Position numbers and translations under genes: made by a program. Shown piece after piece: positions 1 through 64,000 of a stretch of 64,000 bases of DNA. This DNA is from Baekduia alba (GTDB lineage Bacteria > Actinomycetota > Thermoleophilia > Solirubrobacterales > Solirubrobacteraceae), in contig NZ_CP114013.1 in the NCBI RefSeq assembly GCF_028416635.1, positions 1,674,001 through 1,738,000 of the forward strand. The letters are read 5' to 3'. The notes under the pieces were generated by a model. It worked only from the letters and a program-made list of their open reading frames with translations, did no database searches and had not been told where the DNA came from. Position 1 is the first letter of the stretch. Each line of letters begins with the position of its first letter.

Positions 1-1
1 C

Positions 2-442
2 CTGCTGGCGACCGCCGCGCCCGTGCCGCTGGCCGGCGCGCAGACGTCCGAGGCGACGTTCAACCACCGCGCCAACGACGCGTGCGCGAGCGCGGGCGCG
101 AAGATCGAGTCGCTCCCGACGACCGACGCCGACTCGGTCGTCAAGAACTTCCGCGCGACGACGAAGGTCCTCGACGGGCTCGTCAAGCGGCTGAACCGCA
201 TCGAGGCGCCGAAGGCGTCCAACAAGCAGTACCGCCGCCTCGTCGCGGCGCTGCGCCAGGAGAACGCCCTGCTGGTCCAGGCCCTGGGCCAGGCCCGCGC
301 GCATCACGTCAGCAAGTCCGCGGACCTGCTGTTCAAGTCGGTCAAGGCCGGCCAGCGCAGCGTGCGGATCGCGACCGACCTCGACCTCACCGAGTGCGCC
401 CGCGACCGCTACACGGGCGTCACGAACGGCTCGAACGGCTAG
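2..442 (+). CDS. Secreted helical protein, 5' end cut off by the window
   Basis: The reading frame is open from base 2, so the true start lies outside the window. The first visible residues (LLATAAPVPLAGAQ) look like the end of a signal peptide with an Ala-x-Ala type cleavage region, so export is likely. The rest is Lys/Arg-rich and helical, with two cysteines (in NDACASAG and LTECARDR) that may form a disulfide. A GTG at 23 could be taken as a start but would cut the signal sequence. I recognise no family. The stop overlaps the stop of the convergent SDR gene by the shared bases CTAG. Function unknown. Confidence 0.7.
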   Translation: MLATAAPVPLAGAQTSEATFNHRANDACASAGAKIESLPTTDADSVVKNFRATTKVLDGLVKRLNRIEAPKASNKQYRRLVAALRQENALLVQALGQARAHHVSKSADLLFKSVKAGQRSVRIATDLDLTECARDRYTGVTNGSNG

Positions 443-1389
443 GGGAGCTCGGACCCCGACCCGACGCGCGGCAGCTTGCCCTTGGCGGCGGCTGGCCGCG
501 CGTAGCGCGCGTTGACGTGGGTGCCGGTCGGCGCCCCGTCGCTGGCGTCGCGCTCCGCGGCCTGCGCCGCCTCGATCGCGGCGATGCCGTCCTTCGGCCG
601 CGCCTGCTGGCCGCGCTCGACCAGCGGCTGCAGGATGCCGCGCAGCTTGATGAGGATCCACGACCAGCGCGGCGCGTAGGTGATCCGCAGCCGGCCGGTC
701 ACGCCGCGCTCGATCGCGTCGCCCGCGGCGCTGAGCGGGATCGGCTTGGTCATGAAGCTCGGGCTGGCTTCGCGCGACAGCACGGCGGCGGGATGCGCGA
801 ACGCGTCGCGCACCATGTCGGTGTCGATGAACCCGAAGTAGGCGACGCCGACCTTCGTGCCGGTGTGCGCGAGCTCGGACCGCAGCGCGTCGCCGAACGC
901 CTCCACGCCGGCCTTGGCCATCGTGTACGGCCCCATGAGCGGCAGGTGCACGACCGCCGACATGGAGGAGATGAGCAGGATGTAGCCCTGGCGCTCGGTG
1001 ACGTGGGCGACCGTGGCCCGGACCGTCCGCCAGACGCCGAGCAGGTTGACCTCGATCACGCGCTCGAAGTCCTCGACCGCCATGCCGGCGACCGTGCCGA
1101 CGTTCGAGACGCCCGCGTTGGCGATGCAGACGTCGATGCCGGCGAAGCGCGCGACCGTGCCGTCCACCGCGGCCGCGAGCTGCTCGGGATCGGTGACGTC
1201 GGCGTGGAAGGCGGCGGCGCGATCGCCGAGCTCGGCGGCGCGGGCGTTCAGCTCGTCGGGCTCCAGCCCCACCAGCGCGACCGACGCGCCACGCGCGTAC
1301 AGGCGCTTGGCGGCCTCGAAGCCGATCCCGCGCGCCGCGCCCGTGATGAACGCGACCTTGCCGTTGACGTCGTACTCCTCGCGAGCCAT
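439..1389 (-). CDS. Short-chain dehydrogenase/reductase (SDR)
   Basis: NAD(P)-dependent oxidoreductase of the classical SDR family, 316 aa. The Rossmann glycine motif TGAARGIG lies at residues 16-23, the structural NAG motif at 91-93, and the catalytic Ser (SSMS, about 142), Tyr155 and Lys159 (YTMAK) are all present. Classical SDRs are about 250 aa; the extra roughly 60 C-terminal residues are Ala/Arg-rich and of unknown role. The ATG at 1389 leaves the usual short lead before the glycine motif. The substrate cannot be read from sequence. It lies 41 bp downstream of the kinase gene on the same strand, so it may be its distal operon partner, but no link in function is apparent. Confidence 0.9.
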   Translation of the reverse strand: MAREEYDVNGKVAFITGAARGIGFEAAKRLYARGASVALVGLEPDELNARAAELGDRAAAFHADVTDPEQLAAAVDGTVARFAGIDVCIANAGVSNVGTVAGMAVEDFERVIEVNLLGVWRTVRATVAHVTERQGYILLISSMSAVVHLPLMGPYTMAKAGVEAFGDALRSELAHTGTKVGVAYFGFIDTDMVRDAFAHPAAVLSREASPSFMTKPIPLSAAGDAIERGVTGRLRITYAPRWSWILIKLRGILQPLVERGQQARPKDGIAAIEAAQAAERDASDGAPTGTHVNARYARPAAAKGKLPRVGSGSELP

Positions 1390-1430
1390 CGGCGAAGCCT
1401 AGGTCACGACCGGCCGGCCGCGCGCCGGCG

Positions 1431-2690
1431 TCAGCGCGTGTTGTCCTGGATCAACGACTTGAGGTCGGTGACGACCTGGTCGGCGTTGTCGTGGACGACC
1501 TCGCGCAGGTGCACGGAGTTGTCGTTGGACGACGTCGCCACGTAGGCCGCGGCGCCCGCGGCGACCAGGATCGCCATCAGGAAGAGGAAGGTGATGAAGC
1601 GCCGGAACGCCCCGCGGCGGCGCTTCTTGCGCGGCCGGGCGGCCGGCGCCTGGGCGCGCTCGCCGCGGGCGCGGGGGGACTCGCGGACCGGCGGGGGCGG
1701 CGCGGGCGCGGCGGGCGGCGGACGGCGCGGCTGGCGGGGCTCGCGCGGGACGACCAGCGGGCCGGTGCTGGGCTCGCCGGCCAGGACCGTGGTCGCCGAG
1801 GTCTCGTCGTCGTAGCCCCCGACCACGTGCGTCGCGTCCCCGTCGGGCCCGATCCCCTTGGCGCCGTCGACCACCGCGACGCGCATCGCGTCGGCGCTCT
1901 CGTAGCGGCGCCGCGGCGTCAGCGCCAGCGCGCGCTCGACCGCGACGCTCAGCGCCGGCGGGATCGACGGGTCGACGTGGTGCAGCGGCGGCGGGACCTC
2001 GCGCTGCTGCTTGAGCGCGAGCTCGGTCAGCGACTGCGCCTCGTAGGGCAGGCGGCCCGACAGCAGCTGGTACGCGACGACGCCCAACCCGTACAGGTCG
2101 GCGGCCGGACCGGCCTCCTCGCCCGCGGCCTGCTCGGGCGCGAGGTAGGCGGCGGTGCCCAGGACCGAGCCGACCTGCGTGATCGACGACTCGTCGGACG
2201 CGATCTTCGCGATGCCGAAGTCGGCGAGCTTGATCGTCCCGTCGGCCTCGCTGAGCAGCAGGTTGCCGGGCTTGACGTCGCGGTGGACCAGGCCGTTGCG
2301 GTGCGCGTACTCCAGCCCGCGGCAGGACTGGGCGATCCAGTCGACGGCCTCGTCGACCGGCAGCCGGCCGCGGTCGCGCAGGACCTGCGCGCCGGACGGC
2401 CCGACGATCCGCTCCATGACGATGTAGTGCCGGCCGCTGGCGTCGTCGAGGCCGAAGTCGTAGACCTGGACGATGTTGGGGTGGACCAGGCGCGCGGCGG
2501 CCATCGCCTCGCGGCGGAAGCGCGCGACGAACTGCTGGTCGTCGGCGAGGTGCTCGGCCAGGAGCTTGACCGCGACGTAGCGCTCCAGGCGCGAGTCGAA
2601 CGCCACGACGACGGTCGACATGCCGCCGAGCCCGAGGCGCTCGCCCAGCTCGTAGCGGCCCGCGAGGATCTGCTGCCCGGGCGCGCTCAC
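1431..2690 (-). CDS. Transmembrane serine/threonine protein kinase (PknB type)
   Basis: A 419-aa Hanks-type kinase. The glycine loop GLGGMST is near residues 20-26, the ATP lysine is K42, the catalytic loop HRDVKPGN starts at H136, DFG at 157-159 and APEQ at 184-187, so it should be active. A Pro-rich basic juxtamembrane linker (about 310-360) leads to one membrane segment (about 365-385) and only about 35 extracellular residues. There are no PASTA repeats, unlike PknB. The start is the GTG at 2690, which overlaps the lipoprotein stop (GTGA) and directly precedes the conserved LAGRYELGERLG segment. The frame stays open upstream but loses any kinase-like character. The coupled lipoprotein may be a partner or substrate (inference). 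Confidence 0.93.
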   Translation of the reverse strand: MSAPGQQILAGRYELGERLGLGGMSTVVVAFDSRLERYVAVKLLAEHLADDQQFVARFRREAMAAARLVHPNIVQVYDFGLDDASGRHYIVMERIVGPSGAQVLRDRGRLPVDEAVDWIAQSCRGLEYAHRNGLVHRDVKPGNLLLSEADGTIKLADFGIAKIASDESSITQVGSVLGTAAYLAPEQAAGEEAGPAADLYGLGVVAYQLLSGRLPYEAQSLTELALKQQREVPPPLHHVDPSIPPALSVAVERALALTPRRRYESADAMRVAVVDGAKGIGPDGDATHVVGGYDDETSATTVLAGEPSTGPLVVPREPRQPRRPPPAAPAPPPPVRESPRARGERAQAPAARPRKKRRRGAFRRFITFLFLMAILVAAGAAAYVATSSNDNSVHLREVVHDNADQVVTDLKSLIQDNTR

Positions 2691-3265
2691 GGCGTCTGCC
2701 CCTCGCCCGGCGAGCCGCCGTTGTCGGCGGGTGGGACCGCGCCCGAGGTGTCGGTCGGCGGTGTCTCGACCGTCGGCGTCTGGCCCGAGGTGTCGGTGGG
2801 CGGCGTGGCCGTCGTCGGCGTCGTGGTGGTCGGCGTCGTGTCCGTCGGCGTCGTCGGCGTCGTGTCGGTGGTCGTCGTCGGCGTCGTCTCGGTCGGCGTC
2901 GTGTCGGTCGGCGTCGTCTCGGTCGTCGTGGTGTCGACGTTGGCCGCGGCGGCGGCCTGGCAGTCGTCGATCGCGTGCTGCTGCAGCGACTTGACGCCCG
3001 CGTTGATCCGCTTGCGCAGGCGCGAGTCGACCGGCTTGGTCAGCGACGTCGCGTCGTCGTGGAAGGTGTCGACCCGCGTGGCGAGGCCGTCGCAGCGACC
3101 GGTGTCGATCTGGGCCTTGATGTCGTCGAGCTGGCCGACGAGGTCCTGGGCGCGCTGGCCCGGGATCAGGTTCGAGCGATCGCTGCCGCAGCCGGTCGCC
3201 ACGAGGGCGGCCAGCGCGAACCCGCACACGAGCGCGAGGAGGTGGGGGATGGGTGCGCGACCCAC
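2687..3265 (-). CDS. Lipoprotein with Thr/Pro-rich repetitive C-terminal tail
   Basis: A 192-aa protein. A hydrophobic N-terminal segment (about residues 5-24) ends in a lipobox-like VATGC, so Cys25 or so is the probable lipidated residue. A helical domain of about 80 aa with two cysteines follows. From about residue 105 the protein is a Thr/Pro/Glu tail of TTPTDTTPTETTP-like repeats, which is a likely wall-spanning linker and a candidate for glycosylation or Thr phosphorylation. The start is the GTG at 3265, two bases past the metallophosphoesterase stop. The stop overlaps the kinase start by 4 nt, so the two are translationally coupled. No named family is recognised. Confidence 0.8.
   Translation of the reverse strand: MGRAPIPHLLALVCGFALAALVATGCGSDRSNLIPGQRAQDLVGQLDDIKAQIDTGRCDGLATRVDTFHDDATSLTKPVDSRLRKRINAGVKSLQQHAIDDCQAAAAANVDTTTTETTPTDTTPTETTPTTTTDTTPTTPTDTTPTTTTPTTATPPTDTSGQTPTVETPPTDTSGAVPPADNGGSPGEGQTP
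2790..2935 (-). repeat. Degenerate codon-level tandem repeat encoding Thr-Pro tail
   Basis: A run of short repeats of the type GACGCCGACC/GACACGACGCC, read on the minus strand, encodes the Thr/Pro/Asp tail of the lipoprotein. It is in-frame coding sequence and could vary in length by slippage. Confidence 0.7.
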
Positions 3266-3267
3266 GC

Positions 3268-3999
3268 CTACTGACCGTACCCAAGGCGCTCGGCCAGCGA
3301 GGCCGGTAGCCGCGCGTTGCGAATGGCCGCCTGGGCGCCCGAGATGTCGTACTCGGTGCGCCGCCATTGCGCGCGCCAGAGGTCGGTGTCGAGCAGCAGC
3401 CAGGCGGCGCGCGGGTCGTTGTCGCGGGGCTGGCCGACGCTGCCGGGGTTGAGGATCCACTCGCCGGTCGAGAGGTCGACGGCGTCGCCGCCGCGGCGCG
3501 GCTCGCCGGTCGCCGGCTCGCCTTCGGGGCGCACGAACGACAGCGCGACGTGCGAGTGGCCGACGAAGCCGACGCGCTGGCTCATCGTGTCGAAGCACAG
3601 CTCGGCCAGCAGGGAGCTCAGGACGTACTCCCAGACGGGGTCGCGCGGGGAGCCGTGGAAGAGGCCGACGTCGCGCATCTCGCCGGCGGGCGAGAGCGCG
3701 CGCAGCCAGGCCGCGTGGTCCGGGTGCAGGACCTCCTGCGTCCAGCGCGCCGCGATCGCGGCGCCGCGCGAGAACTCCTCCAGCGACAGCTCGCCGGTGA
3801 CGGCCATGTCGTGGTTGCCGCACAGCACCGCGTCGGCCTGCTCGCGGATCCTGGCGCAGCAGTCGTTGGGATCGGCGCCGTAGCCGACGATGTCGCCCAG
3901 GCACCAGAGCTCGTGCACGTCTTCACGCTCCACGTCGGACAAGACCGCGTCGAGGGCGTGAAGGTTGCCGTGGATGTCGGAGAGAACCGCGATGCGCAT
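3268..3999 (-). CDS. Calcineurin-like metallophosphoesterase (YfcE/Ser-Thr phosphatase fold)
   Basis: A predicted phosphodiesterase/phosphatase of 243 aa. The dinuclear-metal motifs occur in order: SDIHGN at 7-12, GDIVGYG at about 35-41, GNHD at about 60-63, then later HxSP (FHGSPRD) and GHSHV. All metal ligands look present. Members act on cyclic nucleotides, phosphoproteins or other phosphoesters, and the substrate here is unknown. It lies directly upstream of the lipoprotein and Ser/Thr kinase genes with 2-4 nt junctions, so a role in reversing phosphorylation by the kinase is possible but only inferred. The start codon directly follows the T-run of an intrinsic terminator at 4003-4021. 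Confidence 0.9.
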   Translation of the reverse strand: MRIAVLSDIHGNLHALDAVLSDVEREDVHELWCLGDIVGYGADPNDCCARIREQADAVLCGNHDMAVTGELSLEEFSRGAAIAARWTQEVLHPDHAAWLRALSPAGEMRDVGLFHGSPRDPVWEYVLSSLLAELCFDTMSQRVGFVGHSHVALSFVRPEGEPATGEPRRGGDAVDLSTGEWILNPGSVGQPRDNDPRAAWLLLDTDLWRAQWRRTEYDISGAQAAIRNARLPASLAERLGYGQ

Positions 4000-4002
4000 G
4001 CG

Positions 4003-4021
4003 AAAAGGCGCCTTCGGCGCC
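4003..4021 (-). terminator. Intrinsic terminator after the DUF3467 gene
   Basis: Read on the minus strand, GGCGCC-GAA-GGCGCC (a six-pair stem with a three-base loop) is followed by TTTT. It lies between the DUF3467 stop (4065) and the metallophosphoesterase start (3999), with only three bases between T-run and ATG. Confidence 0.7.
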
Positions 4022-4064
4022 GTTGACCCAGCCGGTCAGGCTATCGTGGGCGGCCGCGCGCCAG

Positions 4065-4388
4065 CTAGGCGCGGGGCGCGTCGTCGGGGTCGTCGTCCCC
4101 GTTGAACTCGGGGAGGTTCTTGATGCCCTCGCGGGTCTCCCACTTCGAGTAGTTGTCCTGCATCGCGTCGATCAGCTCGCGCATGAACTTCGGCGAGACG
4201 TTGATGCGCGTGACGACGACGCCGGGGATCTCCTCTTCCTCGACCTCGTGGTCGACGCGGGCGAACGTGACGGTGAACTCGTAGTCGGAGTGGCTGACGT
4301 TCGCGAAGTTCGCGTAATGCCCCGCCATCTGCTTCGGATCGAAGTGGATGTTGATGTGGCGCTCGGGACCTTGGTGCTCGTCAGCCAT
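4065..4388 (-). CDS. DUF3467 family protein
   Basis: A 107-aa protein matching the DUF3467 pattern from memory: an N-terminal strand (INIHFDPKQMAGHYANF), the NVSHSDYEFTVTFA core, then NVSPKFMRELIDAMQDN and a YSKWE...IKNLPEF tail. The family is small, cytosolic and of unknown function, often found beside RNA-modification or translation genes. The C-terminus is acidic (GDDDPDD). The ATG at 4388 is 21 bp from the divergent rlmH ATG, so at least one of the two transcripts must have little or no leader, or start inside the other gene. Confidence 0.85.
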   Translation of the reverse strand: MADEHQGPERHINIHFDPKQMAGHYANFANVSHSDYEFTVTFARVDHEVEEEEIPGVVVTRINVSPKFMRELIDAMQDNYSKWETREGIKNLPEFNGDDDPDDAPRA

Positions 4389-4409
4389 GCGTGCCAGTAT
4401 CGCAACCTC

Positions 4410-4820
4410 ATGAAGATCGTCGTGCTGGCCGTAGGGCGCATCAAGCCTCCGTATGCGGACGACGTCCAGCACTACCGCAAGCTGCTGGGCGGTCTGGCGC
4501 GCGTCGAGGTCGTCGAGGTGCGCGACGACGAGGCGGTGGCGCGGCGGATCCCCGAGCGGGCGTTCGTGTCGCTGCTGGACGCCGGCGGCGAGATGATGGA
4601 CTCGGTCGCCTTCGCGCGCTGGATGGAGGACCGCCGCCAGCAGGGGCGCGACGTGTGGTTCGTGATCGGTGGGGCGTTCGGCGGGGTCCAGCTGGACCGT
4701 GTCGACCACCGGCTGTCGTTCGGGCCGATGACGCTTCCTCACCAGCTGGCGCGCGTGGTGCTGCTCGAGCAGGTCTACCGCGCGCACAAGATCCTCGGCA
4801 ACGAGCCCTACCACTACTGA
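4410..4820 (+). CDS. rlmH: 23S rRNA (pseudouridine1915-N3)-methyltransferase RlmH
   Basis: The SPOUT-class methyltransferase that modifies pseudouridine 1915 in helix 69 of 23S rRNA using SAM. Diagnostic features are the N-terminal MKIVVLAVGRIK, FVIGGAFGG (SAM loop, about residues 89-97), the LSFGPMTLPHQLARVVLLEQVYRAHKI segment and the terminal NEPYHY. At 136 aa it is shorter than the usual 155-160 aa, missing residues in the loop region after the N-terminal strand, but all core motifs are kept. The ATG at 4410 gives the canonical N-terminus. The stop overlaps the channel ATG (TGATG). Confidence 0.95.
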   Translation: MKIVVLAVGRIKPPYADDVQHYRKLLGGLARVEVVEVRDDEAVARRIPERAFVSLLDAGGEMMDSVAFARWMEDRRQQGRDVWFVIGGAFGGVQLDRVDHRLSFGPMTLPHQLARVVLLEQVYRAHKILGNEPYHY

Positions 4821-5857
4821 TGGCCGACGACCGGACGCCGGAGACGCGCGCCCAACGGGAGCTGCGCCAGTTCGTCGCCCGCCTGGCGCGGCTGGGCCTG
4901 GCGATCCTCGCGCTGGTCTGCGTCGGCGCGGTCGCGCTGTCGCTGACCGAGGAGGTCTCGCTCTGGGTCGGCCTCCTGCACGCGCTCGACATCGTCGCGA
5001 CGACCGGCGCCTACCCGCCCAAGCACGAGATCGGCGTCGAGATCGTGCGCGTGCTGCTGACGCTGCTGGGCGTCGGGACGTTGTTCTACGCCTTGGTGGC
5101 GGTGACCGAGCTGCTGGTCGCCGGCCACGTGGCCGACATGCTGGCCGCGCGTAGGATGCAGAAGATGATCGACGCGACCACCGACCACTTCATCATCTGT
5201 GGCTACGGTCGCGTGGGTCGCCAGGTCGCGCGGGACCTGCGCGGCGCCGGCGCGCGCTACGTCGTGATCGACGCCGACCCGGCCAACCGCGAGGTCGCGG
5301 CGGGCATCGGCGTCCGGTTCATCGAGGCCGAGCCGTCCGACGACCGCGCGCTGCGCCAGGCCGGGATCGAGCGGGCGCGGGCGGTGATCGCGTGCGTGGA
5401 CTCCGACGCCGAGAACGTCTTCATCACGCTGACCGCGCGCGAGCTGTCGCCCGACATCGCGATCGTCGCCCGCGCGTCGCAGGAGGACTCCGAGCGCAAG
5501 CTGATCCGCGCGGGCGCCACGCGCGTGATCTCGCCCTACAAGGCGTCGGGCGTCGAGATGGCGCGGCTGGCGCTGCATCCGCAGGTCTCCGGCGTGCTCG
5601 ACGTCGCCGCCGAGTACCGGATGGAGGAGATCACGGTGACCGCCGGCTGCGCGGGCGTGGGGCAGACGATCGGCGACATCCGGGGCGGCTCCTACATCGT
5701 CGGGCTGCGCCCCGCGGCGGGCGGGTTCGAGCCGCAGCCGGCACCGGAGACCGTCTTGGGCCCCGGGGACGTCATCATGGCGATGGGAACACCACGCACG
5801 ATGGACCGACTCGAGACCTTGTTCGCCACCACTTCCACCACCGGAGCGTCTCTGTGA
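4820..5857 (+). CDS. Two-TM ion channel with RCK (TrkA-N/TrkA-C) domains and atypical pore
   Basis: A 345-aa protein with two membrane segments (about 23-43 and 73-100) flanking a pore loop, then a cytosolic RCK unit. The TrkA-N Rossmann motif GYGRVG is at 128-133, with D at the end of strand 2 (VVIDAD), and a TrkA-C domain covers about residues 255-335. The fold is that of prokaryotic K+ channels such as MthK and Kch. The filter position, however, reads TTGAYPP (61-67) rather than T-V-G-Y/F-G, so potassium selectivity is uncertain. The start overlaps the rlmH stop and the stop overlaps the argS GTG. RCK domains usually sense nucleotides or Ca2+; the ligand here is unknown. Confidence 0.85.
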   Translation: MADDRTPETRAQRELRQFVARLARLGLAILALVCVGAVALSLTEEVSLWVGLLHALDIVATTGAYPPKHEIGVEIVRVLLTLLGVGTLFYALVAVTELLVAGHVADMLAARRMQKMIDATTDHFIICGYGRVGRQVARDLRGAGARYVVIDADPANREVAAGIGVRFIEAEPSDDRALRQAGIERARAVIACVDSDAENVFITLTARELSPDIAIVARASQEDSERKLIRAGATRVISPYKASGVEMARLALHPQVSGVLDVAAEYRMEEITVTAGCAGVGQTIGDIRGGSYIVGLRPAAGGFEPQPAPETVLGPGDVIMAMGTPRTMDRLETLFATTSTTGASL

Positions 5858-7506
5858 GCGCCTCGCCCGTCGACACCCTGCGGGCGGCCGTCGAGGCCGC
5901 GGCCGCCGCGACCGCCGGTGAGGACGTCGCCGCGCCCAAGTCCCGGCCGACGCTGGAGCGCCCGCGCCAGGCCGACCACGGCGACTACGCCACCAACGCG
6001 GCCATGTTGTACGCCAAGGCGTTGAAGGCGTCGCCCCGCGACGTCGCGCAGCGGCTGGCGGACTCGCTGACGTCCGAGCTGGGCGCGTCACTGGAGCGCG
6101 TCGAGGTCGCCGGCCCCGGGTTCCTGAACCTCTTCCTGTCCGACGCCTGGTACGTCGACGCGCTCGGCCACGTCCTGTCGGCCGGCGACGCGTACGGCGC
6201 GGGCGGCGCGGACGCGTTCGAGAAGGTCAACGTCGAGTTCGTCTCCGCCAACCCGACCGGGCCGCTGCACGTCGGCCACGCGCGCAACGCGGCCTACGGC
6301 GACGCGCTGGCGCGGCTGTTCTCCTACGTCGGCCACGACGTGACGCGCGAGTTCTACGTCAACGACTTCGGGTCGCAGGTCGAGAACTTCGGCAGGTCGG
6401 TGCAGGCGCGCGCGCGCGGCGAGGAGGTCCCGGTCGACGGCTACGTGGGCGACTACGTGGCGACGCTGGCCCTCGAGATCGCCGACGCGGCGACGCGGCC
6501 GGTCGAGGACGTGGGCCTGGAGGCCGTGGCGATGATGGTCTCTCGCGCGCGGGACTCGCTGCACGCCTTCGGCGTCGAGTTCGACGTGTGGTTCAGCGAG
6601 AAGTCGCTGCACGAGACGGGTCCGGACGGCACGTCGGGCGTCTCGCACGGCTTCGACGTCCTGCGCGAGCACGGTCACGCCTACGAGGGCGAGGGCGCGC
6701 TCTGGCTGCGGACCACGGACTTCGGCGACGACAAGGACCGCGTCATCCAGCGGTCCAGCGGCGAGCACACGTACTTCGCCTCCGACATCGCCTACGCGCA
6801 GAACAAGCGCGACCGCGGCTTCGATCGCATGGTGTACGTGTTGGGTGCCGACCACCACGGCTACATCGGCCGGATGCGCGCCGCCTACGAGGCGCTCGGT
6901 GGCGAGCCGGACCGGTTGGACCTGCTCATCATGCAGTTCGTCCACCTCGTCCGCGGCGGCGAGAAGGTGTCGATGAGCAAGCGGGCCGGCGAGTTCGTCA
7001 CGCTCGACGAGCTGGTCGAGGAGATCGGCGTGGACGCGTCGCGCTGGTTCCTGCTCAACCGCTCGCACGACACGACGATCGAGGTCGACCTCGCGCTGGC
7101 CAAGAGCGAGACGTCCGAGAACCCCGTGTACTACGTGCAGTACGCGCACGCGCGGATCGCGGCGGTGCTGCGCAAGGCCGGCGACGAGCGCGTGGCCGAC
7201 GTGCTGGCCGAGGGCTTCCCGCCGTCCGGGCTGGAGCTCCATCCGAGCGAGCGGGCGCTGATCTCCAAGCTGCTGGCCTGGCCGCAGGAGGCCGGGGAGG
7301 CCGCCGACCGGCGCGCGGTGCATCGCGTCGCCTCCTACGCGCTGGAGCTGGCGCAGGCGTTCTCGGCGTTCTACCGCGACTGCCAGGTCGTGGGCGCCGA
7401 GCCCTACGCGCTGGAGTCGTTCCGGATCGCGCTGAGCGTCGCGACGCAGCGGACGGTCTGGCGGGCGCTGGACCTGCTCGGGGTCAGCGCGCCGACCGAG
7501 ATGTAG
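5854..7506 (+). CDS. argS: Arginyl-tRNA synthetase
   Basis: A class I aminoacyl-tRNA synthetase of 550 aa that charges tRNA-Arg. The N-terminal additional domain (about 1-110) leads to the ANPTGPLHVGH signature, with HVGH at 139-142. The KMSKS counterpart appears as KVSMSKRAG, and the C-terminal helical anticodon-binding domain ends in VWRALDLLGVSAPTEM, typical of the family. The GTG start at 5854 shares GTGA with the stop of the channel gene. Length is usual. It is the last plus-strand gene before a convergent hairpin region. Confidence 0.97.
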   Translation: MSASPVDTLRAAVEAAAAATAGEDVAAPKSRPTLERPRQADHGDYATNAAMLYAKALKASPRDVAQRLADSLTSELGASLERVEVAGPGFLNLFLSDAWYVDALGHVLSAGDAYGAGGADAFEKVNVEFVSANPTGPLHVGHARNAAYGDALARLFSYVGHDVTREFYVNDFGSQVENFGRSVQARARGEEVPVDGYVGDYVATLALEIADAATRPVEDVGLEAVAMMVSRARDSLHAFGVEFDVWFSEKSLHETGPDGTSGVSHGFDVLREHGHAYEGEGALWLRTTDFGDDKDRVIQRSSGEHTYFASDIAYAQNKRDRGFDRMVYVLGADHHGYIGRMRAAYEALGGEPDRLDLLIMQFVHLVRGGEKVSMSKRAGEFVTLDELVEEIGVDASRWFLLNRSHDTTIEVDLALAKSETSENPVYYVQYAHARIAAVLRKAGDERVADVLAEGFPPSGLELHPSERALISKLLAWPQEAGEAADRRAVHRVASYALELAQAFSAFYRDCQVVGAEPYALESFRIALSVATQRTVWRALDLLGVSAPTEM

Positions 7507-7513
7507 CCGAACG

Positions 7514-7570
7514 CTCGCCCAGGGGGCGAGGTTCGATCGCGAGTGTTCGCCCAGGAGGGGCGAGACTCGC
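7514..7570. terminator. Paired hairpins between convergent argS and ccdA
   Basis: The first hairpin is CTCGCCC (7514-7520) with GGGCGAG (7524-7530). The second is GCGAGT (7539-7544) and TCGCCC (7547-7552) pairing with GGGCGA (7558-7563) and ACTCGC (7565-7570). The two share the same GCCC/GGGC core. No long T-run follows on either strand, so this is a plausible bidirectional terminator rather than a proven one. Confidence 0.55.
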
Positions 7571-7572
7571 AC

Positions 7573-8331
7573 TCAGAGGTTGTAGAGGAAGTCCAACCCG
7601 AGGTTGGACAGCGCGTGCTGGGCCTTGGCGTTGAGCGTGGTCAGCTCGCCGCTGAGGATCAGCAGGCCCATCACGATGAGGATCGCTCCGGAGACGGCCG
7701 TCACGATCACGTGGCGGTCGCGCAGCCAGCGGAAGGCGCCGGTGGCGCGGTCGAACGCGACGGCGGTGATCAGGAACGGGATCGCGAGGCCGAGCGAGTA
7801 GCAGGCCAGCAGCAGGCCGCCCTGGCCGACGGTGTCGGAGGTCGCCGCGGCGGCCAGGATCGAGGCGAGCGTGGGGCCGACGCACGGGGTCCAGGCGATC
7901 GCGAACGCCAGCCCGGCGATCACGGGGCCGCCGGCGCCGGCGCGGACGATCAGCGCCTCTGGACGCCACTCGCGGTTCAGGCGCGGGACGAAGAGCGTGC
8001 AGACGAAGAAGACGCCGAGGATCACGATCATCCAGCCGGCGATGCGGTTCAGCGTGTCCTGGTGGTCGTGCAGCGTCGAGCCGATGCCGGTCGCGCTCAT
8101 GCCCAGCGCGACGAACATCACCGTGAACGACAGGCAGAAGATGATCGCGGGGCCGAGGATCTTGCCCAGCGGGCGCTCCTCGCCGCGGATGTCCTCCAGG
8201 CTGACGCCGCTGATCGCCGACAGGTAGCCCGGGACGAGCGGGAGCACGCAGGGCGAGATGAAGGACACGAAGCCGACCGCGAAGGCGGCGAAGACGGTCG
8301 TGTCGACGTTGGTGGTGGCGGCGAGGATCAC
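7573..8331 (-). CDS. ccdA: Cytochrome c biogenesis / thiol-disulfide transmembrane protein CcdA
   Basis: A 252-aa membrane protein that moves reducing equivalents from cytosolic thioredoxin to extracytoplasmic thiols. It has about six membrane segments. The paired reactive cysteines are in ISPCVLPLVPG (Cys28) and AWTPCVGPT (Cys150), each beside the conserved prolines of the DsbD/CcdA family. Its partners lie just upstream on the same strand: a CcmH-like protein and a TlpA/ResA-like thioredoxin. Together they could keep apocytochrome c cysteines reduced. The ATG at 8331 is 6 bp after the ccmH stop. Confidence 0.93.
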   Translation of the reverse strand: MILAATTNVDTTVFAAFAVGFVSFISPCVLPLVPGYLSAISGVSLEDIRGEERPLGKILGPAIIFCLSFTVMFVALGMSATGIGSTLHDHQDTLNRIAGWMIVILGVFFVCTLFVPRLNREWRPEALIVRAGAGGPVIAGLAFAIAWTPCVGPTLASILAAAATSDTVGQGGLLLACYSLGLAIPFLITAVAFDRATGAFRWLRDRHVIVTAVSGAILIVMGLLILSGELTTLNAKAQHALSNLGLDFLYNL

Positions 8332-8337
8332 GGCGGG

Positions 8338-8805
8338 TCAGACGTCGTACCGGGCGAGATCTTCCTCGAGCCGGGCGGAGTCTGCGTCGGTCAAGCGGGG
8401 GCCGTCGGTGGCGGGCGCCTCCACGCGCTCGCGGCGGCGCCACTTCGGCAGCACGATCGCGGCGGCGATCAGCGCGAGGAGGACGAGGGCGATGGGGACG
8501 AGGTAGGCGGCGAGGCCGAAGCCGCTGTCCTTGGGGGAGGCCAGCACGCGGTCGCCGTAGTTGTCGACCAGCGCGTCCTTGATCTCGTCCTTGGTCTTGC
8601 CGGCCTTGATGAGCCGGACGATCTCGCGCCGCTCGGCGTCGGCCTGCGGCGAGTCGGCGATCGCGAGCGGGACGCCGCAGGAGACGCACATGACCTCGGA
8701 CTCGACGGCGTTCAGGGAAGTCCTGGGCTGCGGCGCAGCGGTGGCGGTCGCCGTCGCCGTCGCCGTGAGGAGGACCATCGCGATCAGGAGGGCGAGGCGC
8801 CTCAA
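8338..8805 (-). CDS. ccmH: CcmH/NrfF-type cytochrome c maturation protein
   Basis: A 155-aa protein with a signal peptide (RRLALLIAMVLL, then an Ala/Thr-rich stretch), a CVSC redox pair (Cys41, Cys44) in the place of the LRCxxC motif, the following ADSPQADAERREIVRLI...DEIKDALVDNYGDRVL pattern typical of CcmH, and one C-terminal membrane segment (about 100-123). CcmH reduces or holds apocytochrome c for haem ligation. The start is the TTG at 8805, which overlaps the tlpA stop; an ATG at 8772 would shorten the signal peptide. No ccmF, resB or ccsA is seen in the window. Confidence 0.85.
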   Translation of the reverse strand: MRRLALLIAMVLLTATATATATAAPQPRTSLNAVESEVMCVSCGVPLAIADSPQADAERREIVRLIKAGKTKDEIKDALVDNYGDRVLASPKDSGFGLAAYLVPIALVLLALIAAAIVLPKWRRRERVEAPATDGPRLTDADSARLEEDLARYDV

Positions 8806-9365
8806 GACTTCTGCGCCTCGGCGATCGCGCGGTTCAGGAAGGCCTGCTTGACGACGCCGCGGGAGACGGCGACGACGCGCCCCTTCGCGTCGATGACGAA
8901 CGTCTCGGGCAGCGCGCGGGTTCCGTACTTCTGGGCGAGGTCGGTGCCGACGTCGCGGAGCGAGGGGTAGCTGACCTTGAACTCGCGCTCGAACGCGGTG
9001 GAGTCGTCGGCGGCGTCGTTGAACGTCGCGCCGAGCACCGTGCCGAGGCCCTTGGCGGTGAGCTGCTGCTGGGTCTTCGCGAGGATCGGCGCCTCCGAGC
9101 GGCACGGCTCGCACCACGAGGCCCAGAAGTTCAGGACCACGATCTTGCCCTTGTAGTCCGCCAGCGACTGCTGACCCTCGCCGTTGAGGATCGGGCGAGC
9201 CATCGTCAGGCCCGGCGCGGTCGGCCGCTCACCCTTCTTGACGGCGTCGTCCAGCGTCGTGTCCTGCCCACCGTGGACGACCCCGTAGACGAGAAGCGCG
9301 ACCAACGCGGCCGCCAACCCACCGACCACGATCGGAACCACCCGCCTCTTGCGCACCTCGGTCAC
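8802..9365 (-). CDS. Membrane-anchored TlpA/ResA-like thioredoxin
   Basis: A 187-aa thiol-disulfide oxidoreductase. An N-terminal basic stretch and membrane anchor (about 9-30) precede an extracytoplasmic thioredoxin fold with the active site WASWCEPC (Cys85, Cys88), the cis-Pro segment ALPETFVID and the final strand GRVVAVSRG. Such proteins pass electrons from CcdA to apocytochrome c or other exported thiols. It overlaps the ccmH-like gene by 4 nt and starts at the ATG at 9365. First gene of the three-gene redox operon. Confidence 0.9.
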   Translation of the reverse strand: MTEVRKRRVVPIVVGGLAAALVALLVYGVVHGGQDTTLDDAVKKGERPTAPGLTMARPILNGEGQQSLADYKGKIVVLNFWASWCEPCRSEAPILAKTQQQLTAKGLGTVLGATFNDAADDSTAFEREFKVSYPSLRDVGTDLAQKYGTRALPETFVIDAKGRVVAVSRGVVKQAFLNRAIAEAQKS

Positions 9366-9434
9366 GGCGCACAGGGTATTGCGACGTCCCGTTGCGCCGG
9401 TGTTAGGCCTGATCGCCTAGACTCCACCTCCCGC

Positions 9435-9507
9435 GCGGGTGTAGCTCAGTTGGTAGAGCGTTGGCTTCCCAAGCCAAAGGTCGCGGGTTCGACCCCCGTC
9501 GCCCGCT
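9435..9507 (+). tRNA. tRNA-Gly (anticodon CCC)
   Basis: Full cloverleaf: acceptor GCGGGTG/CGCCCGC, D arm with GCTCAGTTGGTAGAGC, anticodon stem TTGGC/GCCAA with loop TTCCCAA, so the anticodon is CCC and reads GGG. The T arm is GCGGG-TTCGACC-CCCGT. The discriminator is T, as in bacterial tRNA-Gly. The 3' CCA is not encoded. Confidence 0.95.
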
Positions 9508-9508
9508 T

Positions 9509-9538
9509 CCGAAAGTCCCTGGAGTACCGGACTTTCGG
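9509..9538 (+). terminator. Hairpin directly after tRNA-Gly
   Basis: Perfect ten-pair stem CCGAAAGTCC (9509-9518) with GGACTTTCGG (9529-9538). The ten-base loop can itself form GG/CC. It starts two bases past the tRNA, so it is likely a terminator or processing signal. No T-run follows. Confidence 0.7.
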
Positions 9539-9714
9539 CTGGGTCGCGCCCAGCGAGCGCGATGGTGTCTCCACCGCATTGCAGCATCCCGGCGCCCCGA
9601 GAAGGGCACACCGGGCCCTGGAGACCCGTCGCGACGGCTCAGCATCGTCGCCGCCAGAAAGAACATCGACCGCCGCAACGCGGTCAGGCCGCCCGCGCCA
9701 CTACCGTCTTGCAC

Positions 9715-10347
9715 ATGGCTTCCAGTGATGGCGTGCGTTCGGTCAAGATCGGCGCCGACGAGCGGACCGGTTGGTCCTCCGAGCGCCCGCAGCGCACGAG
9801 CTCCGGCCCCGGGCGCCCGAAGCGGCCGGCCGGACGCGCGCTCGCCGTCGCGGCGTCCGACACGCTGAGCTTCCCGTCCGGGAGCCTGGTGGTCGTCACG
9901 GGCGCCGACGCGGTGACCGTCCACCGTCTCGTCGCGCGCCTGCTTCCGCGCCCCGCGCTGGTCTCCTACGACACGCTGGCGCGCGCCGTCGCCGAGAAGG
10001 TGCCGGCCGAGCAGGTCGGCGAGGTCACGCTGCGGCTGGTGGGCAAGCGCGTCGCCGAGCGGCAGGCCGAAGGCCAGGCGACCGTGATCGAGACCGGCGA
10101 TCTCTCCACCGAGCTGCGCTCCGCGCTGGCCGCACTCGCCGACCGGCGTGCCGGCTCCCACTTGGTCGTCCTGGACTCCGGCCGCAAGGCCGTCGGCGAC
10201 GACGAGCGCTTCGAGGCGCTTCGCGCGGTCGTCGCCGGCGCGCGCAGCGGCGAGATCGGCGCCGAGGGGTTCTCGACCGCCATGGTGCTCGGACGCGTCG
10301 ACCTCGACAAGGTCACCGGCATCGAGTTCGTGCAGCGCCGTCGCTGA
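9715..10347 (+). CDS. Uncharacterised protein with degenerate P-loop-like fold
   Basis: A 210-aa protein. A basic, Pro/Ser-rich N-terminus (about 1-45) is followed by a beta strand and turn, SGSLVVVTGADAVTVHRLVARLL (roughly 54-76), at the place of a Walker A loop but lacking the GKS/T. Later segments (ATVIETGDLSTELRSALAALADRR and HLVVLDSGRKA) resemble the layout of small nucleotide or polynucleotide kinases. This is my reading of strand order, not a database match; binding of ATP is doubtful without the lysine. The ATG at 9715 follows the gene-poor stretch after the tRNA. Function unknown. Confidence 0.7.
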   Translation: MASSDGVRSVKIGADERTGWSSERPQRTSSGPGRPKRPAGRALAVAASDTLSFPSGSLVVVTGADAVTVHRLVARLLPRPALVSYDTLARAVAEKVPAEQVGEVTLRLVGKRVAERQAEGQATVIETGDLSTELRSALAALADRRAGSHLVVLDSGRKAVGDDERFEALRAVVAGARSGEIGAEGFSTAMVLGRVDLDKVTGIEFVQRRR

Positions 10348-10462
10348 GCGGACCGAACGGCGGGGGCTCCCGCGGAGAATGCCGCTTTGCGCAGGGAGCG
10401 AGAGCGGTCAGTCGTTGCCTTGCATGGAGAGGGGAAGCCTGAGCGGTTCCAGCTTGGCGCGC

Positions 10463-10488
10463 CATTTCATATTTCGAAACATGAGATG
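10463..10488. other. AT-rich 26-bp imperfect palindrome
   Basis: The core TCATATTTCGAAACATGA (10467-10484) is palindromic except for one pair. It extends outward as CAT...ATG after one further mismatch. It is strikingly AT-rich for this genome and lies in the 210-bp gap between two convergent genes, where no promoter is expected. Candidate protein-binding site or RNA hairpin. Confidence 0.6.
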
Positions 10489-10557
10489 TAGACCGTGGGG
10501 GAGGTCCCGCCCCAGGTCCTCTGGCATGCGTGACGCCGCTCCCGGCCGCCGCCCCGC

Positions 10558-10938
10558 CTACGCCTTCGCCACGATCGGCCCCGCGCCGCCGTCGACGTCG
10601 CAGCACGCGTCGAAGTCGCAGGCCCCGCGGCAGACGCAGACGGTTCCGTCGTTCGTGCACACGCAGCTCACGAGGCCCTTGTCGTCGATGTCCTCGCCGT
10701 CGCGGGCGAACGTCACGTAGATCGTCATCGAGGTGCGCACTTCGATGTCGCCCTCGACGCGCTCCTGCTGGCTGCCGAGGAAGGCGCGGGCGCGCTCGGC
10801 GCCCTCCTTCATGAGGATCTCCTCGACGATGCCCTTCCACCGGTCACCGAGGATCTCGCCCGCCAGGCGCTGCTCGTGTCGTTGTCCGGCGCTCCCGCAA
10901 CCGCAGTCGCCGCTATCCGTCGTCTTGGCCATCTCCAC
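10558..10938 (-). CDS. Small cysteine-rich protein
   Basis: A 126-aa protein with three cysteine clusters: CGCG near residue 12-15, CVCTNDGTVCVC near 90-101, and GACDFDACC near 104-112. The middle (about 30-80) is a helical-plus-strand region (WKGIVEEILMKEG, TSMTIYVTFARDG). The pattern suggests binding of zinc or an iron-sulfur cluster, or a set of disulfides, but there is no export signal. No family recognised. The ATG at 10938 or the internal ATG two codons on (MAKTT) may start it. Followed by the gap holding the AT-rich palindrome. Confidence 0.7.
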   Translation of the reverse strand: MEMAKTTDSGDCGCGSAGQRHEQRLAGEILGDRWKGIVEEILMKEGAERARAFLGSQQERVEGDIEVRTSMTIYVTFARDGEDIDDKGLVSCVCTNDGTVCVCRGACDFDACCDVDGGAGPIVAKA

Positions 10939-11013
10939 GTCTCCGATCCACGGCCTTCAGAACGTCGCCGGTGAGCGTAACCACAAGGATGGCGACCCCG
11001 CAAGGCCCTCGGC

Positions 11014-11949
11014 TCAGGCGTCGATGCGCGGCAACGCCACGACCTGTGCGTCGCGTGAGACCTGGCGCACCTCGCTCGGCACGTCGGCGAGCTGCACGCG
11101 TCGGACGAAGTCCTGCGGGCGGCCGAGCGGCGAGAAGAAGTTGTCGTAGTGGGTCGGCACGACGACGCGGGGATCGAGCTTGGGCAGGATCCGCTGCCAG
11201 TAGCGCGGCGTCACGCTGCGTCCCGCCACGCCGGCCAGGAACACGTCGACCGGGCCGTCGCGCAGCTCGGCGTCGTTGAGGTCGGCGCTGCCCTGGTGGT
11301 AGAGCGCCACGCCGGCGACGTCGATGCGGATCCCGTAGACGGCGCCGCACCGGTAGCTGCCGGGCGCGAGGCCGCTGAGGTGCTCGCACGTCAGCTCGCC
11401 GTCCATCGGCACCTTGCGGCCGAACAGGAGCTTGGAGTGCCGGCTGGGAACGAAGCGGACCACGAACGGCCCCAGCTCGTAGGGCTGATGCGGAAGCACC
11501 TCGACCGCCTGGTCGCCAACACCGTGCAGCCGCATCAGGTGCGCGAGCGACGCCGACCCGTAGGCCTTGGCCCCGTACCGGCGCGCCAGCGCGGGCGCGT
11601 CCACGGCGTGGTCGAAGTGCGTGTGCCCGACGAGGATCCCGGCGACCGGTCCGGGAGCGCTCGCGTAGCGGTCGAGCATGCCCGCGTCCGGCAACGTCCG
11701 GCGCCGCAGCAGCAGCGAGCGCAGCGGCACGCGCGAGACGTAGGGGTCGATGAAGATCGACACGCCCCCGTAGGTCAGCCGGTAGCCGGACACGCCGAGC
11801 CACCGCACGTCGAGCCCCGCCGGGAGGTCGAGCGGGACCCGCTCCAGCTCCCGCGCCGCCTGCGCATCGTCGTCGGACACCACCACAGCATCGCCTGCGC
11901 GCTCGACCGCGTCCAACGGCAACGGCGCGCTCAGCGAGGAGACGGGCAT
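11014..11949 (-). CDS. MBL-fold metal-dependent hydrolase
   Basis: Metallo-beta-lactamase superfamily enzyme of about 311 aa. The zinc motif HTHFDHAVD is present, with later ligands in RFVPSRHSKLLF, the strand VALYHQGSAD, and the terminal VVVPTHYDNFFSP. This layout is of the UlaG/NAPE-PLD-like branch that hydrolyses phosphoesters or lactones; the substrate is unknown. The start is unsure: the ATG at 11949 gives a short lead before LDVRWLGVSGYRL, while an in-frame GTG at 12033 would add 28 residues of low conservation. The small membrane-protein gene ends nine bases upstream of that GTG. Confidence 0.87.
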   Translation of the reverse strand: MPVSSLSAPLPLDAVERAGDAVVVSDDDAQAARELERVPLDLPAGLDVRWLGVSGYRLTYGGVSIFIDPYVSRVPLRSLLLRRRTLPDAGMLDRYASAPGPVAGILVGHTHFDHAVDAPALARRYGAKAYGSASLAHLMRLHGVGDQAVEVLPHQPYELGPFVVRFVPSRHSKLLFGRKVPMDGELTCEHLSGLAPGSYRCGAVYGIRIDVAGVALYHQGSADLNDAELRDGPVDVFLAGVAGRSVTPRYWQRILPKLDPRVVVPTHYDNFFSPLGRPQDFVRRVQLADVPSEVRQVSRDAQVVALPRIDA

Positions 11950-12042
11950 CGGAAGCGTGTTGGCGGCGCCGACGGCACCGACGCGACGCGCCTCCCGAGG
12001 CAAGATGCAGGGAAGGGACGGTGGATCCCACACGCAGGCCGG

Positions 12043-12420
12043 CTACCAGAGCAGCAGCACAGCGCACCAGCCAGCGAGGCTGATGATCGCGATCACAAGC
12101 GGAGCGCCGGCTCGTCGTTCGCCCCCAGGCCGCAGTCGCACGGCCGCCGCCGTGCCGATGAGAGGCAGTGCGTACCAGAGGATCAAGAAGCCGGGTCGGC
12201 TCACCTCTCCCGACTCTCTAGGCGTTCCGAACGCGATCAAGCACGTCAGCAGCCCGAGGTAGACGAAGACGGCCGCAGTGGACGTGCGAAAGGTGCGGAT
12301 CGCGGCACGTCGACCCTGCGGAGGCTCGACGCCGACGGCCGGCGCGTCGGGCCAGTCGGCCGAGGGGCCGGACGAACTTCTGCGTTGCTCGTCGCGGGCC
12401 AAGTCAACGATTGTGCCCAT
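12043..12420 (-). CDS. Small three-TM membrane protein
   Basis: A 125-aa protein of unknown family. A polar N-terminus (about 1-43) is followed by three hydrophobic segments, roughly AAVFVYLGLLTCLIAFG, GFLILWYALPLIGTAAAV and PLVIAIISLAGWCAVLLLW, the last reaching the C-terminus. The ATG at 12420 sits at a divergent junction with the next small membrane protein. It may form an operon with the downstream MBL hydrolase. Confidence 0.6.
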   Translation of the reverse strand: MGTIVDLARDEQRRSSSGPSADWPDAPAVGVEPPQGRRAAIRTFRTSTAAVFVYLGLLTCLIAFGTPRESGEVSRPGFLILWYALPLIGTAAAVRLRPGGERRAGAPLVIAIISLAGWCAVLLLW

Positions 12421-12512
12421 ACCTCCGCACGGCTACCACGTTCCGCGTGGAGCCCGTCCGGGTTCACGCGACGGCGGAGCGGATCGCGGAGTGCACAAGA
12501 AAGCAGAACGCG

Positions 12513-12776
12513 ATGTACCGGGACTACGATCGGGAGCAGATGCACAACGATCGCCCCGCTGCGCGCCACGTGTGGCAGTTCGCGTTGCGCCACGCGTGGA
12601 AGCTGCCGTTGCTCCCGTTGCTCTTCGACCTGCCGGCGCCCGTCAAATACGCCTGCGCGGCGGTCCTTGTGGTCCTGGTGGTGGTCGACGTCGTGCGCTA
12701 CGCGCGTCGTCGGCGTCGACCTACGCGCCCCGGCTCCCCGGCCGCCGACACGTCAGGCACGCGCCGGCGAACGTGA
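12513..12776 (+). CDS. Small membrane protein, basic C-terminus
   Basis: An 87-aa protein with a charged N-terminus, an amphipathic or hydrophobic stretch (WKLPLLPLLFDLP) and one clear membrane segment (AAVLVVLVVVDVV), then a run of arginines and a Ser/Pro tail. Codon third positions are strongly G/C, which supports coding. The frame is open further upstream to 12411, so the start is unsure; I chose the ATG at 12513. No family recognised. Confidence 0.5.
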   Translation: MYRDYDREQMHNDRPAARHVWQFALRHAWKLPLLPLLFDLPAPVKYACAAVLVVLVVVDVVRYARRRRRPTRPGSPAADTSGTRRRT

Positions 12777-12862
12777 TCGCCCCGCAGGTGGGACAGGATG
12801 CAGGCTGGCTCATGGACACGGCATGTACCGCGAGCCGGAGCGTCCCATCCGCCCGACGCGCG

Positions 12863-13057
12863 TCAGGCCGTCAGGATCGCAGCCCAGACGCAGGCGCCGA
12901 GCACGGTCGCCGCGCCGACTCGGAGGCTGCGGCGGCGGTCGCCCGTCACCCAGATCTGGAGGGCGAGGAGCAGGCCCGCGAGCGGGACCACGACCGCGAT
13001 GACCAGCGGAAGGAGCTCCGGCGCCCACGCGCTGATCCAGCTCCGCATGGGCGCCAT
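12863..13057 (-). CDS. Small two-TM protein
   Basis: A 64-aa protein with two hydrophobic segments (LLPLVIAVVVPLAGLLLALQIWV and RVGAATVLGACVWAAILTA) joined by a basic GDRRRS turn. It starts five bases after the methyltransferase stop, so it is probably co-transcribed with it. Small size keeps confidence moderate. Function unknown. Confidence 0.55.
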   Translation of the reverse strand: MAPMRSWISAWAPELLPLVIAVVVPLAGLLLALQIWVTGDRRRSLRVGAATVLGACVWAAILTA

Positions 13058-13061
13058 CCTG

Positions 13062-13934
<873 letters not shown>

Positions 13935-13954
13935 ACGATCAAGGTCCCTGCGCG

Positions 13955-14260
13955 ATGGCCGATCTCGACGGTGACGACAGTTCTTTGCTGGAGGGGATTC
14001 GCATGACGTTGCTGTTGGGGGTGTTGATGCTGGGGAGCGTGGCCTGGGTGGCCAAGGACGCGTCCGAGCGGAACTGGAGCGGGAACACGTTCGCCGACGC
14101 GTCGTGGAAGTGGGTGCTCGGGGTGCTGCTGCTGTGGTTCGTCGCGCTGCCGCTGTACTTCGTCCATCGGCGGCGCGTGCCGCTTCTGGGCGCCGGTGGG
14201 TCCGACCCGTTCGACACGCCCGAGCGGCCGAGCTCGGTGCCGCCGCCCGGGAGCCGCTGA
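13955..14260 (+). CDS. Small two-TM membrane protein
   Basis: A 101-aa protein. The two hydrophobic segments are MTLLLGVLMLGSVAWVA and WVLGVLLLWFVALPLYFVH, separated by a polar loop DASERNWSGNTFADASW, with a cytosolic RRR stretch and a Pro-rich tail. It starts 20 bp from the divergent methyltransferase start. No family recognised. Confidence 0.6.
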   Translation: MADLDGDDSSLLEGIRMTLLLGVLMLGSVAWVAKDASERNWSGNTFADASWKWVLGVLLLWFVALPLYFVHRRRVPLLGAGGSDPFDTPERPSSVPPPGSR

Positions 14261-14327
14261 GGGCGCGCCGGTCTTCCGGAGCCGTCCGGGTGGTCGGCGA
14301 TACTGCCTGCATCGACTGAGAAAAAGC

Positions 14328-14356
14328 GCCCCCGCGCCGCGCCAACGGCCGGGGGC
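14328..14356 (+). other. Strong hairpin in the leader of the recCBD operon
   Basis: GCCCCCG (14328-14334) pairs with CGGGGGC (14350-14356) and encloses GCCG/CGGC, with one bulged C. It is preceded by five A's and lies just upstream of the AAGGAG that serves the gene at 14380. It may end the transcript from 13955 or act as a leader structure; there is no T-run. Confidence 0.5.
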
Positions 14357-14379
14357 ATGGCCCAAGGAGCGCGTTCTCC

Positions 14380-14823
14380 ATGAGCATCGAGCAGCGTAAC
14401 GACGCCTGCCTGATCGCGGTCGACCGAGAGGTCGGCCAAGTCCTTCGCCTCCAGACGCTCGTCGTCCTGGAGGCCAACCACCATCACTTCGAGGACGTGC
14501 GCGGCCTCGGCCCGGACGCCCAGCGCGCGCTCGCGCGGATCTACCGCGACGCGTTCTCCGTGCTCGACGCGGTCGGGTGGGACCCGGCCGACGACGCCGG
14601 CGCGGCGGCGGCGCGGCGCGACGTCCCGCTGACCGCCGGCCACATGGACCAGCTCTGGCGCCGGCGGCGGGAGCTCGGCTTCGCGAACCTCGATCGGCTG
14701 GACCTCGACGGGCCGGACGTCGACCTCGCCGCGCTCACCGCCGACCGCGAGGCCGCGCAGACGCTGGACCGCCTCCAGGCCGAGTTCGCCCTCGCCGTCG
14801 CCCCAGCCGCCCGCCGTGCCTAA
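14380..14823 (+). CDS. Uncharacterised protein preceding recC
   Basis: A 147-aa soluble, mostly helical, acidic/arginine-rich protein. It contains EANHHHFEDVRGLGPDAQRALARIYRDAF and a DLDGPDVDLAALTADREAAQTLDRLQ helix. I recognise no family. AAGGAG lies 13 bases before the ATG at 14380. The stop overlaps the recC GTG by 8 nt, so it is the first gene of the recCBD operon and is a candidate accessory factor by position only. Confidence 0.7.
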   Translation: MSIEQRNDACLIAVDREVGQVLRLQTLVVLEANHHHFEDVRGLGPDAQRALARIYRDAFSVLDAVGWDPADDAGAAAARRDVPLTAGHMDQLWRRRRELGFANLDRLDLDGPDVDLAALTADREAAQTLDRLQAEFALAVAPAARRA

Positions 14824-17800
14824 TCCGTCCGGGCCCGAACTTATCCTCAGTCGAGCTGTGCTGCACCTCCATCGCGCCGATCGCGCAGATCGCCTCGTCG
14901 GCGCGCTCGCGGCCGTGCTCGCGGAACCCCTCGCGGACCCGTTCGCGCCCGAGGTCGTCGCGGTCCCGACCCGCGGCGTCGAGCGTTGGCTGACCCAGCA
15001 GCTCTCGTCCACGCTGGGCGCGACCGACGCCGGCGCGCGCCCCGACGGCATCTGCGCCAACGTCGCGTTCCCGACACCGCGCCGCCTGGTCGACGACGCC
15101 GTCGCCGCCGGCTCGGGCTTCGACCCCGACCGCGACCCGTGGCTCCCGGCCCGCACCGTCTGGCCGCTGCTGGCCAGCGTCGACGAGCACCTGCACGACG
15201 CGTGGCTGGAGCGCCTGCGTCACCACCTCGAGCCCGGTCGTGGCGACCGCTCGCGCCGGCTGCGCGCCGTCCAGCACCTCGCCGGGCTGTTCGACCGCTA
15301 CGCGATCCACCGGCCGCAGATGTTGGCCGCGTGGCACGCGGGGGACGACGTCGACGCCTCCGCCACGGGCACGCCGCTGCCGGACCACGAGCGCTGGCAG
15401 GCCGAGCTGTGGCGACGGCTGCGGGCCAGAATCGGGCAGCCCGGCCCGGCCGAGCGCCTCCAGCTCGCCTGCCGCGAGCTCGTCGTCGACCCCGACCGCA
15501 GCGACCTCCCGCCGCGCCTCGCGCTGTTCGGCCTCACCAGCCTCCCCGCACGCCACCTCGAGGTCCTGCGCGCGCTGGCCGAGGGCGGGCGCGACGTCCA
15601 CCTCTTCCTGCTCCAGCCGTCCGACGCCTCCTGGCAGCGCGTGCGCCAAGCGCTCGACGAACGCGACGTGCCGGCCGCGCGCGAGGACACGACCACGCCC
15701 GGCCTGCTCCCCGGCAACCCGCTGCTCGCGTCCTGGGGGCGCGATGCGCGCGAGCTCCAGATGACGCTCGCGCGTGCGGGGACGGCGGCGAGCGACCAAC
15801 ACCACCAGGTCGATCGACCGGCGTCCCCGGCGACGCTGCTGCAGCGCGTCCAGGCCGACGTCCGGGCCGACCGCGTCCCGACGCTCGCCGAGGCCGAGGC
15901 GGCCGCCGACGGCTCCCTCCAGATCCACGCCTGCCACGGCGCCAACCGCCAGGTCGACGTCCTGCGCGACGCGATCCTCCACGCCCTCCAGCGGGACCCG
16001 ACCCTCGAGCCGCGCGACGTCATCGTCATGTGCCCGGACATCGAGACGTTCGCGCCGCTCATCCAGGCCACCTTCGGCGCCGGTGAGGACGCCGACGACG
16101 GCGCCCGCCTTCACGACCTGCGCGTTCGCCTCGCCGACCGCTCGCTGCGCGAGACCAACCCGGTCCTCGGCGTCGTCGCGCGGCTGCTGGAGCTGACCTC
16201 CGCGCGCGCGACCGCGTCCGAGGTGCTCGACCTCGCCGACCGCGAGTCCGTCCGCCGCCGCTTCCGCTTCGCCCAGGACGACATGAGCCGCCTGGAGGAC
16301 TGGGTCGCGGCGTCCGGCACGCGCTGGGGCTTCGACACGGAGCAGCGCAAGGACTACAACCTGGCCGGCGTCGCGCAGGGCACGTGGGCGGCCGGCCTGG
16401 ACCGCCTGCTCACCGGCGTCGCGCTGACCGAGGACGAGCCGCGGCTGCTCAGCGGCGTCGTGCCGCTCGACGACGTCGACAGCTCCACGATCGACCTCGC
16501 CGGACGCTTCGCGGAGTACGTCGAGCGCCTCAAGCAGGCGGTCGACGACTTCGCCGTCGCCAAGCCGATCGACGCCTGGGTGGTCGCGCTCGCCGACGCC
16601 GCCGACGCGCTCACGGCGACGTCGCCGGCCGACGTCTGGCAGCGCGCCGAGCTGCAGCGCGTCCTCGCCGACGTCCTGGACGAGGCGACCGCCGACGACG
16701 ACGCGACGCCGACGCCGACGACGACGCTCGACGTGGCGGACGTCGCCGCGCTGCTGGAGACCCGCCTCGCCGGCCGGCCCACGCGCGCGAACTTCCGCAC
16801 CGGCCACCTCACGGTCTGCACGCTGCAGCCGATGCGCTCGGTGCCGCACCGCGTCGTCTGCCTGCTCGGCCTTGACGACACCGTGTTCCCGCGCCGCTCC
16901 CCGCGCGACGGCGACGACCTGCTCATCGCGGCGCCGCACGTCGGCGACCGCGACGCCCGCTCCGAGGACCGCCAGATCCTGCTCGACGCGCTGCTCGCCG
17001 CCGAGGACCGGCTGATCGTCACCTACACCGGCAACGACGAGCGGACGAACGCCGAGCGCGCGCCCGCCGTCCCGGTGGCGGAGCTGCTCGACGTCGTCGA
17101 GCGGACCGCGGGGGCGGCGGCGCGCGACGCGATCGTCGTCCGCCACCCGCTGCAGCCGTTCGACGCGCGCAACTTCACGCCGGGCGCGCTGGCGCCCGAC
17201 GCCGCGGCCTGGAGCTTCGACGAGACCGCGCTCGCGGGCGCGCAGGCGATGGCGTCGGACCGCCTCCCGCCGCCGCCGTTCCTGGCGGGCCCGCTGCCGC
17301 CGGCCGCGGCCCAGCGCGACCTCGTCGAGTTGGAGGACTTGGTCGCCTTCCTCGGCCACCCGGTGCGCGCGTTCCTGCGCCAGCGCCTGGGGATCGGCGC
17401 CGGGACGCGGACCGAGGAGGTCGACGACGCGCTGCCGATCGACCTCGACTTCCGCGCGCAGTGGGCGATCGGCGACCGCCTCCTGCGCGCGCGCCTGCTC
17501 GGCGCCGACGGCGAGCGCGCGCGGGAGGCCGAGCGGGCGCGAGGCACGCTGCCGCCGTGCGCGATCGGCGCGCGCCGGCTGGACCTGCTCGACGGGCTCG
17601 CCGACGCCATCGCCGGCGCGGCGCGGCGCGAGATCCCGGACCTCGACACCGAGCGGCAGGTGCGCGACGTGCGGGTCGGGCTCGCGGACGGGCGCCGCCT
17701 CGGCGGCACCGTGTCCGGCCTCTCGGGGGACGTCGTCCAGCTCGTCACGTTCTCGCGCATCAACGCGCGCCATCGGCTCGGCGCGTGGGCACGCGTCCTG

Positions 17801-18295
17801 GCCCTCACCGCCGCGGCGCCGGAGCGGCGGTTCGCGGCGGTCACGGTCGGCCGCGCCCGGCGCAGCGTCCAGCGCTACAAGCAGCTGACGATCGCGCGGA
17901 TCCCGCCCGTGGTCGGCGCCACGCCCGAGGAGCGGCGCGCCGCGGCGCGCGCCGAGCTGGCGATCCTCGTCGACCTCTACGACCGCGGCATGCGCGAGCC
18001 GCTGCCGCTGTACTGCGAGACGTCGGCGGCGTTCGCGGCGGCCGGCGACAACCGCCGCACCGGTCGTCGGGCGGCCGAGCAGCAGTGGACGACCGCGTTC
18101 GGCGAGGCCGGCCGCGAGGACGTCGACCCCGACCACGTACGGGTCCTGGGCGGCATCCTGCCGTTCGACGCGTTGTTGGAGGACTCGCCCCGCGCCGACG
18201 AGGCGTGGGGCGACGACGAGCCCACCCGGCTCGGCCGCTACGCGCACCGCCTGTGGTCGCGCCTGCTCGCGGTCGAGGAGGTGACCGACCGGTGA
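14816..18295 (+). CDS. recC: Exodeoxyribonuclease V subunit RecC
   Basis: A 1159-aa RecC, the subunit that splits duplex ends and recognises Chi in RecBCD. The N-terminal PTRGVERWLTQQLSS and the later DVIVMCPDIETFAPLIQATFG and VVCLLGLDDTVFPRR segments are typical of RecC. The SF1 helicase motifs are degenerate, as expected, with no Walker A. Size is close to E. coli RecC (1122 aa). The GTG at 14816 overlaps the upstream gene by 8 nt, and the stop shares GTGA with recB. It loads with RecB and RecD at double-strand breaks. Confidence 0.92.
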   Translation: MPNPSGPELILSRAVLHLHRADRADRLVGALAAVLAEPLADPFAPEVVAVPTRGVERWLTQQLSSTLGATDAGARPDGICANVAFPTPRRLVDDAVAAGSGFDPDRDPWLPARTVWPLLASVDEHLHDAWLERLRHHLEPGRGDRSRRLRAVQHLAGLFDRYAIHRPQMLAAWHAGDDVDASATGTPLPDHERWQAELWRRLRARIGQPGPAERLQLACRELVVDPDRSDLPPRLALFGLTSLPARHLEVLRALAEGGRDVHLFLLQPSDASWQRVRQALDERDVPAAREDTTTPGLLPGNPLLASWGRDARELQMTLARAGTAASDQHHQVDRPASPATLLQRVQADVRADRVPTLAEAEAAADGSLQIHACHGANRQVDVLRDAILHALQRDPTLEPRDVIVMCPDIETFAPLIQATFGAGEDADDGARLHDLRVRLADRSLRETNPVLGVVARLLELTSARATASEVLDLADRESVRRRFRFAQDDMSRLEDWVAASGTRWGFDTEQRKDYNLAGVAQGTWAAGLDRLLTGVALTEDEPRLLSGVVPLDDVDSSTIDLAGRFAEYVERLKQAVDDFAVAKPIDAWVVALADAADALTATSPADVWQRAELQRVLADVLDEATADDDATPTPTTTLDVADVAALLETRLAGRPTRANFRTGHLTVCTLQPMRSVPHRVVCLLGLDDTVFPRRSPRDGDDLLIAAPHVGDRDARSEDRQILLDALLAAEDRLIVTYTGNDERTNAERAPAVPVAELLDVVERTAGAAARDAIVVRHPLQPFDARNFTPGALAPDAAAWSFDETALAGAQAMASDRLPPPPFLAGPLPPAAAQRDLVELEDLVAFLGHPVRAFLRQRLGIGAGTRTEEVDDALPIDLDFRAQWAIGDRLLRARLLGADGERAREAERARGTLPPCAIGARRLDLLDGLADAIAGAARREIPDLDTERQVRDVRVGLADGRRLGGTVSGLSGDVVQLVTFSRINARHRLGAWARVLALTAAAPERRFAAVTVGRARRSVQRYKQLTIARIPPVVGATPEERRAAARAELAILVDLYDRGMREPLPLYCETSAAFAAAGDNRRTGRRAAEQQWTTAFGEAGREDVDPDHVRVLGGILPFDALLEDSPRADEAWGDDEPTRLGRYAHRLWSRLLAVEEVTDR

Positions 18296-21200
18296 GCGAC
18301 TTCGACGTCTGCGGGCCGCTCCCGACCGGCGTCACGGTCCTGGAGGCCAGCGCCGGAACCGGCAAGACCTACACCATCGCCGCGCTGGCGACGCGCTACG
18401 TCGCCGAGGGCACGCGCCTGGACGAGCTGCTGCTGGTCACGTTCACACGGCTGGCGACCGGCGAGCTGCGCGACCGCGTCCGCCAGCGGCTGTCCGGCGC
18501 CCGCGCGGCGCTCGACCTCGCCCTGGCGGCCGATCCGCTGAGCGTCGCGATCCCGGCCGGCGACCCGCTGCTCGCGCTGCTGGCGACCGGGCCGCGCGCG
18601 GTGGTCGAGGCGCGCCGCGACCGGCTCGCGGTGGCGATCGCCGACTTCGACGCCGCCACGATCACCACCACGCACGGGTTCTGCCAGGAGGTGCTGCTCG
18701 GGCTCGGCGTGGCCGGCGACATCGATCCCGGCCACCGCTTCAGCGAGGACGCGCGTGACCTCGTCGACGAGGTCGTCCACGACCTGTACGTCAACCGCTT
18801 CAACGCGACGGCGCCGCCGGCCGGGCTCGATCGCGAGGAGGCGCGCGAGGTCGTGCAGGCGGCGATCGGCAACCCGAGCGCGCCGCTGGCGCCGATCGCC
18901 TACGACGCGCCCGACGGCGCGGTCGCGCTGCGCCACGGGCTGGCCGTCGCGGCGCGCGACGAGCTGGACCGGCGCAAGCGCGCGCTCGCGTTGATGACGT
19001 TCGACGACCTCGTCACGCGCCTGCGCGCGACGCTCGAGGGGCCGTCGGGCGACGCGGTCGCGGCCGCGCTGCGCAACCGCTACAAGATCGCGCTGGTCGA
19101 CGAGTTCCAGGACACCGATCCCGACCAGTGGACGATCATGCGGCGCGCGTTCGCGCATCCCGGGTCCACGTTGGTGTTGATCGGCGACCCCAAGCAGGCG
19201 GTGTACGCGTTCCGCGGCGCCGACGTGTACGCCTACCTCGACGCGGCCGCGTCGGCCGACGCGCGCCCGACGCTGGGCATGAACTGGCGCACCGACCGCG
19301 GGCTGCTGCACGCCTACGACGTGCTCTTCGACCACGCGCGGCTCGGCCACGAGGACATCACCTACCGCCAGACGAGCGCGTCGCCGACGCACCAGGACAC
19401 GCGGTTGAGCGGCGCGCCGGTGGGCACGCCGCTGCGGATCCGGGTCGCCGCGCGCCACGACCCGGACGTCGAGCAGACGAAGCAGGGCTGGTCCAAGGCG
19501 CCGGCGGCGCGCCAGCACGTGGCGAAGGACTGCGCGGCGGACGTCGCACGGCTGCTGGCGTCGGGGGCGACGGCCTCCGGCGCGCCGCTGAACGCCGGCG
19601 ACGTCGCCGTGCTCGTCCGGACCAACGCCCAAGCGCGCACGATCAAGGCGGCGCTGGACGACGCGGGCGTGCCGGCGGTCGTCAACGGGGCGGGCAGCGT
19701 CTTCGCGACCGACGCGGCGCGTGACTGGCTGGCGTTGTTGGAGGCCTTGGAGCGGCCGGAGTACCTCCCGCGCGCACGGGCCGCGGCGCTGACCGCGTTC
19801 CTGGCGTGGCCGGCGGAGCGCGTGGCGGGCGCGGACGACGCGGCGTGGGACGCGCTCCAGCAGCAGCTGCACGCCTGGGCGGGGCTGCTGCGGCGGACCG
19901 GCGTCGCGACGTTGATGGAGGACATCACGCAGCGTGAGGGGCTGCCGGCGCGGTTGTTGGGGCAGTTGGGTGGCGAGCGCACGCTCACGGATCTGCGCCA
20001 CGTCGGCGAGCTCCTGCACGGGGCGGCGATCGACGGGCGGCTCGGGATCACGGCGCTGGCCGCGTTGCTGCGCCATCGCATGGCGGCCGACGACCGCGAG
20101 GCCGGCGCCGAGGACCGCGCGCGGCGGCTGGAGTCCGACGCGGCGGCCGTCCAGGTCCTGACCGTCCACCGGAGCAAGGGCCTGGAGTTCGGGATCGTCT
20201 ACTGCCCGTTCCTGTGGGACCCGTTCCGCGGGCGCGACAAGGGCGTGCCGGCGATCTACCACGACCCCGAGCGCGGCAACCAGCGGACGATCGACGTGTC
20301 GCTGGACCCGCACGACGTGGCCTACGAGCGCCACGCCGCGCAGGCCGCGGCCGAGCTGGCGGGCGAGGAGCTGCGGCTGGCCTACGTCGCGCTGACGCGG
20401 GCGAAGTACCAGGCGGTCGTGTGGTGGGCGACGTCGTACTACTGCCGGGAGTCGCCGCTGGCGCGCCTGGTGCTGGAGCGCGACTTCGCCGGCGCGGTGC
20501 CGGAGGCGGGCGGGACCGGCGCCGACGCGGTGGCCGCCGACGCGGCGGCGCGCTTCCGGGCGCTGCGCGATCTGGCGCCGAAGTGCATCGCCTTGGAGCG
20601 CTCGCTGGTCGAGCGCGCGCCGGACGGCGCCGGCGCCGGCGACGGCGCGGTCGCGTTGGCGGCCGCGGTCTTCGATCGCGGGCTTGACGCGCGCTGGCGG
20701 CGCCTGTCCTACAGCGCGATCACCGCGGGCGCGTACGAGGCGCGCGTGGCGAGCGAGGTCGAGGAGGCCGTGGGGGCCGACGACGCCGCCGACGAGCGGC
20801 CCCTGGCGGCGGCGGCGCGCGCGGACGACGGCGCGCTGTCGTCGGTCCCGTCGTTGTTGGGGTCCATGCCCGCCGGGACGCGGATCGGCACGCTCGTGCA
20901 CCAGGTGCTCGAGGACACCGACTTCGCGGCCGCCGACCTCGGCGCCGAGCTGGGCGGGCGCCTCGCCGCCGCGCGCCGGCGGCGGACGCTGGACGTCGGC
21001 GATCCGGTCGTCCTGGTCGACGGGCTGCGGGCGGCCATCGAGACGCCGCTCGGGCCGCTGGTCGGCGACGCCCGCCTGCGCGACCTCGTGCGCGGCGACC
21101 GGCTCGACGAGCTGACGTTCGAGGTGCCGCTCGTCGGCGGCGACGCGCCGGACGGCGAGCTGACGCTGGCGGCGATCGCCGGCGTGCTGCGCGAGCTCGT

Positions 21201-21666
21201 GGTCGGCGACGACCCGCTCGCGGGCTACGCCGACCGGCTGCTCGACCCCATGTTGAAGGCCAACCTGCGCGGCTATCTGACCGGGACGATCGACCTCGTC
21301 GCGCGCGCCGGCGGCGGCTTCGCGATCATGGACTACAAGACCAACCGGCTGGCGGCGGCGGGCGAGGAGCTGACCGCGTGGCACCATCGCCCGGCCGCGC
21401 TGGTCGAGGAGATGCAGCGCTCGCACTACGCGCTCCAGGCGTTGTTGTACGCCGTGGCGCTGCACCGGTACCTGCGCTGGCGGCTGCCGGGCTACGACCC
21501 GGCGCGCGACCGGCCGGCCGTGTTGTACTTGTTCTTGCGCGGGATGGTCGGGCCGGACACGCCGCGCGGCGTGGACGGGTCTCCGTGCGGCGTCTTCGCC
21601 TGGCGGCCGCCGGTCGGGCTGCTGCCGGCGCTGAGCGACGTGCTGGATCGCGGGGTGGACCGGTGA
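18292..21666 (+). CDS. recB: Exodeoxyribonuclease V subunit RecB
   Basis: A 1124-aa 3'-5' helicase-nuclease subunit. Walker A EASAGTGKT is at 18-26. Motif II is VDEFQDTD, motif III IGDPKQAVYAFRGAD, then TVHRSKGLEF (motif V) and VALTRAK (motif VI). The C-terminal RecB nuclease has H in GTLVHQVLED, D in GTIDLVAR and the DYKTN signature, so all catalytic residues are visible and both activities should work. The GTG start at 18292 is coupled to recC and the stop to recD by 4-nt overlaps. Confidence 0.96.
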   Translation: MSDFDVCGPLPTGVTVLEASAGTGKTYTIAALATRYVAEGTRLDELLLVTFTRLATGELRDRVRQRLSGARAALDLALAADPLSVAIPAGDPLLALLATGPRAVVEARRDRLAVAIADFDAATITTTHGFCQEVLLGLGVAGDIDPGHRFSEDARDLVDEVVHDLYVNRFNATAPPAGLDREEAREVVQAAIGNPSAPLAPIAYDAPDGAVALRHGLAVAARDELDRRKRALALMTFDDLVTRLRATLEGPSGDAVAAALRNRYKIALVDEFQDTDPDQWTIMRRAFAHPGSTLVLIGDPKQAVYAFRGADVYAYLDAAASADARPTLGMNWRTDRGLLHAYDVLFDHARLGHEDITYRQTSASPTHQDTRLSGAPVGTPLRIRVAARHDPDVEQTKQGWSKAPAARQHVAKDCAADVARLLASGATASGAPLNAGDVAVLVRTNAQARTIKAALDDAGVPAVVNGAGSVFATDAARDWLALLEALERPEYLPRARAAALTAFLAWPAERVAGADDAAWDALQQQLHAWAGLLRRTGVATLMEDITQREGLPARLLGQLGGERTLTDLRHVGELLHGAAIDGRLGITALAALLRHRMAADDREAGAEDRARRLESDAAAVQVLTVHRSKGLEFGIVYCPFLWDPFRGRDKGVPAIYHDPERGNQRTIDVSLDPHDVAYERHAAQAAAELAGEELRLAYVALTRAKYQAVVWWATSYYCRESPLARLVLERDFAGAVPEAGGTGADAVAADAAARFRALRDLAPKCIALERSLVERAPDGAGAGDGAVALAAAVFDRGLDARWRRLSYSAITAGAYEARVASEVEEAVGADDAADERPLAAAARADDGALSSVPSLLGSMPAGTRIGTLVHQVLEDTDFAAADLGAELGGRLAAARRRRTLDVGDPVVLVDGLRAAIETPLGPLVGDARLRDLVRGDRLDELTFEVPLVGGDAPDGELTLAAIAGVLRELVVGDDPLAGYADRLLDPMLKANLRGYLTGTIDLVARAGGGFAIMDYKTNRLAAAGEELTAWHHRPAALVEEMQRSHYALQALLYAVALHRYLRWRLPGYDPARDRPAVLYLFLRGMVGPDTPRGVDGSPCGVFAWRPPVGLLPALSDVLDRGVDR

Positions 21667-23636
21667 GCTCGTTGCGCGAGCGCGACCCGTTCGACGTCCG
21701 GCTGGCGCGCACGGCGCCGGCGCCGCTGGGCGCGTTCAACGATGCCGGCGTGCTGTCGTCGGCCGACGTCCAGGTCGCGCGGCGGCTCGCGACGCTCGGC
21801 GGGGTGGAGGCGCCGTCGCTGCTGCTCGCGCTCGCGCTGGCGGTCCGGGCGCCGCGGCTCGGGCATGTGCTGGTGGATCTCGCCGACATCCGGACGACGG
21901 TCGCGGTCGACACCGAGGAGCCGGTCGACCTCGGCGCGCTGCCGTGGCCGGAGCCGGCCGCCTGGGCGGCGGAGGTCGCCGCTTGCGGGCTGGTGGCGGT
22001 GAGCGACGACGACGGTGATGACGCGGGCGACGCGCGACCGCTGCGGCTCGTCGGCTCGCGGCTGTACCTGGACCGGTACTGGCGTGAGGAGCGGCAGGTC
22101 GCCGCGGACCTGCGCGAGCGCGCGGTGGGCGAGGCGGCCGGCGTCGCGCGCGACGTGCTGGCCGAGGGCATGGCGCGGCTCTATCCCGATCGGGACGACG
22201 AGCGCGCGCGGATGGCGGCGGCGACCGCGGTCCTGCGCCGCATCGCGGTGATCGCCGGCGGGCCCGGGACGGGGAAGACGGCGACCGTCGCGCGGATCGT
22301 GGCCCTGCTCGCCGACCAGGCTGACGCGCCGCCGCTGGTCGCGCTCGCCGCGCCGACGGGCAAGGCCGCGGCGCGGCTGACCGAAGAGGTCCACGGCTGG
22401 GCGGGCCGCCTCGCCATCGACGACGGCGCGCGGGAGCGGCTGCGCGCGCTGACCGCCACGACGCTCCACCGCCTTCTCGGCACCCGGCCCGGGAGCCGCA
22501 GCCGCTTCCGCCACGACCGCAACGCGCGCCTGCCGCACGACGTCGTGATCGTCGACGAGACCTCGATGGTGTCGCTGACCCTCATGGCCCGCCTCCTCGA
22601 CGCGATCCGGCCCGACGCCCGCCTCATCCTCCTCGGCGACCCCGACCAGCTGACCTCGATCGAGGCCGGCGCCGTCCTCGGCGACATCGTCGGGCCCGCC
22701 GCCGCGCGCCCGCTGCTCAGCGCGGACGCGCGGGCACGGCTGGCGGAGGTGGGCGCGGCGGCTCCGCCCAGCGGCGCCGCTCCGCCCTCCACCGTGGTCG
22801 GCGGCGCGCCGTCCGGTGGCGACGCCGAGACCGCCGCCGCGGCGTTGCCCGACGCGCCGCTCGCCGACGGCGTCGTCGTCCTCGATCGGCTCTACCGGTA
22901 TCGGGGTGGGATCGCGGTCGTCGCCGATGCGGTCCGGCGCGGGGTCGCCGACGATGTCGTCGCGGCGCTGGCGGACGCGCGCGACGACGTGACGTGGATC
23001 GACGGCGACGTCGCGGAGCTGCGCGGCGACGCGCGGCTCGCCCCGGTGCGCGACGCGGCGACGGAGGCGGGGCGGGCGGTCATCGCGGCGGCGCGGGCGG
23101 GCGACGCGGACGCGGCCTTGGACGCCCTGCGCCGCTTCGGCCTCCTGTGCGCGCACCGCCGCGGGCCCTACGGCGTCTCAGCGTGGATGCCGGTCGTCGA
23201 GTCCTGGCTGGCAACCGAGATCGAGGCGGCGGGCGGCCGCGCGCAGAACTACCCCGGGCGGCCGCTGCTGGTCACGGCCAAGCACGACGACCTGCACCTC
23301 TACAACGGCGACACGGGCGTGATCGTGCGCGCGTCCGAGAAGCGGCTCGTCGCCGCGTTCGAGCGCACGACCGTGCGCCCGAACCAGCTCGGCGCGGTGG
23401 AGACGGTCTACGCCATGACCGTCCACAAGAGCCAGGGGTCGCAGTTCGACACGGCCGCCGTGCTCCTGCCGCCGCCGACCTCGCGCATCCTCACCCGCGA
23501 GCTCCTCTACACCGGCGTCACCCGCGCGCGCGACCGCCTTCTCGTCGTCGGCACCGAGGCGTCGATCCGCGCCGCGATCGACCGCCCCGCCGCCCGCGCC
23601 TCGGGCCTGCGGGCACGCCTCTGGGACGCGGGCTAG
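21663..23636 (+). CDS. recD: Exodeoxyribonuclease V subunit RecD
   Basis: A 657-aa 5'-3' SF1B helicase. Walker A GGPGTGKT is at 199-206. Then AAPTGKAAARLTE, VIVDETSMVSL, ILLGDPDQLTSIEAG, the C-terminal MTVHKSQGSQFD and LLYTGVTRARDRL motifs follow. A roughly 40-residue Ala/Pro/Gly insertion (about 365-405) before LADGVVVLDRLYRY is not typical and makes it a little longer than the E. coli protein (608 aa). The GTG at 21663 overlaps the recB stop. The stop overlaps that of the convergent small gene by CTAG. Confidence 0.95.
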   Translation: MSSLRERDPFDVRLARTAPAPLGAFNDAGVLSSADVQVARRLATLGGVEAPSLLLALALAVRAPRLGHVLVDLADIRTTVAVDTEEPVDLGALPWPEPAAWAAEVAACGLVAVSDDDGDDAGDARPLRLVGSRLYLDRYWREERQVAADLRERAVGEAAGVARDVLAEGMARLYPDRDDERARMAAATAVLRRIAVIAGGPGTGKTATVARIVALLADQADAPPLVALAAPTGKAAARLTEEVHGWAGRLAIDDGARERLRALTATTLHRLLGTRPGSRSRFRHDRNARLPHDVVIVDETSMVSLTLMARLLDAIRPDARLILLGDPDQLTSIEAGAVLGDIVGPAAARPLLSADARARLAEVGAAAPPSGAAPPSTVVGGAPSGGDAETAAAALPDAPLADGVVVLDRLYRYRGGIAVVADAVRRGVADDVVAALADARDDVTWIDGDVAELRGDARLAPVRDAATEAGRAVIAAARAGDADAALDALRRFGLLCAHRRGPYGVSAWMPVVESWLATEIEAAGGRAQNYPGRPLLVTAKHDDLHLYNGDTGVIVRASEKRLVAAFERTTVRPNQLGAVETVYAMTVHKSQGSQFDTAAVLLPPPTSRILTRELLYTGVTRARDRLLVVGTEASIRAAIDRPAARASGLRARLWDAG

Positions 23637-23815
23637 TCGCCCTCGCCGTCGCCCTCGCCGTCGTCGCGCGACCCGAAGAACATCCACGCGACCCCGACGA
23701 CGACCAGCACGACGCCGAACGCCAGCCCCGCCTGCTGCCCCGCGCCCAGCGCGGCGAAGATGAGCGGGATCGCGATGATCGCGCCGACCGCGAGAGTGGT
23801 CATCCGATTCGACAT
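23633..23815 (-). CDS. Small two-TM protein with acidic tail
   Basis: A 60-aa protein. The two hydrophobic stretches are TLAVGAIIAIPLIFAALG and AGLAFGVVLVVVGVAWMFFG, followed by SRDDGEGDGEGD. The ATG at 23815 gives MSNRMTT; the frame is open further upstream. The stop CTA/TAG is shared with the convergent recD stop. No family recognised. Confidence 0.6.
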   Translation of the reverse strand: MSNRMTTLAVGAIIAIPLIFAALGAGQQAGLAFGVVLVVVGVAWMFFGSRDDGEGDGEGD

Positions 23816-23891
23816 GCGGGCCGACAGCCTAGTGCCCTGATGCGTTGACTCGCGGCAGCATCCGGGCGCTCGCGGCCGCCTGAGCGCCGCC

Positions 23892-23943
23892 GCTGATCCT
23901 CGATGAACCAGGGGTTCAGCTGCGGTCATCGACGACCCTCAGC
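23892..23943. other. Nested inverted repeats downstream of the LAL regulator
   Basis: GCTGA/TCAGC (23892-23896 with 23939-23943) encloses TCGATGA/TCATCGA (23900-23906 with 23926-23932). An alternative inner hairpin TGAACC/GGTTCA competes for the same bases. It sits in the 176-bp gap between a small gene's 5' end and the regulator's stop. Possible terminator for the regulator. Confidence 0.4.
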
Positions 23944-23991
23944 CGGGGCCGAGCATCCCGCCTGCTGCACCCGAATCACCGCATCAGGAAA

Positions 23992-26769
23992 CTAGACGCG
24001 CGTGGGCGCCGGGCCCGGCGCCGGCGCCTCGGCGGGCACGGCCAGCGCGCCCGCCAGTTGGGCGCGGTTCGTGATCCCGAGCTTCGGGAAGACGCGGTAG
24101 AGATGGGAGGCGACCGTGCGGTGCGAGAGGTACAGCTGCTCGCCGATCGCGCGGTTGGTCATGCCCGACGCGGCCATGCGCGCGATCTCGAGCTCCTGCG
24201 GCGTCAGCCGGTCGCGCGCGTCCTCGACGCGGCGGGCCGACGTCTCGCCGGTCGCGCGCAGCTCCTGGCGCGCGCGCTCGCCCCAGGTGACCGCGCCGAT
24301 CGCGTCGGCCGCCTCGCGCGCGGCGCGCAGCGGCCCGCGCGAGTCCGCGACGCGCCGGCGCCGGCGCAGCCACGCGCCGTAGTGCGACAACAACCGCGCC
24401 CGGGTGAAGGGCAGCAGCTCGACGTCGCCGTGCAAGGCCTCCAAGAACCGCGCTTCGGCCTCGTCGTCGGCGGCCAGCAGCGCCTTGGCATACAACAACG
24501 CGTCCTCGCCGCGCGGGCTCCGGGTCGCGGTGGTCAAGTCCTCCATCTCGACCAGGAGGCGGCGCAGCTCGGGCTCGTCGTCGGTGCCGGCGGCGGCGTC
24601 GACCAACTCGGTGAACATGCCCGGCGCGGTGAACGCGTGGCGGGCGACGTCGCCCGGATCCCAGACGCGGCGCAGCTGCGCGAACGCGTCGGCGCGGCGC
24701 CCGTCGGCCAGCGCCGCCAGGCCGCGCGTGAGCTGCACGAAGGCCAGCGCCGACGCGGCGCCGAGCGGCAGGTGCTCCTGCTCGATCGCGTCGGCGACGC
24801 GCTCGGCGGTGGCCACGTCCCCGCGCATCGCGGCGAGCATCGCGGGCGGGATCCGGGTCGACGCGGCGAGCCCGACACGGCGCGTCTCGCTCGCCAGCCG
24901 GTCGGCCTCCTCGGCGCAGGCGACCATCGCGTCCCAGCGGCCGACGTGCCACGCGCACCACGCCTGCGCGGCCAGCGCCTCGGCCAGCAGCCCGAGCCGG
25001 CCCTGGGCGCGCAGCCCGCGGACCGCGGCGTCGAAGAACCGGAACGCCTCGCGGTCGCAGCCGGCGACGGCGGCGGCGATCCCGAGCAGGCGGAGGTCGT
25101 TGGGGTCCTCGAAGGTCTCCGGCGTCAGCCGGCGCAGCCGCTCGACCACCGCGGCGCCGCGGGCGCGCGGCGCGATCGTCACGAGGCTGCTCAGCACGCG
25201 CGGGTCGTCGGGCGGGATCGGCAGGCGCTCGATCGCCGCGACGACGAGCGCGCTGCACTCCGGCGCCGGGTTGGTCCACCAGCCGCCGAGCGCGATGCTC
25301 GTCAGGACGCCGAGCGCCATGTCCGGCTCGCCGGCCGCGGCCATCTCGTCGGCCAGGCCGACCGCGACGCGGACCTGCGGGAGCGTCGCCATGAGCCGGT
25401 CGGTCAGCAGGTGGCGCTGCCAGGCGGCCCGGGCGCGCTCCAGCGGGGCGAGCGTGAGCGCGTCGGCCTCGTCGAGCAGGCGCGCGGCGGCGTCGAAGCG
25501 GCCGATCTCGGCGGCCAGCTCGACGGCGCGGATGAGGCGGCGTCCGCGGTCGGCCGGCGCCGAGCTGGCGGCGGCCGCGCGCTCCAGGGCGGTGAGCGCG
25601 AGGTCGAACGCGCCGCGCGCGACCAGCGCCGACGACGCGTCCTCCAGGCCGGCGGCCAGCGCGTCATCAGGGCCGACGAGCGCGGAGGCGCGGTGCCAGA
25701 GCCGGCGCGGCTCGTCGTCGGCGAGGCTGTCGGCCAGCGCGCGGTGTGCGCCGGTGCGCTCGCCGACGTCGACCGCGTGGCGGATCGCCGAGTCCATCAG
25801 GTGATGGCGGAACGGCATCCGCTCGGCGTCGGCGTCGATCAGGCCGGCCGCGATCGCGGGCGCGAGGTCGGCGACCGTGACCGGCGCGCCGACCAGGAGG
25901 CTCGTCGCGGCGAGCGTCTCGGCGAGGCTGCCGCCGGCGTTCAGCGCGGCGACGACCATCAGGGTGCGGGTCGTCGGCGGCAGCTCGTCGAGGCGCGCGA
26001 CGAACGCGCGCTCCAGGCGGTCGGTGATCGGCACCCACGCGTCGAGCAGACGGTCCGACCCGGACGCCACCCACGCGCGCGGGAGCTCGACGAGCGCGAG
26101 CGGGTTGCCGCCGGCCTCGTCGAGCAGGCGGCGCCGGACGCCGGGGGACAGCGGCGCGGCCTGGGCGTCGATCAGCGCGGCGGCGTCGGGCGCGTCCAGG
26201 CCGGTGAGCCGCAGCTCGGGCAGCTCGACGTCGGCGAACGGGCCGCGCTCGCCGTCGCGGCGGGCAAGGAGCAGGATGATGGACTCGGACTCGAGCCGGC
26301 GCGCGAGGAAGGCCAGGACGTCGGCCGACGGCTGGTCGAGCCACTGGGCGTCGTCGGCGACGAGCAGCAGCGGCCGGTCGTCGGTCGCGCGGTCGAGCAG
26401 GTTGAGGGCGGCGAGCGCGACCGGGAACGTGTCGGGCGCGCCGTCCAGGGCGCCGAACGCGGAGCGCAGCGCATCCCGCTGCGGCTCCGGCAGCTCGTCG
26501 GCGAGCGCCAGGATCGGGCTGAGCAGCCGGTGCAGCGCGGCGAGCGGCAGCGACGCCTCGGCCCGCGCGCCGGCGGTCGTGAGCACCTGGAGCCGACGGG
26601 CCACCGCCCGCTCGGCGGCCGCGGTGAGGAGCGCCGACTTCCCGATGCCCGGCTCGCCGCGCAGCACCAGCGCGGCCCCGCGCTCACGGACCCCGTCCAG
26701 GAGCCCGAACACGACCTCGGCCTCGCCACGACGGCCGACCAACGCGGGGAGGGGTGACGCGGGGAGCAC
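23992..26769 (-). CDS. LAL-type LuxR transcriptional regulator (AAA + TPR-like + HTH)
   Basis: A 925-aa regulator of the MalT/LAL class. The N-terminal AAA domain has Walker A GEPGIGKS (38-45) and Walker B LLLVADDAQWLDQPS. A long helical TPR-like middle runs from about 340 to 830. The C-terminal LuxR HTH reads RLTPQELEIARMAASGMTNRAIGEQLYLSHRTVASHLYRVFPKLGI, near residues 855-900. LAL proteins integrate a ligand signal through the nucleotide-binding domain and activate transcription; the target is unknown. It is divergent from the gene at 26893, with a 123-bp gap that likely holds both promoters. Confidence 0.93.
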   Translation of the reverse strand: MLPASPLPALVGRRGEAEVVFGLLDGVRERGAALVLRGEPGIGKSALLTAAAERAVARRLQVLTTAGARAEASLPLAALHRLLSPILALADELPEPQRDALRSAFGALDGAPDTFPVALAALNLLDRATDDRPLLLVADDAQWLDQPSADVLAFLARRLESESIILLLARRDGERGPFADVELPELRLTGLDAPDAAALIDAQAAPLSPGVRRRLLDEAGGNPLALVELPRAWVASGSDRLLDAWVPITDRLERAFVARLDELPPTTRTLMVVAALNAGGSLAETLAATSLLVGAPVTVADLAPAIAAGLIDADAERMPFRHHLMDSAIRHAVDVGERTGAHRALADSLADDEPRRLWHRASALVGPDDALAAGLEDASSALVARGAFDLALTALERAAAASSAPADRGRRLIRAVELAAEIGRFDAAARLLDEADALTLAPLERARAAWQRHLLTDRLMATLPQVRVAVGLADEMAAAGEPDMALGVLTSIALGGWWTNPAPECSALVVAAIERLPIPPDDPRVLSSLVTIAPRARGAAVVERLRRLTPETFEDPNDLRLLGIAAAVAGCDREAFRFFDAAVRGLRAQGRLGLLAEALAAQAWCAWHVGRWDAMVACAEEADRLASETRRVGLAASTRIPPAMLAAMRGDVATAERVADAIEQEHLPLGAASALAFVQLTRGLAALADGRRADAFAQLRRVWDPGDVARHAFTAPGMFTELVDAAAGTDDEPELRRLLVEMEDLTTATRSPRGEDALLYAKALLAADDEAEARFLEALHGDVELLPFTRARLLSHYGAWLRRRRRVADSRGPLRAAREAADAIGAVTWGERARQELRATGETSARRVEDARDRLTPQELEIARMAASGMTNRAIGEQLYLSHRTVASHLYRVFPKLGITNRAQLAGALAVPAEAPAPGPAPTRV

Positions 26770-26892
26770 CGCGGGACATTCTCCCCTGTCCGAACCGAAT
26801 TAGGGGTAAAACTCTCGCCGCGGCTCGTTCTCCAGGACCTGTGGGTCCAACGCCTAGACTCCAGTATCCGGCGATCGAACGAAAGGGTCGGG

Positions 26893-27150
26893 ATGACCCG
26901 CAGCTCCAGCTTCACGCAGGACGCAGACTGGCGCATCACGCTCGCGGACGCCGTCGAGGCCGGCGGCTCGCGCTGGAGCGTCGGCGAGCTGCAGGCGGTC
27001 GTCGCCGACTCCAGCGCCGGGCTGGTCGACGTCGTCGGCTGGCTCAGCGACGAGCTGCGCGTCGGTCACATGCAGCACGCGCTGGTCTGGCCGCACAGCT
27101 ACGAGCGCGTTCCCGGCGCGCCGTCGCAGCGCCACCGCATCGCGCGCTGA
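26893..27150 (+). CDS. Uncharacterised 85-aa protein
   Basis: A small soluble protein containing WRITLADAVEAGGSRWSVGELQAVVADSSAG and VVGWLSDELRVGHMQHALVWPHSYERVP. A GAAAGG precedes the ATG at 26893 by seven bases. It is transcribed away from the LAL regulator and could be its target, by position only. No family recognised. Confidence 0.65.
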   Translation: MTRSSSFTQDADWRITLADAVEAGGSRWSVGELQAVVADSSAGLVDVVGWLSDELRVGHMQHALVWPHSYERVPGAPSQRHRIAR

Positions 27151-27162
27151 GGCGCGCCGCGC

Positions 27163-27858
27163 CTAGCCCTCGGTCTGCGCCGCGCTGCTGCCCACCGGCG
27201 GCTCGCCCGCCCGCTCGCGGAGCGCGAAGTACAGCACCGCCGCCGTCACCGCCGACAGCGGCTGCGTCAGCGCCGTCACGGCCCACGCGACCAGCGCGCT
27301 GCCGACGTCGCCGAGCCCGGACGTCAGGGCCGCGGCCAGCGCGCTCACGATCGCCAGCCCGACGAAGACCACCAGGATCACGGCGAACACCGACCAGCCG
27401 TTGCCGCGCACCAGCGCGTGCGAGCGCCGGAACGCGTCCAGCACGCCGCTGCGCTCGACGACCACGACCGGCGCCGTCACCGCCCAGATGGTCATCAGGA
27501 ACAGTCCGGGGATCACGATCAGCACGAAGCCGATCGCGACGCCGACGCCGAACAGGAACGCGACGACCAACAACGTCAACAACACCGGCGTCACGCTCGC
27601 GAACAGCTGCCCGATCGAGCTGTCCAGCCGCCCGTCCTGGACGTCGCGGACCAACTCCACCACCATGCCCTGGTAGAAGGTCCCGAGGACCAGGGACACC
27701 AACGAGACGAGCACGCCGAGGTCGCCGCCGAGCACCACCGCCAGGACGAGCTGGACGGCGAACAGCGCGGCCGCGGCCGGAACCAGCACGCCGAAGTTCT
27801 CGCGGTAGATGTCCAGGGCGCGCGCGATGACCGCGCCCGGCTCCAGCGTGAAGTTCAT
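27163..27858 (-). CDS. Multi-pass membrane protein (GDPD-associated/YciC-like)
   Basis: A 231-aa integral membrane protein with five or six hydrophobic segments. It starts with MNFTLEPGAVIARALDIYREN, then VLVPAAAALFAVQLVLAVVLG, the AFLFGVGVAIGFVLIVIPGLFLMTIWAVTAPVVVVE block, the conserved DAFRRSHALVRGNGW helix and two more segments. This arrangement resembles the membrane domain found with glycerophosphodiester phosphodiesterases and YciC proteins. The role is unknown. The ATG at 27858 is 29 bp after the upstream gene's stop, so co-transcription is likely. Confidence 0.8.
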   Translation of the reverse strand: MNFTLEPGAVIARALDIYRENFGVLVPAAAALFAVQLVLAVVLGGDLGVLVSLVSLVLGTFYQGMVVELVRDVQDGRLDSSIGQLFASVTPVLLTLLVVAFLFGVGVAIGFVLIVIPGLFLMTIWAVTAPVVVVERSGVLDAFRRSHALVRGNGWSVFAVILVVFVGLAIVSALAAALTSGLGDVGSALVAWAVTALTQPLSAVTAAVLYFALRERAGEPPVGSSAAQTEG

Positions 27859-27887
27859 GGCCCGCACCTTACGCGCGGGCCGGCCCC

Positions 27888-28187
27888 TCAGGCGTCCCAG
27901 GCGTCCTGGTCGTCGAGCTCGACCGCCAGGAGCGAGGACGGCAGCCGCCGGCTCCAGCGCACGTCGGCATGCGACGGCGGGTCCAAGCTCAGGCGCAGGA
28001 GCTGCTGCGGGGCGAGCGACAGCGCCCACGTCGCGCCGCAGGACGGGCAGTCGCAGCGGGCGTCGAGCACGCCGTCGGCGACGTCCACGAAGAGCCGCGT
28101 CGCCTCGTCCAGGCACGCCGGGCAGCTGAGCCCCGCGCCGACGAGGGCGTCCGGATCGTCGAGGGCGAAGACCGCGTCGTAGAGCAC
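27888..28187 (-). CDS. Small zinc-ribbon protein
   Basis: A 99-aa protein with two CxxC knuckles, SCPAC (about 21-25) and DCPSC (about 46-50), which suggests one zinc ribbon, and an acidic C-terminus (LAVELDDQDAWDA). The GTG at 28187 is the likely start. It precedes the membrane-protein gene by 29 bp. No function known. Confidence 0.65.
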   Translation of the reverse strand: MLYDAVFALDDPDALVGAGLSCPACLDEATRLFVDVADGVLDARCDCPSCGATWALSLAPQQLLRLSLDPPSHADVRWSRRLPSSLLAVELDDQDAWDA

Positions 28188-28269
28188 GACAGCCAGCCTC
28201 CCGCTCGTGCGCCCACCGCGCGAGGCCGGCGACGACCCGATGCACCCGATCGTCGGGTGCGCGCCCGGG

Positions 28270-28896
28270 CTACGAGATCAGCCCGAGGCGCTGCGCGCGC
28301 TGCACGGCCTCGGTGCGGTTGCGCGCGCCGATCTTGCGGAACATGCCCGAGGCGTGCTGCTTGACCGTGTTCGGCGACAAGTGCAGCTCGGTCGCGATCT
28401 CGGCGTTCGTCATGCCGCCGGCCACGCGCTCGAGGACCTGGCGCTCGCGATCGGTCAGCACCATGCCCGACGGCGCGGCGTCGTCGAAGACCGTCAGCCC
28501 GCGGCCGACGCGCCGGATCGCGTCCGCCAGCTCGGAGGCGTCGCGCTCTTTGGTGATGAACCCGTGCGCGCCCGCGGCCCGTGCCGCCTTGGCGCTCAAC
28601 CGCCCTGCGCCGCTGTAGAGCAGCGCGCGCGTCGCGGGCGACGCGGTGCGGATCATCCCCACGATCTCAGGCCCGGACTCCTCGCCGACGAACAGGTCGA
28701 CGAGCGCGACGTGCGGCTCGTAGCGGCGCGCGAACTCCGCGGCCTGCTCGCCCGAGGACGCGGGGACGACGCGCTCGACCCAGTCCAGCCGGCCCAGCAT
28801 GAGGCGCAGGCCCCAGTGGACCACCTGGTGGTCGTCGACGACGAGGACTCGAAGGCCACGTGTCGAGGTATGCGCGGGCGGGTTGCGATCGGTCAT
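28270..28896 (-). CDS. NarL/FixJ-family response regulator
   Basis: A 208-aa two-component regulator. The receiver domain has the acidic pair DD at 21-22, a phospho-acceptor Asp at about 67 (VALVDLF), a Ser in LLYSGAG and Lys in FITKERD. The LuxR-type HTH (TDRERQVLERVAGGMTNAEIATEL..., about 147-206) follows. The ATG at 28896 overlaps the kinase stop by 4 nt. It should be phosphorylated by the adjacent kinase; the targets are unknown. Confidence 0.93.
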   Translation of the reverse strand: MTDRNPPAHTSTRGLRVLVVDDHQVVHWGLRLMLGRLDWVERVVPASSGEQAAEFARRYEPHVALVDLFVGEESGPEIVGMIRTASPATRALLYSGAGRLSAKAARAAGAHGFITKERDASELADAIRRVGRGLTVFDDAAPSGMVLTDRERQVLERVAGGMTNAEIATELHLSPNTVKQHASGMFRKIGARNRTEAVQRAQRLGLIS

Positions 28897-30020
28897 GCGG
28901 ACTCTGGGCGTGGGAGGACGAGGCGGACGTGCCAATGGTCGGTTCCGGCAGGGCCGAAGGTCAAGGACGCGCCGTGCTGCAGGGCTTCGAAGGCGGCGAT
29001 GCGCAGGCCCATGCCCGCGCCCCCGCGCTGGGCGGGGCCGACACCGTCGTTGGTGATCTCCAGGTCCACGGTATCGGCGTCGCCGCGGATCGCGACCTCG
29101 ACCCACGCCGGGGCGGCGTGGCGGCGGGCGTTGCGGATCGCCTCGCCGAGCACCGACTGCGTGACGGGCTCGAACATCGCCGGGATCTCGACGCCCTCCT
29201 GCCACCGCACGTCGACCTCGGGCGAGTTGGAGGCCAGCCGCGTGACCTCCTCGCGCAGCGTGAACGTCACGAGCCGCGGCGTCGCGGCCAGCGGCCGCGC
29301 CATCGCCTCGCGCAGGTCGTCGAGCGCGGCGCCGAGCTCCTCGGCCGCGCGTCGTTGGTCCGACTCGTCCAGCAACGCGCCCGACTGCAACGCCATCACG
29401 ACGCCGAAGACGCGCTGGACGACGCGCTCGTGGATGTCGCGCGCGAGGTCGATCCGGTCGGCGAGGTGGCGGCCGTCGACCTGCTGGCGCGTCGCGAACC
29501 GGGCCGAGAGCGCCAGCGCGCTGATCTTGCCCAGCGACTTGAGCACCTCGCGCTGGTCCTCGGTCAGCGGCGCCTCGGAGCGCTCGGCGACGATCACGCC
29601 GAAGCCGCGCCCGCCCGCCGCGAGCGGGACCCACACGAGCCGCTCGATGCCGAGCAGCGTGTCGTAGGGCGGCGCGAGCTCGTCGGCGCGCCCTTCGAGC
29701 ACCTGGTCGAGGTCCAGCGCGCGCCCCGCGATCGGCGCGGACTCGATTGCCAGGATGTGCCCGTCGAACAGCTCGATGTCGACGCGGTGCGAGCCGACCA
29801 CGCGCACGCGGCGCGCGACGTCGTCGTAGACGAAGACCACCGCGCGCTGCATCGCGCCCAGGCGGCACACGGCCTCGGCCAGCCGGTTGTAGAACGCGCC
29901 CGGCGCGTCCGGGGTCGCGTGCTCGACCTCGCCGAGCAGCGAGACGAAGAGGTGCAGCGACGCGATCGGCGAGAAGCGCGCCGTGTCGGCGGATCCGGCG
30001 GCGTCCAGCTCCATCATCAC
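28893..30020 (-). CDS. GAF-domain sensor histidine kinase (NarL-system type)
   Basis: A 375-aa soluble kinase. A GAF-like sensor region spans about residues 20-175 (AVVFVYDDVARRV..., LVWVPLAAGGRGFGVIVAE). The phospho-acceptor helix is DIHERVVQRVFGVVMALQ, with His near residue 197, of the HisKA_3 group. The HATPase region has the N box EAIRNARRHA, a G1-like EITNDGVGP and GGAGMGLRIAAFEALQHGA. No membrane segment is seen, so it senses a cytosolic signal. It overlaps the response-regulator gene by 4 nt. A 7-pair hairpin lies 180 bp upstream. Confidence 0.9.
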   Translation of the reverse strand: MMMELDAAGSADTARFSPIASLHLFVSLLGEVEHATPDAPGAFYNRLAEAVCRLGAMQRAVVFVYDDVARRVRVVGSHRVDIELFDGHILAIESAPIAGRALDLDQVLEGRADELAPPYDTLLGIERLVWVPLAAGGRGFGVIVAERSEAPLTEDQREVLKSLGKISALALSARFATRQQVDGRHLADRIDLARDIHERVVQRVFGVVMALQSGALLDESDQRRAAEELGAALDDLREAMARPLAATPRLVTFTLREEVTRLASNSPEVDVRWQEGVEIPAMFEPVTQSVLGEAIRNARRHAAPAWVEVAIRGDADTVDLEITNDGVGPAQRGGAGMGLRIAAFEALQHGASLTFGPAGTDHWHVRLVLPRPESA

Positions 30021-30201
30021 GCCCGCGGAAAGGTCGATGGGCCGGGCGCAACAGACGCCCGGCCCACCAGAGGAGAAGGAACGCGCTCACGGTTGCCGGC
30101 GTCCCGAAGCCGGCGGGAGTCCTGACCAGATCCCATGTGAGCGGGCACCGTAGTCCACCCTGCCCGGCGGGCGTAACGCGCGCGAGAGCGGTGGTCCGAC
30201 A

Positions 30202-30219
30202 ACCACCCGACCGGGTGGT
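30202..30219. promoter_or_regulatory. 7-bp inverted repeat upstream of the histidine kinase
   Basis: ACCACCC-GACC-GGGTGGT is a perfect inverted repeat, 182 bp upstream of the kinase start and 51 bp before the plus-strand gene at 30270. Position suits an operator for either divergent transcript, but this is conjecture. Confidence 0.35.
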
Positions 30220-30269
30220 GTCCAGGGTGCGCCCGAGGCGGTGTCCCATCAGACGTCCGATGCGGCGGG

Positions 30270-30632
30270 TTGGTCAAGTTCGAGGGCGTTCGGGCCGGGT
30301 TCGAATCCGATGGCGCATCGGGTCGCACCCTGCGGTTGACGGGCGCCTACGGCGTCGTGCCGATCGCCGCGGGTTTGGCGGCGGCCTTCCGGGTCGCGCT
30401 CGGGCGCGACACGCTCGTGGCGCTCGCGGTGAGCGCGGTCGCCAGCCGCGACGAGGCCTACGGCGCCGGCTACGGCTCCATCTGGGGCACGCCGTTCGCG
30501 TTCGCCGCCAGCCGGCGCCTCGGCATCGCGAAGACGGTCACGGCCGCCGTCAGCCTCGCGGCCGCGCTCGCGATCCAGGCCGGCCACGTCGACGACCCGA
30601 GAGCTTTCGCGCCTCCCTCGCGACGTGGCTGA
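30270..30632 (+). CDS. Uncharacterised Ala-rich protein, possibly a gene remnant
   Basis: A 120-aa frame. Codon third positions are strongly G/C only from about 30335 to 30600, covering RLTGAYGVVPIAAGLAAAFRV through AIQAGHVDDP; the first 20 and last 10 codons look non-coding. This suggests a shorter real gene or a decayed one. The start is not clear: TTG at 30270 has no obvious ribosome site. The middle contains GAGYGSIWGTPFAFAASRRLG. No family recognised. Its 3' end is close to the stop of the convergent carboxylase gene. Confidence 0.4.
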   Translation: MVKFEGVRAGFESDGASGRTLRLTGAYGVVPIAAGLAAAFRVALGRDTLVALAVSAVASRDEAYGAGYGSIWGTPFAFAASRRLGIAKTVTAAVSLAAALAIQAGHVDDPRAFAPPSRRG

Positions 30633-30645
30633 CCGCGGCGCGGCG

Positions 30646-32184
30646 TCAGCAGGTAGGCCACGAGGCGAGCGGGCGCAGGGACCCGTCGCTCGTGGGCCGC
30701 CGCTCCAGGCGGTGCAGCGCGCGGGCGAGCGTCGCGCGCGTGTCGGCCGGGTCGATGACCTCGTCGACCTTCATCAGCCCCGCGGCGCCGTAGGGGTCGA
30801 TGTCGGCGCGCATCGCCTGCGCCGCCTCCTCGCGGGCGGCGTCATCGCCGCCGGCCACGACGTTGGCCGCGACCAGCGGGTCCATGAACGAGATCTCGGC
30901 CGACGGCCAGGCGTAGACGGTGTCGACGCCGGAGTCGTTGCCGCCGAGGCTGAAGTAGGCCAACCCGTAGGCCTTGCGCAGGACCGTGGTGAGCTTGGGG
31001 GACGCGGAGAGCGCGAGCGCGGTCTGGAGCCGGATCGCGTGCTTGAGCATGCCGTCGTGCTCGACCTGCTTGCCGACGAAGAACCCGGGCACGTCCTGGA
31101 AGAACAGGACCGGGATGTCATAGGCGTCGGTCAGGCAGAGGAGCTTGACGGCCTTCTCGCAGGCGCGCGGGTCGAGGCTCCCGGCGAAGAACTTCGGCTG
31201 GCTGGCGACCACGCCGACCGTATGGCCGTCGAGCCGGCCGAGGCCGCAGACCAGGCCGCGGCCGTAGCCGGCGCCGAGCTCCAGCAGCGAGTCGCCGTCC
31301 AGGACGCGGTCGAGCACCCTGTGGACGTCGTAGGCGCGGGCGCGGCGGCGCGGGACGACGGCCTCGAGGTCGGGGTCGGCGACGATGGGGAGGCCGTCGG
31401 TCGGCGCCTTCGGCGCGCGCTCCCGCGCGTTGGCGGGCAGCAGCGCGAGCGCGCGCCGGATCAAGGCATAGGCCTCGTCGTAGTCCTCGGCGACCAGGTC
31501 GATCTGGCCGGTGCGCTTGGCGTGGACGTCGGCGCCGCCGAGCTCGTCGTTGGTCAGGTCCTCGCCGGTCGCGATCTTCGCGACCAGCGGCGAGGTGACC
31601 GCAAGGCAGGTCCCGCGGACCTGGATGACGAGGTCGGAGGCCGCCGAGACGAAGCTGCTGCCGCCGAAGGAGTCGCCGACGATCACGGTGATGAACGGGA
31701 CGCGCCGGCGCCGGCGGAAGAGGTCGACGTCGACCGCGACCTGGGCGAAGCCCGCGGAGCCGAGCGAGTCCGGGATGCGAGCGCCGCCGGTGGCGCCGAA
31801 GTAGACGATCGGGTGGCCGCAGCGCTCGGCGTGCGCGAAGAGGCGGCCGAGGCGGCGCGAGCCCATCGGCGAGGACGAGCCGCGCTTGACCGTGATGTCG
31901 TCGCCGGCGACCGTCACCGCGCGGCCGTCGACCGTGCCGTGGCCGCCGATCTTGCCGTCGCCGGGCGTGTCGTCCTTGTCCTCGGGGCGGAGGCTGTGGA
32001 CGAACGTGCCGACCTCGTCGAAGCTGCCGTCGTCCAGGAGCGCGCCGATGTGCTCGCGGATCGTCCGCTCGCCGCGGGCGTGCAGGCGCTCGACGCGTGC
32101 CGCGCCGCCCAGCTCGCCGCGGATGCGGTCGCGGCGAGCGTGGAAGTCGGCGACGACGTCGGGCTCGACGGGCTCTTCGCTCAT
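30646..32184 (-). CDS. Acyl-CoA carboxylase beta subunit (carboxyltransferase)
   Basis: A 512-aa protein of the propionyl-/acetyl-CoA carboxylase beta family, which moves a carboxyl group from biotin to an acyl-CoA. It has the crotonase-like double fold: the N-half contains GGHGTVDGRAVTVAGDD, GATGGARIPDSLGS and the oxyanion-hole region GDSFGGSSF; the C-half contains GRLDGHTVGVVASQP, PVLFFQDVPGFFVGKQVE and KAYGLAYFSLGGND. The third gene of the tetR operon, 7 bp after the amidohydrolase stop. No biotin-carrying alpha subunit is encoded nearby, so that partner must come from elsewhere. Substrate unknown. Confidence 0.92.
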   Translation of the reverse strand: MSEEPVEPDVVADFHARRDRIRGELGGAARVERLHARGERTIREHIGALLDDGSFDEVGTFVHSLRPEDKDDTPGDGKIGGHGTVDGRAVTVAGDDITVKRGSSSPMGSRRLGRLFAHAERCGHPIVYFGATGGARIPDSLGSAGFAQVAVDVDLFRRRRRVPFITVIVGDSFGGSSFVSAASDLVIQVRGTCLAVTSPLVAKIATGEDLTNDELGGADVHAKRTGQIDLVAEDYDEAYALIRRALALLPANARERAPKAPTDGLPIVADPDLEAVVPRRRARAYDVHRVLDRVLDGDSLLELGAGYGRGLVCGLGRLDGHTVGVVASQPKFFAGSLDPRACEKAVKLLCLTDAYDIPVLFFQDVPGFFVGKQVEHDGMLKHAIRLQTALALSASPKLTTVLRKAYGLAYFSLGGNDSGVDTVYAWPSAEISFMDPLVAANVVAGGDDAAREEAAQAMRADIDPYGAAGLMKVDEVIDPADTRATLARALHRLERRPTSDGSLRPLASWPTC

Positions 32185-32191
32185 CGCGGCA

Positions 32192-33013
32192 TCACAGCAG
32201 CCCGAACACCCGCCGCGCGTTGCCGTGCAGGTAGAGGTCCTTGGTCTGCGCGTCGAGCCCGAGGTCGCCGAGGCCCTCCAGGGCGTGCGCCGGGAAGATC
32301 ATCGGGAAGTTGGAGCCGAACAGCACCTTGTGGCGGCCGCTGCCGGTCTTCATGTAGGTGATCAGCTCGGCTGGCAGGCGCTTGGTGGTGTAGGCGGAGG
32401 TGTCGATGTAGACGTTCTCGTGCTTGCGCGCGACGGCGACCATCTCCTCGGTCCACGGGTAGCCGACGTGGCCGCAGACGATCGTCAGCTCCGGGAAGTC
32501 GAGCGCGATCTGGTCGATGTAGGGGATCGGCCGGCCGGTCTCCGACGGGCGCAGCGGGCCGGTGTGGCCGACCTGCGTGCAGAACGGGACGCCGAGCTCG
32601 ACGCAGGCGGCGAACAGCGGGTAGAAGCGGCGGTCGGTCGGCGGGACCTCCCACAGCCACGGCAGGACGCGCAGGCCCTTGAAGCCGTCGTCGCCGACGC
32701 GGCGCCGCAGCTCACGGACGGCCGGCACCGGCCGGCGCAGGTCGACCGAGGCGATGGCGTGGAGGCGGCCGGGCGCCTGGGCGACCCACTCGGCGACCTC
32801 CTCGTTGGAGATCAGGGAGCCCTCGGGGCCGTGCCAGGCGGAGATCAGCGCCTGTTCGACGTCGGCCGCGTCGAGCGCGTCGAGCGTGAACGACAGCGGG
32901 ACCTGGTCGGTCGGGATGACGCCGTCGCCGGTCCAGCGCCGCAGCGAGGCGAGCATGTCGTGGGCGAGGAAGCGCGGGGTGGGGTGCTGGATCCAGGCGT
33001 CGATGACGGTCAT
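32192..33013 (-). CDS. Amidohydrolase-2 family protein
   Basis: A 273-aa TIM-barrel metal hydrolase or decarboxylase of the ACMSD-like group. It starts with MTVIDAWIQHPTPRF, then the FKGLRVLPWLWEVPPTDRRFYPLF, FCTQVGHTG, IVCGHVGYPW, VYIDTSAYT and VLFGSNFPMI motifs. The late active-site position usually holds Asp (GSDFP-like) and here is Asn, and the N-terminal DxHxH is not present as such, so activity may differ from ACMSD. Overlaps the TetR gene (ATGA) and is followed by the carboxylase gene; the three form one operon, suggesting breakdown of a small acid or acyl-CoA. Confidence 0.85.
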   Translation of the reverse strand: MTVIDAWIQHPTPRFLAHDMLASLRRWTGDGVIPTDQVPLSFTLDALDAADVEQALISAWHGPEGSLISNEEVAEWVAQAPGRLHAIASVDLRRPVPAVRELRRRVGDDGFKGLRVLPWLWEVPPTDRRFYPLFAACVELGVPFCTQVGHTGPLRPSETGRPIPYIDQIALDFPELTIVCGHVGYPWTEEMVAVARKHENVYIDTSAYTTKRLPAELITYMKTGSGRHKVLFGSNFPMIFPAHALEGLGDLGLDAQTKDLYLHGNARRVFGLL

Positions 33014-33609
33014 GGCGTTGGTGGGGCCTCGTGGTCGATGGCGTTGATCGCGGCCCAGGCGGCGTCGCCGAGCGCGGGCGCGAACGTGGTGGGGCGCTGC
33101 TTGACGCGCTTGGCCAGCCACAGCGAGCCGAGCTCGCGGGCCGGCGCGAAGGCGACGGCGTGCACGACGTTGATGTCGATGTCCTTGGTCTGCTCGTGGC
33201 GATCCAGCCAGGCGCGGACCCCGCGCAGGAACGCGCGGTTGGCGGCGCGCAGCGGCTCGCGGCCGGCGTCGGAGGCGGCGATCGCGTCGCGGTGGGCGAG
33301 GACCAGGCGCGCCGGGCGGGGGTTGGCCTCGAACCAGCGCAGCTCGAAGGCGACGGCGGCGCGGAGGCCGGCGTGCGGGTCGTCGGCGTGGGCGGCGAAC
33401 GTCGCGAGCAGGCCGCGCTGGTAGTCGCCGAGCGCCGCGACGACGAGGGCCGCGAGCACCCCGTCCTTCGCGCCGAAGTGATGGTAGATCGAGCCGTTGC
33501 TGACGCCGGACGCCGCGGTGAGGTCGGCGATCGACACGGAGGGGTAGCCGCGCGTGTCGAAGAGCCGGGCGGCGGCGTCCAGCACCGCGCTGCGCGTGTC
33601 CTGCGCCAT
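33010..33609 (-). CDS. TetR-family transcriptional regulator
   Basis: A 199-aa repressor. The N-terminal HTH contains VLDAAARLFDTRGYPSVSIADLTAASGVSNGSIYHHFGAKDGVLAALV, the classical TetR pattern; the C-terminal ligand domain is unassigned. The ATG at 33609 gives the usual short N-tail (MAQDTRSAV); an in-frame ATG at 33639 would add ten residues. It shares ATGA with the amidohydrolase gene and likely represses its own operon through the inverted repeat at 33612-33637. Confidence 0.9.
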   Translation of the reverse strand: MAQDTRSAVLDAAARLFDTRGYPSVSIADLTAASGVSNGSIYHHFGAKDGVLAALVVAALGDYQRGLLATFAAHADDPHAGLRAAVAFELRWFEANPRPARLVLAHRDAIAASDAGREPLRAANRAFLRGVRAWLDRHEQTKDIDINVVHAVAFAPARELGSLWLAKRVKQRPTTFAPALGDAAWAAINAIDHEAPPTP

Positions 33610-33611
33610 GT

Positions 33612-33637
33612 GGAGCATGATTCTAGAGCATCGCTCC
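33612..33637. promoter_or_regulatory. Candidate TetR operator
   Basis: GGAGC-N5-TCTAGA-N5-GCTCC is symmetric in its outer arms and centre. It lies 3 bp from the tetR ATG and 29 bp from the divergent gene at 33666, where it could block both promoters. Confidence 0.45.
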
Positions 33638-33665
33638 AATCGTCGTCGAGGTCCGGCGTGCTGGA

Positions 33666-33968
33666 ATGTCGCCCGTGCCTCCCAAGAAGCTCCTGAACAC
33701 CGTCCTGGCCGTCGGCATCGCCGACGCCCTGCTGCTGGTCGTGCTGGTGTACTTCGCGTTCATCGACCGCTCCGACACCGCCGTCCACATCCTGGGCCCG
33801 ATCCACGGCCTCGGCTTCCTCGCGCTCCTGGCGCTGACGGCCAACGGGGCGCTGCAGCGCTTCTGGGGCTGGTGGTTCCCGGCGATCGTGGTCGTCACGG
33901 GCGGCCCGATCGGCTCGATCGCCGGCGACCTGATCCTGCGCAAGCGGGTCGGCGAGCCGGTCGCGTAG
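33666..33968 (+). CDS. Small membrane protein, DUF3817-like
   Basis: A 100-aa protein with three hydrophobic segments: VLAVGIADALLLVVLVYFAFID, VHILGPIHGLGFLALLALTA and WWFPAIVVVTGGPIGSIAGDLIL. The GPIHGLGFLA stretch and overall size fit DUF3817 membrane proteins of Actinobacteria (from memory). Divergent from tetR with a 56-bp gap. Function unknown. Confidence 0.75.
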   Translation: MSPVPPKKLLNTVLAVGIADALLLVVLVYFAFIDRSDTAVHILGPIHGLGFLALLALTANGALQRFWGWWFPAIVVVTGGPIGSIAGDLILRKRVGEPVA

Positions 33969-34022
33969 CGCCACGGCGTCCCGCCGCGGTCACACGCGCG
34001 CCGCTGGTGCGAATGACCGAGG

Positions 34023-34589
34023 ATGACGCGGGTGACCGAGCGCGACGACGCGATGCTGCTGGCGGCTGCCGCCGGCGGCGACGAGCACGCGTTCGAGCAG
34101 TTCTACCGGCGCCATCTCGCGGCGGTCACCGGCTTTCACCTGCGGCGGACCGGACGGCGGGAGCTGGCCTTCGACCTCACGGCGGAGACCTTCGCGGCGG
34201 TCGTCGTCGGCTGCGCGACCTTCGATCCCGCGCGCGGCAGCGCGACCGGCTGGCTCTTCGGGATCGCGGCGCACAAGCTGCGCGACGCGCTGCGGCGCGG
34301 GCGGGTCGAGGCCGAGGCGCGGCAGCGGCTGCGCCACGAGCCGATCTTGCTGGAGGACGCCGACCTCGAGCGGGTGGACGAGCTGGCCTCGCGCGTGAAC
34401 GAGTCGCGCCTGGCCACGCTGCTCGGCGACCTGCCGGCCGAGCAGCGCGCCGCGCTGCTGGCCCGGGTAGTCGACGAGCGGCCCTACGACGAGATCGCGG
34501 CGACGCTCGACTGCTCCGAGGCGGTCGTGCGCCAACGCGTCCACCGCGGGCTGCGACGACTACGGAGCGGAATGGAGGGCTCGGCATGA
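34023..34589 (+). CDS. ECF-family RNA polymerase sigma factor
   Basis: A 188-aa sigma-70 factor of the extracytoplasmic function group. Region 2 runs from FEQFYRRHLAAVTGFHLRRTG to ARGSATGWLFGIAAHKLRD, and region 4 contains LLGDLPAEQRAALLARVVDERPYDEIAATLDCSEAVVRQRVHRGLRRLR. There is no region 1 or 3. The ATG at 34023 fits the usual N-terminus. The stop overlaps the ATG of the next gene (a 4-nt overlap), whose product is the probable regulator of this sigma factor. Its regulon is unknown; no clear promoter copy is seen upstream. Confidence 0.93.
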   Translation: MTRVTERDDAMLLAAAAGGDEHAFEQFYRRHLAAVTGFHLRRTGRRELAFDLTAETFAAVVVGCATFDPARGSATGWLFGIAAHKLRDALRRGRVEAEARQRLRHEPILLEDADLERVDELASRVNESRLATLLGDLPAEQRAALLARVVDERPYDEIAATLDCSEAVVRQRVHRGLRRLRSGMEGSA

Positions 34590-35542
34590 CCGCCCACGAC
34601 GAGCTGCTGCGCCAGCTGCGCGCGAGCGTACGCACGATCCGGGTCGAGAACACCCCAGATACAGGGGCGCAGGCGACCGGGACGCCGCTTTTTGGGCGTC
34701 CGCGGCGTCCGCGACGGCGGCGCGCGCGGCGGGGGTTGCTGGTGGCGTTGGCCGCGCTCGTCGTCGGCGGTGGGGTCGCGGGCGCGGCGCAGGTCGGCGT
34801 CCTGCCCGGCGTGCACGGCGCGAGCGACCACCCGCTCAGCGCGCGGGAGGTCGCCCACGACGCGATGATGGAGGTGCGAGACAGCCCGGCGTGCCGCACG
34901 ATCGCGCGCGACCGCGGCGCCACGACGCAGGCGACCGAGGTCTCCGCGGCCGCGACCGCGCTGCTCGCCGGCCCGCCCGACGCCAGCGCGCAGGCCCAGG
35001 CGCTGAGGCTCAACCACGGCGGTCCGGTGATCGCCGGCAGCCCACGGCGCGTCGCCTTCCCGGACAAGTCCTACGCGTTGGTCTGGGTCGCCGTCGGCAA
35101 CGGGACGGGCTCGTTCGTCGATCCCGTCGCGTGCGGCCAGGCCCGGATCGCGCAGCTGCGCGCGGACAAGCCGGACCCGTCGAGCCGGCTGCGCCAGAAG
35201 GCCGAGGCGGTGCTGCGCGCCTACCGCGACGTGCTGCCCGGCCTGCAGACGCTCTGGATCATGTTCCATCGCCACGGGGCGAGCAGCACCGGCGGCACCG
35301 GCATCCCGCTGGACGGCCGCGTGCTCGAGCCCGGGATCGTGCTCTTCGGCAGCGGTGAGTACGTGGGGTTCGCGGCGCCGGGCGCCGTGCGCGTCACCGC
35401 CGATGGCCGCGCTCTGCATCGCGTGACGGCCGTGCGCAGCCGGCTCTTCGCCCTCCGGCTCCCGCGCGGCACCGGGCCGGTGACCCTGCGTCAGCGTGCC
35501 GCCGACGGCCGCGTGATCAGGACCGAGACCGTCAGGGGGTGA
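34586..35542 (+). CDS. Membrane-anchored partner of the ECF sigma factor
   Basis: A 318-aa protein. The cytosolic N-terminus (1-46) has an alpha-helical start, MTAHDELLRQLRASVRTIR, and a strongly basic run before one membrane segment (GLLVALAALVVGGGVAGAA, about 49-67). The outer domain (68-318) holds cysteines in SPACRTIA and PVACGQA and ends with VRVTADGRALHRVTAVRSRLFALRLP. There is no zinc-binding HxxxCxxC anti-sigma domain, so it is an atypical candidate anti-sigma factor; the assignment rests on the 4-nt overlap with the sigma gene. The 3' end overlaps the convergent oxidase gene by 11 nt. Confidence 0.75.
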   Translation: MTAHDELLRQLRASVRTIRVENTPDTGAQATGTPLFGRPRRPRRRRARRGLLVALAALVVGGGVAGAAQVGVLPGVHGASDHPLSAREVAHDAMMEVRDSPACRTIARDRGATTQATEVSAAATALLAGPPDASAQAQALRLNHGGPVIAGSPRRVAFPDKSYALVWVAVGNGTGSFVDPVACGQARIAQLRADKPDPSSRLRQKAEAVLRAYRDVLPGLQTLWIMFHRHGASSTGGTGIPLDGRVLEPGIVLFGSGEYVGFAAPGAVRVTADGRALHRVTAVRSRLFALRLPRGTGPVTLRQRAADGRVIRTETVRG

Positions 35543-36704
35543 CGGCCGCGAAGCGGTCGGGCGCGAAGGGGGTGAGGTCGAGTGGCGGTGGCTCGCCGGC
35601 GATCGCGCCGGCGATGAGCCGGCCGGTGATCGGGCCGAGGGCGATGCCGGCGCCTTCGTGGCCGGTGGCGAGGTGGAGGCCTTCGACCTGCGCTGCGGGG
35701 CCGATCGCGGGGAGGTGGTCGGGCAGCCAGGGCCGGAAGCCGACCCAGGCGGTGTCGCGTGCGAGCCCGGCGATCTCGGGGACCAGGCGGGCCGCGCGCG
35801 TCCGGACCTCGTCCTCCAGCGCCCGGTCGACCGTCGGGTCGAAGCCGCAGCGCTCGCGCGTGGAGCCGACGATCAGGTGGCCGTCGTGCGTTGTCTCGAT
35901 CACCGTCGAGACCTCCCGCCCGGCCGCCGCGCTGGTGACGGACAGCAGGTAGCTGCCGTCGACGACCTTGTGGCGCAGGAAGCGCTCGTCGGGCGTGGGG
36001 AGGAGCAGGCGCGTCAGCTGTCCCTTGCGCGGCTCGAGCGGCAAGGCGATGCCTAGGCCTTCGGCGAGCGGGCGCGTCCACGGTCCGGCGGCGAGGACGA
36101 CGGCGCCGGCGCCGAGCGTCTCGCCGGAGGCGAGCCGGACGCCGACCGCGCGCGACCCTGCGACGACGACCTCCGCCACCTCCGCGCCGGTCCGGACCTC
36201 CGCGCCGTGCGCCTCGGCGGCCCGCGTCGCCAGGCCGCGCGCGATCGCGCGCGGGTCGCACTGGAGGTCGCCCGGGACGTGCAGCGCCCCGAGCAGCTCG
36301 CCGGTCAGCTCCGGCTCGGCCGCCCGCACCGCGTCCGGCCCCTCCAACAACGAGCACGCGACGCCCGCCGCACGCAGCCGCTCGGCGCGCGCCGCCTCGC
36401 CGGCCCAGGTCCGCGCGTCGGGATGCGCGATCAGCGCGCCCTTGCGGCGGATCCGCGCGGCCGGCCCGACGATCTCCTCCAGCTCGGCGTACAGCGCCCG
36501 CCCGAGGACGGTCAGCGCCAGCTCCGGTCCGGCGTCCTTGTCGGAGCACAGCACGTTGCCCTCGCCCAGCCCGGTCGTGGCGCCGCTCACCTCGCCGCGG
36601 TCGAGCAGGACCACCGACAACCCACGCCGCGCGCACTCCCACGCCGTCGCGCAGCCGACGATCCCGGCCCCGACGACGACGACATCGGTCGCGCGCGCGG
36701 TCAT
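35532..36704 (-). CDS. FAD-dependent D-hydroxyproline dehydrogenase (DAO family)
   Basis: A 390-aa glycine/D-amino-acid oxidase family enzyme. The FAD-binding motif VVVVGAGIVGCATAWE is at about 8-23, and the C-terminal FAD segment GLHLATGHEGAGIALGPITG is present. In the setting of the epimerase, deaminase and semialdehyde dehydrogenase it is assigned to the oxidation of cis-4-hydroxy-D-proline to pyrroline-4-hydroxy-2-carboxylate. Single-subunit, unlike the multi-subunit LhpBEF type. It overlaps the epimerase gene by 4 nt and its 3' end overlaps the convergent gene by 11 nt. Last gene of the minus-strand hydroxyproline operon. Confidence 0.88.
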   Translation of the reverse strand: MTARATDVVVVGAGIVGCATAWECARRGLSVVLLDRGEVSGATTGLGEGNVLCSDKDAGPELALTVLGRALYAELEEIVGPAARIRRKGALIAHPDARTWAGEAARAERLRAAGVACSLLEGPDAVRAAEPELTGELLGALHVPGDLQCDPRAIARGLATRAAEAHGAEVRTGAEVAEVVVAGSRAVGVRLASGETLGAGAVVLAAGPWTRPLAEGLGIALPLEPRKGQLTRLLLPTPDERFLRHKVVDGSYLLSVTSAAAGREVSTVIETTHDGHLIVGSTRERCGFDPTVDRALEDEVRTRAARLVPEIAGLARDTAWVGFRPWLPDHLPAIGPAAQVEGLHLATGHEGAGIALGPITGRLIAGAIAGEPPPLDLTPFAPDRFAAVTP

Positions 36705-37705
36705 CCCAGCCGGAAGCCGGCCGGGAACGGGTCGTCGTCAGCCAGCAGGTACTGCCCCATGCCCGTGATCCACGCGCGGCCGGTGATCTCGGGCACGATC
36801 GCCGGCAGCCCGGCCACCGCGGTCTCCTCCACGATGCGCCCCGTGAAGCGCGTGCCGAGCACCGACTCGTTGATGAAGTCCTGCCCGACGCCGAGCTCGC
36901 CGCGCGCGTGCAGCTGCGCCAGCCGCGCGCTCGTCCCGGTCCCGCAGGGCGAGCGGTCCAGCCAACCCGGGTGGATCGACGTCGCCGCCCGGGCATGAGC
37001 ACCATCCTGCCCGTTCTCATACAACACGACATGGTGGCAGCCGCTGATCCGCGGGTCGTCGGGGTGCACCGGCCGCTCGACGCCGTCGATCGCGTCCATG
37101 ATCGCCGCGCCGCAGGCGATCAGGGTGTCGCTGGCCGCCGGGTCGACCCGGACGCCGATGCTCCCCGCGTCGACGATGGCGTAGAAGTTGCCGCCGAAGG
37201 CCATGTCGTAGCCGACAGCGCCCCAGCCGTCGACGTCGACGACGCGATCCCGCGCCGCCAGGAAGGCCGGGACGTTGCGCAGCGTCACCGCCGTCGCGCG
37301 GCCGTCCTGCACCGCGACACGGACGACGACCAGCCCGGCCGGCGTGTCCAGCCGCACGACCGTCTCGGGCTCGGTTACGGACACCATCCCGGTCTCCACC
37401 AGCACGGTGGCGACGCCGATCGTCCCGTGCCCGCACATCGGCAGGCAGCCCGAGACCTCGATGAACAGCACGCCCCAGTCGGCGTCCGGCCGCGTCGGCG
37501 GCTGGAGGATCGCGCCCGACATGGCGCTGTGCCCGCGCGGCTCGCGCATGAGCAGCAGCCGGACGTCGTCCATGTTCTGCTCGAACCACAGCTTGCGCTC
37601 GAGCATCGTCGCGCCCGGCAGCGCCGGAACGCCGCCGGTGATGACGCGGGTCGGCATGCCCTCGGTGTGGGAGTCGACCGCGGCGAAGTAGCGCGCTGCC
37701 CTCAT
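36701..37705 (-). CDS. 4-hydroxyproline 2-epimerase
   Basis: A 334-aa proline-racemase superfamily enzyme that converts trans-4-hydroxy-L-proline to cis-4-hydroxy-D-proline. Both catalytic cysteines are present: Cys91 in MCGHGTIG and Cys254 in RSPCGTGTSA. The MCGHGT form (rather than MCGHNT) and the second Cys (rather than Thr) favour the 4-hydroxyproline epimerase over proline racemase or 3-hydroxyproline dehydratase. Starts at the ATG at 37705, overlapping the deaminase gene by 4 nt. Usual length. Confidence 0.93.
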   Translation of the reverse strand: MRAARYFAAVDSHTEGMPTRVITGGVPALPGATMLERKLWFEQNMDDVRLLLMREPRGHSAMSGAILQPPTRPDADWGVLFIEVSGCLPMCGHGTIGVATVLVETGMVSVTEPETVVRLDTPAGLVVVRVAVQDGRATAVTLRNVPAFLAARDRVVDVDGWGAVGYDMAFGGNFYAIVDAGSIGVRVDPAASDTLIACGAAIMDAIDGVERPVHPDDPRISGCHHVVLYENGQDGAHARAATSIHPGWLDRSPCGTGTSARLAQLHARGELGVGQDFINESVLGTRFTGRIVEETAVAGLPAIVPEITGRAWITGMGQYLLADDDPFPAGFRLG

Positions 37706-38592
37706 GCGGTGACCGGCGCGCGCAGCGCCGCGACCGCCGCGTCCAGGATGGCCCGCTGCGCGTCGTCGAGCGGCAGCCGCGGCCCGCGCGCCACGCCGCC
37801 GCGCAGCCCGACCGCGTCCATCGCGCCCTTGAAGTATTGGACCAGGTGCGGCGTCATGTCCAACCGCGTCAGCGGGAGCAACCGCGTGTACAACGTCCGC
37901 GCCTCGGCGAGCTGGCCGGCCTCGACCAACCGCGCCAGCTCGACGCACTCGGCCGGCGCGACGTTCGCGACGCCTGACACCCAACCGGCGGCGCCCGCCG
38001 CGTAGCCCTCCAGCGCCCAGTCGTCGCCCCCGACCAGGATCTCCAGCTCGGTGCGGCCGAGCAGCTCGGCGATGCGCCGCGCGTCGCCCGAGCACTCCTT
38101 GACGGCGACGATGCCCGGGACCTCGGCCGCGACCTCCTCGATGACCTGGGGCGAGAGGTCGACGCCCGACGCGCCCGGGTTGTTGTAGAGCATGATCGGG
38201 AGGTCGCCGGTGGCGGCGTCGACGGCCTGGTAGAAGGCCACCATCTCGTCGTGCGTGCCGGGGTAGTGCAGCGGCGGCAGGCACATGACGGCGCCGGCGC
38301 CCACGGCCGCGGCCGCGCGCGCGTTGGCGACGGCGGCGGCCGTCGACCCGGCCGAGACGCCCACGACGACGAACGCCGACGCCGCAGCGGCGACCTCCAC
38401 GCACGTCTCCACCACCAGCCGTCGCTCCGCGTCGCTGAGCTGGCCCGCCTCGCCCATCGTGCCGGTGGCGACGACGCCGGTGCAGCCGGCCTCGAACAAC
38501 CCCTTCAGGTTGCCCTTCAACGCCTCCACATCAACTTGGTCGTCGGCGGTGAACGGGGTGACGGCGGCGGGGATGATCCCGGGGAAGCGCAT
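37702..38592 (-). CDS. DapA-family pyrroline-4-hydroxy-2-carboxylate deaminase
   Basis: A 296-aa class I aldolase-fold enzyme. The Schiff-base lysine is K165 in IVAVKECSGD and the partner tyrosine is Y136 in LPIMLYNNPG; the GTMGEAGQLS loop is at about 44-53. DapA-like proteins in such clusters turn the cyclic imine into alpha-ketoglutarate semialdehyde and ammonia, which is the assignment made here from context; a plain DapA or another aldolase would look similar. It is 21 bp from the regulator stop and overlaps the epimerase gene by 4 nt. Confidence 0.9.
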   Translation of the reverse strand: MRFPGIIPAAVTPFTADDQVDVEALKGNLKGLFEAGCTGVVATGTMGEAGQLSDAERRLVVETCVEVAAAASAFVVVGVSAGSTAAAVANARAAAAVGAGAVMCLPPLHYPGTHDEMVAFYQAVDAATGDLPIMLYNNPGASGVDLSPQVIEEVAAEVPGIVAVKECSGDARRIAELLGRTELEILVGGDDWALEGYAAGAAGWVSGVANVAPAECVELARLVEAGQLAEARTLYTRLLPLTRLDMTPHLVQYFKGAMDAVGLRGGVARGPRLPLDDAQRAILDAAVAALRAPVTA

Positions 38593-38613
38593 GGTGGTGG
38601 TCTCCTGGTGTCG

Positions 38614-39318
38614 CTAGTCGAGCGCCATGAAGCGGCGCGCGCGGTCGATGTGCTGGGCGGTGTGGGTGCGGGCCGCGGCCGCGTCGCCGTCCGCGATCGC
38701 GGCGGCGATGAGCCGGTGCTCGGCGAGCTGCAGGGTGGTGCGGCCGGGGACGGCGGTGGACTCGTCACGCAGCTGCCGCCACAGCGGCTGGTCCATCAAC
38801 GAGGCCAGGTGGTCGGCGACGGCCAGGATCACGGGGTTGCCGGTCGCGACCGCGAGCTGGCGGTGGAACGCGCGGTCGGCGTCGCTCCAGCGGCGGCGCT
38901 GCTCGGCGTCCGACGGGTCGGCGCTCTGCTCCATGGCCGCCAGCAGCTCGTCGATGATCGGATCGGAACCCGGACCACGTGCCGCGGCCAGCGCCGCGAT
39001 CTCCGGCTCGAACGCGCGGCGCGCCGCGAGCAGCGCGTCGGGCCCGGCGTCGGCGGGCAGCGCGAGCCCCACCGGCAGGGCGTCGGAGGCCGCGAGCCGC
39101 TCCGCCGCGTCGTCGGTGATGAACGACCCGGCGCCCGGCCGCGTCTCGACGATCCCGCGCACGGCCAGGGCGCCGAGCGCCTCGCGCACCGACGCGCGGC
39201 CGACGCCGAGCGTCGCCGCGAGGTCGCGCTCGCCGGGGAGTCGCGCGCCCGGCCGCAGCGTGCCGCGGCGCAGGTCCTCCACGAGCCGATCGGCGACCTG
39301 CTCGTAGCGCTGGCGCAC
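38614..39318 (-). CDS. GntR/FadR-type regulator of the hydroxyproline cluster
   Basis: A 234-aa repressor. The winged HTH has VRQRYEQVADRLVEDLRRGTLRPGARLPGERDLAATLGVGRASVREALGALAVRGIVETRPGAGSFI, and the C-terminal FCD-type helical domain carries the D/H metal-site pattern (DRAFHRQLAVATGNPVIL, EHRLIAAAIADGD, THTAQHIDRA). The start is probably the GTG at 39318, but a TTG at 39324 is also possible. It is first in the minus-strand operon and divergent from the dehydrogenase gene, so it likely controls both, with a hydroxyproline-pathway compound as effector (inference). Confidence 0.88.
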   Translation of the reverse strand: MRQRYEQVADRLVEDLRRGTLRPGARLPGERDLAATLGVGRASVREALGALAVRGIVETRPGAGSFITDDAAERLAASDALPVGLALPADAGPDALLAARRAFEPEIAALAAARGPGSDPIIDELLAAMEQSADPSDAEQRRRWSDADRAFHRQLAVATGNPVILAVADHLASLMDQPLWRQLRDESTAVPGRTTLQLAEHRLIAAAIADGDAAAARTHTAQHIDRARRFMALD

Positions 39319-39333
39319 CGCCAACCGGTCCGA

Positions 39334-39372
39334 ACCACTTGTCAGAATTGGTCCTGTAGTCAAACCAGTGGT
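39334..39372. promoter_or_regulatory. Candidate operator between the GntR regulator and the dehydrogenase gene
   Basis: Four half-sites in this 39-bp AT-richer stretch: ACCA at 39334, TGGT at 39349, ACCA at 39364 and TGGT at 39369; ACCACT and AGTGGT also bracket the stretch. It lies between the divergent starts (39318 and 39385), where promoters are expected. Confidence 0.5.
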
Positions 39373-39384
39373 AGCGTAGCCGTC

Positions 39385-40917
39385 ATGAGCGCGACGATCA
39401 AGGCCGTCGATCCACGGACCGGGATCGGGATCGCCGAGTACCCCGAGGCGACGCGGGACGACGTGGATGCCGCGGTCGCCGCCGCGACCAGCGCCGCGAC
39501 CGACCCGGCGCTCGCCGATCCCGCCCGGCGCGCGGCGCTGCTGCGCGCCATCGCGCAACGCCTCCAACAACGCGAGGACCAGATCGTCGCCCTCGCCGGC
39601 AGCGAGTCCGGCCTGCCGCCCGCCCGGCTCCAGGGCGAGCTCGCGCGCACGACCGGCCAGCTGCGTGCGTTCGCCGACGTCCTCGACCGCGGCGCCCACC
39701 TCGACGCGATCATCGACACCGCCGACCCGGCGGCCACGCCGCCGCGGCCCGACATCCGGCGCACGACGGTCCCGATCGGCCCGGTGGCGGTCTTCGGGGC
39801 CTCGAACTTCCCGCTGGCGTTCAGCACCGCCGGCGGCGACACGGCGTCGGCGCTGGCCGCCGGCTGCCCGGTCGTCGTCAAGGGCCACCCGGCGCATCCG
39901 GGCACGAGCACGCTCGTGGCCGGCGAGATCGCGGCGGCGGTCGCCGACGCCGGCCTCCCGGAGGGCACGTTCGGCCACGTCCTCGCCGCCGACCACGCGA
40001 TCGGCGGCGCGCTCGTCGACCACCCCGACGTCCGCGCCGTCGCGTTCACCGGCAGCGGGGCCGGGGGCCGCGCGCTGATGGACCGCGCCGCCGCGCGCCC
40101 CGTCCCGATCCCGGTCTTCGCCGAGATGGGGTCCTTGAACCCGGTCGTCGTGACCGAGGCCGCGATCGACGCCCGGACCGACGCGATCGTCGCGGCGCTG
40201 ACCGGCGCGATCGCCAACTTCGGCGGGCAGCTGTGCACGAAGCCGGGGCTGGTGTTGGTGCCGGAGGGCGACGCCGGCAGCGCCTTCACCGACGCGTTGG
40301 CCGCCGCGATCGGTGCGCGCGAGCGGGAGGTGCTGCTCGCCCAGCCGGTCCGCGACGGCCTCGGCCGCGGCCTGCAGGCGCTCGAGTCCGCGCCGGGCGT
40401 CGCCAAGCTCACCGACGCCGAGGCGATCGACCGCGGCGCGGGCTTCCACGCGCGGCCGTCGCTCTATCGCGCGGCGGCCGGCGACCTCGGCACGGTCGGC
40501 ACGCTCGGCGAGGAGCACTTCGGCCCGGCCGCCGTCGTGTTGACCTACACGTCGATCGAGGACGCGGCCGCCGCGCTCGTCCGCGCCGGCGGCCAGCTCA
40601 CGGCCACCGTCCACGCGCAGCCGCAAGACCACCAACAGCTCCAGCCGCTGATCGACGCGGCCGCCCGCGTCGCCGGCCGCGTCGTCTTCGACGGCGTCCC
40701 GACCGGCGTCGCCGTCACCTGGGGCATGCACCACGGCGGCCCGTACCCCGCGGCCTCGGACGGCGGCGCGCACACCTCGGTCGGCATGACGGCGCTGCGC
40801 CGCTTCCAGCGCCCGGTCGCCTTCCAGGACGCGCCGCAGGAGCTGCTGCCGCCGGAGCTGCGCGACGGCAACCCCATGCGGATCGTCCGCCGCGTGGACG
40901 GCGTGCTCGAGACCTAG
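39385..40917 (+). CDS. Alpha-ketoglutarate semialdehyde dehydrogenase
   Basis: A 510-aa aldehyde-dehydrogenase family enzyme, NAD(P)-dependent. Catalytic Cys284 is in GGQLCTKPG and the general base Glu247 in FAEMGSLNP; the cofactor loop FTGSGAGGRAL is at 221-231. These features match the ketoglutarate-semialdehyde group seen in hydroxyproline and sugar-acid degradation clusters. It yields alpha-ketoglutarate, linking the pathway to the citric acid cycle. Transcribed from the opposite strand to its partners. The ATG at 39385 follows the putative operator by 12 bp. Usual length. Confidence 0.92.
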   Translation: MSATIKAVDPRTGIGIAEYPEATRDDVDAAVAAATSAATDPALADPARRAALLRAIAQRLQQREDQIVALAGSESGLPPARLQGELARTTGQLRAFADVLDRGAHLDAIIDTADPAATPPRPDIRRTTVPIGPVAVFGASNFPLAFSTAGGDTASALAAGCPVVVKGHPAHPGTSTLVAGEIAAAVADAGLPEGTFGHVLAADHAIGGALVDHPDVRAVAFTGSGAGGRALMDRAAARPVPIPVFAEMGSLNPVVVTEAAIDARTDAIVAALTGAIANFGGQLCTKPGLVLVPEGDAGSAFTDALAAAIGAREREVLLAQPVRDGLGRGLQALESAPGVAKLTDAEAIDRGAGFHARPSLYRAAAGDLGTVGTLGEEHFGPAAVVLTYTSIEDAAAALVRAGGQLTATVHAQPQDHQQLQPLIDAAARVAGRVVFDGVPTGVAVTWGMHHGGPYPAASDGGAHTSVGMTALRRFQRPVAFQDAPQELLPPELRDGNPMRIVRRVDGVLET

Positions 40918-40919
40918 TC

Positions 40920-41591
40920 CTAGTCCTCGTCGTTGAGGTGCGTCGTGTCGTTGAAGCTGCGCAGCAGCCAGCGGCCGTCGCCGAAGACCACGAGGCGCGA
41001 GATCGACGTGTTCTCGGCGTGGATGAACGCCAGCGGCGGCGCGCCGGTCGCCTGCCGGGCCAGCTCGCCGATCACGCCGCCGTGGACCACGGCGGCGGCG
41101 ACGCGGCCGGGGCCGGTGCCGTCGACGACCTTGTTGATGCCCTTGCGCACGCGCTCCGCGAACGCCTCGGCCGGCTCCGCCCCGGGGATGACGTCCCAGC
41201 GCTGCTCCTCGAAGATCGTGCGCACCAGCGGGTCGCCCTTCGCGGTCCGGACGCGCAGCTCGCCGCCTTCCCACTCGCCAAGGCGCACCTCTGAGAGCTC
41301 CGGGACGACGGTCGGCGCCAAGGTGGTGGCCTCGATCAGCGGCCGCGCGGTCTGGGCGGTGCGCTGCAGCGAGGTGACGAACAACGTGTCCGGAGGACGC
41401 CTGGCCAGGCGGGCGCCGACGAGCCGCGCCTGCTGCTCGCCGATCGGCGACAGCGCGGGGTTCGCGTGGCCTTCGAGGAGCTCGAACGGCTCGCCGGGAA
41501 CGGCGTCCTGGGAGGCGCCGTGGCGCACCAGGAGCACCTCGGTGGCGTCGTCGGGAAGGGTCCAGGCCCGCTGCGGGTAGCGCTCGCTCAC
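40920..41591 (-). CDS. Histidine phosphatase (phosphoglycerate mutase-like) family protein
   Basis: A 223-aa protein with LLVRHGASQD (phospho-His motif), the FVTSLQRTAQTARPLIEA segment, SEVRLGEWEGGELR and the late AVVHGGVIGELARQ His motif. All catalytic residues are present, so a phosphatase or mutase activity is expected; the substrate is unknown. The GTG at 41591 is the likely start. It is convergent with the dehydrogenase and divergent from the B12 riboswitch, from which it is 70 bp away; not obviously part of the B12 operon. Confidence 0.85.
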   Translation of the reverse strand: MSERYPQRAWTLPDDATEVLLVRHGASQDAVPGEPFELLEGHANPALSPIGEQQARLVGARLARRPPDTLFVTSLQRTAQTARPLIEATTLAPTVVPELSEVRLGEWEGGELRVRTAKGDPLVRTIFEEQRWDVIPGAEPAEAFAERVRKGINKVVDGTGPGRVAAAVVHGGVIGELARQATGAPPLAFIHAENTSISRLVVFGDGRWLLRSFNDTTHLNDED

Positions 41592-41661
41592 CGACGGGAC
41601 CTTGCCAGAAGGTCGGATTGCAGGGCTGCGACGCGGCGTGTACTGTCCGGCGCGTTCAAGC

Positions 41662-41766
41662 GATGGTGCGGGAAGTCGGTGAGAGTCCGACGCGGTCGCG
41701 CCACTGTGACCGGAGGTCTTCCGAGGAAGGCACTCCGGCAAGCCAGGAACTTGACCCGGCCATCGC
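41662..41766 (+). ncRNA. Cobalamin (B12) riboswitch aptamer
   Basis: It carries the class hallmarks: GCGGGAAGTCGGTGAGAGTCC followed by GACGCGGTCGCGCCACTGTGACCGG (41669-41713 region), then AGCCAGGAAC (the B12-box end, near 41741-41750). A seven-pair P1 closes it perfectly: GCGATGG (41662-41668) with CCATCGC (41760-41766). It precedes the B12 operon on the same strand and should lower its expression when adenosylcobalamin is abundant. Confidence 0.93.
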
Positions 41767-41781
41767 ATACAACCCCTTACG

Positions 41782-41806
41782 TCGGGACGCGCTTATCCCG
41801 AGGAGG
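41782..41806 (+). promoter_or_regulatory. Riboswitch expression platform: hairpin abutting a strong ribosome site
   Basis: TCGGGA (41782-41787) pairs with TCCCGA (41796-41801) around the loop CGCGCTTA. The 3' arm runs directly into AGGAGG (41801-41806). Such a hairpin loop commonly kisses loop 5 of the aptamer and blocks translation when ligand is bound, so control by ribosome access is likely. Confidence 0.65.
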
Positions 41807-41815
41807 TTCGTTTCG

Positions 41816-41857
41816 TTGGTCGACCCTGAAGCACCCCGTTCGCGCCTCGTGGCGTGA
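41816..41857 (+). CDS. 13-codon leader ORF coupled to the phosphatase gene
   Basis: A TTG at 41816 lies nine bases after AGGAGG and opens a frame MVDPEAPRSRLVA that stops at 41855-41857, sharing GTGA with the GTG of the downstream phosphatase gene at 41854. The downstream gene has no ribosome site of its own. So the riboswitch may act by controlling this leader, with the main gene translated by re-initiation. The peptide is Arg/Pro-containing with no known family. The arrangement is seen in the sequence; the mechanism is inferred. Confidence 0.55.
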   Translation: MVDPEAPRSRLVA

Positions 41858-42480
41858 GCCTCCGGGTCCTCTTCATCTGCCACGCGGCGACGGCTGACAC
41901 ACGCCGTGCCGTGTTCGGCGGCGACGGTCCGCTGCTCGACGGCGCGTCGCGGCGTGTCGCCGACCTGGCGGCGCACCTCCCGCGGGCGCGCTCGGTCCTA
42001 CGCAGCGGTGCGACCTGCTGCGCCGAGACGGCGGACGCGCTGGGCCTCGGCGAGGTCGCGGTCGTGTCGAGCGCCGTGGGTGACTGGGACTTCGGGGCCT
42101 GGCGCGGCCGGCCGCTGGCGGAGGTGGAGGTCGCGGACCCCGACGGCGTCGTCGCCTGGCGCGCCGACCCGGCACGGGCGCCACACGGCGGCGAGACGCT
42201 TGTTGATGTTCTTGGTCGGGTCCGCGCGTGGCTCGACGGGCTGGAGGGCGAGGGCACCCGCACGGTCGTCACGCACGCCTCGGTGATCCGCGCCGCGGTG
42301 GTCTGCGGCCTGGAGGTGCCCGAGGAGGCGTTCTGGACGATCGACGTCGCGCCCACGTCGGTGACCGAGCTGCGCCGCCGCGGCACTCGCTGGCGCGTGG
42401 CCCGGATCAACTGGGAGCCGGCGCTGTTCCGCGACCCGCGCCCGACGGCGCGGCGGACGCCGGTGGAGGCGACGCGATGA
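41854..42480 (+). CDS. Cobalamin-cluster histidine phosphatase (CobC-like alpha-ribazole phosphatase)
   Basis: A 208-aa histidine-phosphatase fold protein. The N-terminal motif is FICHAATADT (His10), where most family members have RHG; the second histidine is in VVTHASVIRAAV, and the GDWDFGAWRGRPL stretch fits the family. First full gene of the B12 operon, and placed beside cobS, so dephosphorylation of alpha-ribazole 5'-phosphate or adenosylcobalamin phosphate is the likely task. Variants with CHA in place of RHG occur in actinobacterial B12 clusters (from memory). GTG start at 41854, coupled to the leader ORF; ends overlapping cobS by 4 nt. Confidence 0.8.
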   Translation: MSLRVLFICHAATADTRRAVFGGDGPLLDGASRRVADLAAHLPRARSVLRSGATCCAETADALGLGEVAVVSSAVGDWDFGAWRGRPLAEVEVADPDGVVAWRADPARAPHGGETLVDVLGRVRAWLDGLEGEGTRTVVTHASVIRAAVVCGLEVPEEAFWTIDVAPTSVTELRRRGTRWRVARINWEPALFRDPRPTARRTPVEATR

Positions 42481-43250
42481 GCGAGACCACGACCGCCGCA
42501 GTCGCGCCCGCCGTCGCGCCCTTCGCCGGCGCGCGGCTCGCGATCGCGTTCCTCACCATCGTCCCCACCGGCCGCGTCGAGGGTCTCGGCGCGGCCTGGC
42601 TCTCCCGCGCGGCGCCGTGGTTCCCGGTCGTCGGCGCGCTCGTCGGCGGCGTCGCCGCCGGCGCCTGCGCGCTCGCCGACGCCGCCGGCGTCTCGCCGGC
42701 GGTCGCCGGCGCGCTCGCGATCGTCGCGGCCATCGTCTTCACCCGAGGCCTGCACGAGGACGGCCTCGCGGACACCGCCGACGGCCTCGGCGTCCACGGC
42801 ACTCGCGAGCGGCGGCTCGCGGCCATGAAGGACTCGGCCGTCGGCGCGCACGGCGCGCTGGCGATGGCGTGCGCGCTGCTCGTCGCGGCCCTCGCGCTCG
42901 CCGCGCTCGACGCCGCACACGCCGCCCGTGCCCTGGTCGCCGCGCACGTCGCGTCGCGCGCCGCGATGGTCGTCGCCGCCGCGGCGCTGCCCAACGCCCG
43001 CGCCGGCGCCGGCCTCGGCCGCAGCCTCGCCGTCGCGCCGCGGGCCGCGGTCGTCGCGACGGCGCTGGCCGCCGCGACCTTCGTCGTCGCCGGCGCTCCC
43101 GCGGCGCTCGGCGCCGCCGCGGTCGCGCTGCTCGCCGCCCTCGCCGTCCAGGTCCGCGCCTTCGGCGGTCGCACCGGCGACACGCTCGGCGCGACCGGCA
43201 AGGTGGTCGAGGTCGCGGTCCTCGTCGCCCTCTCCGGAGCGTGGTCGTGA
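42477..43250 (+). CDS. cobS: Adenosylcobinamide-GDP ribazoletransferase (cobalamin synthase)
   Basis: A 257-aa membrane enzyme that joins adenosylcobinamide-GDP with alpha-ribazole (phosphate). It has the signature LHEDGLADTADGLG near residue 90-104, an early RLAIAFLTIVPTGR, about six membrane segments and the terminal GRTGDTLGATGKVVEVAVLV. ATG at 42477 overlaps the phosphatase stop; stop overlaps the cobQ GTG. Ala-rich, as is common in high-GC genomes. Confidence 0.95.
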   Translation: MSETTTAAVAPAVAPFAGARLAIAFLTIVPTGRVEGLGAAWLSRAAPWFPVVGALVGGVAAGACALADAAGVSPAVAGALAIVAAIVFTRGLHEDGLADTADGLGVHGTRERRLAAMKDSAVGAHGALAMACALLVAALALAALDAAHAARALVAAHVASRAAMVVAAAALPNARAGAGLGRSLAVAPRAAVVATALAAATFVVAGAPAALGAAAVALLAALAVQVRAFGGRTGDTLGATGKVVEVAVLVALSGAWS

Positions 43251-44803
43251 CCGGCGGCGCGCTCCTGGTCTGTGGCACGGCGTCGGACGCCGGCAAGTCG
43301 CTCGTGACCGCCGGCATCTGCCGGTCGCTGGCCCGGCGCGGCGTCCGCGTCGCGCCGTTCAAGGCCCAGAACATGGCCAACAACTCGGCCGTGACCGCCT
43401 CCGGCGCGGAGATCGGGCGCGCCCAGGCGATGCAGGCGGCCGCCTGCGGGATCGAGCCCGAGGCCGCGATGAACCCCGTGTTGATCAAGCCGGCGGGGGA
43501 GACGTCGTCGCAGGTCCTGCTCATGGGCAAGCCCTACGCCGACGCGACCGCGCGCTCCTACCAGGAGCTGAAGGCGTCGCTCGAGGCGCCGGTCCTCGCG
43601 GCGCTCGACGGGCTGCGCGCGCGCTTCGACGCCGTCATCTGCGAGGGCGCCGGCTCGCCCGCCGAGATCAACCTGCGCGCACGCGACCTCGCCAACATGG
43701 GCCTGGCGCGGGCGGCCGACATCCCCGTCCTGCTCGTGGGCGACATCGACCGCGGCGGCGTCTTCGCCTCGCTCGTCGGGACGCTCGCGGTGCTGGACGC
43801 CGAGGACCAGCGCCACGTCGCCGGGTTCCTGATCAACAAGTTCCGCGGCGACGCGAGCGTGCTCGCGCCCGGCCTGGAGATGTTGTCCGGGTTGACCGGC
43901 CGGCCGACGCTCGGCGTCCTGCCGTGGCGCGAGGGCCTGTGGCTGGACGCGGAGGACTCGCTCGCGCTCGAGGCGCCCGCCCTGGCTCCCGCGCCGCCGA
44001 TCGGCGCCGACACGCTCGACGTCGTCGTCGTGCGCCTGCGCTGGATGTCGAACTTCACCGACGTCGACGCGCTCGCGGCCGAGCCGGGCGTCGGCGTGCG
44101 CTACTCGCGCTCGCCGGTCGACGTCGAGCGCGCCGACCTCGTCGTCGTCCCGGGCACGAAGGCGACGGTCGCCGACCTGGAGCGCCTGCGCCGCGACGGC
44201 CTCGACGTCGCGCTGGCGCGCCGCGCCGCGGCGGGCGCGCCGATCCTCGGCATCTGCGGCGGCTACCAGCTGCTGGGGCACCGCATCGAGGACGACGTCG
44301 AGTCGCGCTCCGGCGTTGTCAATGGCCTTGGGTTGCTCCCGGTCGACACCGTGTTCGACCCCACCAAGCTGCTGCGCCGCCAGGCTGGAGTCGCGGCCCC
44401 GACCTGGCTCGGCGGCGCAGCCGTCTCCGGCTACGAGATCCGCCACGGCCAGCCGCGCCCGCACGCCGGGGGCGCGGCGCCCGGCGAGTCCCTGCTCACC
44501 ACCGCCGCCGGCGCGCCCGAGGGCTGGGCCCATGGGGCCGTGCTGGGGACGAGCTGGCACGGCCTGCTCGAGGGCGACGCGGTCCGCCGCGCGCTGCTGG
44601 CCTGGGTCGCCGGCGAGCGCGGCCGCTCCTGGCTGCCCGGCGACACGCCGTTCGCGGCCGTCCGCGAGCGCCGCCTCGACGTCCTCGGCGACCTCGTCGA
44701 CGAGCACGTCGACCGCGACGCGCTCGACGCCCTGCTCGCCGGCGGCGTCGTCGACGGCCTTCCGTCCCTCGACCTCCAGAGGACCGCATGCTCCGCGTCC
44801 TGA
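43247..44803 (+). CDS. cobQ: Cobyric acid synthase (amidates b, d, e, g side chains)
   Basis: A 518-aa glutamine amidotransferase. The N-terminal DTB-synthetase-like ATPase has VCGTASDAGKSLVTAGICR (P-loop) and FKAQNMANNSAVT; the middle has LVGDIDRGGVFASL; the C-terminal GATase has GICGGYQLLGH with the catalytic Cys and a later SWHGLLEGDAVR with His. The GTG start at 43247 shares GTGA with cobS. It converts adenosylcobyrinic acid a,c-diamide to adenosylcobyric acid. Overlaps cobN by 16 nt. Confidence 0.96.
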   Translation: MTGGALLVCGTASDAGKSLVTAGICRSLARRGVRVAPFKAQNMANNSAVTASGAEIGRAQAMQAAACGIEPEAAMNPVLIKPAGETSSQVLLMGKPYADATARSYQELKASLEAPVLAALDGLRARFDAVICEGAGSPAEINLRARDLANMGLARAADIPVLLVGDIDRGGVFASLVGTLAVLDAEDQRHVAGFLINKFRGDASVLAPGLEMLSGLTGRPTLGVLPWREGLWLDAEDSLALEAPALAPAPPIGADTLDVVVVRLRWMSNFTDVDALAAEPGVGVRYSRSPVDVERADLVVVPGTKATVADLERLRRDGLDVALARRAAAGAPILGICGGYQLLGHRIEDDVESRSGVVNGLGLLPVDTVFDPTKLLRRQAGVAAPTWLGGAAVSGYEIRHGQPRPHAGGAAPGESLLTTAAGAPEGWAHGAVLGTSWHGLLEGDAVRRALLAWVAGERGRSWLPGDTPFAAVRERRLDVLGDLVDEHVDRDALDALLAGGVVDGLPSLDLQRTACSAS

Positions 44804-47800
44804 GCCACGCCGACACCGACCTCCTGGCCGTCACGCGCGCGCTGGGCGACCTGCCGGCCGGCTTCCCGGAGGTGCGCGTCGCCAACCCCTCCTCCTTGAC
44901 CGACCTGGACGACATCCTGGACGGCGCCCGCGTCGTCGTCGTCCGGCTGCTCGGCGGGCGCAGGGCGTGGGAAGACGGCGTCACGGAGCTGCGCCGGCGC
45001 GCCACCGGCGAGGGCGACAGGGGCTTCGCGCTCATCCTGCTCGGCGGCGAGCCGCAGCCCGACGCCGAGCTGGCGCAGCTGAGCCACGCGCCCGCCGGCG
45101 CGCTCGCGCAGGCCTTCGAGTACCTGCGCCACGGCGGCGTGGGCAACGCCACCAACCTGCTCCGCTTCCTCGCCGACACGTTCCTGCTCGAAGGCCACGG
45201 CTTCGAGGATCCGGTGGCGCGGGCGTCGCACGGCGGCTACCAGCCCGCCGGCCTCGACGTCGGCGGCGAGGACGGCGCTCCGCGCATCGCCATCGTCTTC
45301 TACCGCTCGCACCTCGCGGCCGGCAACACCGCGTTCGTCGACGCGCTGGCCCGCGCGGTCGCCGACGCCGGCGGCGTCCCGACCTGCGTCTGGGCCCAGT
45401 CCTTGCGCCCGGACGTCGATGAGCGCGTCGCGCTGCTGGAGGAGCTGCAAGGCAACGTGGATGCCTTGATCGTCACGGTGCTGGCCTCCGGCGGGTCGAC
45501 GGCGGCCGACGAGGGCGCCGACGGCTGGCAGGCCGACGCGCTGGCCGCGCTCGGCGTCCCGGTGATCCAGGCGGTCTGCGTGACGCGCTCGCGCGCCGCA
45601 TGGGCCGAGAGCCCGGCCGGCCTGAGCCCGATGGACGTCGCGATGCAGGTCGCGATCCCGGAGTTCGACGGCCGGCTTCTCGGTGGCGTCGTCTCGTTCA
45701 AGGAGCCCCACCCGGACTTCGCCGGCGTCTCGGCCTACGTCCCGGATGCCGAGCGCTGCGCGGCCGTCGCCGGCCTGACCGTCCGGACCGCGCGCCTGCG
45801 CTCGCTGGCCGCCGAGCGACGCAAGGTGGTCGTGATGCTCTCCGCGTTCCCGACCAAGCACGCGCGCATCGGCAACGCGGTCGGGCTCGACACGCCCGCG
45901 TCGGCGATCGCGTTGTTGGAGGCCATGCGCGCGGCCGGCTACCGGGTCGACGCCATCGCGGCCGACGGCGACGCGCTCATCCACGGGCTGATCGCGGCCG
46001 GCGGCTACGACCCCGACCACCTGACCGACGCGCAGCTCGCCGCCGCCGTCGCGCGGCTGCCGGTCGCGCAGTACGAGGAGTGGTTCGCGGCGCTGCCGGA
46101 GGATCTCAAGTCCTCCATGATCGACACGTGGGGCCCGCCGCCCGGCACGCAGTGGCGCGACGGCGACGACCTCGTCCTCGCCGGCCTGGACCTCGGCGGC
46201 GTCTTCGTCGCGATCCAGCCGCCGCGCGGCTACGGCGAGGGGGTGGGTGGGTCCGATTCGATCTACCACGACCCCGAGCTCGCGCCCTCACACCACTACC
46301 TCGCGTGCTACTGGTGGCTGGACCGGGTGTGGGGCGCCGACGCGCTCGTGCACCTCGGCAAGCACGGCACGCTGGAATGGCTGCCGGGCAAGTCGGTGGG
46401 GTTGAGCGCGGCGTGCGGGCCGGACGCCGCGCTGGGCACGCTCCCGGTCGTCTACCCGTTCGTGGTCAACGACCCCGGCGAGGGCGTCCAGGCCAAGCGG
46501 CGGATGCACGCGACGATCGTCGACCACCTGATCCCGCCGATGGCGCGGGCCGGGACGCACGACGAGCTCGCCGCGCTCGAAGACCACCTGGACGAGTACG
46601 CGCGGATGGAGGCCCTCGACCCGTCCAAGCTCCCGGCGCTCGGCGCGCGGATCTGGGAGGCGCTGCTCGCCGCCAACCTGCACAAGGACCTTGGGTTGGA
46701 CGACGCGGACGCGCCGGCCGACGAGGACGCGATCGGCACGGTGATCGAGCACCTCGACACCTACCTGTGCGAGGTCAAGGACCTCCAGGTGCGCGACGGG
46801 CTGCATGTGCTGGGCCTTGCGCCGGAGGGCGAGGCGCTGCGCAACCTCGTCGCCGCGATCATGCGCCTGCCCAACGCGGACGTGCCGGCGCTGCGGCGCG
46901 CGATCGGGACGGCGCGCGGCGTCGACGAGCTGGCGCTGATCGAGGCGGGCGACCGCGTCGCGCTGGATCGCCTGGACGCCGCGCAGGACATGGTGCTGGA
47001 CGCGCTGTCGGCGCGCGGGTGGGACGTGGACGCGCTGGCCGAGGTCGCGCGCAACGTGCTCGACACCGACGCGCCGGACGTCCTGCACGCGCTGCGCTTC
47101 GCCGCGGCCGACCTCGTGCCGCGCCTGCGCGCGTCGACCCGCGAGATCGACGCGGTGCTCGCGGCGCTGGACGGCGAGTACGTGCCGGCCGGGCCGAGCG
47201 GCTCCCCGACGCGCGGCCGCGTCGACGTCCTGCCCACCGGCCGCAACTTCTACGGCGTCGACCCGAAGGCGCTGCCCTCGCAGCTGTCCTGGGACGTCGG
47301 CGTCCGGCTCGGCGACGCGCTCCTGCAGCGCCACGTCGCGGAGGACGGCCGCCATCCCGAGACCGTGGGGATCGTCGCCTGGGGCACGGCCGCCATGCGC
47401 ACGCACGGCGACGACGTCGCCGAGATCCTGCACCTGCTGGGCGTGCGGCCGGTGTGGAACCCGGACACGCGGCGGGTCACCGGGGTCGAGGTGGTGTCCT
47501 TGGAGGAGCTCGGGCGCCCGCGGATCGACGTGGTGGTGCGGATCTCCGGCTTCTTCCGCGACGCGTTCCCGCACCTGGTGTCCTTGATCGACGACGCCGT
47601 CAGCACCGTCGCGGCGCTGGACGAGGGCGACGACGACAACTACGTGCGCAAGCACACGCGCGGCGACGCCGCGCGCCTGGCGGACGAGCTCGGCGAGAGG
47701 GGCGCGTGGCGGCGCTCGACCGCGCGCGTCTTCGGGTCGCGTCCGGGGTCCTACGGCGCCGGGCTGTTGGAGCTGATCGACGCGCGCAACTGGCGCGACG

Positions 47801-48456
47801 ACGCCGACCTGGCCGCCGTCTACGAGGCGTGGGGCGGCTACGCCTACGGCGCCGGGCTGGACGGCGTGGAGGCGCGCGGCGCCGTTCGCGACTGCTTCGC
47901 GCGGATCGAGGTCGCGGTCAAGAACATCGACAACCGCGAGCACGACCTGTTCGACAGCGACGGGTACTTCCAGTACCACGGCGGCATGGTCGCGGCGGTG
48001 CGCGCGCTGAGCGGCCGGGACCCGAAGGCGTGGGTCGGCGACAGCGCGGACCCGGCGCGCGTCCGGGCGCTGTCGCTGGCCGAGGAGGCGCGGCGCGTCT
48101 TCCGGGCGCGCGTGACGAACCCGCGCTGGATCGGCGCCATGGTACGGCACGGCTACAAGGGCGCGTTCGAGCTCGCGGCGACCGTCGACTACCTGTTCGG
48201 CTACGACGCGACGACGGGCGTCGTCGACGACTGGATGTACGAGGCGATCGCGGACAAGTACGTGCGCGATCCCGACGTCGGCGCGTTCCTGAAGCGGTCG
48301 AACCCGTGGGCGCTGCACGCGATGGCCGAGCGGCTGCTGGAGGCCGCCGAGCGCGGGCTGTGGGCGGCGCCGGAGCCGGGGACGCTGGAGGCGCTCCAGG
48401 AGCAGCTATTGGATGTTGAAGCACAACTCGAGGAAGCGGGAGAGCCGGCGCCATGA
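44788..48456 (+). CDS. cobN: Cobaltochelatase subunit CobN
   Basis: The large subunit (1222 aa, typical size) of the ATP-dependent chelatase that inserts cobalt into hydrogenobyrinic acid a,c-diamide in late-insertion B12 synthesis. Signatures include VVMLSAFPTKHARIGNAVGLDTPAS, HLGKHGTLEWLPGKSVGLS, PFVVNDPGEGVQAKRR and GSRPGSYGAGLLELID, all typical of CobN/ChlH. The ATG at 44788 follows AGAGGA by four bases and lies inside the end of cobQ. The downstream ChlID-like protein is its ATPase partner. Confidence 0.96.
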   Translation: MLRVLSHADTDLLAVTRALGDLPAGFPEVRVANPSSLTDLDDILDGARVVVVRLLGGRRAWEDGVTELRRRATGEGDRGFALILLGGEPQPDAELAQLSHAPAGALAQAFEYLRHGGVGNATNLLRFLADTFLLEGHGFEDPVARASHGGYQPAGLDVGGEDGAPRIAIVFYRSHLAAGNTAFVDALARAVADAGGVPTCVWAQSLRPDVDERVALLEELQGNVDALIVTVLASGGSTAADEGADGWQADALAALGVPVIQAVCVTRSRAAWAESPAGLSPMDVAMQVAIPEFDGRLLGGVVSFKEPHPDFAGVSAYVPDAERCAAVAGLTVRTARLRSLAAERRKVVVMLSAFPTKHARIGNAVGLDTPASAIALLEAMRAAGYRVDAIAADGDALIHGLIAAGGYDPDHLTDAQLAAAVARLPVAQYEEWFAALPEDLKSSMIDTWGPPPGTQWRDGDDLVLAGLDLGGVFVAIQPPRGYGEGVGGSDSIYHDPELAPSHHYLACYWWLDRVWGADALVHLGKHGTLEWLPGKSVGLSAACGPDAALGTLPVVYPFVVNDPGEGVQAKRRMHATIVDHLIPPMARAGTHDELAALEDHLDEYARMEALDPSKLPALGARIWEALLAANLHKDLGLDDADAPADEDAIGTVIEHLDTYLCEVKDLQVRDGLHVLGLAPEGEALRNLVAAIMRLPNADVPALRRAIGTARGVDELALIEAGDRVALDRLDAAQDMVLDALSARGWDVDALAEVARNVLDTDAPDVLHALRFAAADLVPRLRASTREIDAVLAALDGEYVPAGPSGSPTRGRVDVLPTGRNFYGVDPKALPSQLSWDVGVRLGDALLQRHVAEDGRHPETVGIVAWGTAAMRTHGDDVAEILHLLGVRPVWNPDTRRVTGVEVVSLEELGRPRIDVVVRISGFFRDAFPHLVSLIDDAVSTVAALDEGDDDNYVRKHTRGDAARLADELGERGAWRRSTARVFGSRPGSYGAGLLELIDARNWRDDADLAAVYEAWGGYAYGAGLDGVEARGAVRDCFARIEVAVKNIDNREHDLFDSDGYFQYHGGMVAAVRALSGRDPKAWVGDSADPARVRALSLAEEARRVFRARVTNPRWIGAMVRHGYKGAFELAATVDYLFGYDATTGVVDDWMYEAIADKYVRDPDVGAFLKRSNPWALHAMAERLLEAAERGLWAAPEPGTLEALQEQLLDVEAQLEEAGEPAP

Positions 48457-49499
48457 GCAAGACGATGGGGTTGGTTCCGGCGATCCGGCCCGTGGACGAG
48501 GCGGCGCGCGAGGCCGCGCTGGCGCGCCAGGCGCAGCTGCTCAAGCCGCCTGGGTCGCTGGGACGGCTGGAGGAGGTCGCGGTCTGGGTCGCGGGCGTGA
48601 CCGGCCGGGAGCGTCCGGTGCCGCGGACGCGGGTCGTGATCGCGGCCGCCGACCACGGCGTCGTCGCCGAGGGCGTCTCGGCGTTCCCGCAGGAGGTGAC
48701 CGGGCAGATGCTCGGCGCGTTCGGCGCGGGGTTCGCGGCGATCACGGTCCTGGCGGCCCATGCCGGCGCGGACGTGGTGCTGGTCGACGCGGGCGTGATC
48801 GACCCGCCGGAGGGCGTCGCCGGCGTCGACGTCGCCCTGCCCGCGCCGTCGCGCAACCTCGCGGTCGAGCCGGCGCTGGCCGACGACGAGGTCCGCAGCG
48901 CGGTGCGCGCCGGCCGCGCGATCGCGGCGCGGGCGGCGGCCGACGGGATCGACCTGGTGATCGCGGGCGAGATGGGCATCGGGAACACGACGCCGGCCGC
49001 GTGCCTGACCGCGGCGCTGTGCGGGCTGCCGGCCGACGCGGTCGTCGGCCGCGGGACCGGGGTGGACGACGAGGGCCTGCGGCGCAAGCGCGCGGTGATC
49101 GAGCGCGCGCTGGACCGGCACGTGGACGCGGCGGACGGCGATCCGCTGGAGCTGCTGCGCCGCCTCGGCGGCGGCGAGCTGGCGGTGCTGTGCGGCCTGG
49201 CGCTCGGCGCGGGCGAGCACGGGCTGGGCCTGATCTGCGACGGCGTCATCGCGACGGCCGCGATCGCGGTGGCCACGGAGCTGGCGCCGGAGCTGGGCGG
49301 CCGGCTGCTGGCCGGCCACCGCTCGGTCGAGCCGGCCCACGAGCACCTGTTGTCGCGGTTGGGCCTGCGCCCGCTCGTCGAGCTGGACCTGCGGCTGGGG
49401 GAGGGCTCCGGCGCGGCGACGGCGCTGCTGCTGGTCCAGGCCGCGTGCGCGCTGCACGACGGGATGGCGACGTTCGCCGAGGCGGGGGTGAGCGGATGA
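48453..49499 (+). CDS. cobT: Nicotinate-nucleotide--dimethylbenzimidazole phosphoribosyltransferase
   Basis: A 348-aa enzyme that activates the lower-ligand base to alpha-ribazole 5'-phosphate. It has KPPGSLGRLEEVA, AAADHGVVAEGVSAFPQEVTGQM, GEMGIGNTTPAACL and GRGTGVDDEGLRRKRAVIERAL, plus the catalytic-Glu region LRLGEGSGAATALLLVQAA. All family motifs are in place. ATG at 48453 overlaps the cobN stop by 4 nt. Product feeds CobS and the phosphatase at 41854. Confidence 0.96.
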   Translation: MSKTMGLVPAIRPVDEAAREAALARQAQLLKPPGSLGRLEEVAVWVAGVTGRERPVPRTRVVIAAADHGVVAEGVSAFPQEVTGQMLGAFGAGFAAITVLAAHAGADVVLVDAGVIDPPEGVAGVDVALPAPSRNLAVEPALADDEVRSAVRAGRAIAARAAADGIDLVIAGEMGIGNTTPAACLTAALCGLPADAVVGRGTGVDDEGLRRKRAVIERALDRHVDAADGDPLELLRRLGGGELAVLCGLALGAGEHGLGLICDGVIATAAIAVATELAPELGGRLLAGHRSVEPAHEHLLSRLGLRPLVELDLRLGEGSGAATALLLVQAACALHDGMATFAEAGVSG

Positions 49500-51508
49500 T
49501 CGCCGCGGACGCGCCGCGCTTCCCGCTGTCGGCGATCCTCGCGCAGGACGACCTCGTCACCGCGCTGCTGCTGTGCGCCGTCGACCCGGCGCTCGGCGGC
49601 GTGCTCGTCCGCGGCGAGCGGGGGACGGCGAAGACGACCGCGGTCCGGGCGCTGGCCGCGCTGCTGCCCGAGCAGGAGGTCGCGGTCGGCTGCGCCTATG
49701 GCGTCGCGCCCGGCGAGGCGTGCCCGTGCGACGAGCGACATGATGGTGTTGCGCGCCGGGCCGCGCCGATGGTCGAGCTGCCGCTCGGCGCGACGGTCGA
49801 GCGCGTCGTCGGCGCCCTGGACGTGCGGCGCGCGCTGGGGGCCGGCGAGGCGGTCTTCGAGCCGGGGCTGCTGGCCGCGGCGCACCGCGGCGTGCTGTAC
49901 GCCGACGAGGTCAACCTCCTGCCCGACGCGGCGGTCGACGTCCTGCTCGACGTCGCGGCCTCGGGCGTCAACGTCGTCGAGCGCGACGGGCACGGCGTGC
50001 GCCATCCGGCGCGGTTCCTGCTGGTCGGGACGATGAACCCGGAGGAGGGCGAGCTGCGCCCGCAGCTGCTGGACCGCTTCGGGCTCGGCGTCGAGGTGCA
50101 TGCGCCGACGGACGCCGCGGCGCGGACCGAGGTCGTCCGGCGCCGCCTGCGCTTCGACGCGGATCCGCGCGCGTTCGTCGCCGGCCACGCCGACGCCGAG
50201 GCGGTCCTGGCCTCGCGGCTGGCGGCCGCGCGCGAGCGGTTGGGAGCGGTCCGCCTGCCCGACCGACAGCTCGTCCGGATCACGACGCTCTGCGCGCGGC
50301 TGCGCGTCGACGGCCTGCGCGCCGACCTCGCCTGCACGCGCGCCGCGCTGGCGCTGGCGGCGCTGGACGGCGCCGACGAGGTGGGCGACGTCCACGTCGA
50401 GCGGGCCGCCGCGCTGGCGCTGACTCATCGGCTGCGCCGGGACCCGCTGGCGCCGCCGCCGTCTCCGCAGACCGTGAGCGACGCGCTGGCCGAGCAGGAC
50501 GCTGAGGACGGCGGCGACGGCAGCGACGAGGGCGGTCCGGGCGGCGAAGAGTCCGCGCAGGGCGAGGCGCCGCACGGCGAGGGCGCCCTGGAGCCGGCGG
50601 GCGCGCCGCACGGCGAAGGCCGCGCCCGCGCCGAAGATCCCGATCGCGACGCCGGCCGCGGCGCCGCGTCGAGCGGCGAATGCTCCGCCCGCGGCGACGA
50701 CCCTGACCGCGGCGACGCCGCCTCCGCGCCGCGCGACGCCCCCGCCGTCGACCCCGTGCCCGACGCTCCCGCGCCGGTCATCGCCCTCGACCGGCGCCGC
50801 GGCCAGGCCGCTGCCGGGCGCCGCGCCCGCGCTCGCGGGACGGGCGTCGTCGTCGGCGCCCGCCACGGCGACGACGACGTCGCGCTCCTGCCGACGCTCC
50901 TCGCGGCGCGCGGCGAGCGCGTGCAACCCCATCACCTTCGCTCCGCGCAGCGCGAGGGTCGGCAGGGCGCGCTGCTGATCCTCTGCGTCGACGCCTCCGG
51001 CTCGATGGGCGCGCGCAAGCGCATGGCGTTGGTCAAGGGCACGGTGCTCGCGCTGCTCGGCGACGCCTACCAGCGGCGCGATCGCGTCGCGCTCGTCACG
51101 TTCCGCGGCGCCGGCGCGGAGCTCGCGCTGCCGCCGACCGGCGCCGTCGACCACGCGGCCGCGGCGCTCAAGACCCTGCCGACCGGCGGCCGGACGCCGA
51201 TCGCCGCCGGCCTCGCGCTCGCCGCCGACGTCGTGCGCCGCGAGCGCCTGCGCGAGCCCGATCGCGCCGCGGTCGTCGTCCTCGTCTCCGACGGGCGCGC
51301 CAACGCGGGCGCCGATCCCGTCCCGGCCGCGGCGGCGCTGCACCGCGCCGGCATCCAGCTCGTGGTCGTCGACGGCGAGAGCGGGCCCGTCCGCCTCGGC
51401 GGCGCCCGCCGCATCGCGGCCGCGGCGCCCAACACCACCATCCTGCCCCTCGACCCCGCCGCCGACGGCCGCGACCTCGCGTCCCGGCTGCGCGCCCTCG
51501 CCGCATGA
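49496..51508 (+). CDS. ChlI-ChlD fused chelatase ATPase subunit (partner of CobN)
   Basis: A 670-aa AAA+ protein. The N-terminal AAA module (about 1-320) has Walker A RGERGTAKTT (38-47), the Walker B region GVLYADEVNLL and sensor MNPEEGELRPQLLDRF. A low-complexity acidic/Gly/Ala linker (about 335-430) leads to a VWA domain with the MIDAS motif LCVDASGSMGARK (about 498-508). It joins the roles of the ChlI and ChlD (CobS/CobT-type) subunits in one chain, as in many actinobacterial B12 clusters. It powers CobN. ATG at 49496 overlaps the cobT stop by 4 nt. Confidence 0.92.
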   Translation: MIAADAPRFPLSAILAQDDLVTALLLCAVDPALGGVLVRGERGTAKTTAVRALAALLPEQEVAVGCAYGVAPGEACPCDERHDGVARRAAPMVELPLGATVERVVGALDVRRALGAGEAVFEPGLLAAAHRGVLYADEVNLLPDAAVDVLLDVAASGVNVVERDGHGVRHPARFLLVGTMNPEEGELRPQLLDRFGLGVEVHAPTDAAARTEVVRRRLRFDADPRAFVAGHADAEAVLASRLAAARERLGAVRLPDRQLVRITTLCARLRVDGLRADLACTRAALALAALDGADEVGDVHVERAAALALTHRLRRDPLAPPPSPQTVSDALAEQDAEDGGDGSDEGGPGGEESAQGEAPHGEGALEPAGAPHGEGRARAEDPDRDAGRGAASSGECSARGDDPDRGDAASAPRDAPAVDPVPDAPAPVIALDRRRGQAAAGRRARARGTGVVVGARHGDDDVALLPTLLAARGERVQPHHLRSAQREGRQGALLILCVDASGSMGARKRMALVKGTVLALLGDAYQRRDRVALVTFRGAGAELALPPTGAVDHAAAALKTLPTGGRTPIAAGLALAADVVRRERLREPDRAAVVVLVSDGRANAGADPVPAAAALHRAGIQLVVVDGESGPVRLGGARRIAAAAPNTTILPLDPAADGRDLASRLRALAA

Positions 51509-52092
51509 CCATCGACACCACGCACACGCCCGACGACCAGGGCTCCGCCGACCCGATCCGGCGCAAGCCGCGTGACCGGCCGCTGCTGATCGTCAACACC
51601 GGCCACGGCAAGGGCAAGTCCAGCGCCGCCTTCGGCATGCTGCTGCGCGCCTGGGCGCGCGGCTACCGCTGCGGCGTCTTCCAGTTCGTGAAGTCCGGCA
51701 AGTGGAAGGTCGGTGAGGCGAAGGCCGCGGCCGCGCTCGGCGGCATCGACTGGGAGAAGATGGGCGACGGCTGGTCGTGGATCAGCCGCGACCTGGAGGA
51801 GTCGGCCGACAAGGCGCGTGTCGGCTGGGAGCACGTCAAGGTGTGCATCGCGCAGGAGCGCTACGAGTTCCTGCTCCTCGACGAGCTGACCTACCCCATC
51901 AAGTACGGGTGGATCGAGGAAGATGATGTGGTTGCGACGCTCCGCGACCGTCCGGGCTTCCAGCACGTCGTCGTCACCGGCCGCGACGCGCCGCCCGCGC
52001 TGATCGAGGCCGCCGACCTCGTCTCCGAGGTCGTCAAGGTCAAGCACCCGATGGACGCGGGGATCCGCGCGCAGCAGGGGATCGAGTGGTGA
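51505..52092 (+). CDS. cobO: Cob(I)yrinic acid a,c-diamide adenosyltransferase
   Basis: A 195-aa CobO/BtuR-family enzyme. The P-loop is NTGHGKGKSSAAFGMLLRAWARG (about 31-53), followed by GVFQFVKSGKW, YEFLLLDELTYPIKYGWI and VVVTGRDAPPALIEAADLVSEV. It transfers the adenosyl group from ATP to Co(I) corrinoid. An N-terminal polar tail of about 25 residues is usual. Coupled by 4-nt overlaps to both neighbours. Confidence 0.96.
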   Translation: MTIDTTHTPDDQGSADPIRRKPRDRPLLIVNTGHGKGKSSAAFGMLLRAWARGYRCGVFQFVKSGKWKVGEAKAAAALGGIDWEKMGDGWSWISRDLEESADKARVGWEHVKVCIAQERYEFLLLDELTYPIKYGWIEEDDVVATLRDRPGFQHVVVTGRDAPPALIEAADLVSEVVKVKHPMDAGIRAQQGIEW

Positions 52093-53057
52093 CGCGCGTC
52101 CTCGTCATCCTCGACGGCGCCGCCGAGCCGGTGTGGCCGTGGCCCTCGACGCTCGAGGCGGCGCAGATGCCGGCGCTCGACGCGCTCTGCGACCGGGGCG
52201 CCGTCGCGCGCGTGGCGACGACGCCGCCCGGTCTCCCTCCCGGCAGCGAGGTCGGGATCCCGACGCTGCTCGGCGCCGCGCTGACCGCCGCGCCCGGGCG
52301 CGGGCCGATCGAGGCGGCCGCGGCCGGCGTCGAGGTCCCCGACGGCGCGCGCGCCTGGCGGCTCGACCTCCACCACCACGACGACGGCCGGCGTGCGGTC
52401 ACGGCCGAGGCGCTGCTGGTCGCGCGCGACCTCGCGGCGCTGCTTCCCGAGCACGACGTCCGGCACCTGAAGGGCCACCGCTTCCTCGCGGTCGGCCAGA
52501 CCCGGCCGGAGCTGGAGAGCGCCGCGTCCCTCGCCGTCCACGTCTGGGACGACGGCGAGGAGCTCGCGCCGATCCTCGACCGCCGCACGGCGATCGTCGC
52601 CGCGCCCGGCGCCGCCGCGGGCTGCGGACGGCTGCTCGGCGCCGACGTCGTCACGCCCGCCGGCGCGACCGGCGACGTCGGCAGCGACCTGTGGGCCAAG
52701 ACCTGCGCCGCGCTGGCGGCGATGCGCACCGCCGAGACCGTCGTCGTCCACGTCGGCGGCGCCGACGAGGCGGCGCACCATCGCGATCGTCTCGGCAAGC
52801 GCGCGCTGCTCGAGGCCGCCGACGCCGACGTCATCCGCCCGCTGGCGCGCGCCGTCGCCGACGCCCGCGGCGTCCTCGCGGTCACCAGCGACCACGCGAC
52901 GTGCGTCGAGACCGGGCACCACCATGCGGATCCCGTTCCGCTGGTGATCGCGGGCGCGGGCGTGGCGCCGGCCGGCGCGGTGCGCCTGCACGAGCGCCTC
53001 GTGACCCGCGCGCCCGTGTGGGACGGGCCGTTCGCGCGGGCGGAGGTCCGGGCGTGA
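52089..53057 (+). CDS. Alkaline-phosphatase superfamily protein (phosphoglycerate-mutase-like) in the B12 operon
   Basis: A 322-aa protein resembling a shortened archaeal-type cofactor-independent phosphoglycerate mutase. Metal and nucleophile motifs are complete: Asp9 in VILDGAAEP, Ser53 in PPGSEVGIPT, Asp226 and His230 in HVGGADEAAHHRD, Asp268-His269 in SDHATC, and the His277-279 run followed by ADPVPLVI. It is locked between cobO and cobB by GTGA junctions, so a B12-related phosphatase task, such as alpha-ribazole phosphate or cobalamin phosphate, is likely but not shown. A housekeeping mutase is less likely given the setting and the reduced size (about 320 vs about 400 aa). Confidence 0.82.
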   Translation: MTRVLVILDGAAEPVWPWPSTLEAAQMPALDALCDRGAVARVATTPPGLPPGSEVGIPTLLGAALTAAPGRGPIEAAAAGVEVPDGARAWRLDLHHHDDGRRAVTAEALLVARDLAALLPEHDVRHLKGHRFLAVGQTRPELESAASLAVHVWDDGEELAPILDRRTAIVAAPGAAAGCGRLLGADVVTPAGATGDVGSDLWAKTCAALAAMRTAETVVVHVGGADEAAHHRDRLGKRALLEAADADVIRPLARAVADARGVLAVTSDHATCVETGHHHADPVPLVIAGAGVAPAGAVRLHERLVTRAPVWDGPFARAEVRA

Positions 53058-54436
53058 CCGGCCGGCTCGTCATCGCCGGGACGCACTCCGGTGCCGGCAA
53101 GACCACCGTCGCGTCCGGCCTGATGGCCGCGCTGTCGCGCGCCGGCCAACGCGTCGCGCCGTTCAAGGTCGGCCCGGACTTCATCGACCCGTCCTACCAC
53201 CGGCTGGCCTGCGGGCGGCCCGGCCGCAACCTCGACGCGTTCCTGAGCGGCCCGGAGCTGATCGCGCCGCTGGTCCGCCACGGCGCGGCCGGCGCCGATC
53301 TCGTCGTGGTCGAAGGCGTGATGGGGCTGTTCGACGGCGCCTCGGGCAGCGGCGAGCTGGCCTCGACCGCGCAGGTCGCCAAGCTGCTCGACGCGCCCGT
53401 GGTGCTGGTGGTCGACGCGAGCGCGATGGCGCGCTCGGTGGCCGCGATCGTCCACGGGTTCGCGACGTTCGACCCCACGCTGCGGATCGGCGGCGTCGTG
53501 CTCAACCGCGTGGCGTCGGACTGGCACGAGGAGCTGCTGCGCGAGGCGATCGCGGCGACCGGCGTCCCGATCGTCGGCGTGCTGCGGCGCGACGCCGACC
53601 TGGCGGTGCCCGAGCGCCACCTCGGGCTCGTCCCGGCGGTGGAGCGTGAGGCGCACGCGCGGCGCACGCTCGACGGGCTGGCGGCGGCGGTCGCGGCCGA
53701 GGCCGACCTGGAGGCCCTGCTCGCGCTGGCGCGCAGCGCGCCGCCGCTGGAGGCCGGGGACGCCTGGTCGCCGGCGCCGGACGAGACCGTGCTCGCGCCG
53801 GTCCGCGACGTTCGGATCGCGGTCGCCTCGGGGCCGGCGTTCTCGTTCCGCTACGAGGAGAACCACGAGCTGCTCGCCGCCGCCGGCGCCGAGTTGGTGC
53901 CCTTCGACCCGCTGGTCGACGAGGAGCTGCCGGCGCGCTGCGGCGCGCTGCTTCTGGCCGGCGGCTTCCCGGAGGTCTTCGGCGCCGAGCTGTCGGAGAA
54001 CTGGGCGCTGCGCGCCGAGGTCGCGGCGTTCGCGCGGCGCGGCCGGCCGATCCTGGCCGAGTGCGGCGGGTTGTTGTACCTGTCGACCGAGCTCGACGGC
54101 CGGCCGATGTGCGACGTCGTCCCGGCGCGGGCGCGCATGGGCGAGCGGCTGACCCTCGGCTACCGCAGCGCCGCGGCGGTCGCCGAGCATCCGGTCTGGC
54201 CGGCCGGGAGCACCGTGCGCGGCCACGAGTTCCACTACAGCCTGCTCGACCCGCCGGCCGGGGCCGCGCCCGCGTGGACGCTGAGCGCCCGCGGCAGCGC
54301 GCGCAGCGAAGGCCATGTGGTCGGTGGCGTCCACGCGTCCTACCTGCACACGCACTGGGCGGCGACGCCCGCGGTCGCGTGGCGCCTGGTCGCCGCCGCG
54401 GCCGCGGCGGCGCAGGCGCCGGAGGTGCCCGCATGA
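53054..54436 (+). CDS. cobB: Cobyrinic/hydrogenobyrinic acid a,c-diamide synthase
   Basis: A 460-aa glutamine-dependent amidotransferase. The P-loop is AGTHSGAGKTTVASGLM, then FKVGPDFIDPSYH, VEGVMGLFDG, and the C-terminal GATase with ECGGLLYL (catalytic Cys) and GGVHASYLHTH (His). It amidates the a and c side chains; in a late-insertion route it acts just before the CobN chelatase. GTG at 53054 and stop at 54436 overlap neighbours by 4 nt each. Confidence 0.96.
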   Translation: MTGRLVIAGTHSGAGKTTVASGLMAALSRAGQRVAPFKVGPDFIDPSYHRLACGRPGRNLDAFLSGPELIAPLVRHGAAGADLVVVEGVMGLFDGASGSGELASTAQVAKLLDAPVVLVVDASAMARSVAAIVHGFATFDPTLRIGGVVLNRVASDWHEELLREAIAATGVPIVGVLRRDADLAVPERHLGLVPAVEREAHARRTLDGLAAAVAAEADLEALLALARSAPPLEAGDAWSPAPDETVLAPVRDVRIAVASGPAFSFRYEENHELLAAAGAELVPFDPLVDEELPARCGALLLAGGFPEVFGAELSENWALRAEVAAFARRGRPILAECGGLLYLSTELDGRPMCDVVPARARMGERLTLGYRSAAAVAEHPVWPAGSTVRGHEFHYSLLDPPAGAAPAWTLSARGSARSEGHVVGGVHASYLHTHWAATPAVAWRLVAAAAAAAQAPEVPA

Positions 54437-55161
54437 CCGGCGCGCTCGTCGGCGTCGGCGTCGGGCCCGGCGACCCCGAGCACCTGACGTTGAAGGCCGT
54501 GCGCGAGCTGGGCGCGGCGGACCGCGTGTTCGTCCCGGCGACCGCGGCGAGCGCCGGCGGGGCGGGACGGGCCGAGGCGGTCGTCGCGCAACACGTCGCG
54601 CCGGACCGTCTCGTCCGCCTCGGCTTCGCCATGACCGACGCCGGCGAGCGCGAGGCGAAGTGGGACGCCGCGGGCGCGGCGATCGCCGACGTCGTCCGCG
54701 GCGGCGGCACCGCGGCCTTCGCCACGCTCGGCGATCCGGCGGTGTACTCCACCTTCGCCTACGTGGCGCACACGGTCGCGCGGCTGGCGCCCGGGGTCGC
54801 GGTCCGGACCGTGCCGGGCATCACCGCGATGCAGGACCTCGCGGCGCGCACCGGCGCGCTGCTCGCCGAGGGCACCGACGGCCTCGCGCTCGTGCCGTGG
54901 ACCGCCGGCGCCGACCGCGTGCGCACGGCCCTCGACAGCTTCGAGACCGTCGTGATCTACAAGGGCGGCCGGCAGCTGCCGCAGGTGCTGGACGTCGTCC
55001 GCGCCGCCGGCCGCGAGGACGAGGCCGCGGTCGGGACGCACCTCGGCCTCGACGGCGAGGTCGTCGCGGCGGCGTCGCTGACGGACGGCCCCGCTCCCTA
55101 CTTCTCCACCGTCCTGGTCACGCCCGCGCGCGGCGGGGCGCCGCGCGGAGGAAGGCTGTGA
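54433..55161 (+). CDS. cobI: Precorrin-2 C20-methyltransferase
   Basis: A 242-aa tetrapyrrole methylase (SAM). GVGVGPGDPEHLTLKAVREL at the N-terminus, FATLGDPAVYSTFAYVAHTV, and VPGITAMQDLAARTG match CobI/CbiL. It methylates C20 of precorrin-2 or its cobalt form. The ATG at 54433 overlaps cobB by 4 nt. Followed by a 76-bp structured gap before cbiQ, the largest gap within the operon. Confidence 0.94.
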   Translation: MTGALVGVGVGPGDPEHLTLKAVRELGAADRVFVPATAASAGGAGRAEAVVAQHVAPDRLVRLGFAMTDAGEREAKWDAAGAAIADVVRGGGTAAFATLGDPAVYSTFAYVAHTVARLAPGVAVRTVPGITAMQDLAARTGALLAEGTDGLALVPWTAGADRVRTALDSFETVVIYKGGRQLPQVLDVVRAAGREDEAAVGTHLGLDGEVVAAASLTDGPAPYFSTVLVTPARGGAPRGGRL

Positions 55162-55237
55162 GTCGTCCGCTGCCGCGGAGGCGAGCCCCTGGGCGCGCGT
55201 CCGCCCGCGAACGAGCCGTCCGGGCGAGGCTCGCGCC
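55162..55237 (+). other. Structured gap before cbiQ
   Basis: GCGAGCC (55181-55187) can pair with GGCTCGC (55228-55234), enclosing a second hairpin GGGCG/CGCCC (55191-55195 with 55202-55206). The outer stem ends three bases before the cbiQ GTG and may hide it. Too short for a second cobalamin aptamer and lacks the B12 box. Weak evidence in such GC-rich DNA. Confidence 0.3.
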
Positions 55238-55984
55238 GTGAGTGGCGCCGCCCACGGCGAGCCGGTCGTCGCGGAGGTCCGCACGGCGCTGCACGACGCG
55301 GCACCGGAAGTCAAGGTGATGGCGTTGATCGTCTTCGCGCTGAGCGTCGCGTTCGTGCCGCGCGGCGCGTGGTGGCCGTTCGCGGTCGACGCCGCGATCG
55401 TGGCCGGGCTGGCCGCGTGGGGGCGCGTCCCGGTGCGTGGGCTCGCGCTGCGGCTCGTCGTCGAGATCCCGTTCATCGCGTTCGTCGTGCTGCTCCCGCT
55501 CGTCGCCGGCCGCGATGGGCTGGAGCTGGCGGGCGCGATCGTGAGCAAGGCCACGTTGGTGGTCCTGGCGACGGGCGTGCTGAGCGCGACCACGCCCGCG
55601 CCGGAGATCATCATGGGGTTGGAGCGGCTGCGCGTGCCGCCCGCGTTCACGGCGATCGGCGCGCTCGCCGTCCGCTACCTCGTGCTGGTGCTGGACGAGC
55701 TGCGCCGCGTCAACATGGCCCGGATCGCCCGCGCCGACGACGCCCGCTGGCTCTGGCAGGCCCGGGCCGTCGCGCAGTCGACGGGCACGCTCGCCGTCCG
55801 CTGCATCGACCGTGGCGAGCGCGTCCACGCGGCGATGCTCGCCCGCGGCTGGGACGGTCGCATGCCGGCGGTCGGGCTCGGCGCGCCGGCGCCCGGCGGC
55901 CGGCGCATGGCCATCATCCTGGCGGCGGCCGCGGCGCTGCCCGCGCTGGCGGCGACGATCGCGACGCGCGGAGGGCTCGCGTGA
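55238..55984 (+). CDS. cbiQ: ECF cobalt transporter transmembrane subunit CbiQ
   Basis: A 248-aa T-component of the CbiMQO cobalt uptake system. Several hydrophobic segments (VMALIVFALSVAFV, FIAFVVLLPLVAG, LVVLATGVLSAT) precede the coupling motifs RIARADDAR and LARGWDGR, which contact the ATPase. The GTG at 55238 is chosen because it lies just before the predicted protein core and after the gap. Its stop shares GTGA with the chelatase-ATPase fusion. Confidence 0.92.
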   Translation: MSGAAHGEPVVAEVRTALHDAAPEVKVMALIVFALSVAFVPRGAWWPFAVDAAIVAGLAAWGRVPVRGLALRLVVEIPFIAFVVLLPLVAGRDGLELAGAIVSKATLVVLATGVLSATTPAPEIIMGLERLRVPPAFTAIGALAVRYLVLVLDELRRVNMARIARADDARWLWQARAVAQSTGTLAVRCIDRGERVHAAMLARGWDGRMPAVGLGAPAPGGRRMAIILAAAAALPALAATIATRGGLA

Positions 55985-57747
55985 GCGCCGAGCCGACCCG
56001 CCGCAGTGCCTCGGCCGCCGCGGCGGCCACCGCCGCGCGCCCCGCGCCGCCGGCGCTCCTGGTCGTCGGCCACGGCACCCGCGACGCCGACGGCCTCGCC
56101 GAGTTCCACGCGCTCGCGGTGCTCGTCCGCGCCGCCGCCGGGCCGGGCACGCCGATCGAGACCGGGTTCATCGAGCTGGCCGAGCCGCTGGTCGACGAGG
56201 CGGTCGACCGGCTGGTCGCGGCCGCCGAGCCCAAGGCCATCATCTCGGTCCCGCTCGTCCTGCTCGCCGCCGGCCACCTCAAGAACGACGGCCCGGCGAC
56301 GCTGGCCCGGGCACGCCAGCGCCATCCCGACGTCGCGTTCACCATGGGCCGCGACCTCGGGATCGACCCGGCGGTGCTCGCGGTCGCCGAGGACCGGATC
56401 CGCGCCGCGCTGCCGCCCGACCACGATCCGGCGACGACCGGCGTCGTCCTCGTCGGGCGCGGGTCGTCGGACCCCGACGCCTGCGGGGACCTGTACAAGG
56501 TCGCCCGCCTGCTCGCCGACGGCCGCGGCCTCGGCCTGGTCGAGCCCGCGTTCGCCGGCGTCACTCAGCCGGACCTCCCGGCCGCGCTCGAGCGCCTCCG
56601 CCGCCTCGGCGCCCGCACGATCGTCGTCGCGCCGTTCCTGCTGTTCACCGGTGTCCTGGTCCCGCGCCTGTATGCGGCCGCGTCGGCCTGGGCGGCGGAG
56701 CATCCGGAGCTCGACGTGCGCGCGGCCGCCCACCTCGGCCCGGATCGCCGGCTCGCCAAGCTCGTGCTGGAGCGCTACCGCGAGGCGATGCAGGGCGACG
56801 TGCGGATGAACTGCGACCTGTGCACCTACCGCGTCCGCCTGCCCGGCTACGAGGACAAGGTCGGAATGCCGATCTCGCTGACGCCGCACGGCGACGGGCC
56901 CGCGACCGGCCGGCGCGGACGCCGCCGCGCCACCCGCGCGCCGCAGCCGGCGCCTGCTGTGGTCCCGCCGCGTGAGCGCGCGCTGCACCCGGCCCAGCAC
57001 GCGCCGACCGCGCAGCGCGCCGTCGAGATCGCGGACCTCTCCTACGCCTACCCCGACGGCACGCCGGTCCTCGACGCCATCTCCATCACGATCGCCACCG
57101 GCGAGCGCGTCGCGCTCCTCGGGCCCAACGGCGCCGGCAAGACGACGCTCGCGCTCCAGCTCAACGGCATGCTCGAGGGCGCGACCGGCACCGTGACGAT
57201 CGGGGGGACGCCACTGACGCCGAAGACCCGGCGCGACATCCGCCGCCGCGTCGGCCTCGTCTTCCAGGATCCCGACGACCAGCTGTTCCTGCCCACCGTG
57301 CGCGCCGACGTCGCGTTCGGCCCCGCCAACCTCGGCCTCACCGGGCAAGACCTCCAACAACGCGTCGACCAGGCGCTCGCGCGCGTCGCGCTGACCGACG
57401 TCGCCGAGCGCGCGCCCCACGCGCTCTCGGCCGGCCAGCGCCGCCGCGCCGCGCTGGCCGGCGTCCTGGCGATGGAGCCCGACGTCCTCGTGCTCGACGA
57501 GCCGTCGTCGCACCTCGACCCGGCCGCGCGGCGCGAGCTGGCCGACGTCCTCGTGTCGCTCTCGCTCACCACCGTGCTCGTGACCCACGACCTGCCCTAC
57601 GCGCTGGAGCTGTGCCCGCGCGCGATCGTCCTCGATCAAGGCCATGTGGTCGCCGACGGCCCGACGCGCGAGATCCTCGCCGACGACGGGTTCATGCGCG
57701 CGCATCGCCTCGAGCTGCCCGCCGGCTTCAACCCGCTCGCCGCATGA
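55981..57747 (+). CDS. Fusion of sirohydrochlorin cobaltochelatase (CbiX) and cobalt ABC ATPase (CbiO)
   Basis: A continuous 588-aa frame. Residues about 24-300 are a CbiX-type chelatase: VVGHGTRD with His31, LLAAGHLKND with His99, the duplicated half VVLVGRGSSDPDAC and a CDLC pair (278-281) in the RLPGYEDKVG tail. A basic, Pro-rich linker (about 305-345) leads to an ABC ATPase: Walker A GPNGAGKTT (381-389), Q loop VFQDPDDQLF, signature ALSAGQRRRA (481-490) and Walker B VLVLDEPSSHLDP, matching CbiO. It would couple cobalt import to insertion into sirohydrochlorin. The GTG at 55981 overlaps the cbiQ stop by 4 nt. An internal start, for example GTG at 56960, could also make a free ATPase. Confidence 0.9.
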   Translation: MSAEPTRRSASAAAAATAARPAPPALLVVGHGTRDADGLAEFHALAVLVRAAAGPGTPIETGFIELAEPLVDEAVDRLVAAAEPKAIISVPLVLLAAGHLKNDGPATLARARQRHPDVAFTMGRDLGIDPAVLAVAEDRIRAALPPDHDPATTGVVLVGRGSSDPDACGDLYKVARLLADGRGLGLVEPAFAGVTQPDLPAALERLRRLGARTIVVAPFLLFTGVLVPRLYAAASAWAAEHPELDVRAAAHLGPDRRLAKLVLERYREAMQGDVRMNCDLCTYRVRLPGYEDKVGMPISLTPHGDGPATGRRGRRRATRAPQPAPAVVPPRERALHPAQHAPTAQRAVEIADLSYAYPDGTPVLDAISITIATGERVALLGPNGAGKTTLALQLNGMLEGATGTVTIGGTPLTPKTRRDIRRRVGLVFQDPDDQLFLPTVRADVAFGPANLGLTGQDLQQRVDQALARVALTDVAERAPHALSAGQRRRAALAGVLAMEPDVLVLDEPSSHLDPAARRELADVLVSLSLTTVLVTHDLPYALELCPRAIVLDQGHVVADGPTREILADDGFMRAHRLELPAGFNPLAA

Positions 57748-58499
57748 CGTCCGGCGTCCTGCACATCGTCGGCCTCGGCCCCGGCGGCGCCGCGCACCGC
57801 ACGCCGGCGGCCACGGCCGCGGTGACCGGCGCGGAGGTCGTCGTCGGCTACACGACCTACGTCGACGCGGTCGCCGACCTGCTCGACCCGCGCCAGCGGG
57901 TCGTCCGCGGCGTCATGGGCGAGGAGGACCGCCGGGCCGACGAGGCGCTGGTCCTCGCCGCCGAGGGCGCGCGCGTCGCGCTGGTCTCCAGCGGCGACGC
58001 CGGCGTCCACGGCATGGCCGCGCGGACGCTGGCCCGCGCCGCGGAGCTCGACGCCGACGAGCGGCCGCAGGTCATCGTCCTTCCCGGCGTCAGCGCCGCG
58101 CAGGCCGCCGCGGCCGCCGCCGGCGCGCCGCTGACCGACGACTTCGCCGTCCTGTCGTTGAGCGACATCTCGATGCCGTGGGCGCGCGTCGAGCGCCGGC
58201 TGGACGCGCTGGCCGGCAGCGGCCTGGCGCTCGCGCTGTACAACCCGCGTTCGTCGCGGCGCGCGGCCGGCTTCGACCGCGCCCTGGAGCTCCTGCGCGC
58301 GGCGCGCGGCGAGGCGACGCCGGTCGTGCTCGCCCACGACGTGACGCGGCCCGACGAGCGGATCGAGCGCACGACGCTCGGCGCGCTGGACCCGGAGCGC
58401 GTGACGATGCGGACGGTCGTGCTCGTGAGCGGCGACTCGGCGGCCGAGGTCGGCCCGTGGCTGGTCGCGCTGCGCGGGCCCGTGGGGGCGGCGACATGA
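57744..58499 (+). CDS. cobJ: Precorrin-3B C17-methyltransferase
   Basis: A 251-aa tetrapyrrole methylase. LHIVGLGPGGAAHRTPAA, VVVGYTTYVDAVADLLD, VSSGDAGVHGMA and ALALYNPRSSRRAAGF are typical of CobJ/CbiH, which methylates C17 and contracts the ring. Coupled to both neighbours by 4-nt overlaps. ATG at 57744. No fused CobI domain, unlike some actinobacterial CobIJ. Confidence 0.95.
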   Translation: MTSGVLHIVGLGPGGAAHRTPAATAAVTGAEVVVGYTTYVDAVADLLDPRQRVVRGVMGEEDRRADEALVLAAEGARVALVSSGDAGVHGMAARTLARAAELDADERPQVIVLPGVSAAQAAAAAAGAPLTDDFAVLSLSDISMPWARVERRLDALAGSGLALALYNPRSSRRAAGFDRALELLRAARGEATPVVLAHDVTRPDERIERTTLGALDPERVTMRTVVLVSGDSAAEVGPWLVALRGPVGAAT

Positions 58500-59242
58500 C
58501 CGTGACGTTCGTCGGCGCCGGGCCGGGCGACCCCATGCTGTTGACCGAGGCCGCGCGCCGCGCGCTCGTCGCCGCCGAGGTGGTCGTCTACGACCGGCCC
58601 TCGGCGGACGCGATCGTCGCGCTGGCCCCGCCCGATGCCGAGCGCCGCTGCGTCGGTCGCGCGCCAGGGCGGCGCGCGCTGAGTCAGGGCGACGTCAACG
58701 CGTTGTTGGTGGCCTTGGCGGGCGACGGGCGCGCGGTCGTCCGGCTCAAGAGCGGCGATCCGTTCGTCGCCTCGCGCGGCGGGGAGGAGGCGCGGGCGCT
58801 GCGCGCCGCGGGCGTCGCCGTCCGCGTCGTTCCGGGCGTGTCGAGCGCGCTGGGCGCGCCCGCCGTCGCCGGCATCCCGCTGATGCTGCGCCAGCTGAGC
58901 GTCACCGCGACGATCGTCGACGGCAACGACGACCCCGAGCACGGCACGCCGCCCGACTGGGACCTGCTCGCCCGGCTCGGCGGCACGCTGGTCATCCTCA
59001 CCGGCCGCGGCCGGATCCGCCGGATCGCGGCGCGCCTGATCGCCGGCGGCCTCGCCCCGGACACGCCGGTCGCGGCGATCAGCGCGGGCACGCGGCCGGA
59101 GCAGCGCGTCCTGCGCGGCACGCTCGACGCGCTGCCCGCGCCCCTGCCGCCGCCCGTGACGTTCGTCGTCGGCGCGGTGGCCGCGCTGGACCTGACCGGC
59201 GGCGCCGCGCCCGCCCAAGGAGCCGTCCATGCACATCCCTGA
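58496..59242 (+). CDS. cobA: Uroporphyrinogen-III C-methyltransferase
   Basis: A 248-aa SUMT that makes precorrin-2 from uroporphyrinogen III, feeding B12 and sirohaem. FVGAGPGDPMLLTEAARR, VVYDRPS (usual VVYDRL), RLKSGDPFVASRGGEEARAL and VPGVSSALGAPAVAGIPL are typical. No CysG-like or HemD domain is fused. ATG at 58496; the 3' end overlaps cbiM by 14 nt. Confidence 0.94.
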   Translation: MTVTFVGAGPGDPMLLTEAARRALVAAEVVVYDRPSADAIVALAPPDAERRCVGRAPGRRALSQGDVNALLVALAGDGRAVVRLKSGDPFVASRGGEEARALRAAGVAVRVVPGVSSALGAPAVAGIPLMLRQLSVTATIVDGNDDPEHGTPPDWDLLARLGGTLVILTGRGRIRRIAARLIAGGLAPDTPVAAISAGTRPEQRVLRGTLDALPAPLPPPVTFVVGAVAALDLTGGAAPAQGAVHAHP

Positions 59243-59933
59243 CGGCTTCCTCTCCGGCGAGGCGGCCGTGGCCGGCGCGGCCGTCGCCGGCGCAGGCCTC
59301 GCGGTCTGCCTGCGGCGGATGCGTGCCGAGGAGCGGGAGCGCGACCTGCCGATCGCCGGCCTCGCGGCGGCGTTCTTCCTCGTCGGCGACGCGCCGATGT
59401 TCCCGATCACCGTCGGGACGCAGGGCCACCTGCTCGGCGGCGCGCTCGCGGTCTGCCTGCTCGGGCCGTGGCTCGGCGCGGTCACGATCGCGGTCGTCGC
59501 GACGATCCAGGCGCTCGCGCTCGGCGACGGCGGGATCAGCACGCTCGGGCTGACGATCGTGACGCTCGCGCTCGTCCCGGCGTTCTTCGGCTACCCGCTG
59601 GCGGCCGCGCTGCGGGCCACCAGGCTCGGCCGGACGCCGAAGGGCCTCGCGATCGCGTGCGGGATCGCCGCGGCGATCGCGGTCGAGCTGTCGGCGGCGA
59701 CGTTCGTCGGCGAGTTCGCGTTCGGCCACGCCGTCCCGATCGACCTCACGAAGATCGCCTGGTCGACGCTTGGGGCCTACGCGGTGATCGCGGTCGTCGA
59801 GGGCGTGCTCACCGGGCTGATCGTCCGCGCGCTGCTGGGCGTCCGGCCCGACCTGGTGCGGATCGCGGAGCCGGTGCGGGCGCGTTGGTCGCCGCCGGCG
59901 GCGCAGAAGCCCCGCGTCGAGGTTCCGGCATGA
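59229..59933 (+). CDS. cbiM: ECF cobalt transporter substrate-binding subunit CbiM
   Basis: A 234-aa membrane protein with the diagnostic N-terminus MHIPDGFLS; the mobile N-terminus with His2 is the cobalt-binding site in the family. Several hydrophobic segments follow, including FPITVGTQGHLLGGALAVCLLG and ELSAATFVGEFAFG. At this length it is CbiM alone, without a fused CbiN. No cbiN gene is found between here and cobM. Works with CbiQ and the CbiO half of the fusion. ATG at 59229 lies inside the end of cobA. Confidence 0.94.
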   Translation: MHIPDGFLSGEAAVAGAAVAGAGLAVCLRRMRAEERERDLPIAGLAAAFFLVGDAPMFPITVGTQGHLLGGALAVCLLGPWLGAVTIAVVATIQALALGDGGISTLGLTIVTLALVPAFFGYPLAAALRATRLGRTPKGLAIACGIAAAIAVELSAATFVGEFAFGHAVPIDLTKIAWSTLGAYAVIAVVEGVLTGLIVRALLGVRPDLVRIAEPVRARWSPPAAQKPRVEVPA

Positions 59934-60736
59934 CCGGCCGCGTGTCCTTCGTCGGCGCCGGCCCGGGCGCGCCCGACCTGCTCACCCTGCGCGCGGTCGC
60001 CGTCCTGCAGGCCGCCGACGTCGTCGTCTGGGCCCGCAGCCTCGTCGACCCCGCGATCCTCGAGCACGCCCGTCCCGACGCCGAGCTGATCCCGTCCGAC
60101 GACCGCACGCACGAGGACGTCATCGAGATCTATACGCGCGCGCGTAGAGATTCTCTGCACGTCGCCCGCGTCCACAGCGGCGATCCGACGGTGTACGGCG
60201 CGCTCCACGAGCAGCTCGCCGCGTGCCGCGCGCTGGATCTCGACGTCGAGATCGTGCCGGGCGTCTCCTCGGTCGGCGCGGCCGCCGCGGCGCTCGGCCA
60301 GGAGCTGACGATCCCCGACGTCTCGCAGACGCTCATCTACACCCGGCGGCCGACCCGGACGTCGATGCCGGCCAACGAGCAGCTCGTCGAGCTCGCGCGG
60401 CACGGGACCACGTTGGTGTTGTTCCTGTCGGTCCGCCGTCCGCGCGAGCTCCAGGCCGACCTCCTGGAGGGCGGCTACGCGCCGGACACGCCGTGCGCGG
60501 TGGTCTACCGCGCCTCGTGGCCGGACGAGATCGTGATCCGCTGCGCGCTGCAGGACCTCGCCGCGCAGATCAAGGACTACAAGATCACGACGCAGGCCCT
60601 GGTCCTCGTCGGGCCCGCGCTGGGCGATGCCGCCTGCGCCGGCCGCTCGCACGTCTACGACCCCGGCTACGGCCATCGCTACCGGCCGCTGGGGCGGCCC
60701 GACCGCTACAAGAAGGCCGCGCGCGCCGATGGCTGA
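59930..60736 (+). CDS. cobM: Precorrin-4 C11-methyltransferase
   Basis: A 268-aa tetrapyrrole methylase. VSFVGAGPGAPDLLTLRAV, VVWARSLVDPAILEHAR, RVHSGDPTVYGALHEQL and VPGVSSVGAAAAALGQELTIP fit CobM/CbiF, which methylates C11. The C-terminal tail (HVYDPGYGHRYRPLGRPDRYKKA) is basic, as in other family members. ATG at 59930 overlaps cbiM by 4 nt. Confidence 0.95.
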   Translation: MTGRVSFVGAGPGAPDLLTLRAVAVLQAADVVVWARSLVDPAILEHARPDAELIPSDDRTHEDVIEIYTRARRDSLHVARVHSGDPTVYGALHEQLAACRALDLDVEIVPGVSSVGAAAAALGQELTIPDVSQTLIYTRRPTRTSMPANEQLVELARHGTTLVLFLSVRRPRELQADLLEGGYAPDTPCAVVYRASWPDEIVIRCALQDLAAQIKDYKITTQALVLVGPALGDAACAGRSHVYDPGYGHRYRPLGRPDRYKKAARADG

Positions 60737-61889
60737 CCTGCGCGAGCCCAACCTCCCGGCCAGCGCGCGCCGCGTAGCCACCGGCAAGCTCCGCTACGGC
60801 TGGACGACCGGGACGTGCAGCGCCGCCGCCGCCAAGGCCGCCGCGCTGCTGCTGCGCGACGGCGACCCGCCGGCCGAGATCGAGGTCCCGCTGCCCAAGG
60901 GCGAGCGACGGCCGACGTTCCCGGTGCAGCGCTGCGAGCGCGACGGCGACGCGGCGGTCGCCGTCGTGGTCAAGGACGCGGGCGACGACCCCGACGTGAC
61001 CCATGGCGCGCATCTCACGGCGCGCGTCGCGCTGACCGCGACGCCGGGGATCGTGCTGCGCGGCGGCGACGGCGTCGGCACGGTCACGCGGCCGGGCCTC
61101 GGGCTCGAGGTCGGCGGCCCCGCCATCAACAAGGGCCCGCGCGCGCAGATCACCGCGGCGGTCGGCGAGGTCGTCGACCTGTCGGTCGTCGGCGTGGACG
61201 TCGAGATCTCGGTGCCCGGCGGGGCGAAGATGGGGCGGCGGACGTCCAACCCGCGGCTGGGGATCATGGACGGGATCTCGATCCTCGGCACGACCGGCAT
61301 CGTCCGGCCGTTCTCGACCGCGGCGTGGCGGGCGAGCGTCGGCCAGGCCATCGACGTGATGGACGCCCAGGGCGCGCGGACCGTCGTCCTGACGACCGGC
61401 GGCCGGACCGAGAAGGCGGCGCGCCGGCTGCTGCCCGAGCTGCCCGAGGTGTGCTTCGTCGAGGTCGGCGACTTCACCGGCTACGCGCTCAAGCGCGCGG
61501 CGAAGCTCGAGTTCGAGCGCTGCGTCTTCGTCGGGATGGCGGGTAAGCTCGCCAAGCTCGCGGCCGGGATCATGATGACCCACTGGACCCGCTCCAAGGT
61601 CGACCCGGCGTTCCTGGCGTCGGTGACGCGCGAGGCGGGCGGCGCGGACGACCTCGTCGGCGCGGTGGCCGCGTCCAACACCGGCCGGCACGCGTGGGAG
61701 CTGTGGGAGGGCGCGGGGCTGACCGCGGCGTCGGACCTGCTGTGCGCGAAGGTCGCCGAGAACCTGGCGGCCTACGTCCGGGGCGCGTTGTTGGTGGACT
61801 GCGCGATCGTCGACTTCGAGGGTGCGCGGCTGGCCGGCGCGTCGCCCGGGGCGCGCGACCGTCTGTCGGTGGAGGCGCTGGCCGGATGA
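60729..61889 (+). CDS. cbiD: Cobalt-precorrin-5B C1-methyltransferase CbiD
   Basis: A 386-aa enzyme. LRYGWTTGTCSAAAAKAAALLL, VVKDAGDDPDVTHGAHL, PAINKGPRAQI, GIMDGISILGTTGIVRPFS and FVGMAGKLAKLAAGIMMTHW match CbiD, the methyltransferase of the early-insertion (anaerobic) route that replaces CobF. Its use beside CobN suggests a mixed route, as in some Actinobacteria. ATG at 60729 overlaps cobM by 8 nt. Confidence 0.95.
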   Translation: MADLREPNLPASARRVATGKLRYGWTTGTCSAAAAKAAALLLRDGDPPAEIEVPLPKGERRPTFPVQRCERDGDAAVAVVVKDAGDDPDVTHGAHLTARVALTATPGIVLRGGDGVGTVTRPGLGLEVGGPAINKGPRAQITAAVGEVVDLSVVGVDVEISVPGGAKMGRRTSNPRLGIMDGISILGTTGIVRPFSTAAWRASVGQAIDVMDAQGARTVVLTTGGRTEKAARRLLPELPEVCFVEVGDFTGYALKRAAKLEFERCVFVGMAGKLAKLAAGIMMTHWTRSKVDPAFLASVTREAGGADDLVGAVAASNTGRHAWELWEGAGLTAASDLLCAKVAENLAAYVRGALLVDCAIVDFEGARLAGASPGARDRLSVEALAG

Positions 61890-63061
61890 TCGCGGTGCTC
61901 GGGGTCGAGGGCGGGCGCGTGCCGGCGGGGACGGAGGCGCTGCTGGACGGTGCGGAGCTGGTGGCCGGGGGCGCCCGGCAGCTCGCGGCGCTGGCGCCGC
62001 CGGGCGCGCGCACCGTGACGTTGGCCGCGGGCCTCGACGCGGCGCTCGCGGAGGTCGTAGCTTGTGATGGTCCTTGCGTCGTGCTCGCGAGCGGCGACCC
62101 CGGCTTCTTCGGGATCGTGCGCACGCTGCGGCGCGGCGTGGGGGAGGAGCGCGTCGTCGTCCATCCCGCGCCGTCGTCGGTGGCGGTCGCGTTCGCGCGG
62201 CTCGGGCTCCCGTGGGACGACGCGCTGGTGGTCTCCGCGCACGCGCGCGACCCGCGGCCGGCGCTGGCGGCGGCGCTGCGCCATCCCAAGGTCGGGATCC
62301 TGACCGACGGCGAGGCGACGCCGGCGTGGTTCGCGGCGCGCATGGCCGGCAGCGGGCGAACGCTGGCGGTGGCCGAGCGGCTGGGCGAGCCCGACGAGCG
62401 CGTGGTGACCGGGAGCGCCGAGGAGATCGCCGCGCTGCCGGCGTTCGCGCAACCCAATGTCCTCGTGTCGCTTGGCGCGGGGACCGCTGTCGAGGAGCTC
62501 GGGCCGGCGTGGGCGCTGGCCGAGGACGCGTTCGACCATCGCGCGGGGATGATCACCAAGCGCGAGGTCCGCGCGGTCGCGCTGGCGGCGTTGGGGCCGC
62601 GGACGGGGCAGCTGGTGTGGGACGTCGGGTGTGGGAGCGGGTCGGTCGCGGTCGAGTGCGCGCGGCTCGGCGCCGCGGTCTTCGCCGTCGACGACGACGC
62701 CGACGCGGTGACGCGGACGCGGGGCAACGCCGAGCGGTTCGGCGTCCCGATCGGCGTCGTCGAGGGGCGCGCGCCGGCGGCGCTCGCGGGCCTGCCGGAT
62801 CCCGACGCGGTGTTCGTCGGCGGCGGGGGCGCGGACCTGGAGGCGATCGTCGACGCGTGCGCGGCGCGCGCGACGGTGGGGCGGGTCGTGGTCACGCTGG
62901 CGCTGGTCGAGCGGGTCGGGCCGGTGCTGGACCGGCTCGCGTCGCGCGGGTTCGCGGCCGAGGCGACGATGGTCCAGGCGTCCCGGCTCGCGCCGCTGGC
63001 GGGCGGGCATCGGCTGGCCGCGACCAACCCCGTGGTCGTCGTGGTGGGGCGGCGGTCGTGA
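61886..63061 (+). CDS. cobL: Precorrin-6Y C5,15-methyltransferase, decarboxylating (CbiE-CbiT fusion)
   Basis: A 391-aa two-domain enzyme. The N-half is a CbiE-type tetrapyrrole methylase (VLASGDPGFFGIVRTL, VHPAPSSVAVAFARLGLPWDDA), and the C-half is a CbiT-type class I methyltransferase (MITKREVRAVALAAL, VWDVGCGSGSVAVECARLG, VFVGGGGADLEAIVDA). Methylates C5 and C15 and removes the acetate side chain carboxyl. ATG at 61886 overlaps cbiD by 4 nt; the stop shares one base with the next ATG. Confidence 0.95.
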   Translation: MIAVLGVEGGRVPAGTEALLDGAELVAGGARQLAALAPPGARTVTLAAGLDAALAEVVACDGPCVVLASGDPGFFGIVRTLRRGVGEERVVVHPAPSSVAVAFARLGLPWDDALVVSAHARDPRPALAAALRHPKVGILTDGEATPAWFAARMAGSGRTLAVAERLGEPDERVVTGSAEEIAALPAFAQPNVLVSLGAGTAVEELGPAWALAEDAFDHRAGMITKREVRAVALAALGPRTGQLVWDVGCGSGSVAVECARLGAAVFAVDDDADAVTRTRGNAERFGVPIGVVEGRAPAALAGLPDPDAVFVGGGGADLEAIVDACAARATVGRVVVTLALVERVGPVLDRLASRGFAAEATMVQASRLAPLAGGHRLAATNPVVVVVGRRS

Positions 63062-63435
63062 TGGTCGTCGGCGTCGGCGCGAGCCGCGGCTGCCCTCCGA
63101 TCGAGTTGGAGGCCCTGGTCGACGCGTCGCTGGACGCCGCGGGCGTGGCCGCCGCAGAAGTGATGGTCCTTGCCTCGGTCGACGTCAAGGGCGACGAGCC
63201 GGCGGTGCTGGCGCTGGCCGCGGCGCGCCGGTGGTCGCTGCGGTTCTTCGCGCCCGCCGCGCTCGGCGCGGTGGCGGTCCCGACGCCGTCGCCGGTCGTC
63301 GCGCGGCACGTCGGGACGCCGAGCGTGGCGGAGGCGTCGGCGCTGCTGGCCGCGGGCGTGGGGGCGGAGCTGGTGCTGGCCAAGCAGCGCTCGCGGCACG
63401 CGACCTGCGCGATCGCGCGCGGAGCAAGACGATGA
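63061..63435 (+). CDS. cobE: CobE / stand-alone CbiG C-terminal domain
   Basis: A 124-aa protein corresponding to CobE or the C-terminal third of CbiG: VVGVGASRGCPPIELEALVDASL, VLASVDVKGDEPAVLALAAARRW, SVAEASALLAAG and LVLAKQRSRHATCAIARG. No CbiG N-terminal or middle domain (the hydrolase that opens the delta-lactone) is seen in the window. CobE's role in the pathway is not well defined. ATG at 63061 overlaps cobL's stop by one base. Confidence 0.85.
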   Translation: MVVGVGASRGCPPIELEALVDASLDAAGVAAAEVMVLASVDVKGDEPAVLALAAARRWSLRFFAPAALGAVAVPTPSPVVARHVGTPSVAEASALLAAGVGAELVLAKQRSRHATCAIARGARR

Positions 63436-63647
63436 TCTACGCCGCGACGCTGGACTGCAAGGGCTGCGGCGCCTGCCTGAAGACGTGCCCTGAGCGGGCG
63501 CTGCGGCCGGCGCCCGCGTGGTTCGACGGCCCGCCGCTGCTGACGCTGGTCGACCGGTGCACGGGGTGCGGCGAGTGCCTCGAGATCTGCCCGGCCGACG
63601 CGTTCGTCCCGTTGCCGCCCGAGGAGGCGCCATGGCCCGCCGCGTAG
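63432..63647 (+). CDS. Two-[4Fe-4S] ferredoxin in the B12 operon
   Basis: A 71-aa bacterial-type ferredoxin with two CxxCxxCxxxCP sets: Cys9, 12, 15, 19 and Cys43, 46, 49, 53. Both clusters should form. Its 5' end overlaps cobE and its 3' end overlaps cobH by 16 nt, so co-expression with B12 enzymes is certain at the sequence level. Likely an electron donor for a pathway step such as cobalt reduction or a precorrin reductase; the exact role is inferred. Confidence 0.88.
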   Translation: MIYAATLDCKGCGACLKTCPERALRPAPAWFDGPPLLTLVDRCTGCGECLEICPADAFVPLPPEEAPWPAA

Positions 63648-64000
63648 CCCATCCGATCGAGGTCGAGAGCATGGGCATCCTGCGTGCGCGCTACGACTTC
63701 ACGCGGTTCGCGCCGCTGTCGCGCGTGGTCGCCGAGCGCGTGTGCCACGCGTCGGCGGACCTGTCGTTCGCCGACTCGCTGGTGCTCGACGAGGGCGCGC
63801 TGCGTGGGGGACGGGCAGCGCTGGCCGGCGGCGCGCCGATCTACGCGGACGCGCGCATGGTCGCCGCGGGGGTGACGACGCGGGAGGTCGTCGTGACGCT
63901 GGCCGATCCACGGGTGCCCAAGCGGGCCGCCGCGGCCGGCGTCACGCGCAGCGCGGCGGCGATGGCGCTGGCGGCGCGCGAGGCGCCGGCGGGTGCGGTG
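63632..64000 (+). CDS. cobH: Precorrin-8X methylmutase, 3' end cut off by the window
   Basis: The first 123 codons are present, with no stop before the window end. HPIEVESMGILRARYDFTRFAPLSRVVAERVCHASADL, SLVLDEGALRGGRAALAGGAPIYADARMVAAGV is the typical N-terminal half of CobH/CbiC, which moves the C11 methyl group to C12. The ATG at 63632 lies within the ferredoxin gene's end. The SM of VESMGIL is usually Ser-Tyr. Partner genes still missing (cobK, cobU/P, cobD, cobC) may follow downstream. Confidence 0.9.
   Translation, partial: MARRVAHPIEVESMGILRARYDFTRFAPLSRVVAERVCHASADLSFADSLVLDEGALRGGRAALAGGAPIYADARMVAAGVTTREVVVTLADPRVPKRAAAAGVTRSAAAMALAAREAPAGAV

Follow-up and report, generated by a model that had tools for sequence, protein, structure and literature searches.

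A cobalamin riboswitch of Baekduia alba predicted to control its cobC operon through a short relay reading frame

The cobalamin riboswitch in front of the cobC operon of Baekduia alba very probably acts as a translational OFF switch on a 13-codon leader (relay) reading frame, from which ribosomes would be handed to cobC by termination and re-initiation at a GTGA overlap. The region lies within the window, a stretch of 64,000 nucleotides of contig NZ_CP114013.1, to which positions refer unless another locus is named. According to this model, the Shine-Dalgarno sequence AGGAGG at 41801 would be free when adenosylcobalamin is scarce, and ribosomes would start at TTG 41816, read the 13 codons, thereby opening a hairpin in which the start of cobC is otherwise hidden, and terminate at the TGA ending at 41857. 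The terminating ribosomes would begin again at GTG 41854, an overlapping start codon without its own ribosome site, and the rest of the operon would follow. When the cofactor is plentiful, the L5 loop of the aptamer (41696-41700) would dock on the hairpin at 41782-41801, pairing with L13 at 41788-41791, and block the ribosome site, by which both the relay frame and cobC would be silenced.

The elements of this arrangement were established by sequence comparison. The aptamer matches the cobalamin family RF00174 at positions 41647-41778 of the forward strand (48.8 bits by cmscan; gathering threshold 31.5) in its compact form, without the long peripheral extension, and scores 111.1 bits with R1, a lineage model rebuilt from 19 aligned loci. 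Among these loci, the core helices are supported by covariation, with two-sided changes in 11 of 29 consensus pairs. By family score and core covariation, the element is a cobalamin riboswitch, and it would be expected to bind cobalamin. The core (41660-41766, +) is enclosed by a closing stem of GCGATGG (41660-41666) and CCATCGC (41760-41766), which is present in the minimum free energy fold and shows seven Watson-Crick pairs on direct reading. The initial annotation had rightly described this stem as perfect, and its coordinates agree with ours throughout, except that it placed the start of the riboswitch at 41662, two nucleotides after the stem begins. A second histidine phosphatase gene (40923-41591, reverse strand) lies divergently and directly upstream of the riboswitch. 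Elsewhere in the same genome (G000), a strong B12 riboswitch (100.7 bits; G000:C1:2311421-2311588, L001) precedes a gene for a secreted-looking protein of 389 amino acids (MTYKYLGLLTGGLMLVSGALAGPAMA...).

The expression platform is a P13-like hairpin at 41782-41801 (+), TCGGGA-CGCGCTTA-TCCCGA, with a 6-bp stem and an 8-nt loop (41788-41795) containing CGCG. It begins fifteen bases 3' of the closing stem and, as noticed before, abuts the AGGAGG (41801-41806, +), the A at 41801 being both the 3' end of the hairpin and the first base of the Shine-Dalgarno sequence. The motif GGGACGC..TCCC does not vary among the 19 aligned loci, and the longer string GGGACGC(nnn)TCCCGAGGAGG is nearly invariant across the lineage loci; because its pairs are invariant, the P13 stem shows no covariation. 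The L5 loop, UCGCG at 41696-41700 (+) in alignment A1, is complementary to 41788-41791 and represents one half of the proposed kissing loop. In the same alignment, the putative L5-L13 pairing comprises 4 bp in the window (CGCG/CGCG), 5 bp in the congener G006 and 3 bp in many relatives. Neither an intrinsic terminator nor a sigma-70-type promoter was found between 41560 and 42000. The fold of the whole region (41655-41870) reached a z-score of only -1.8 and was therefore left out of the evidence.

Nine nucleotides downstream of AGGAGG, which forms a duplex of -12.2 kcal/mol with the 16S tail, TTG 41816 opens the leader frame (41816-41857, +; peptide LVDPEAPRSRLVA), and comparable relay frames occur in 21 other loci. 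Its stop codon TGA (41855-41857) overlaps the GTG (41854-41856) of the gene for a CobC-like histidine phosphatase, forming the junction GTGA (41854-41857, +), and the 18 nt preceding this GTG revealed no anti-Shine-Dalgarno pairing. The start, spacing, length and overlap of the leader frame, as well as the lack of a ribosome site before the phosphatase gene, had been proposed in the initial annotation and are borne out by direct reading and by the search for pairing. The phosphatase gene (41854-42480; Pfam His_Phos_1, 3.6e-25), whose best NCBIfam match is TIGR03162 (ribazole_cobC) at a score below its cut-off, is the first full gene of the operon, which continues on the forward strand with cobS (42477-43250; Pfam CobS, 9.2e-45), cobQ for cobyric acid synthase (43241-44803; NF001989, 588.6 bits), cobN for a cobaltochelatase subunit (44788-48456; TIGR02257, 1164 bits) and cobT for the DMB phosphoribosyltransferase (48453-49499; TIGR03160, 372.6 bits). 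From cobS to cobT, neighbouring genes overlap by 4-16 bases. The cobS gene overlaps cobC by ATGA and has its own Shine-Dalgarno sequence, a GGAGG upstream of its start; therefore, the missing ribosome site is a peculiarity of cobC. The genome contains another cobC-like gene (G000:C1:3644039-3644602, L064), which has no riboswitch nearby; its GTG overlaps the stop codon TGA of the regulator-like gene upstream of it, again as GTGA, so that the coupling habit is kept.

Instead, the phosphatase might really begin with the leader, either through programmed frameshifting between the two frames or because a sequencing error conceals their continuity, and a minor uPPE2-PPE2 frameshift fusion has been detected in Mycobacterium tuberculosis (PMC11260477). 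However, homology to phosphatases sets in exactly at 41854, the phosphatases of leaderless relatives begin at the equivalent residue, and the arrangement of frames is common to three related genomes, which leaves this explanation scarcely credible.

Support for a relay comes from comparison across Solirubrobacterales, an order of soil bacteria in which an R1-type switch is present in 155 of 232 genomes and the open reading frame following the switch was read in 76 distinct loci. In about 40 of these the next gene is cbtB, which is served directly by the ribosome site. A leader frame of 6-36 codons precedes cobC in 22 loci, belonging to 11 genera and 3 families, and the exact NTGA overlap with cobC is kept in every one of them (21 GTGA, one ATGA); a conserved GTGA-type junction, which the initial annotation had suggested looking for among relatives, is thus present. 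At the seven distinct leaderless loci, which were examined in detail, cobC begins right after the ribosome site of the riboswitch. The cobC start codon is GTG in 21/22 leader loci and ATG in 7/7 leaderless loci (Fisher exact test on the 2x2 table, p about 5e-6). In the leader loci, duplex energies are -9.3 or stronger for the Shine-Dalgarno sequence of the leader and -5.7 or weaker for that of cobC, whereas cobC has values of -6.3 to -11.4 in the leaderless loci. Start codon and Shine-Dalgarno strength of cobC shift together with the presence of the leader, and this, along with the 22 overlapping junctions, is consistent with the earlier proposal that the ligand acts on the leader frame and that the operon is reached by re-initiation. 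If the loci were independent, the probability of finding every one of the 22 leaders open and in the frame that gives the overlap would be about 6e-13, a value that is too optimistic because the loci are related; with one locus per genus and the frame alone, it is (1/3)^11, or about 6e-6.

On the cobC tree, whose root is arbitrary, the leader state requires six changes, at least three of them forced by well-supported branches; the protein row of Gaiellaceae, which came from a wrong reading frame and sat on a very long branch, was disregarded. The order of genes is riboswitch-cbtB-cbtA-cobC in G005, from the same genus as the window. Within g12, a Solirubrobacter-like genus, a leader is present in one species, and translation starts directly at cobC in others. 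Therefore, leader, cbtBA and direct layouts interchange. The idea that the leader is a relic of cbtB was rejected, as similarity between leader peptides and CbtB N-termini was not clearly above that of shuffles (p 0.05-0.9 per leader). In a riboswitch-cobC locus from Gaiellaceae (L252, 2739-2990), an 8-codon leader (MDVSRFFA) ends with TAG 20 nt before the GTG of cobC, and a 6-codon GTG frame (VGSATA) then reaches GTGA; the overlap is therefore not universal. Another locus (L194, G219:C64) has two micro-ORFs between a riboswitch, at about bases 120-245 of the locus, and a cobG-like gene: the stop of MRHNPSPRFP overlaps a GTGA and so does that of the following VSVRP, a chain that may be due to chance. 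No report of relays of this kind in Solirubrobacterales was found in the open-licence literature.

The peptides encoded by the leaders (e.g., LVDPEAPRSRLVA, MHPVIAA, MDGITP and MHRIAPSSPPDRRTAASVAAAPAP) have nothing in common across genera. The leader would therefore serve as a landing pad for ribosomes, and the peptide itself is probably non-functional. Between the window's genome and G006, the leader codons differ by one synonymous and three non-synonymous changes, and the first 60 codons of cobC by 17 and 7, respectively. Selection at the codon level was rejected for the leader, as there is no synonymous excess in the close trio formed by the window, G006 and G003, in which conservation follows an RNA hairpin; the codon-like substitution that the initial annotation had also thought of looking for is absent. 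Short motifs shared by close relatives (MQVHVTP, MVAQVA, MHR) might point to a functional or sensing peptide of conserved sequence that acts as an attenuator or by stalling. However, peptides that are unrelated across genera, range from 6 to 36 codons and lack a synonymous excess within the trio make such a role very unlikely, and neither a conserved sensing or stalling peptide nor a conserved codon content, as in leader-peptide attenuators, was found.

The hairpin spans the junction (41833-41867, +) and consists of a 9-bp stem (41838-41846/41851-41859) with a 4-nt loop and an outer 4-bp helix (41833-41836/41864-41867). Its z-score is -3.56 in the window and -3.20 and -3.02 in the two congeners. 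The GUG of cobC sits in the 3' arm, with a probability of being unpaired of about 0. Among the 35 junction bases, variation within the trio is confined to the 4-nt loop (TCGT, CGTT, GCCT), and compensatory changes are absent among the three sequences. The hairpin was rejected as a general feature, since the other 19 leader loci lack it and resemble shuffles; it is a trait of the window's sub-lineage, i.e., the window and its two congeners. A translating ribosome must open the junction stem, and the predicted hairpin would therefore tie cobC to translation of the leader and render it dependent on it.

Alternatively, the leader may be incidental, with ribosomes binding GTG 41854 directly without a Shine-Dalgarno sequence and the riboswitch acting through RNA structure or Rho-dependent termination. 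Initiation without a Shine-Dalgarno sequence is common in actinobacteria and would allow such a direct start, but a stable, conserved hairpin encloses the GTG, and the exact overlap is kept in all 22 leader loci, whereas in leaderless loci cobC has ATG and a Shine-Dalgarno sequence instead. In M. tuberculosis, translational switches for B12 and Mg are accompanied by Rho-dependent termination (PMC11260477, PMC12810186); however, the authors of the ppe2 study argue that the effect is not explained by Rho (PMC11260477). We consider an incidental leader unlikely and favor re-initiation from the relay frame.

A relay of this type has been demonstrated in M. tuberculosis, confirming that the coupling of B12 riboswitches to small reading frames in mycobacteria, which the initial annotation had mentioned, is real and experimental. 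At ppe2, a compact B12 switch uses a hairpin to mask the Shine-Dalgarno sequence of the upstream frame uPPE2, and PPE2, which has no Shine-Dalgarno sequence and an AUGA overlap with uPPE2, needs translation of that frame, mainly by termination-reinitiation (Kipkorir et al., 2024; PMC11260477). Abolishing the start or the Shine-Dalgarno sequence of the upstream frame severely diminished PPE2 expression, and moving its stop off the AUGA overlap lowered it (PMC11260477). The window shares with ppe2 a compact aptamer without the P8-P12 extension, a hairpin that adjoins the Shine-Dalgarno sequence of a short frame and not of the main gene, an NUGA stop/start overlap (GTGA 41854-41857) before a main gene without a Shine-Dalgarno sequence, and a cobalamin gene in the operon. 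It differs in that the next gene is cobC and not a PPE gene, in its 13-codon leader and the use of TTG and GTG, not AUG, as start codons, in the conserved junction hairpin burying the start, and in that the arrangement is kept across an order with unrelated peptides; dependence on the upstream frame was shown by experiment for ppe2 and is predicted for the window from sequence comparison. Direct RF00174 switches of the same order (riboswitch-cbtB, and riboswitch-cobC with ATG) share the aptamer and the GGGACGC..TCCCGAGGAGG platform, but have no leader frame, and translation of the enzyme or transporter gene starts directly from their ribosome site. In the Mbox-rv1805A-pe20 system of M. tuberculosis (PMC12810186), a riboswitch likewise directly controls a small upstream frame before an operon; however, it senses Mg and the frame encodes a highly conserved small protein, in contrast to the sequence-free relay of the window. 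Termination-reinitiation at overlapping genes (PMC6728339) resembles the window in its ATGA-type overlap and coupling, but concerns co-directed gene pairs in general, whereas the upstream frame of the window exists only as a riboswitch-gated entry.

The M. tuberculosis case was the only experimentally shown riboswitch-gated relay frame of this type found in the searchable literature, and taken by itself it might have reflected a quirk of the insertion of a PPE gene. The relay described here stands in a plain B12-synthesis operon, recurs at 22 loci with interchangeable peptides and comes with a matched switch of start codon and Shine-Dalgarno sequence; therefore, it looks like a recurrent design. 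The mechanism is known in principle from the one mycobacterial case, and new are the breadth of occurrence, the matched change of start codon and Shine-Dalgarno sequence, the junction hairpin and the apparent indifference to the peptide across genera. We lean, with some reserve, towards the wider view that Actinomycetota use peptide-independent relay frames as a general platform module of B12 riboswitches, which would have arisen repeatedly (cobC in Solirubrobacterales, cbiB in Streptomyces, ppe2 in mycobacteria) and would leave operons with a translationally coupled first gene under the control of the switch, some lineages being locked by a junction hairpin that buries the start. Annotation can assign such riboswitches to the wrong first reading frame. 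Conexibacter arvalis DSM 23288, a culturable type strain with a leader of 24 codons, and Streptomyces offer direct test systems for the relay.

R1 also matched genomes that are probably Streptomyces, the genus being inferred from family and protein content. A subset of these has another platform (CACCCTGAGTGAGGAC), followed by a frame of 18-26 codons that usually starts with M-x-G/A-C and ends in a TGA about 3-5 nt upstream of a cbiB (cobD)-like start. Judging from sequence, this family of B12 riboswitch, leader frame and cbiB looks like a second, independent relay; it was seen in 17 distinct loci (L306, L310, L311, L315, L317, L326, L336, L341-L343, L347, L349-L351, L353, L354 and L356).
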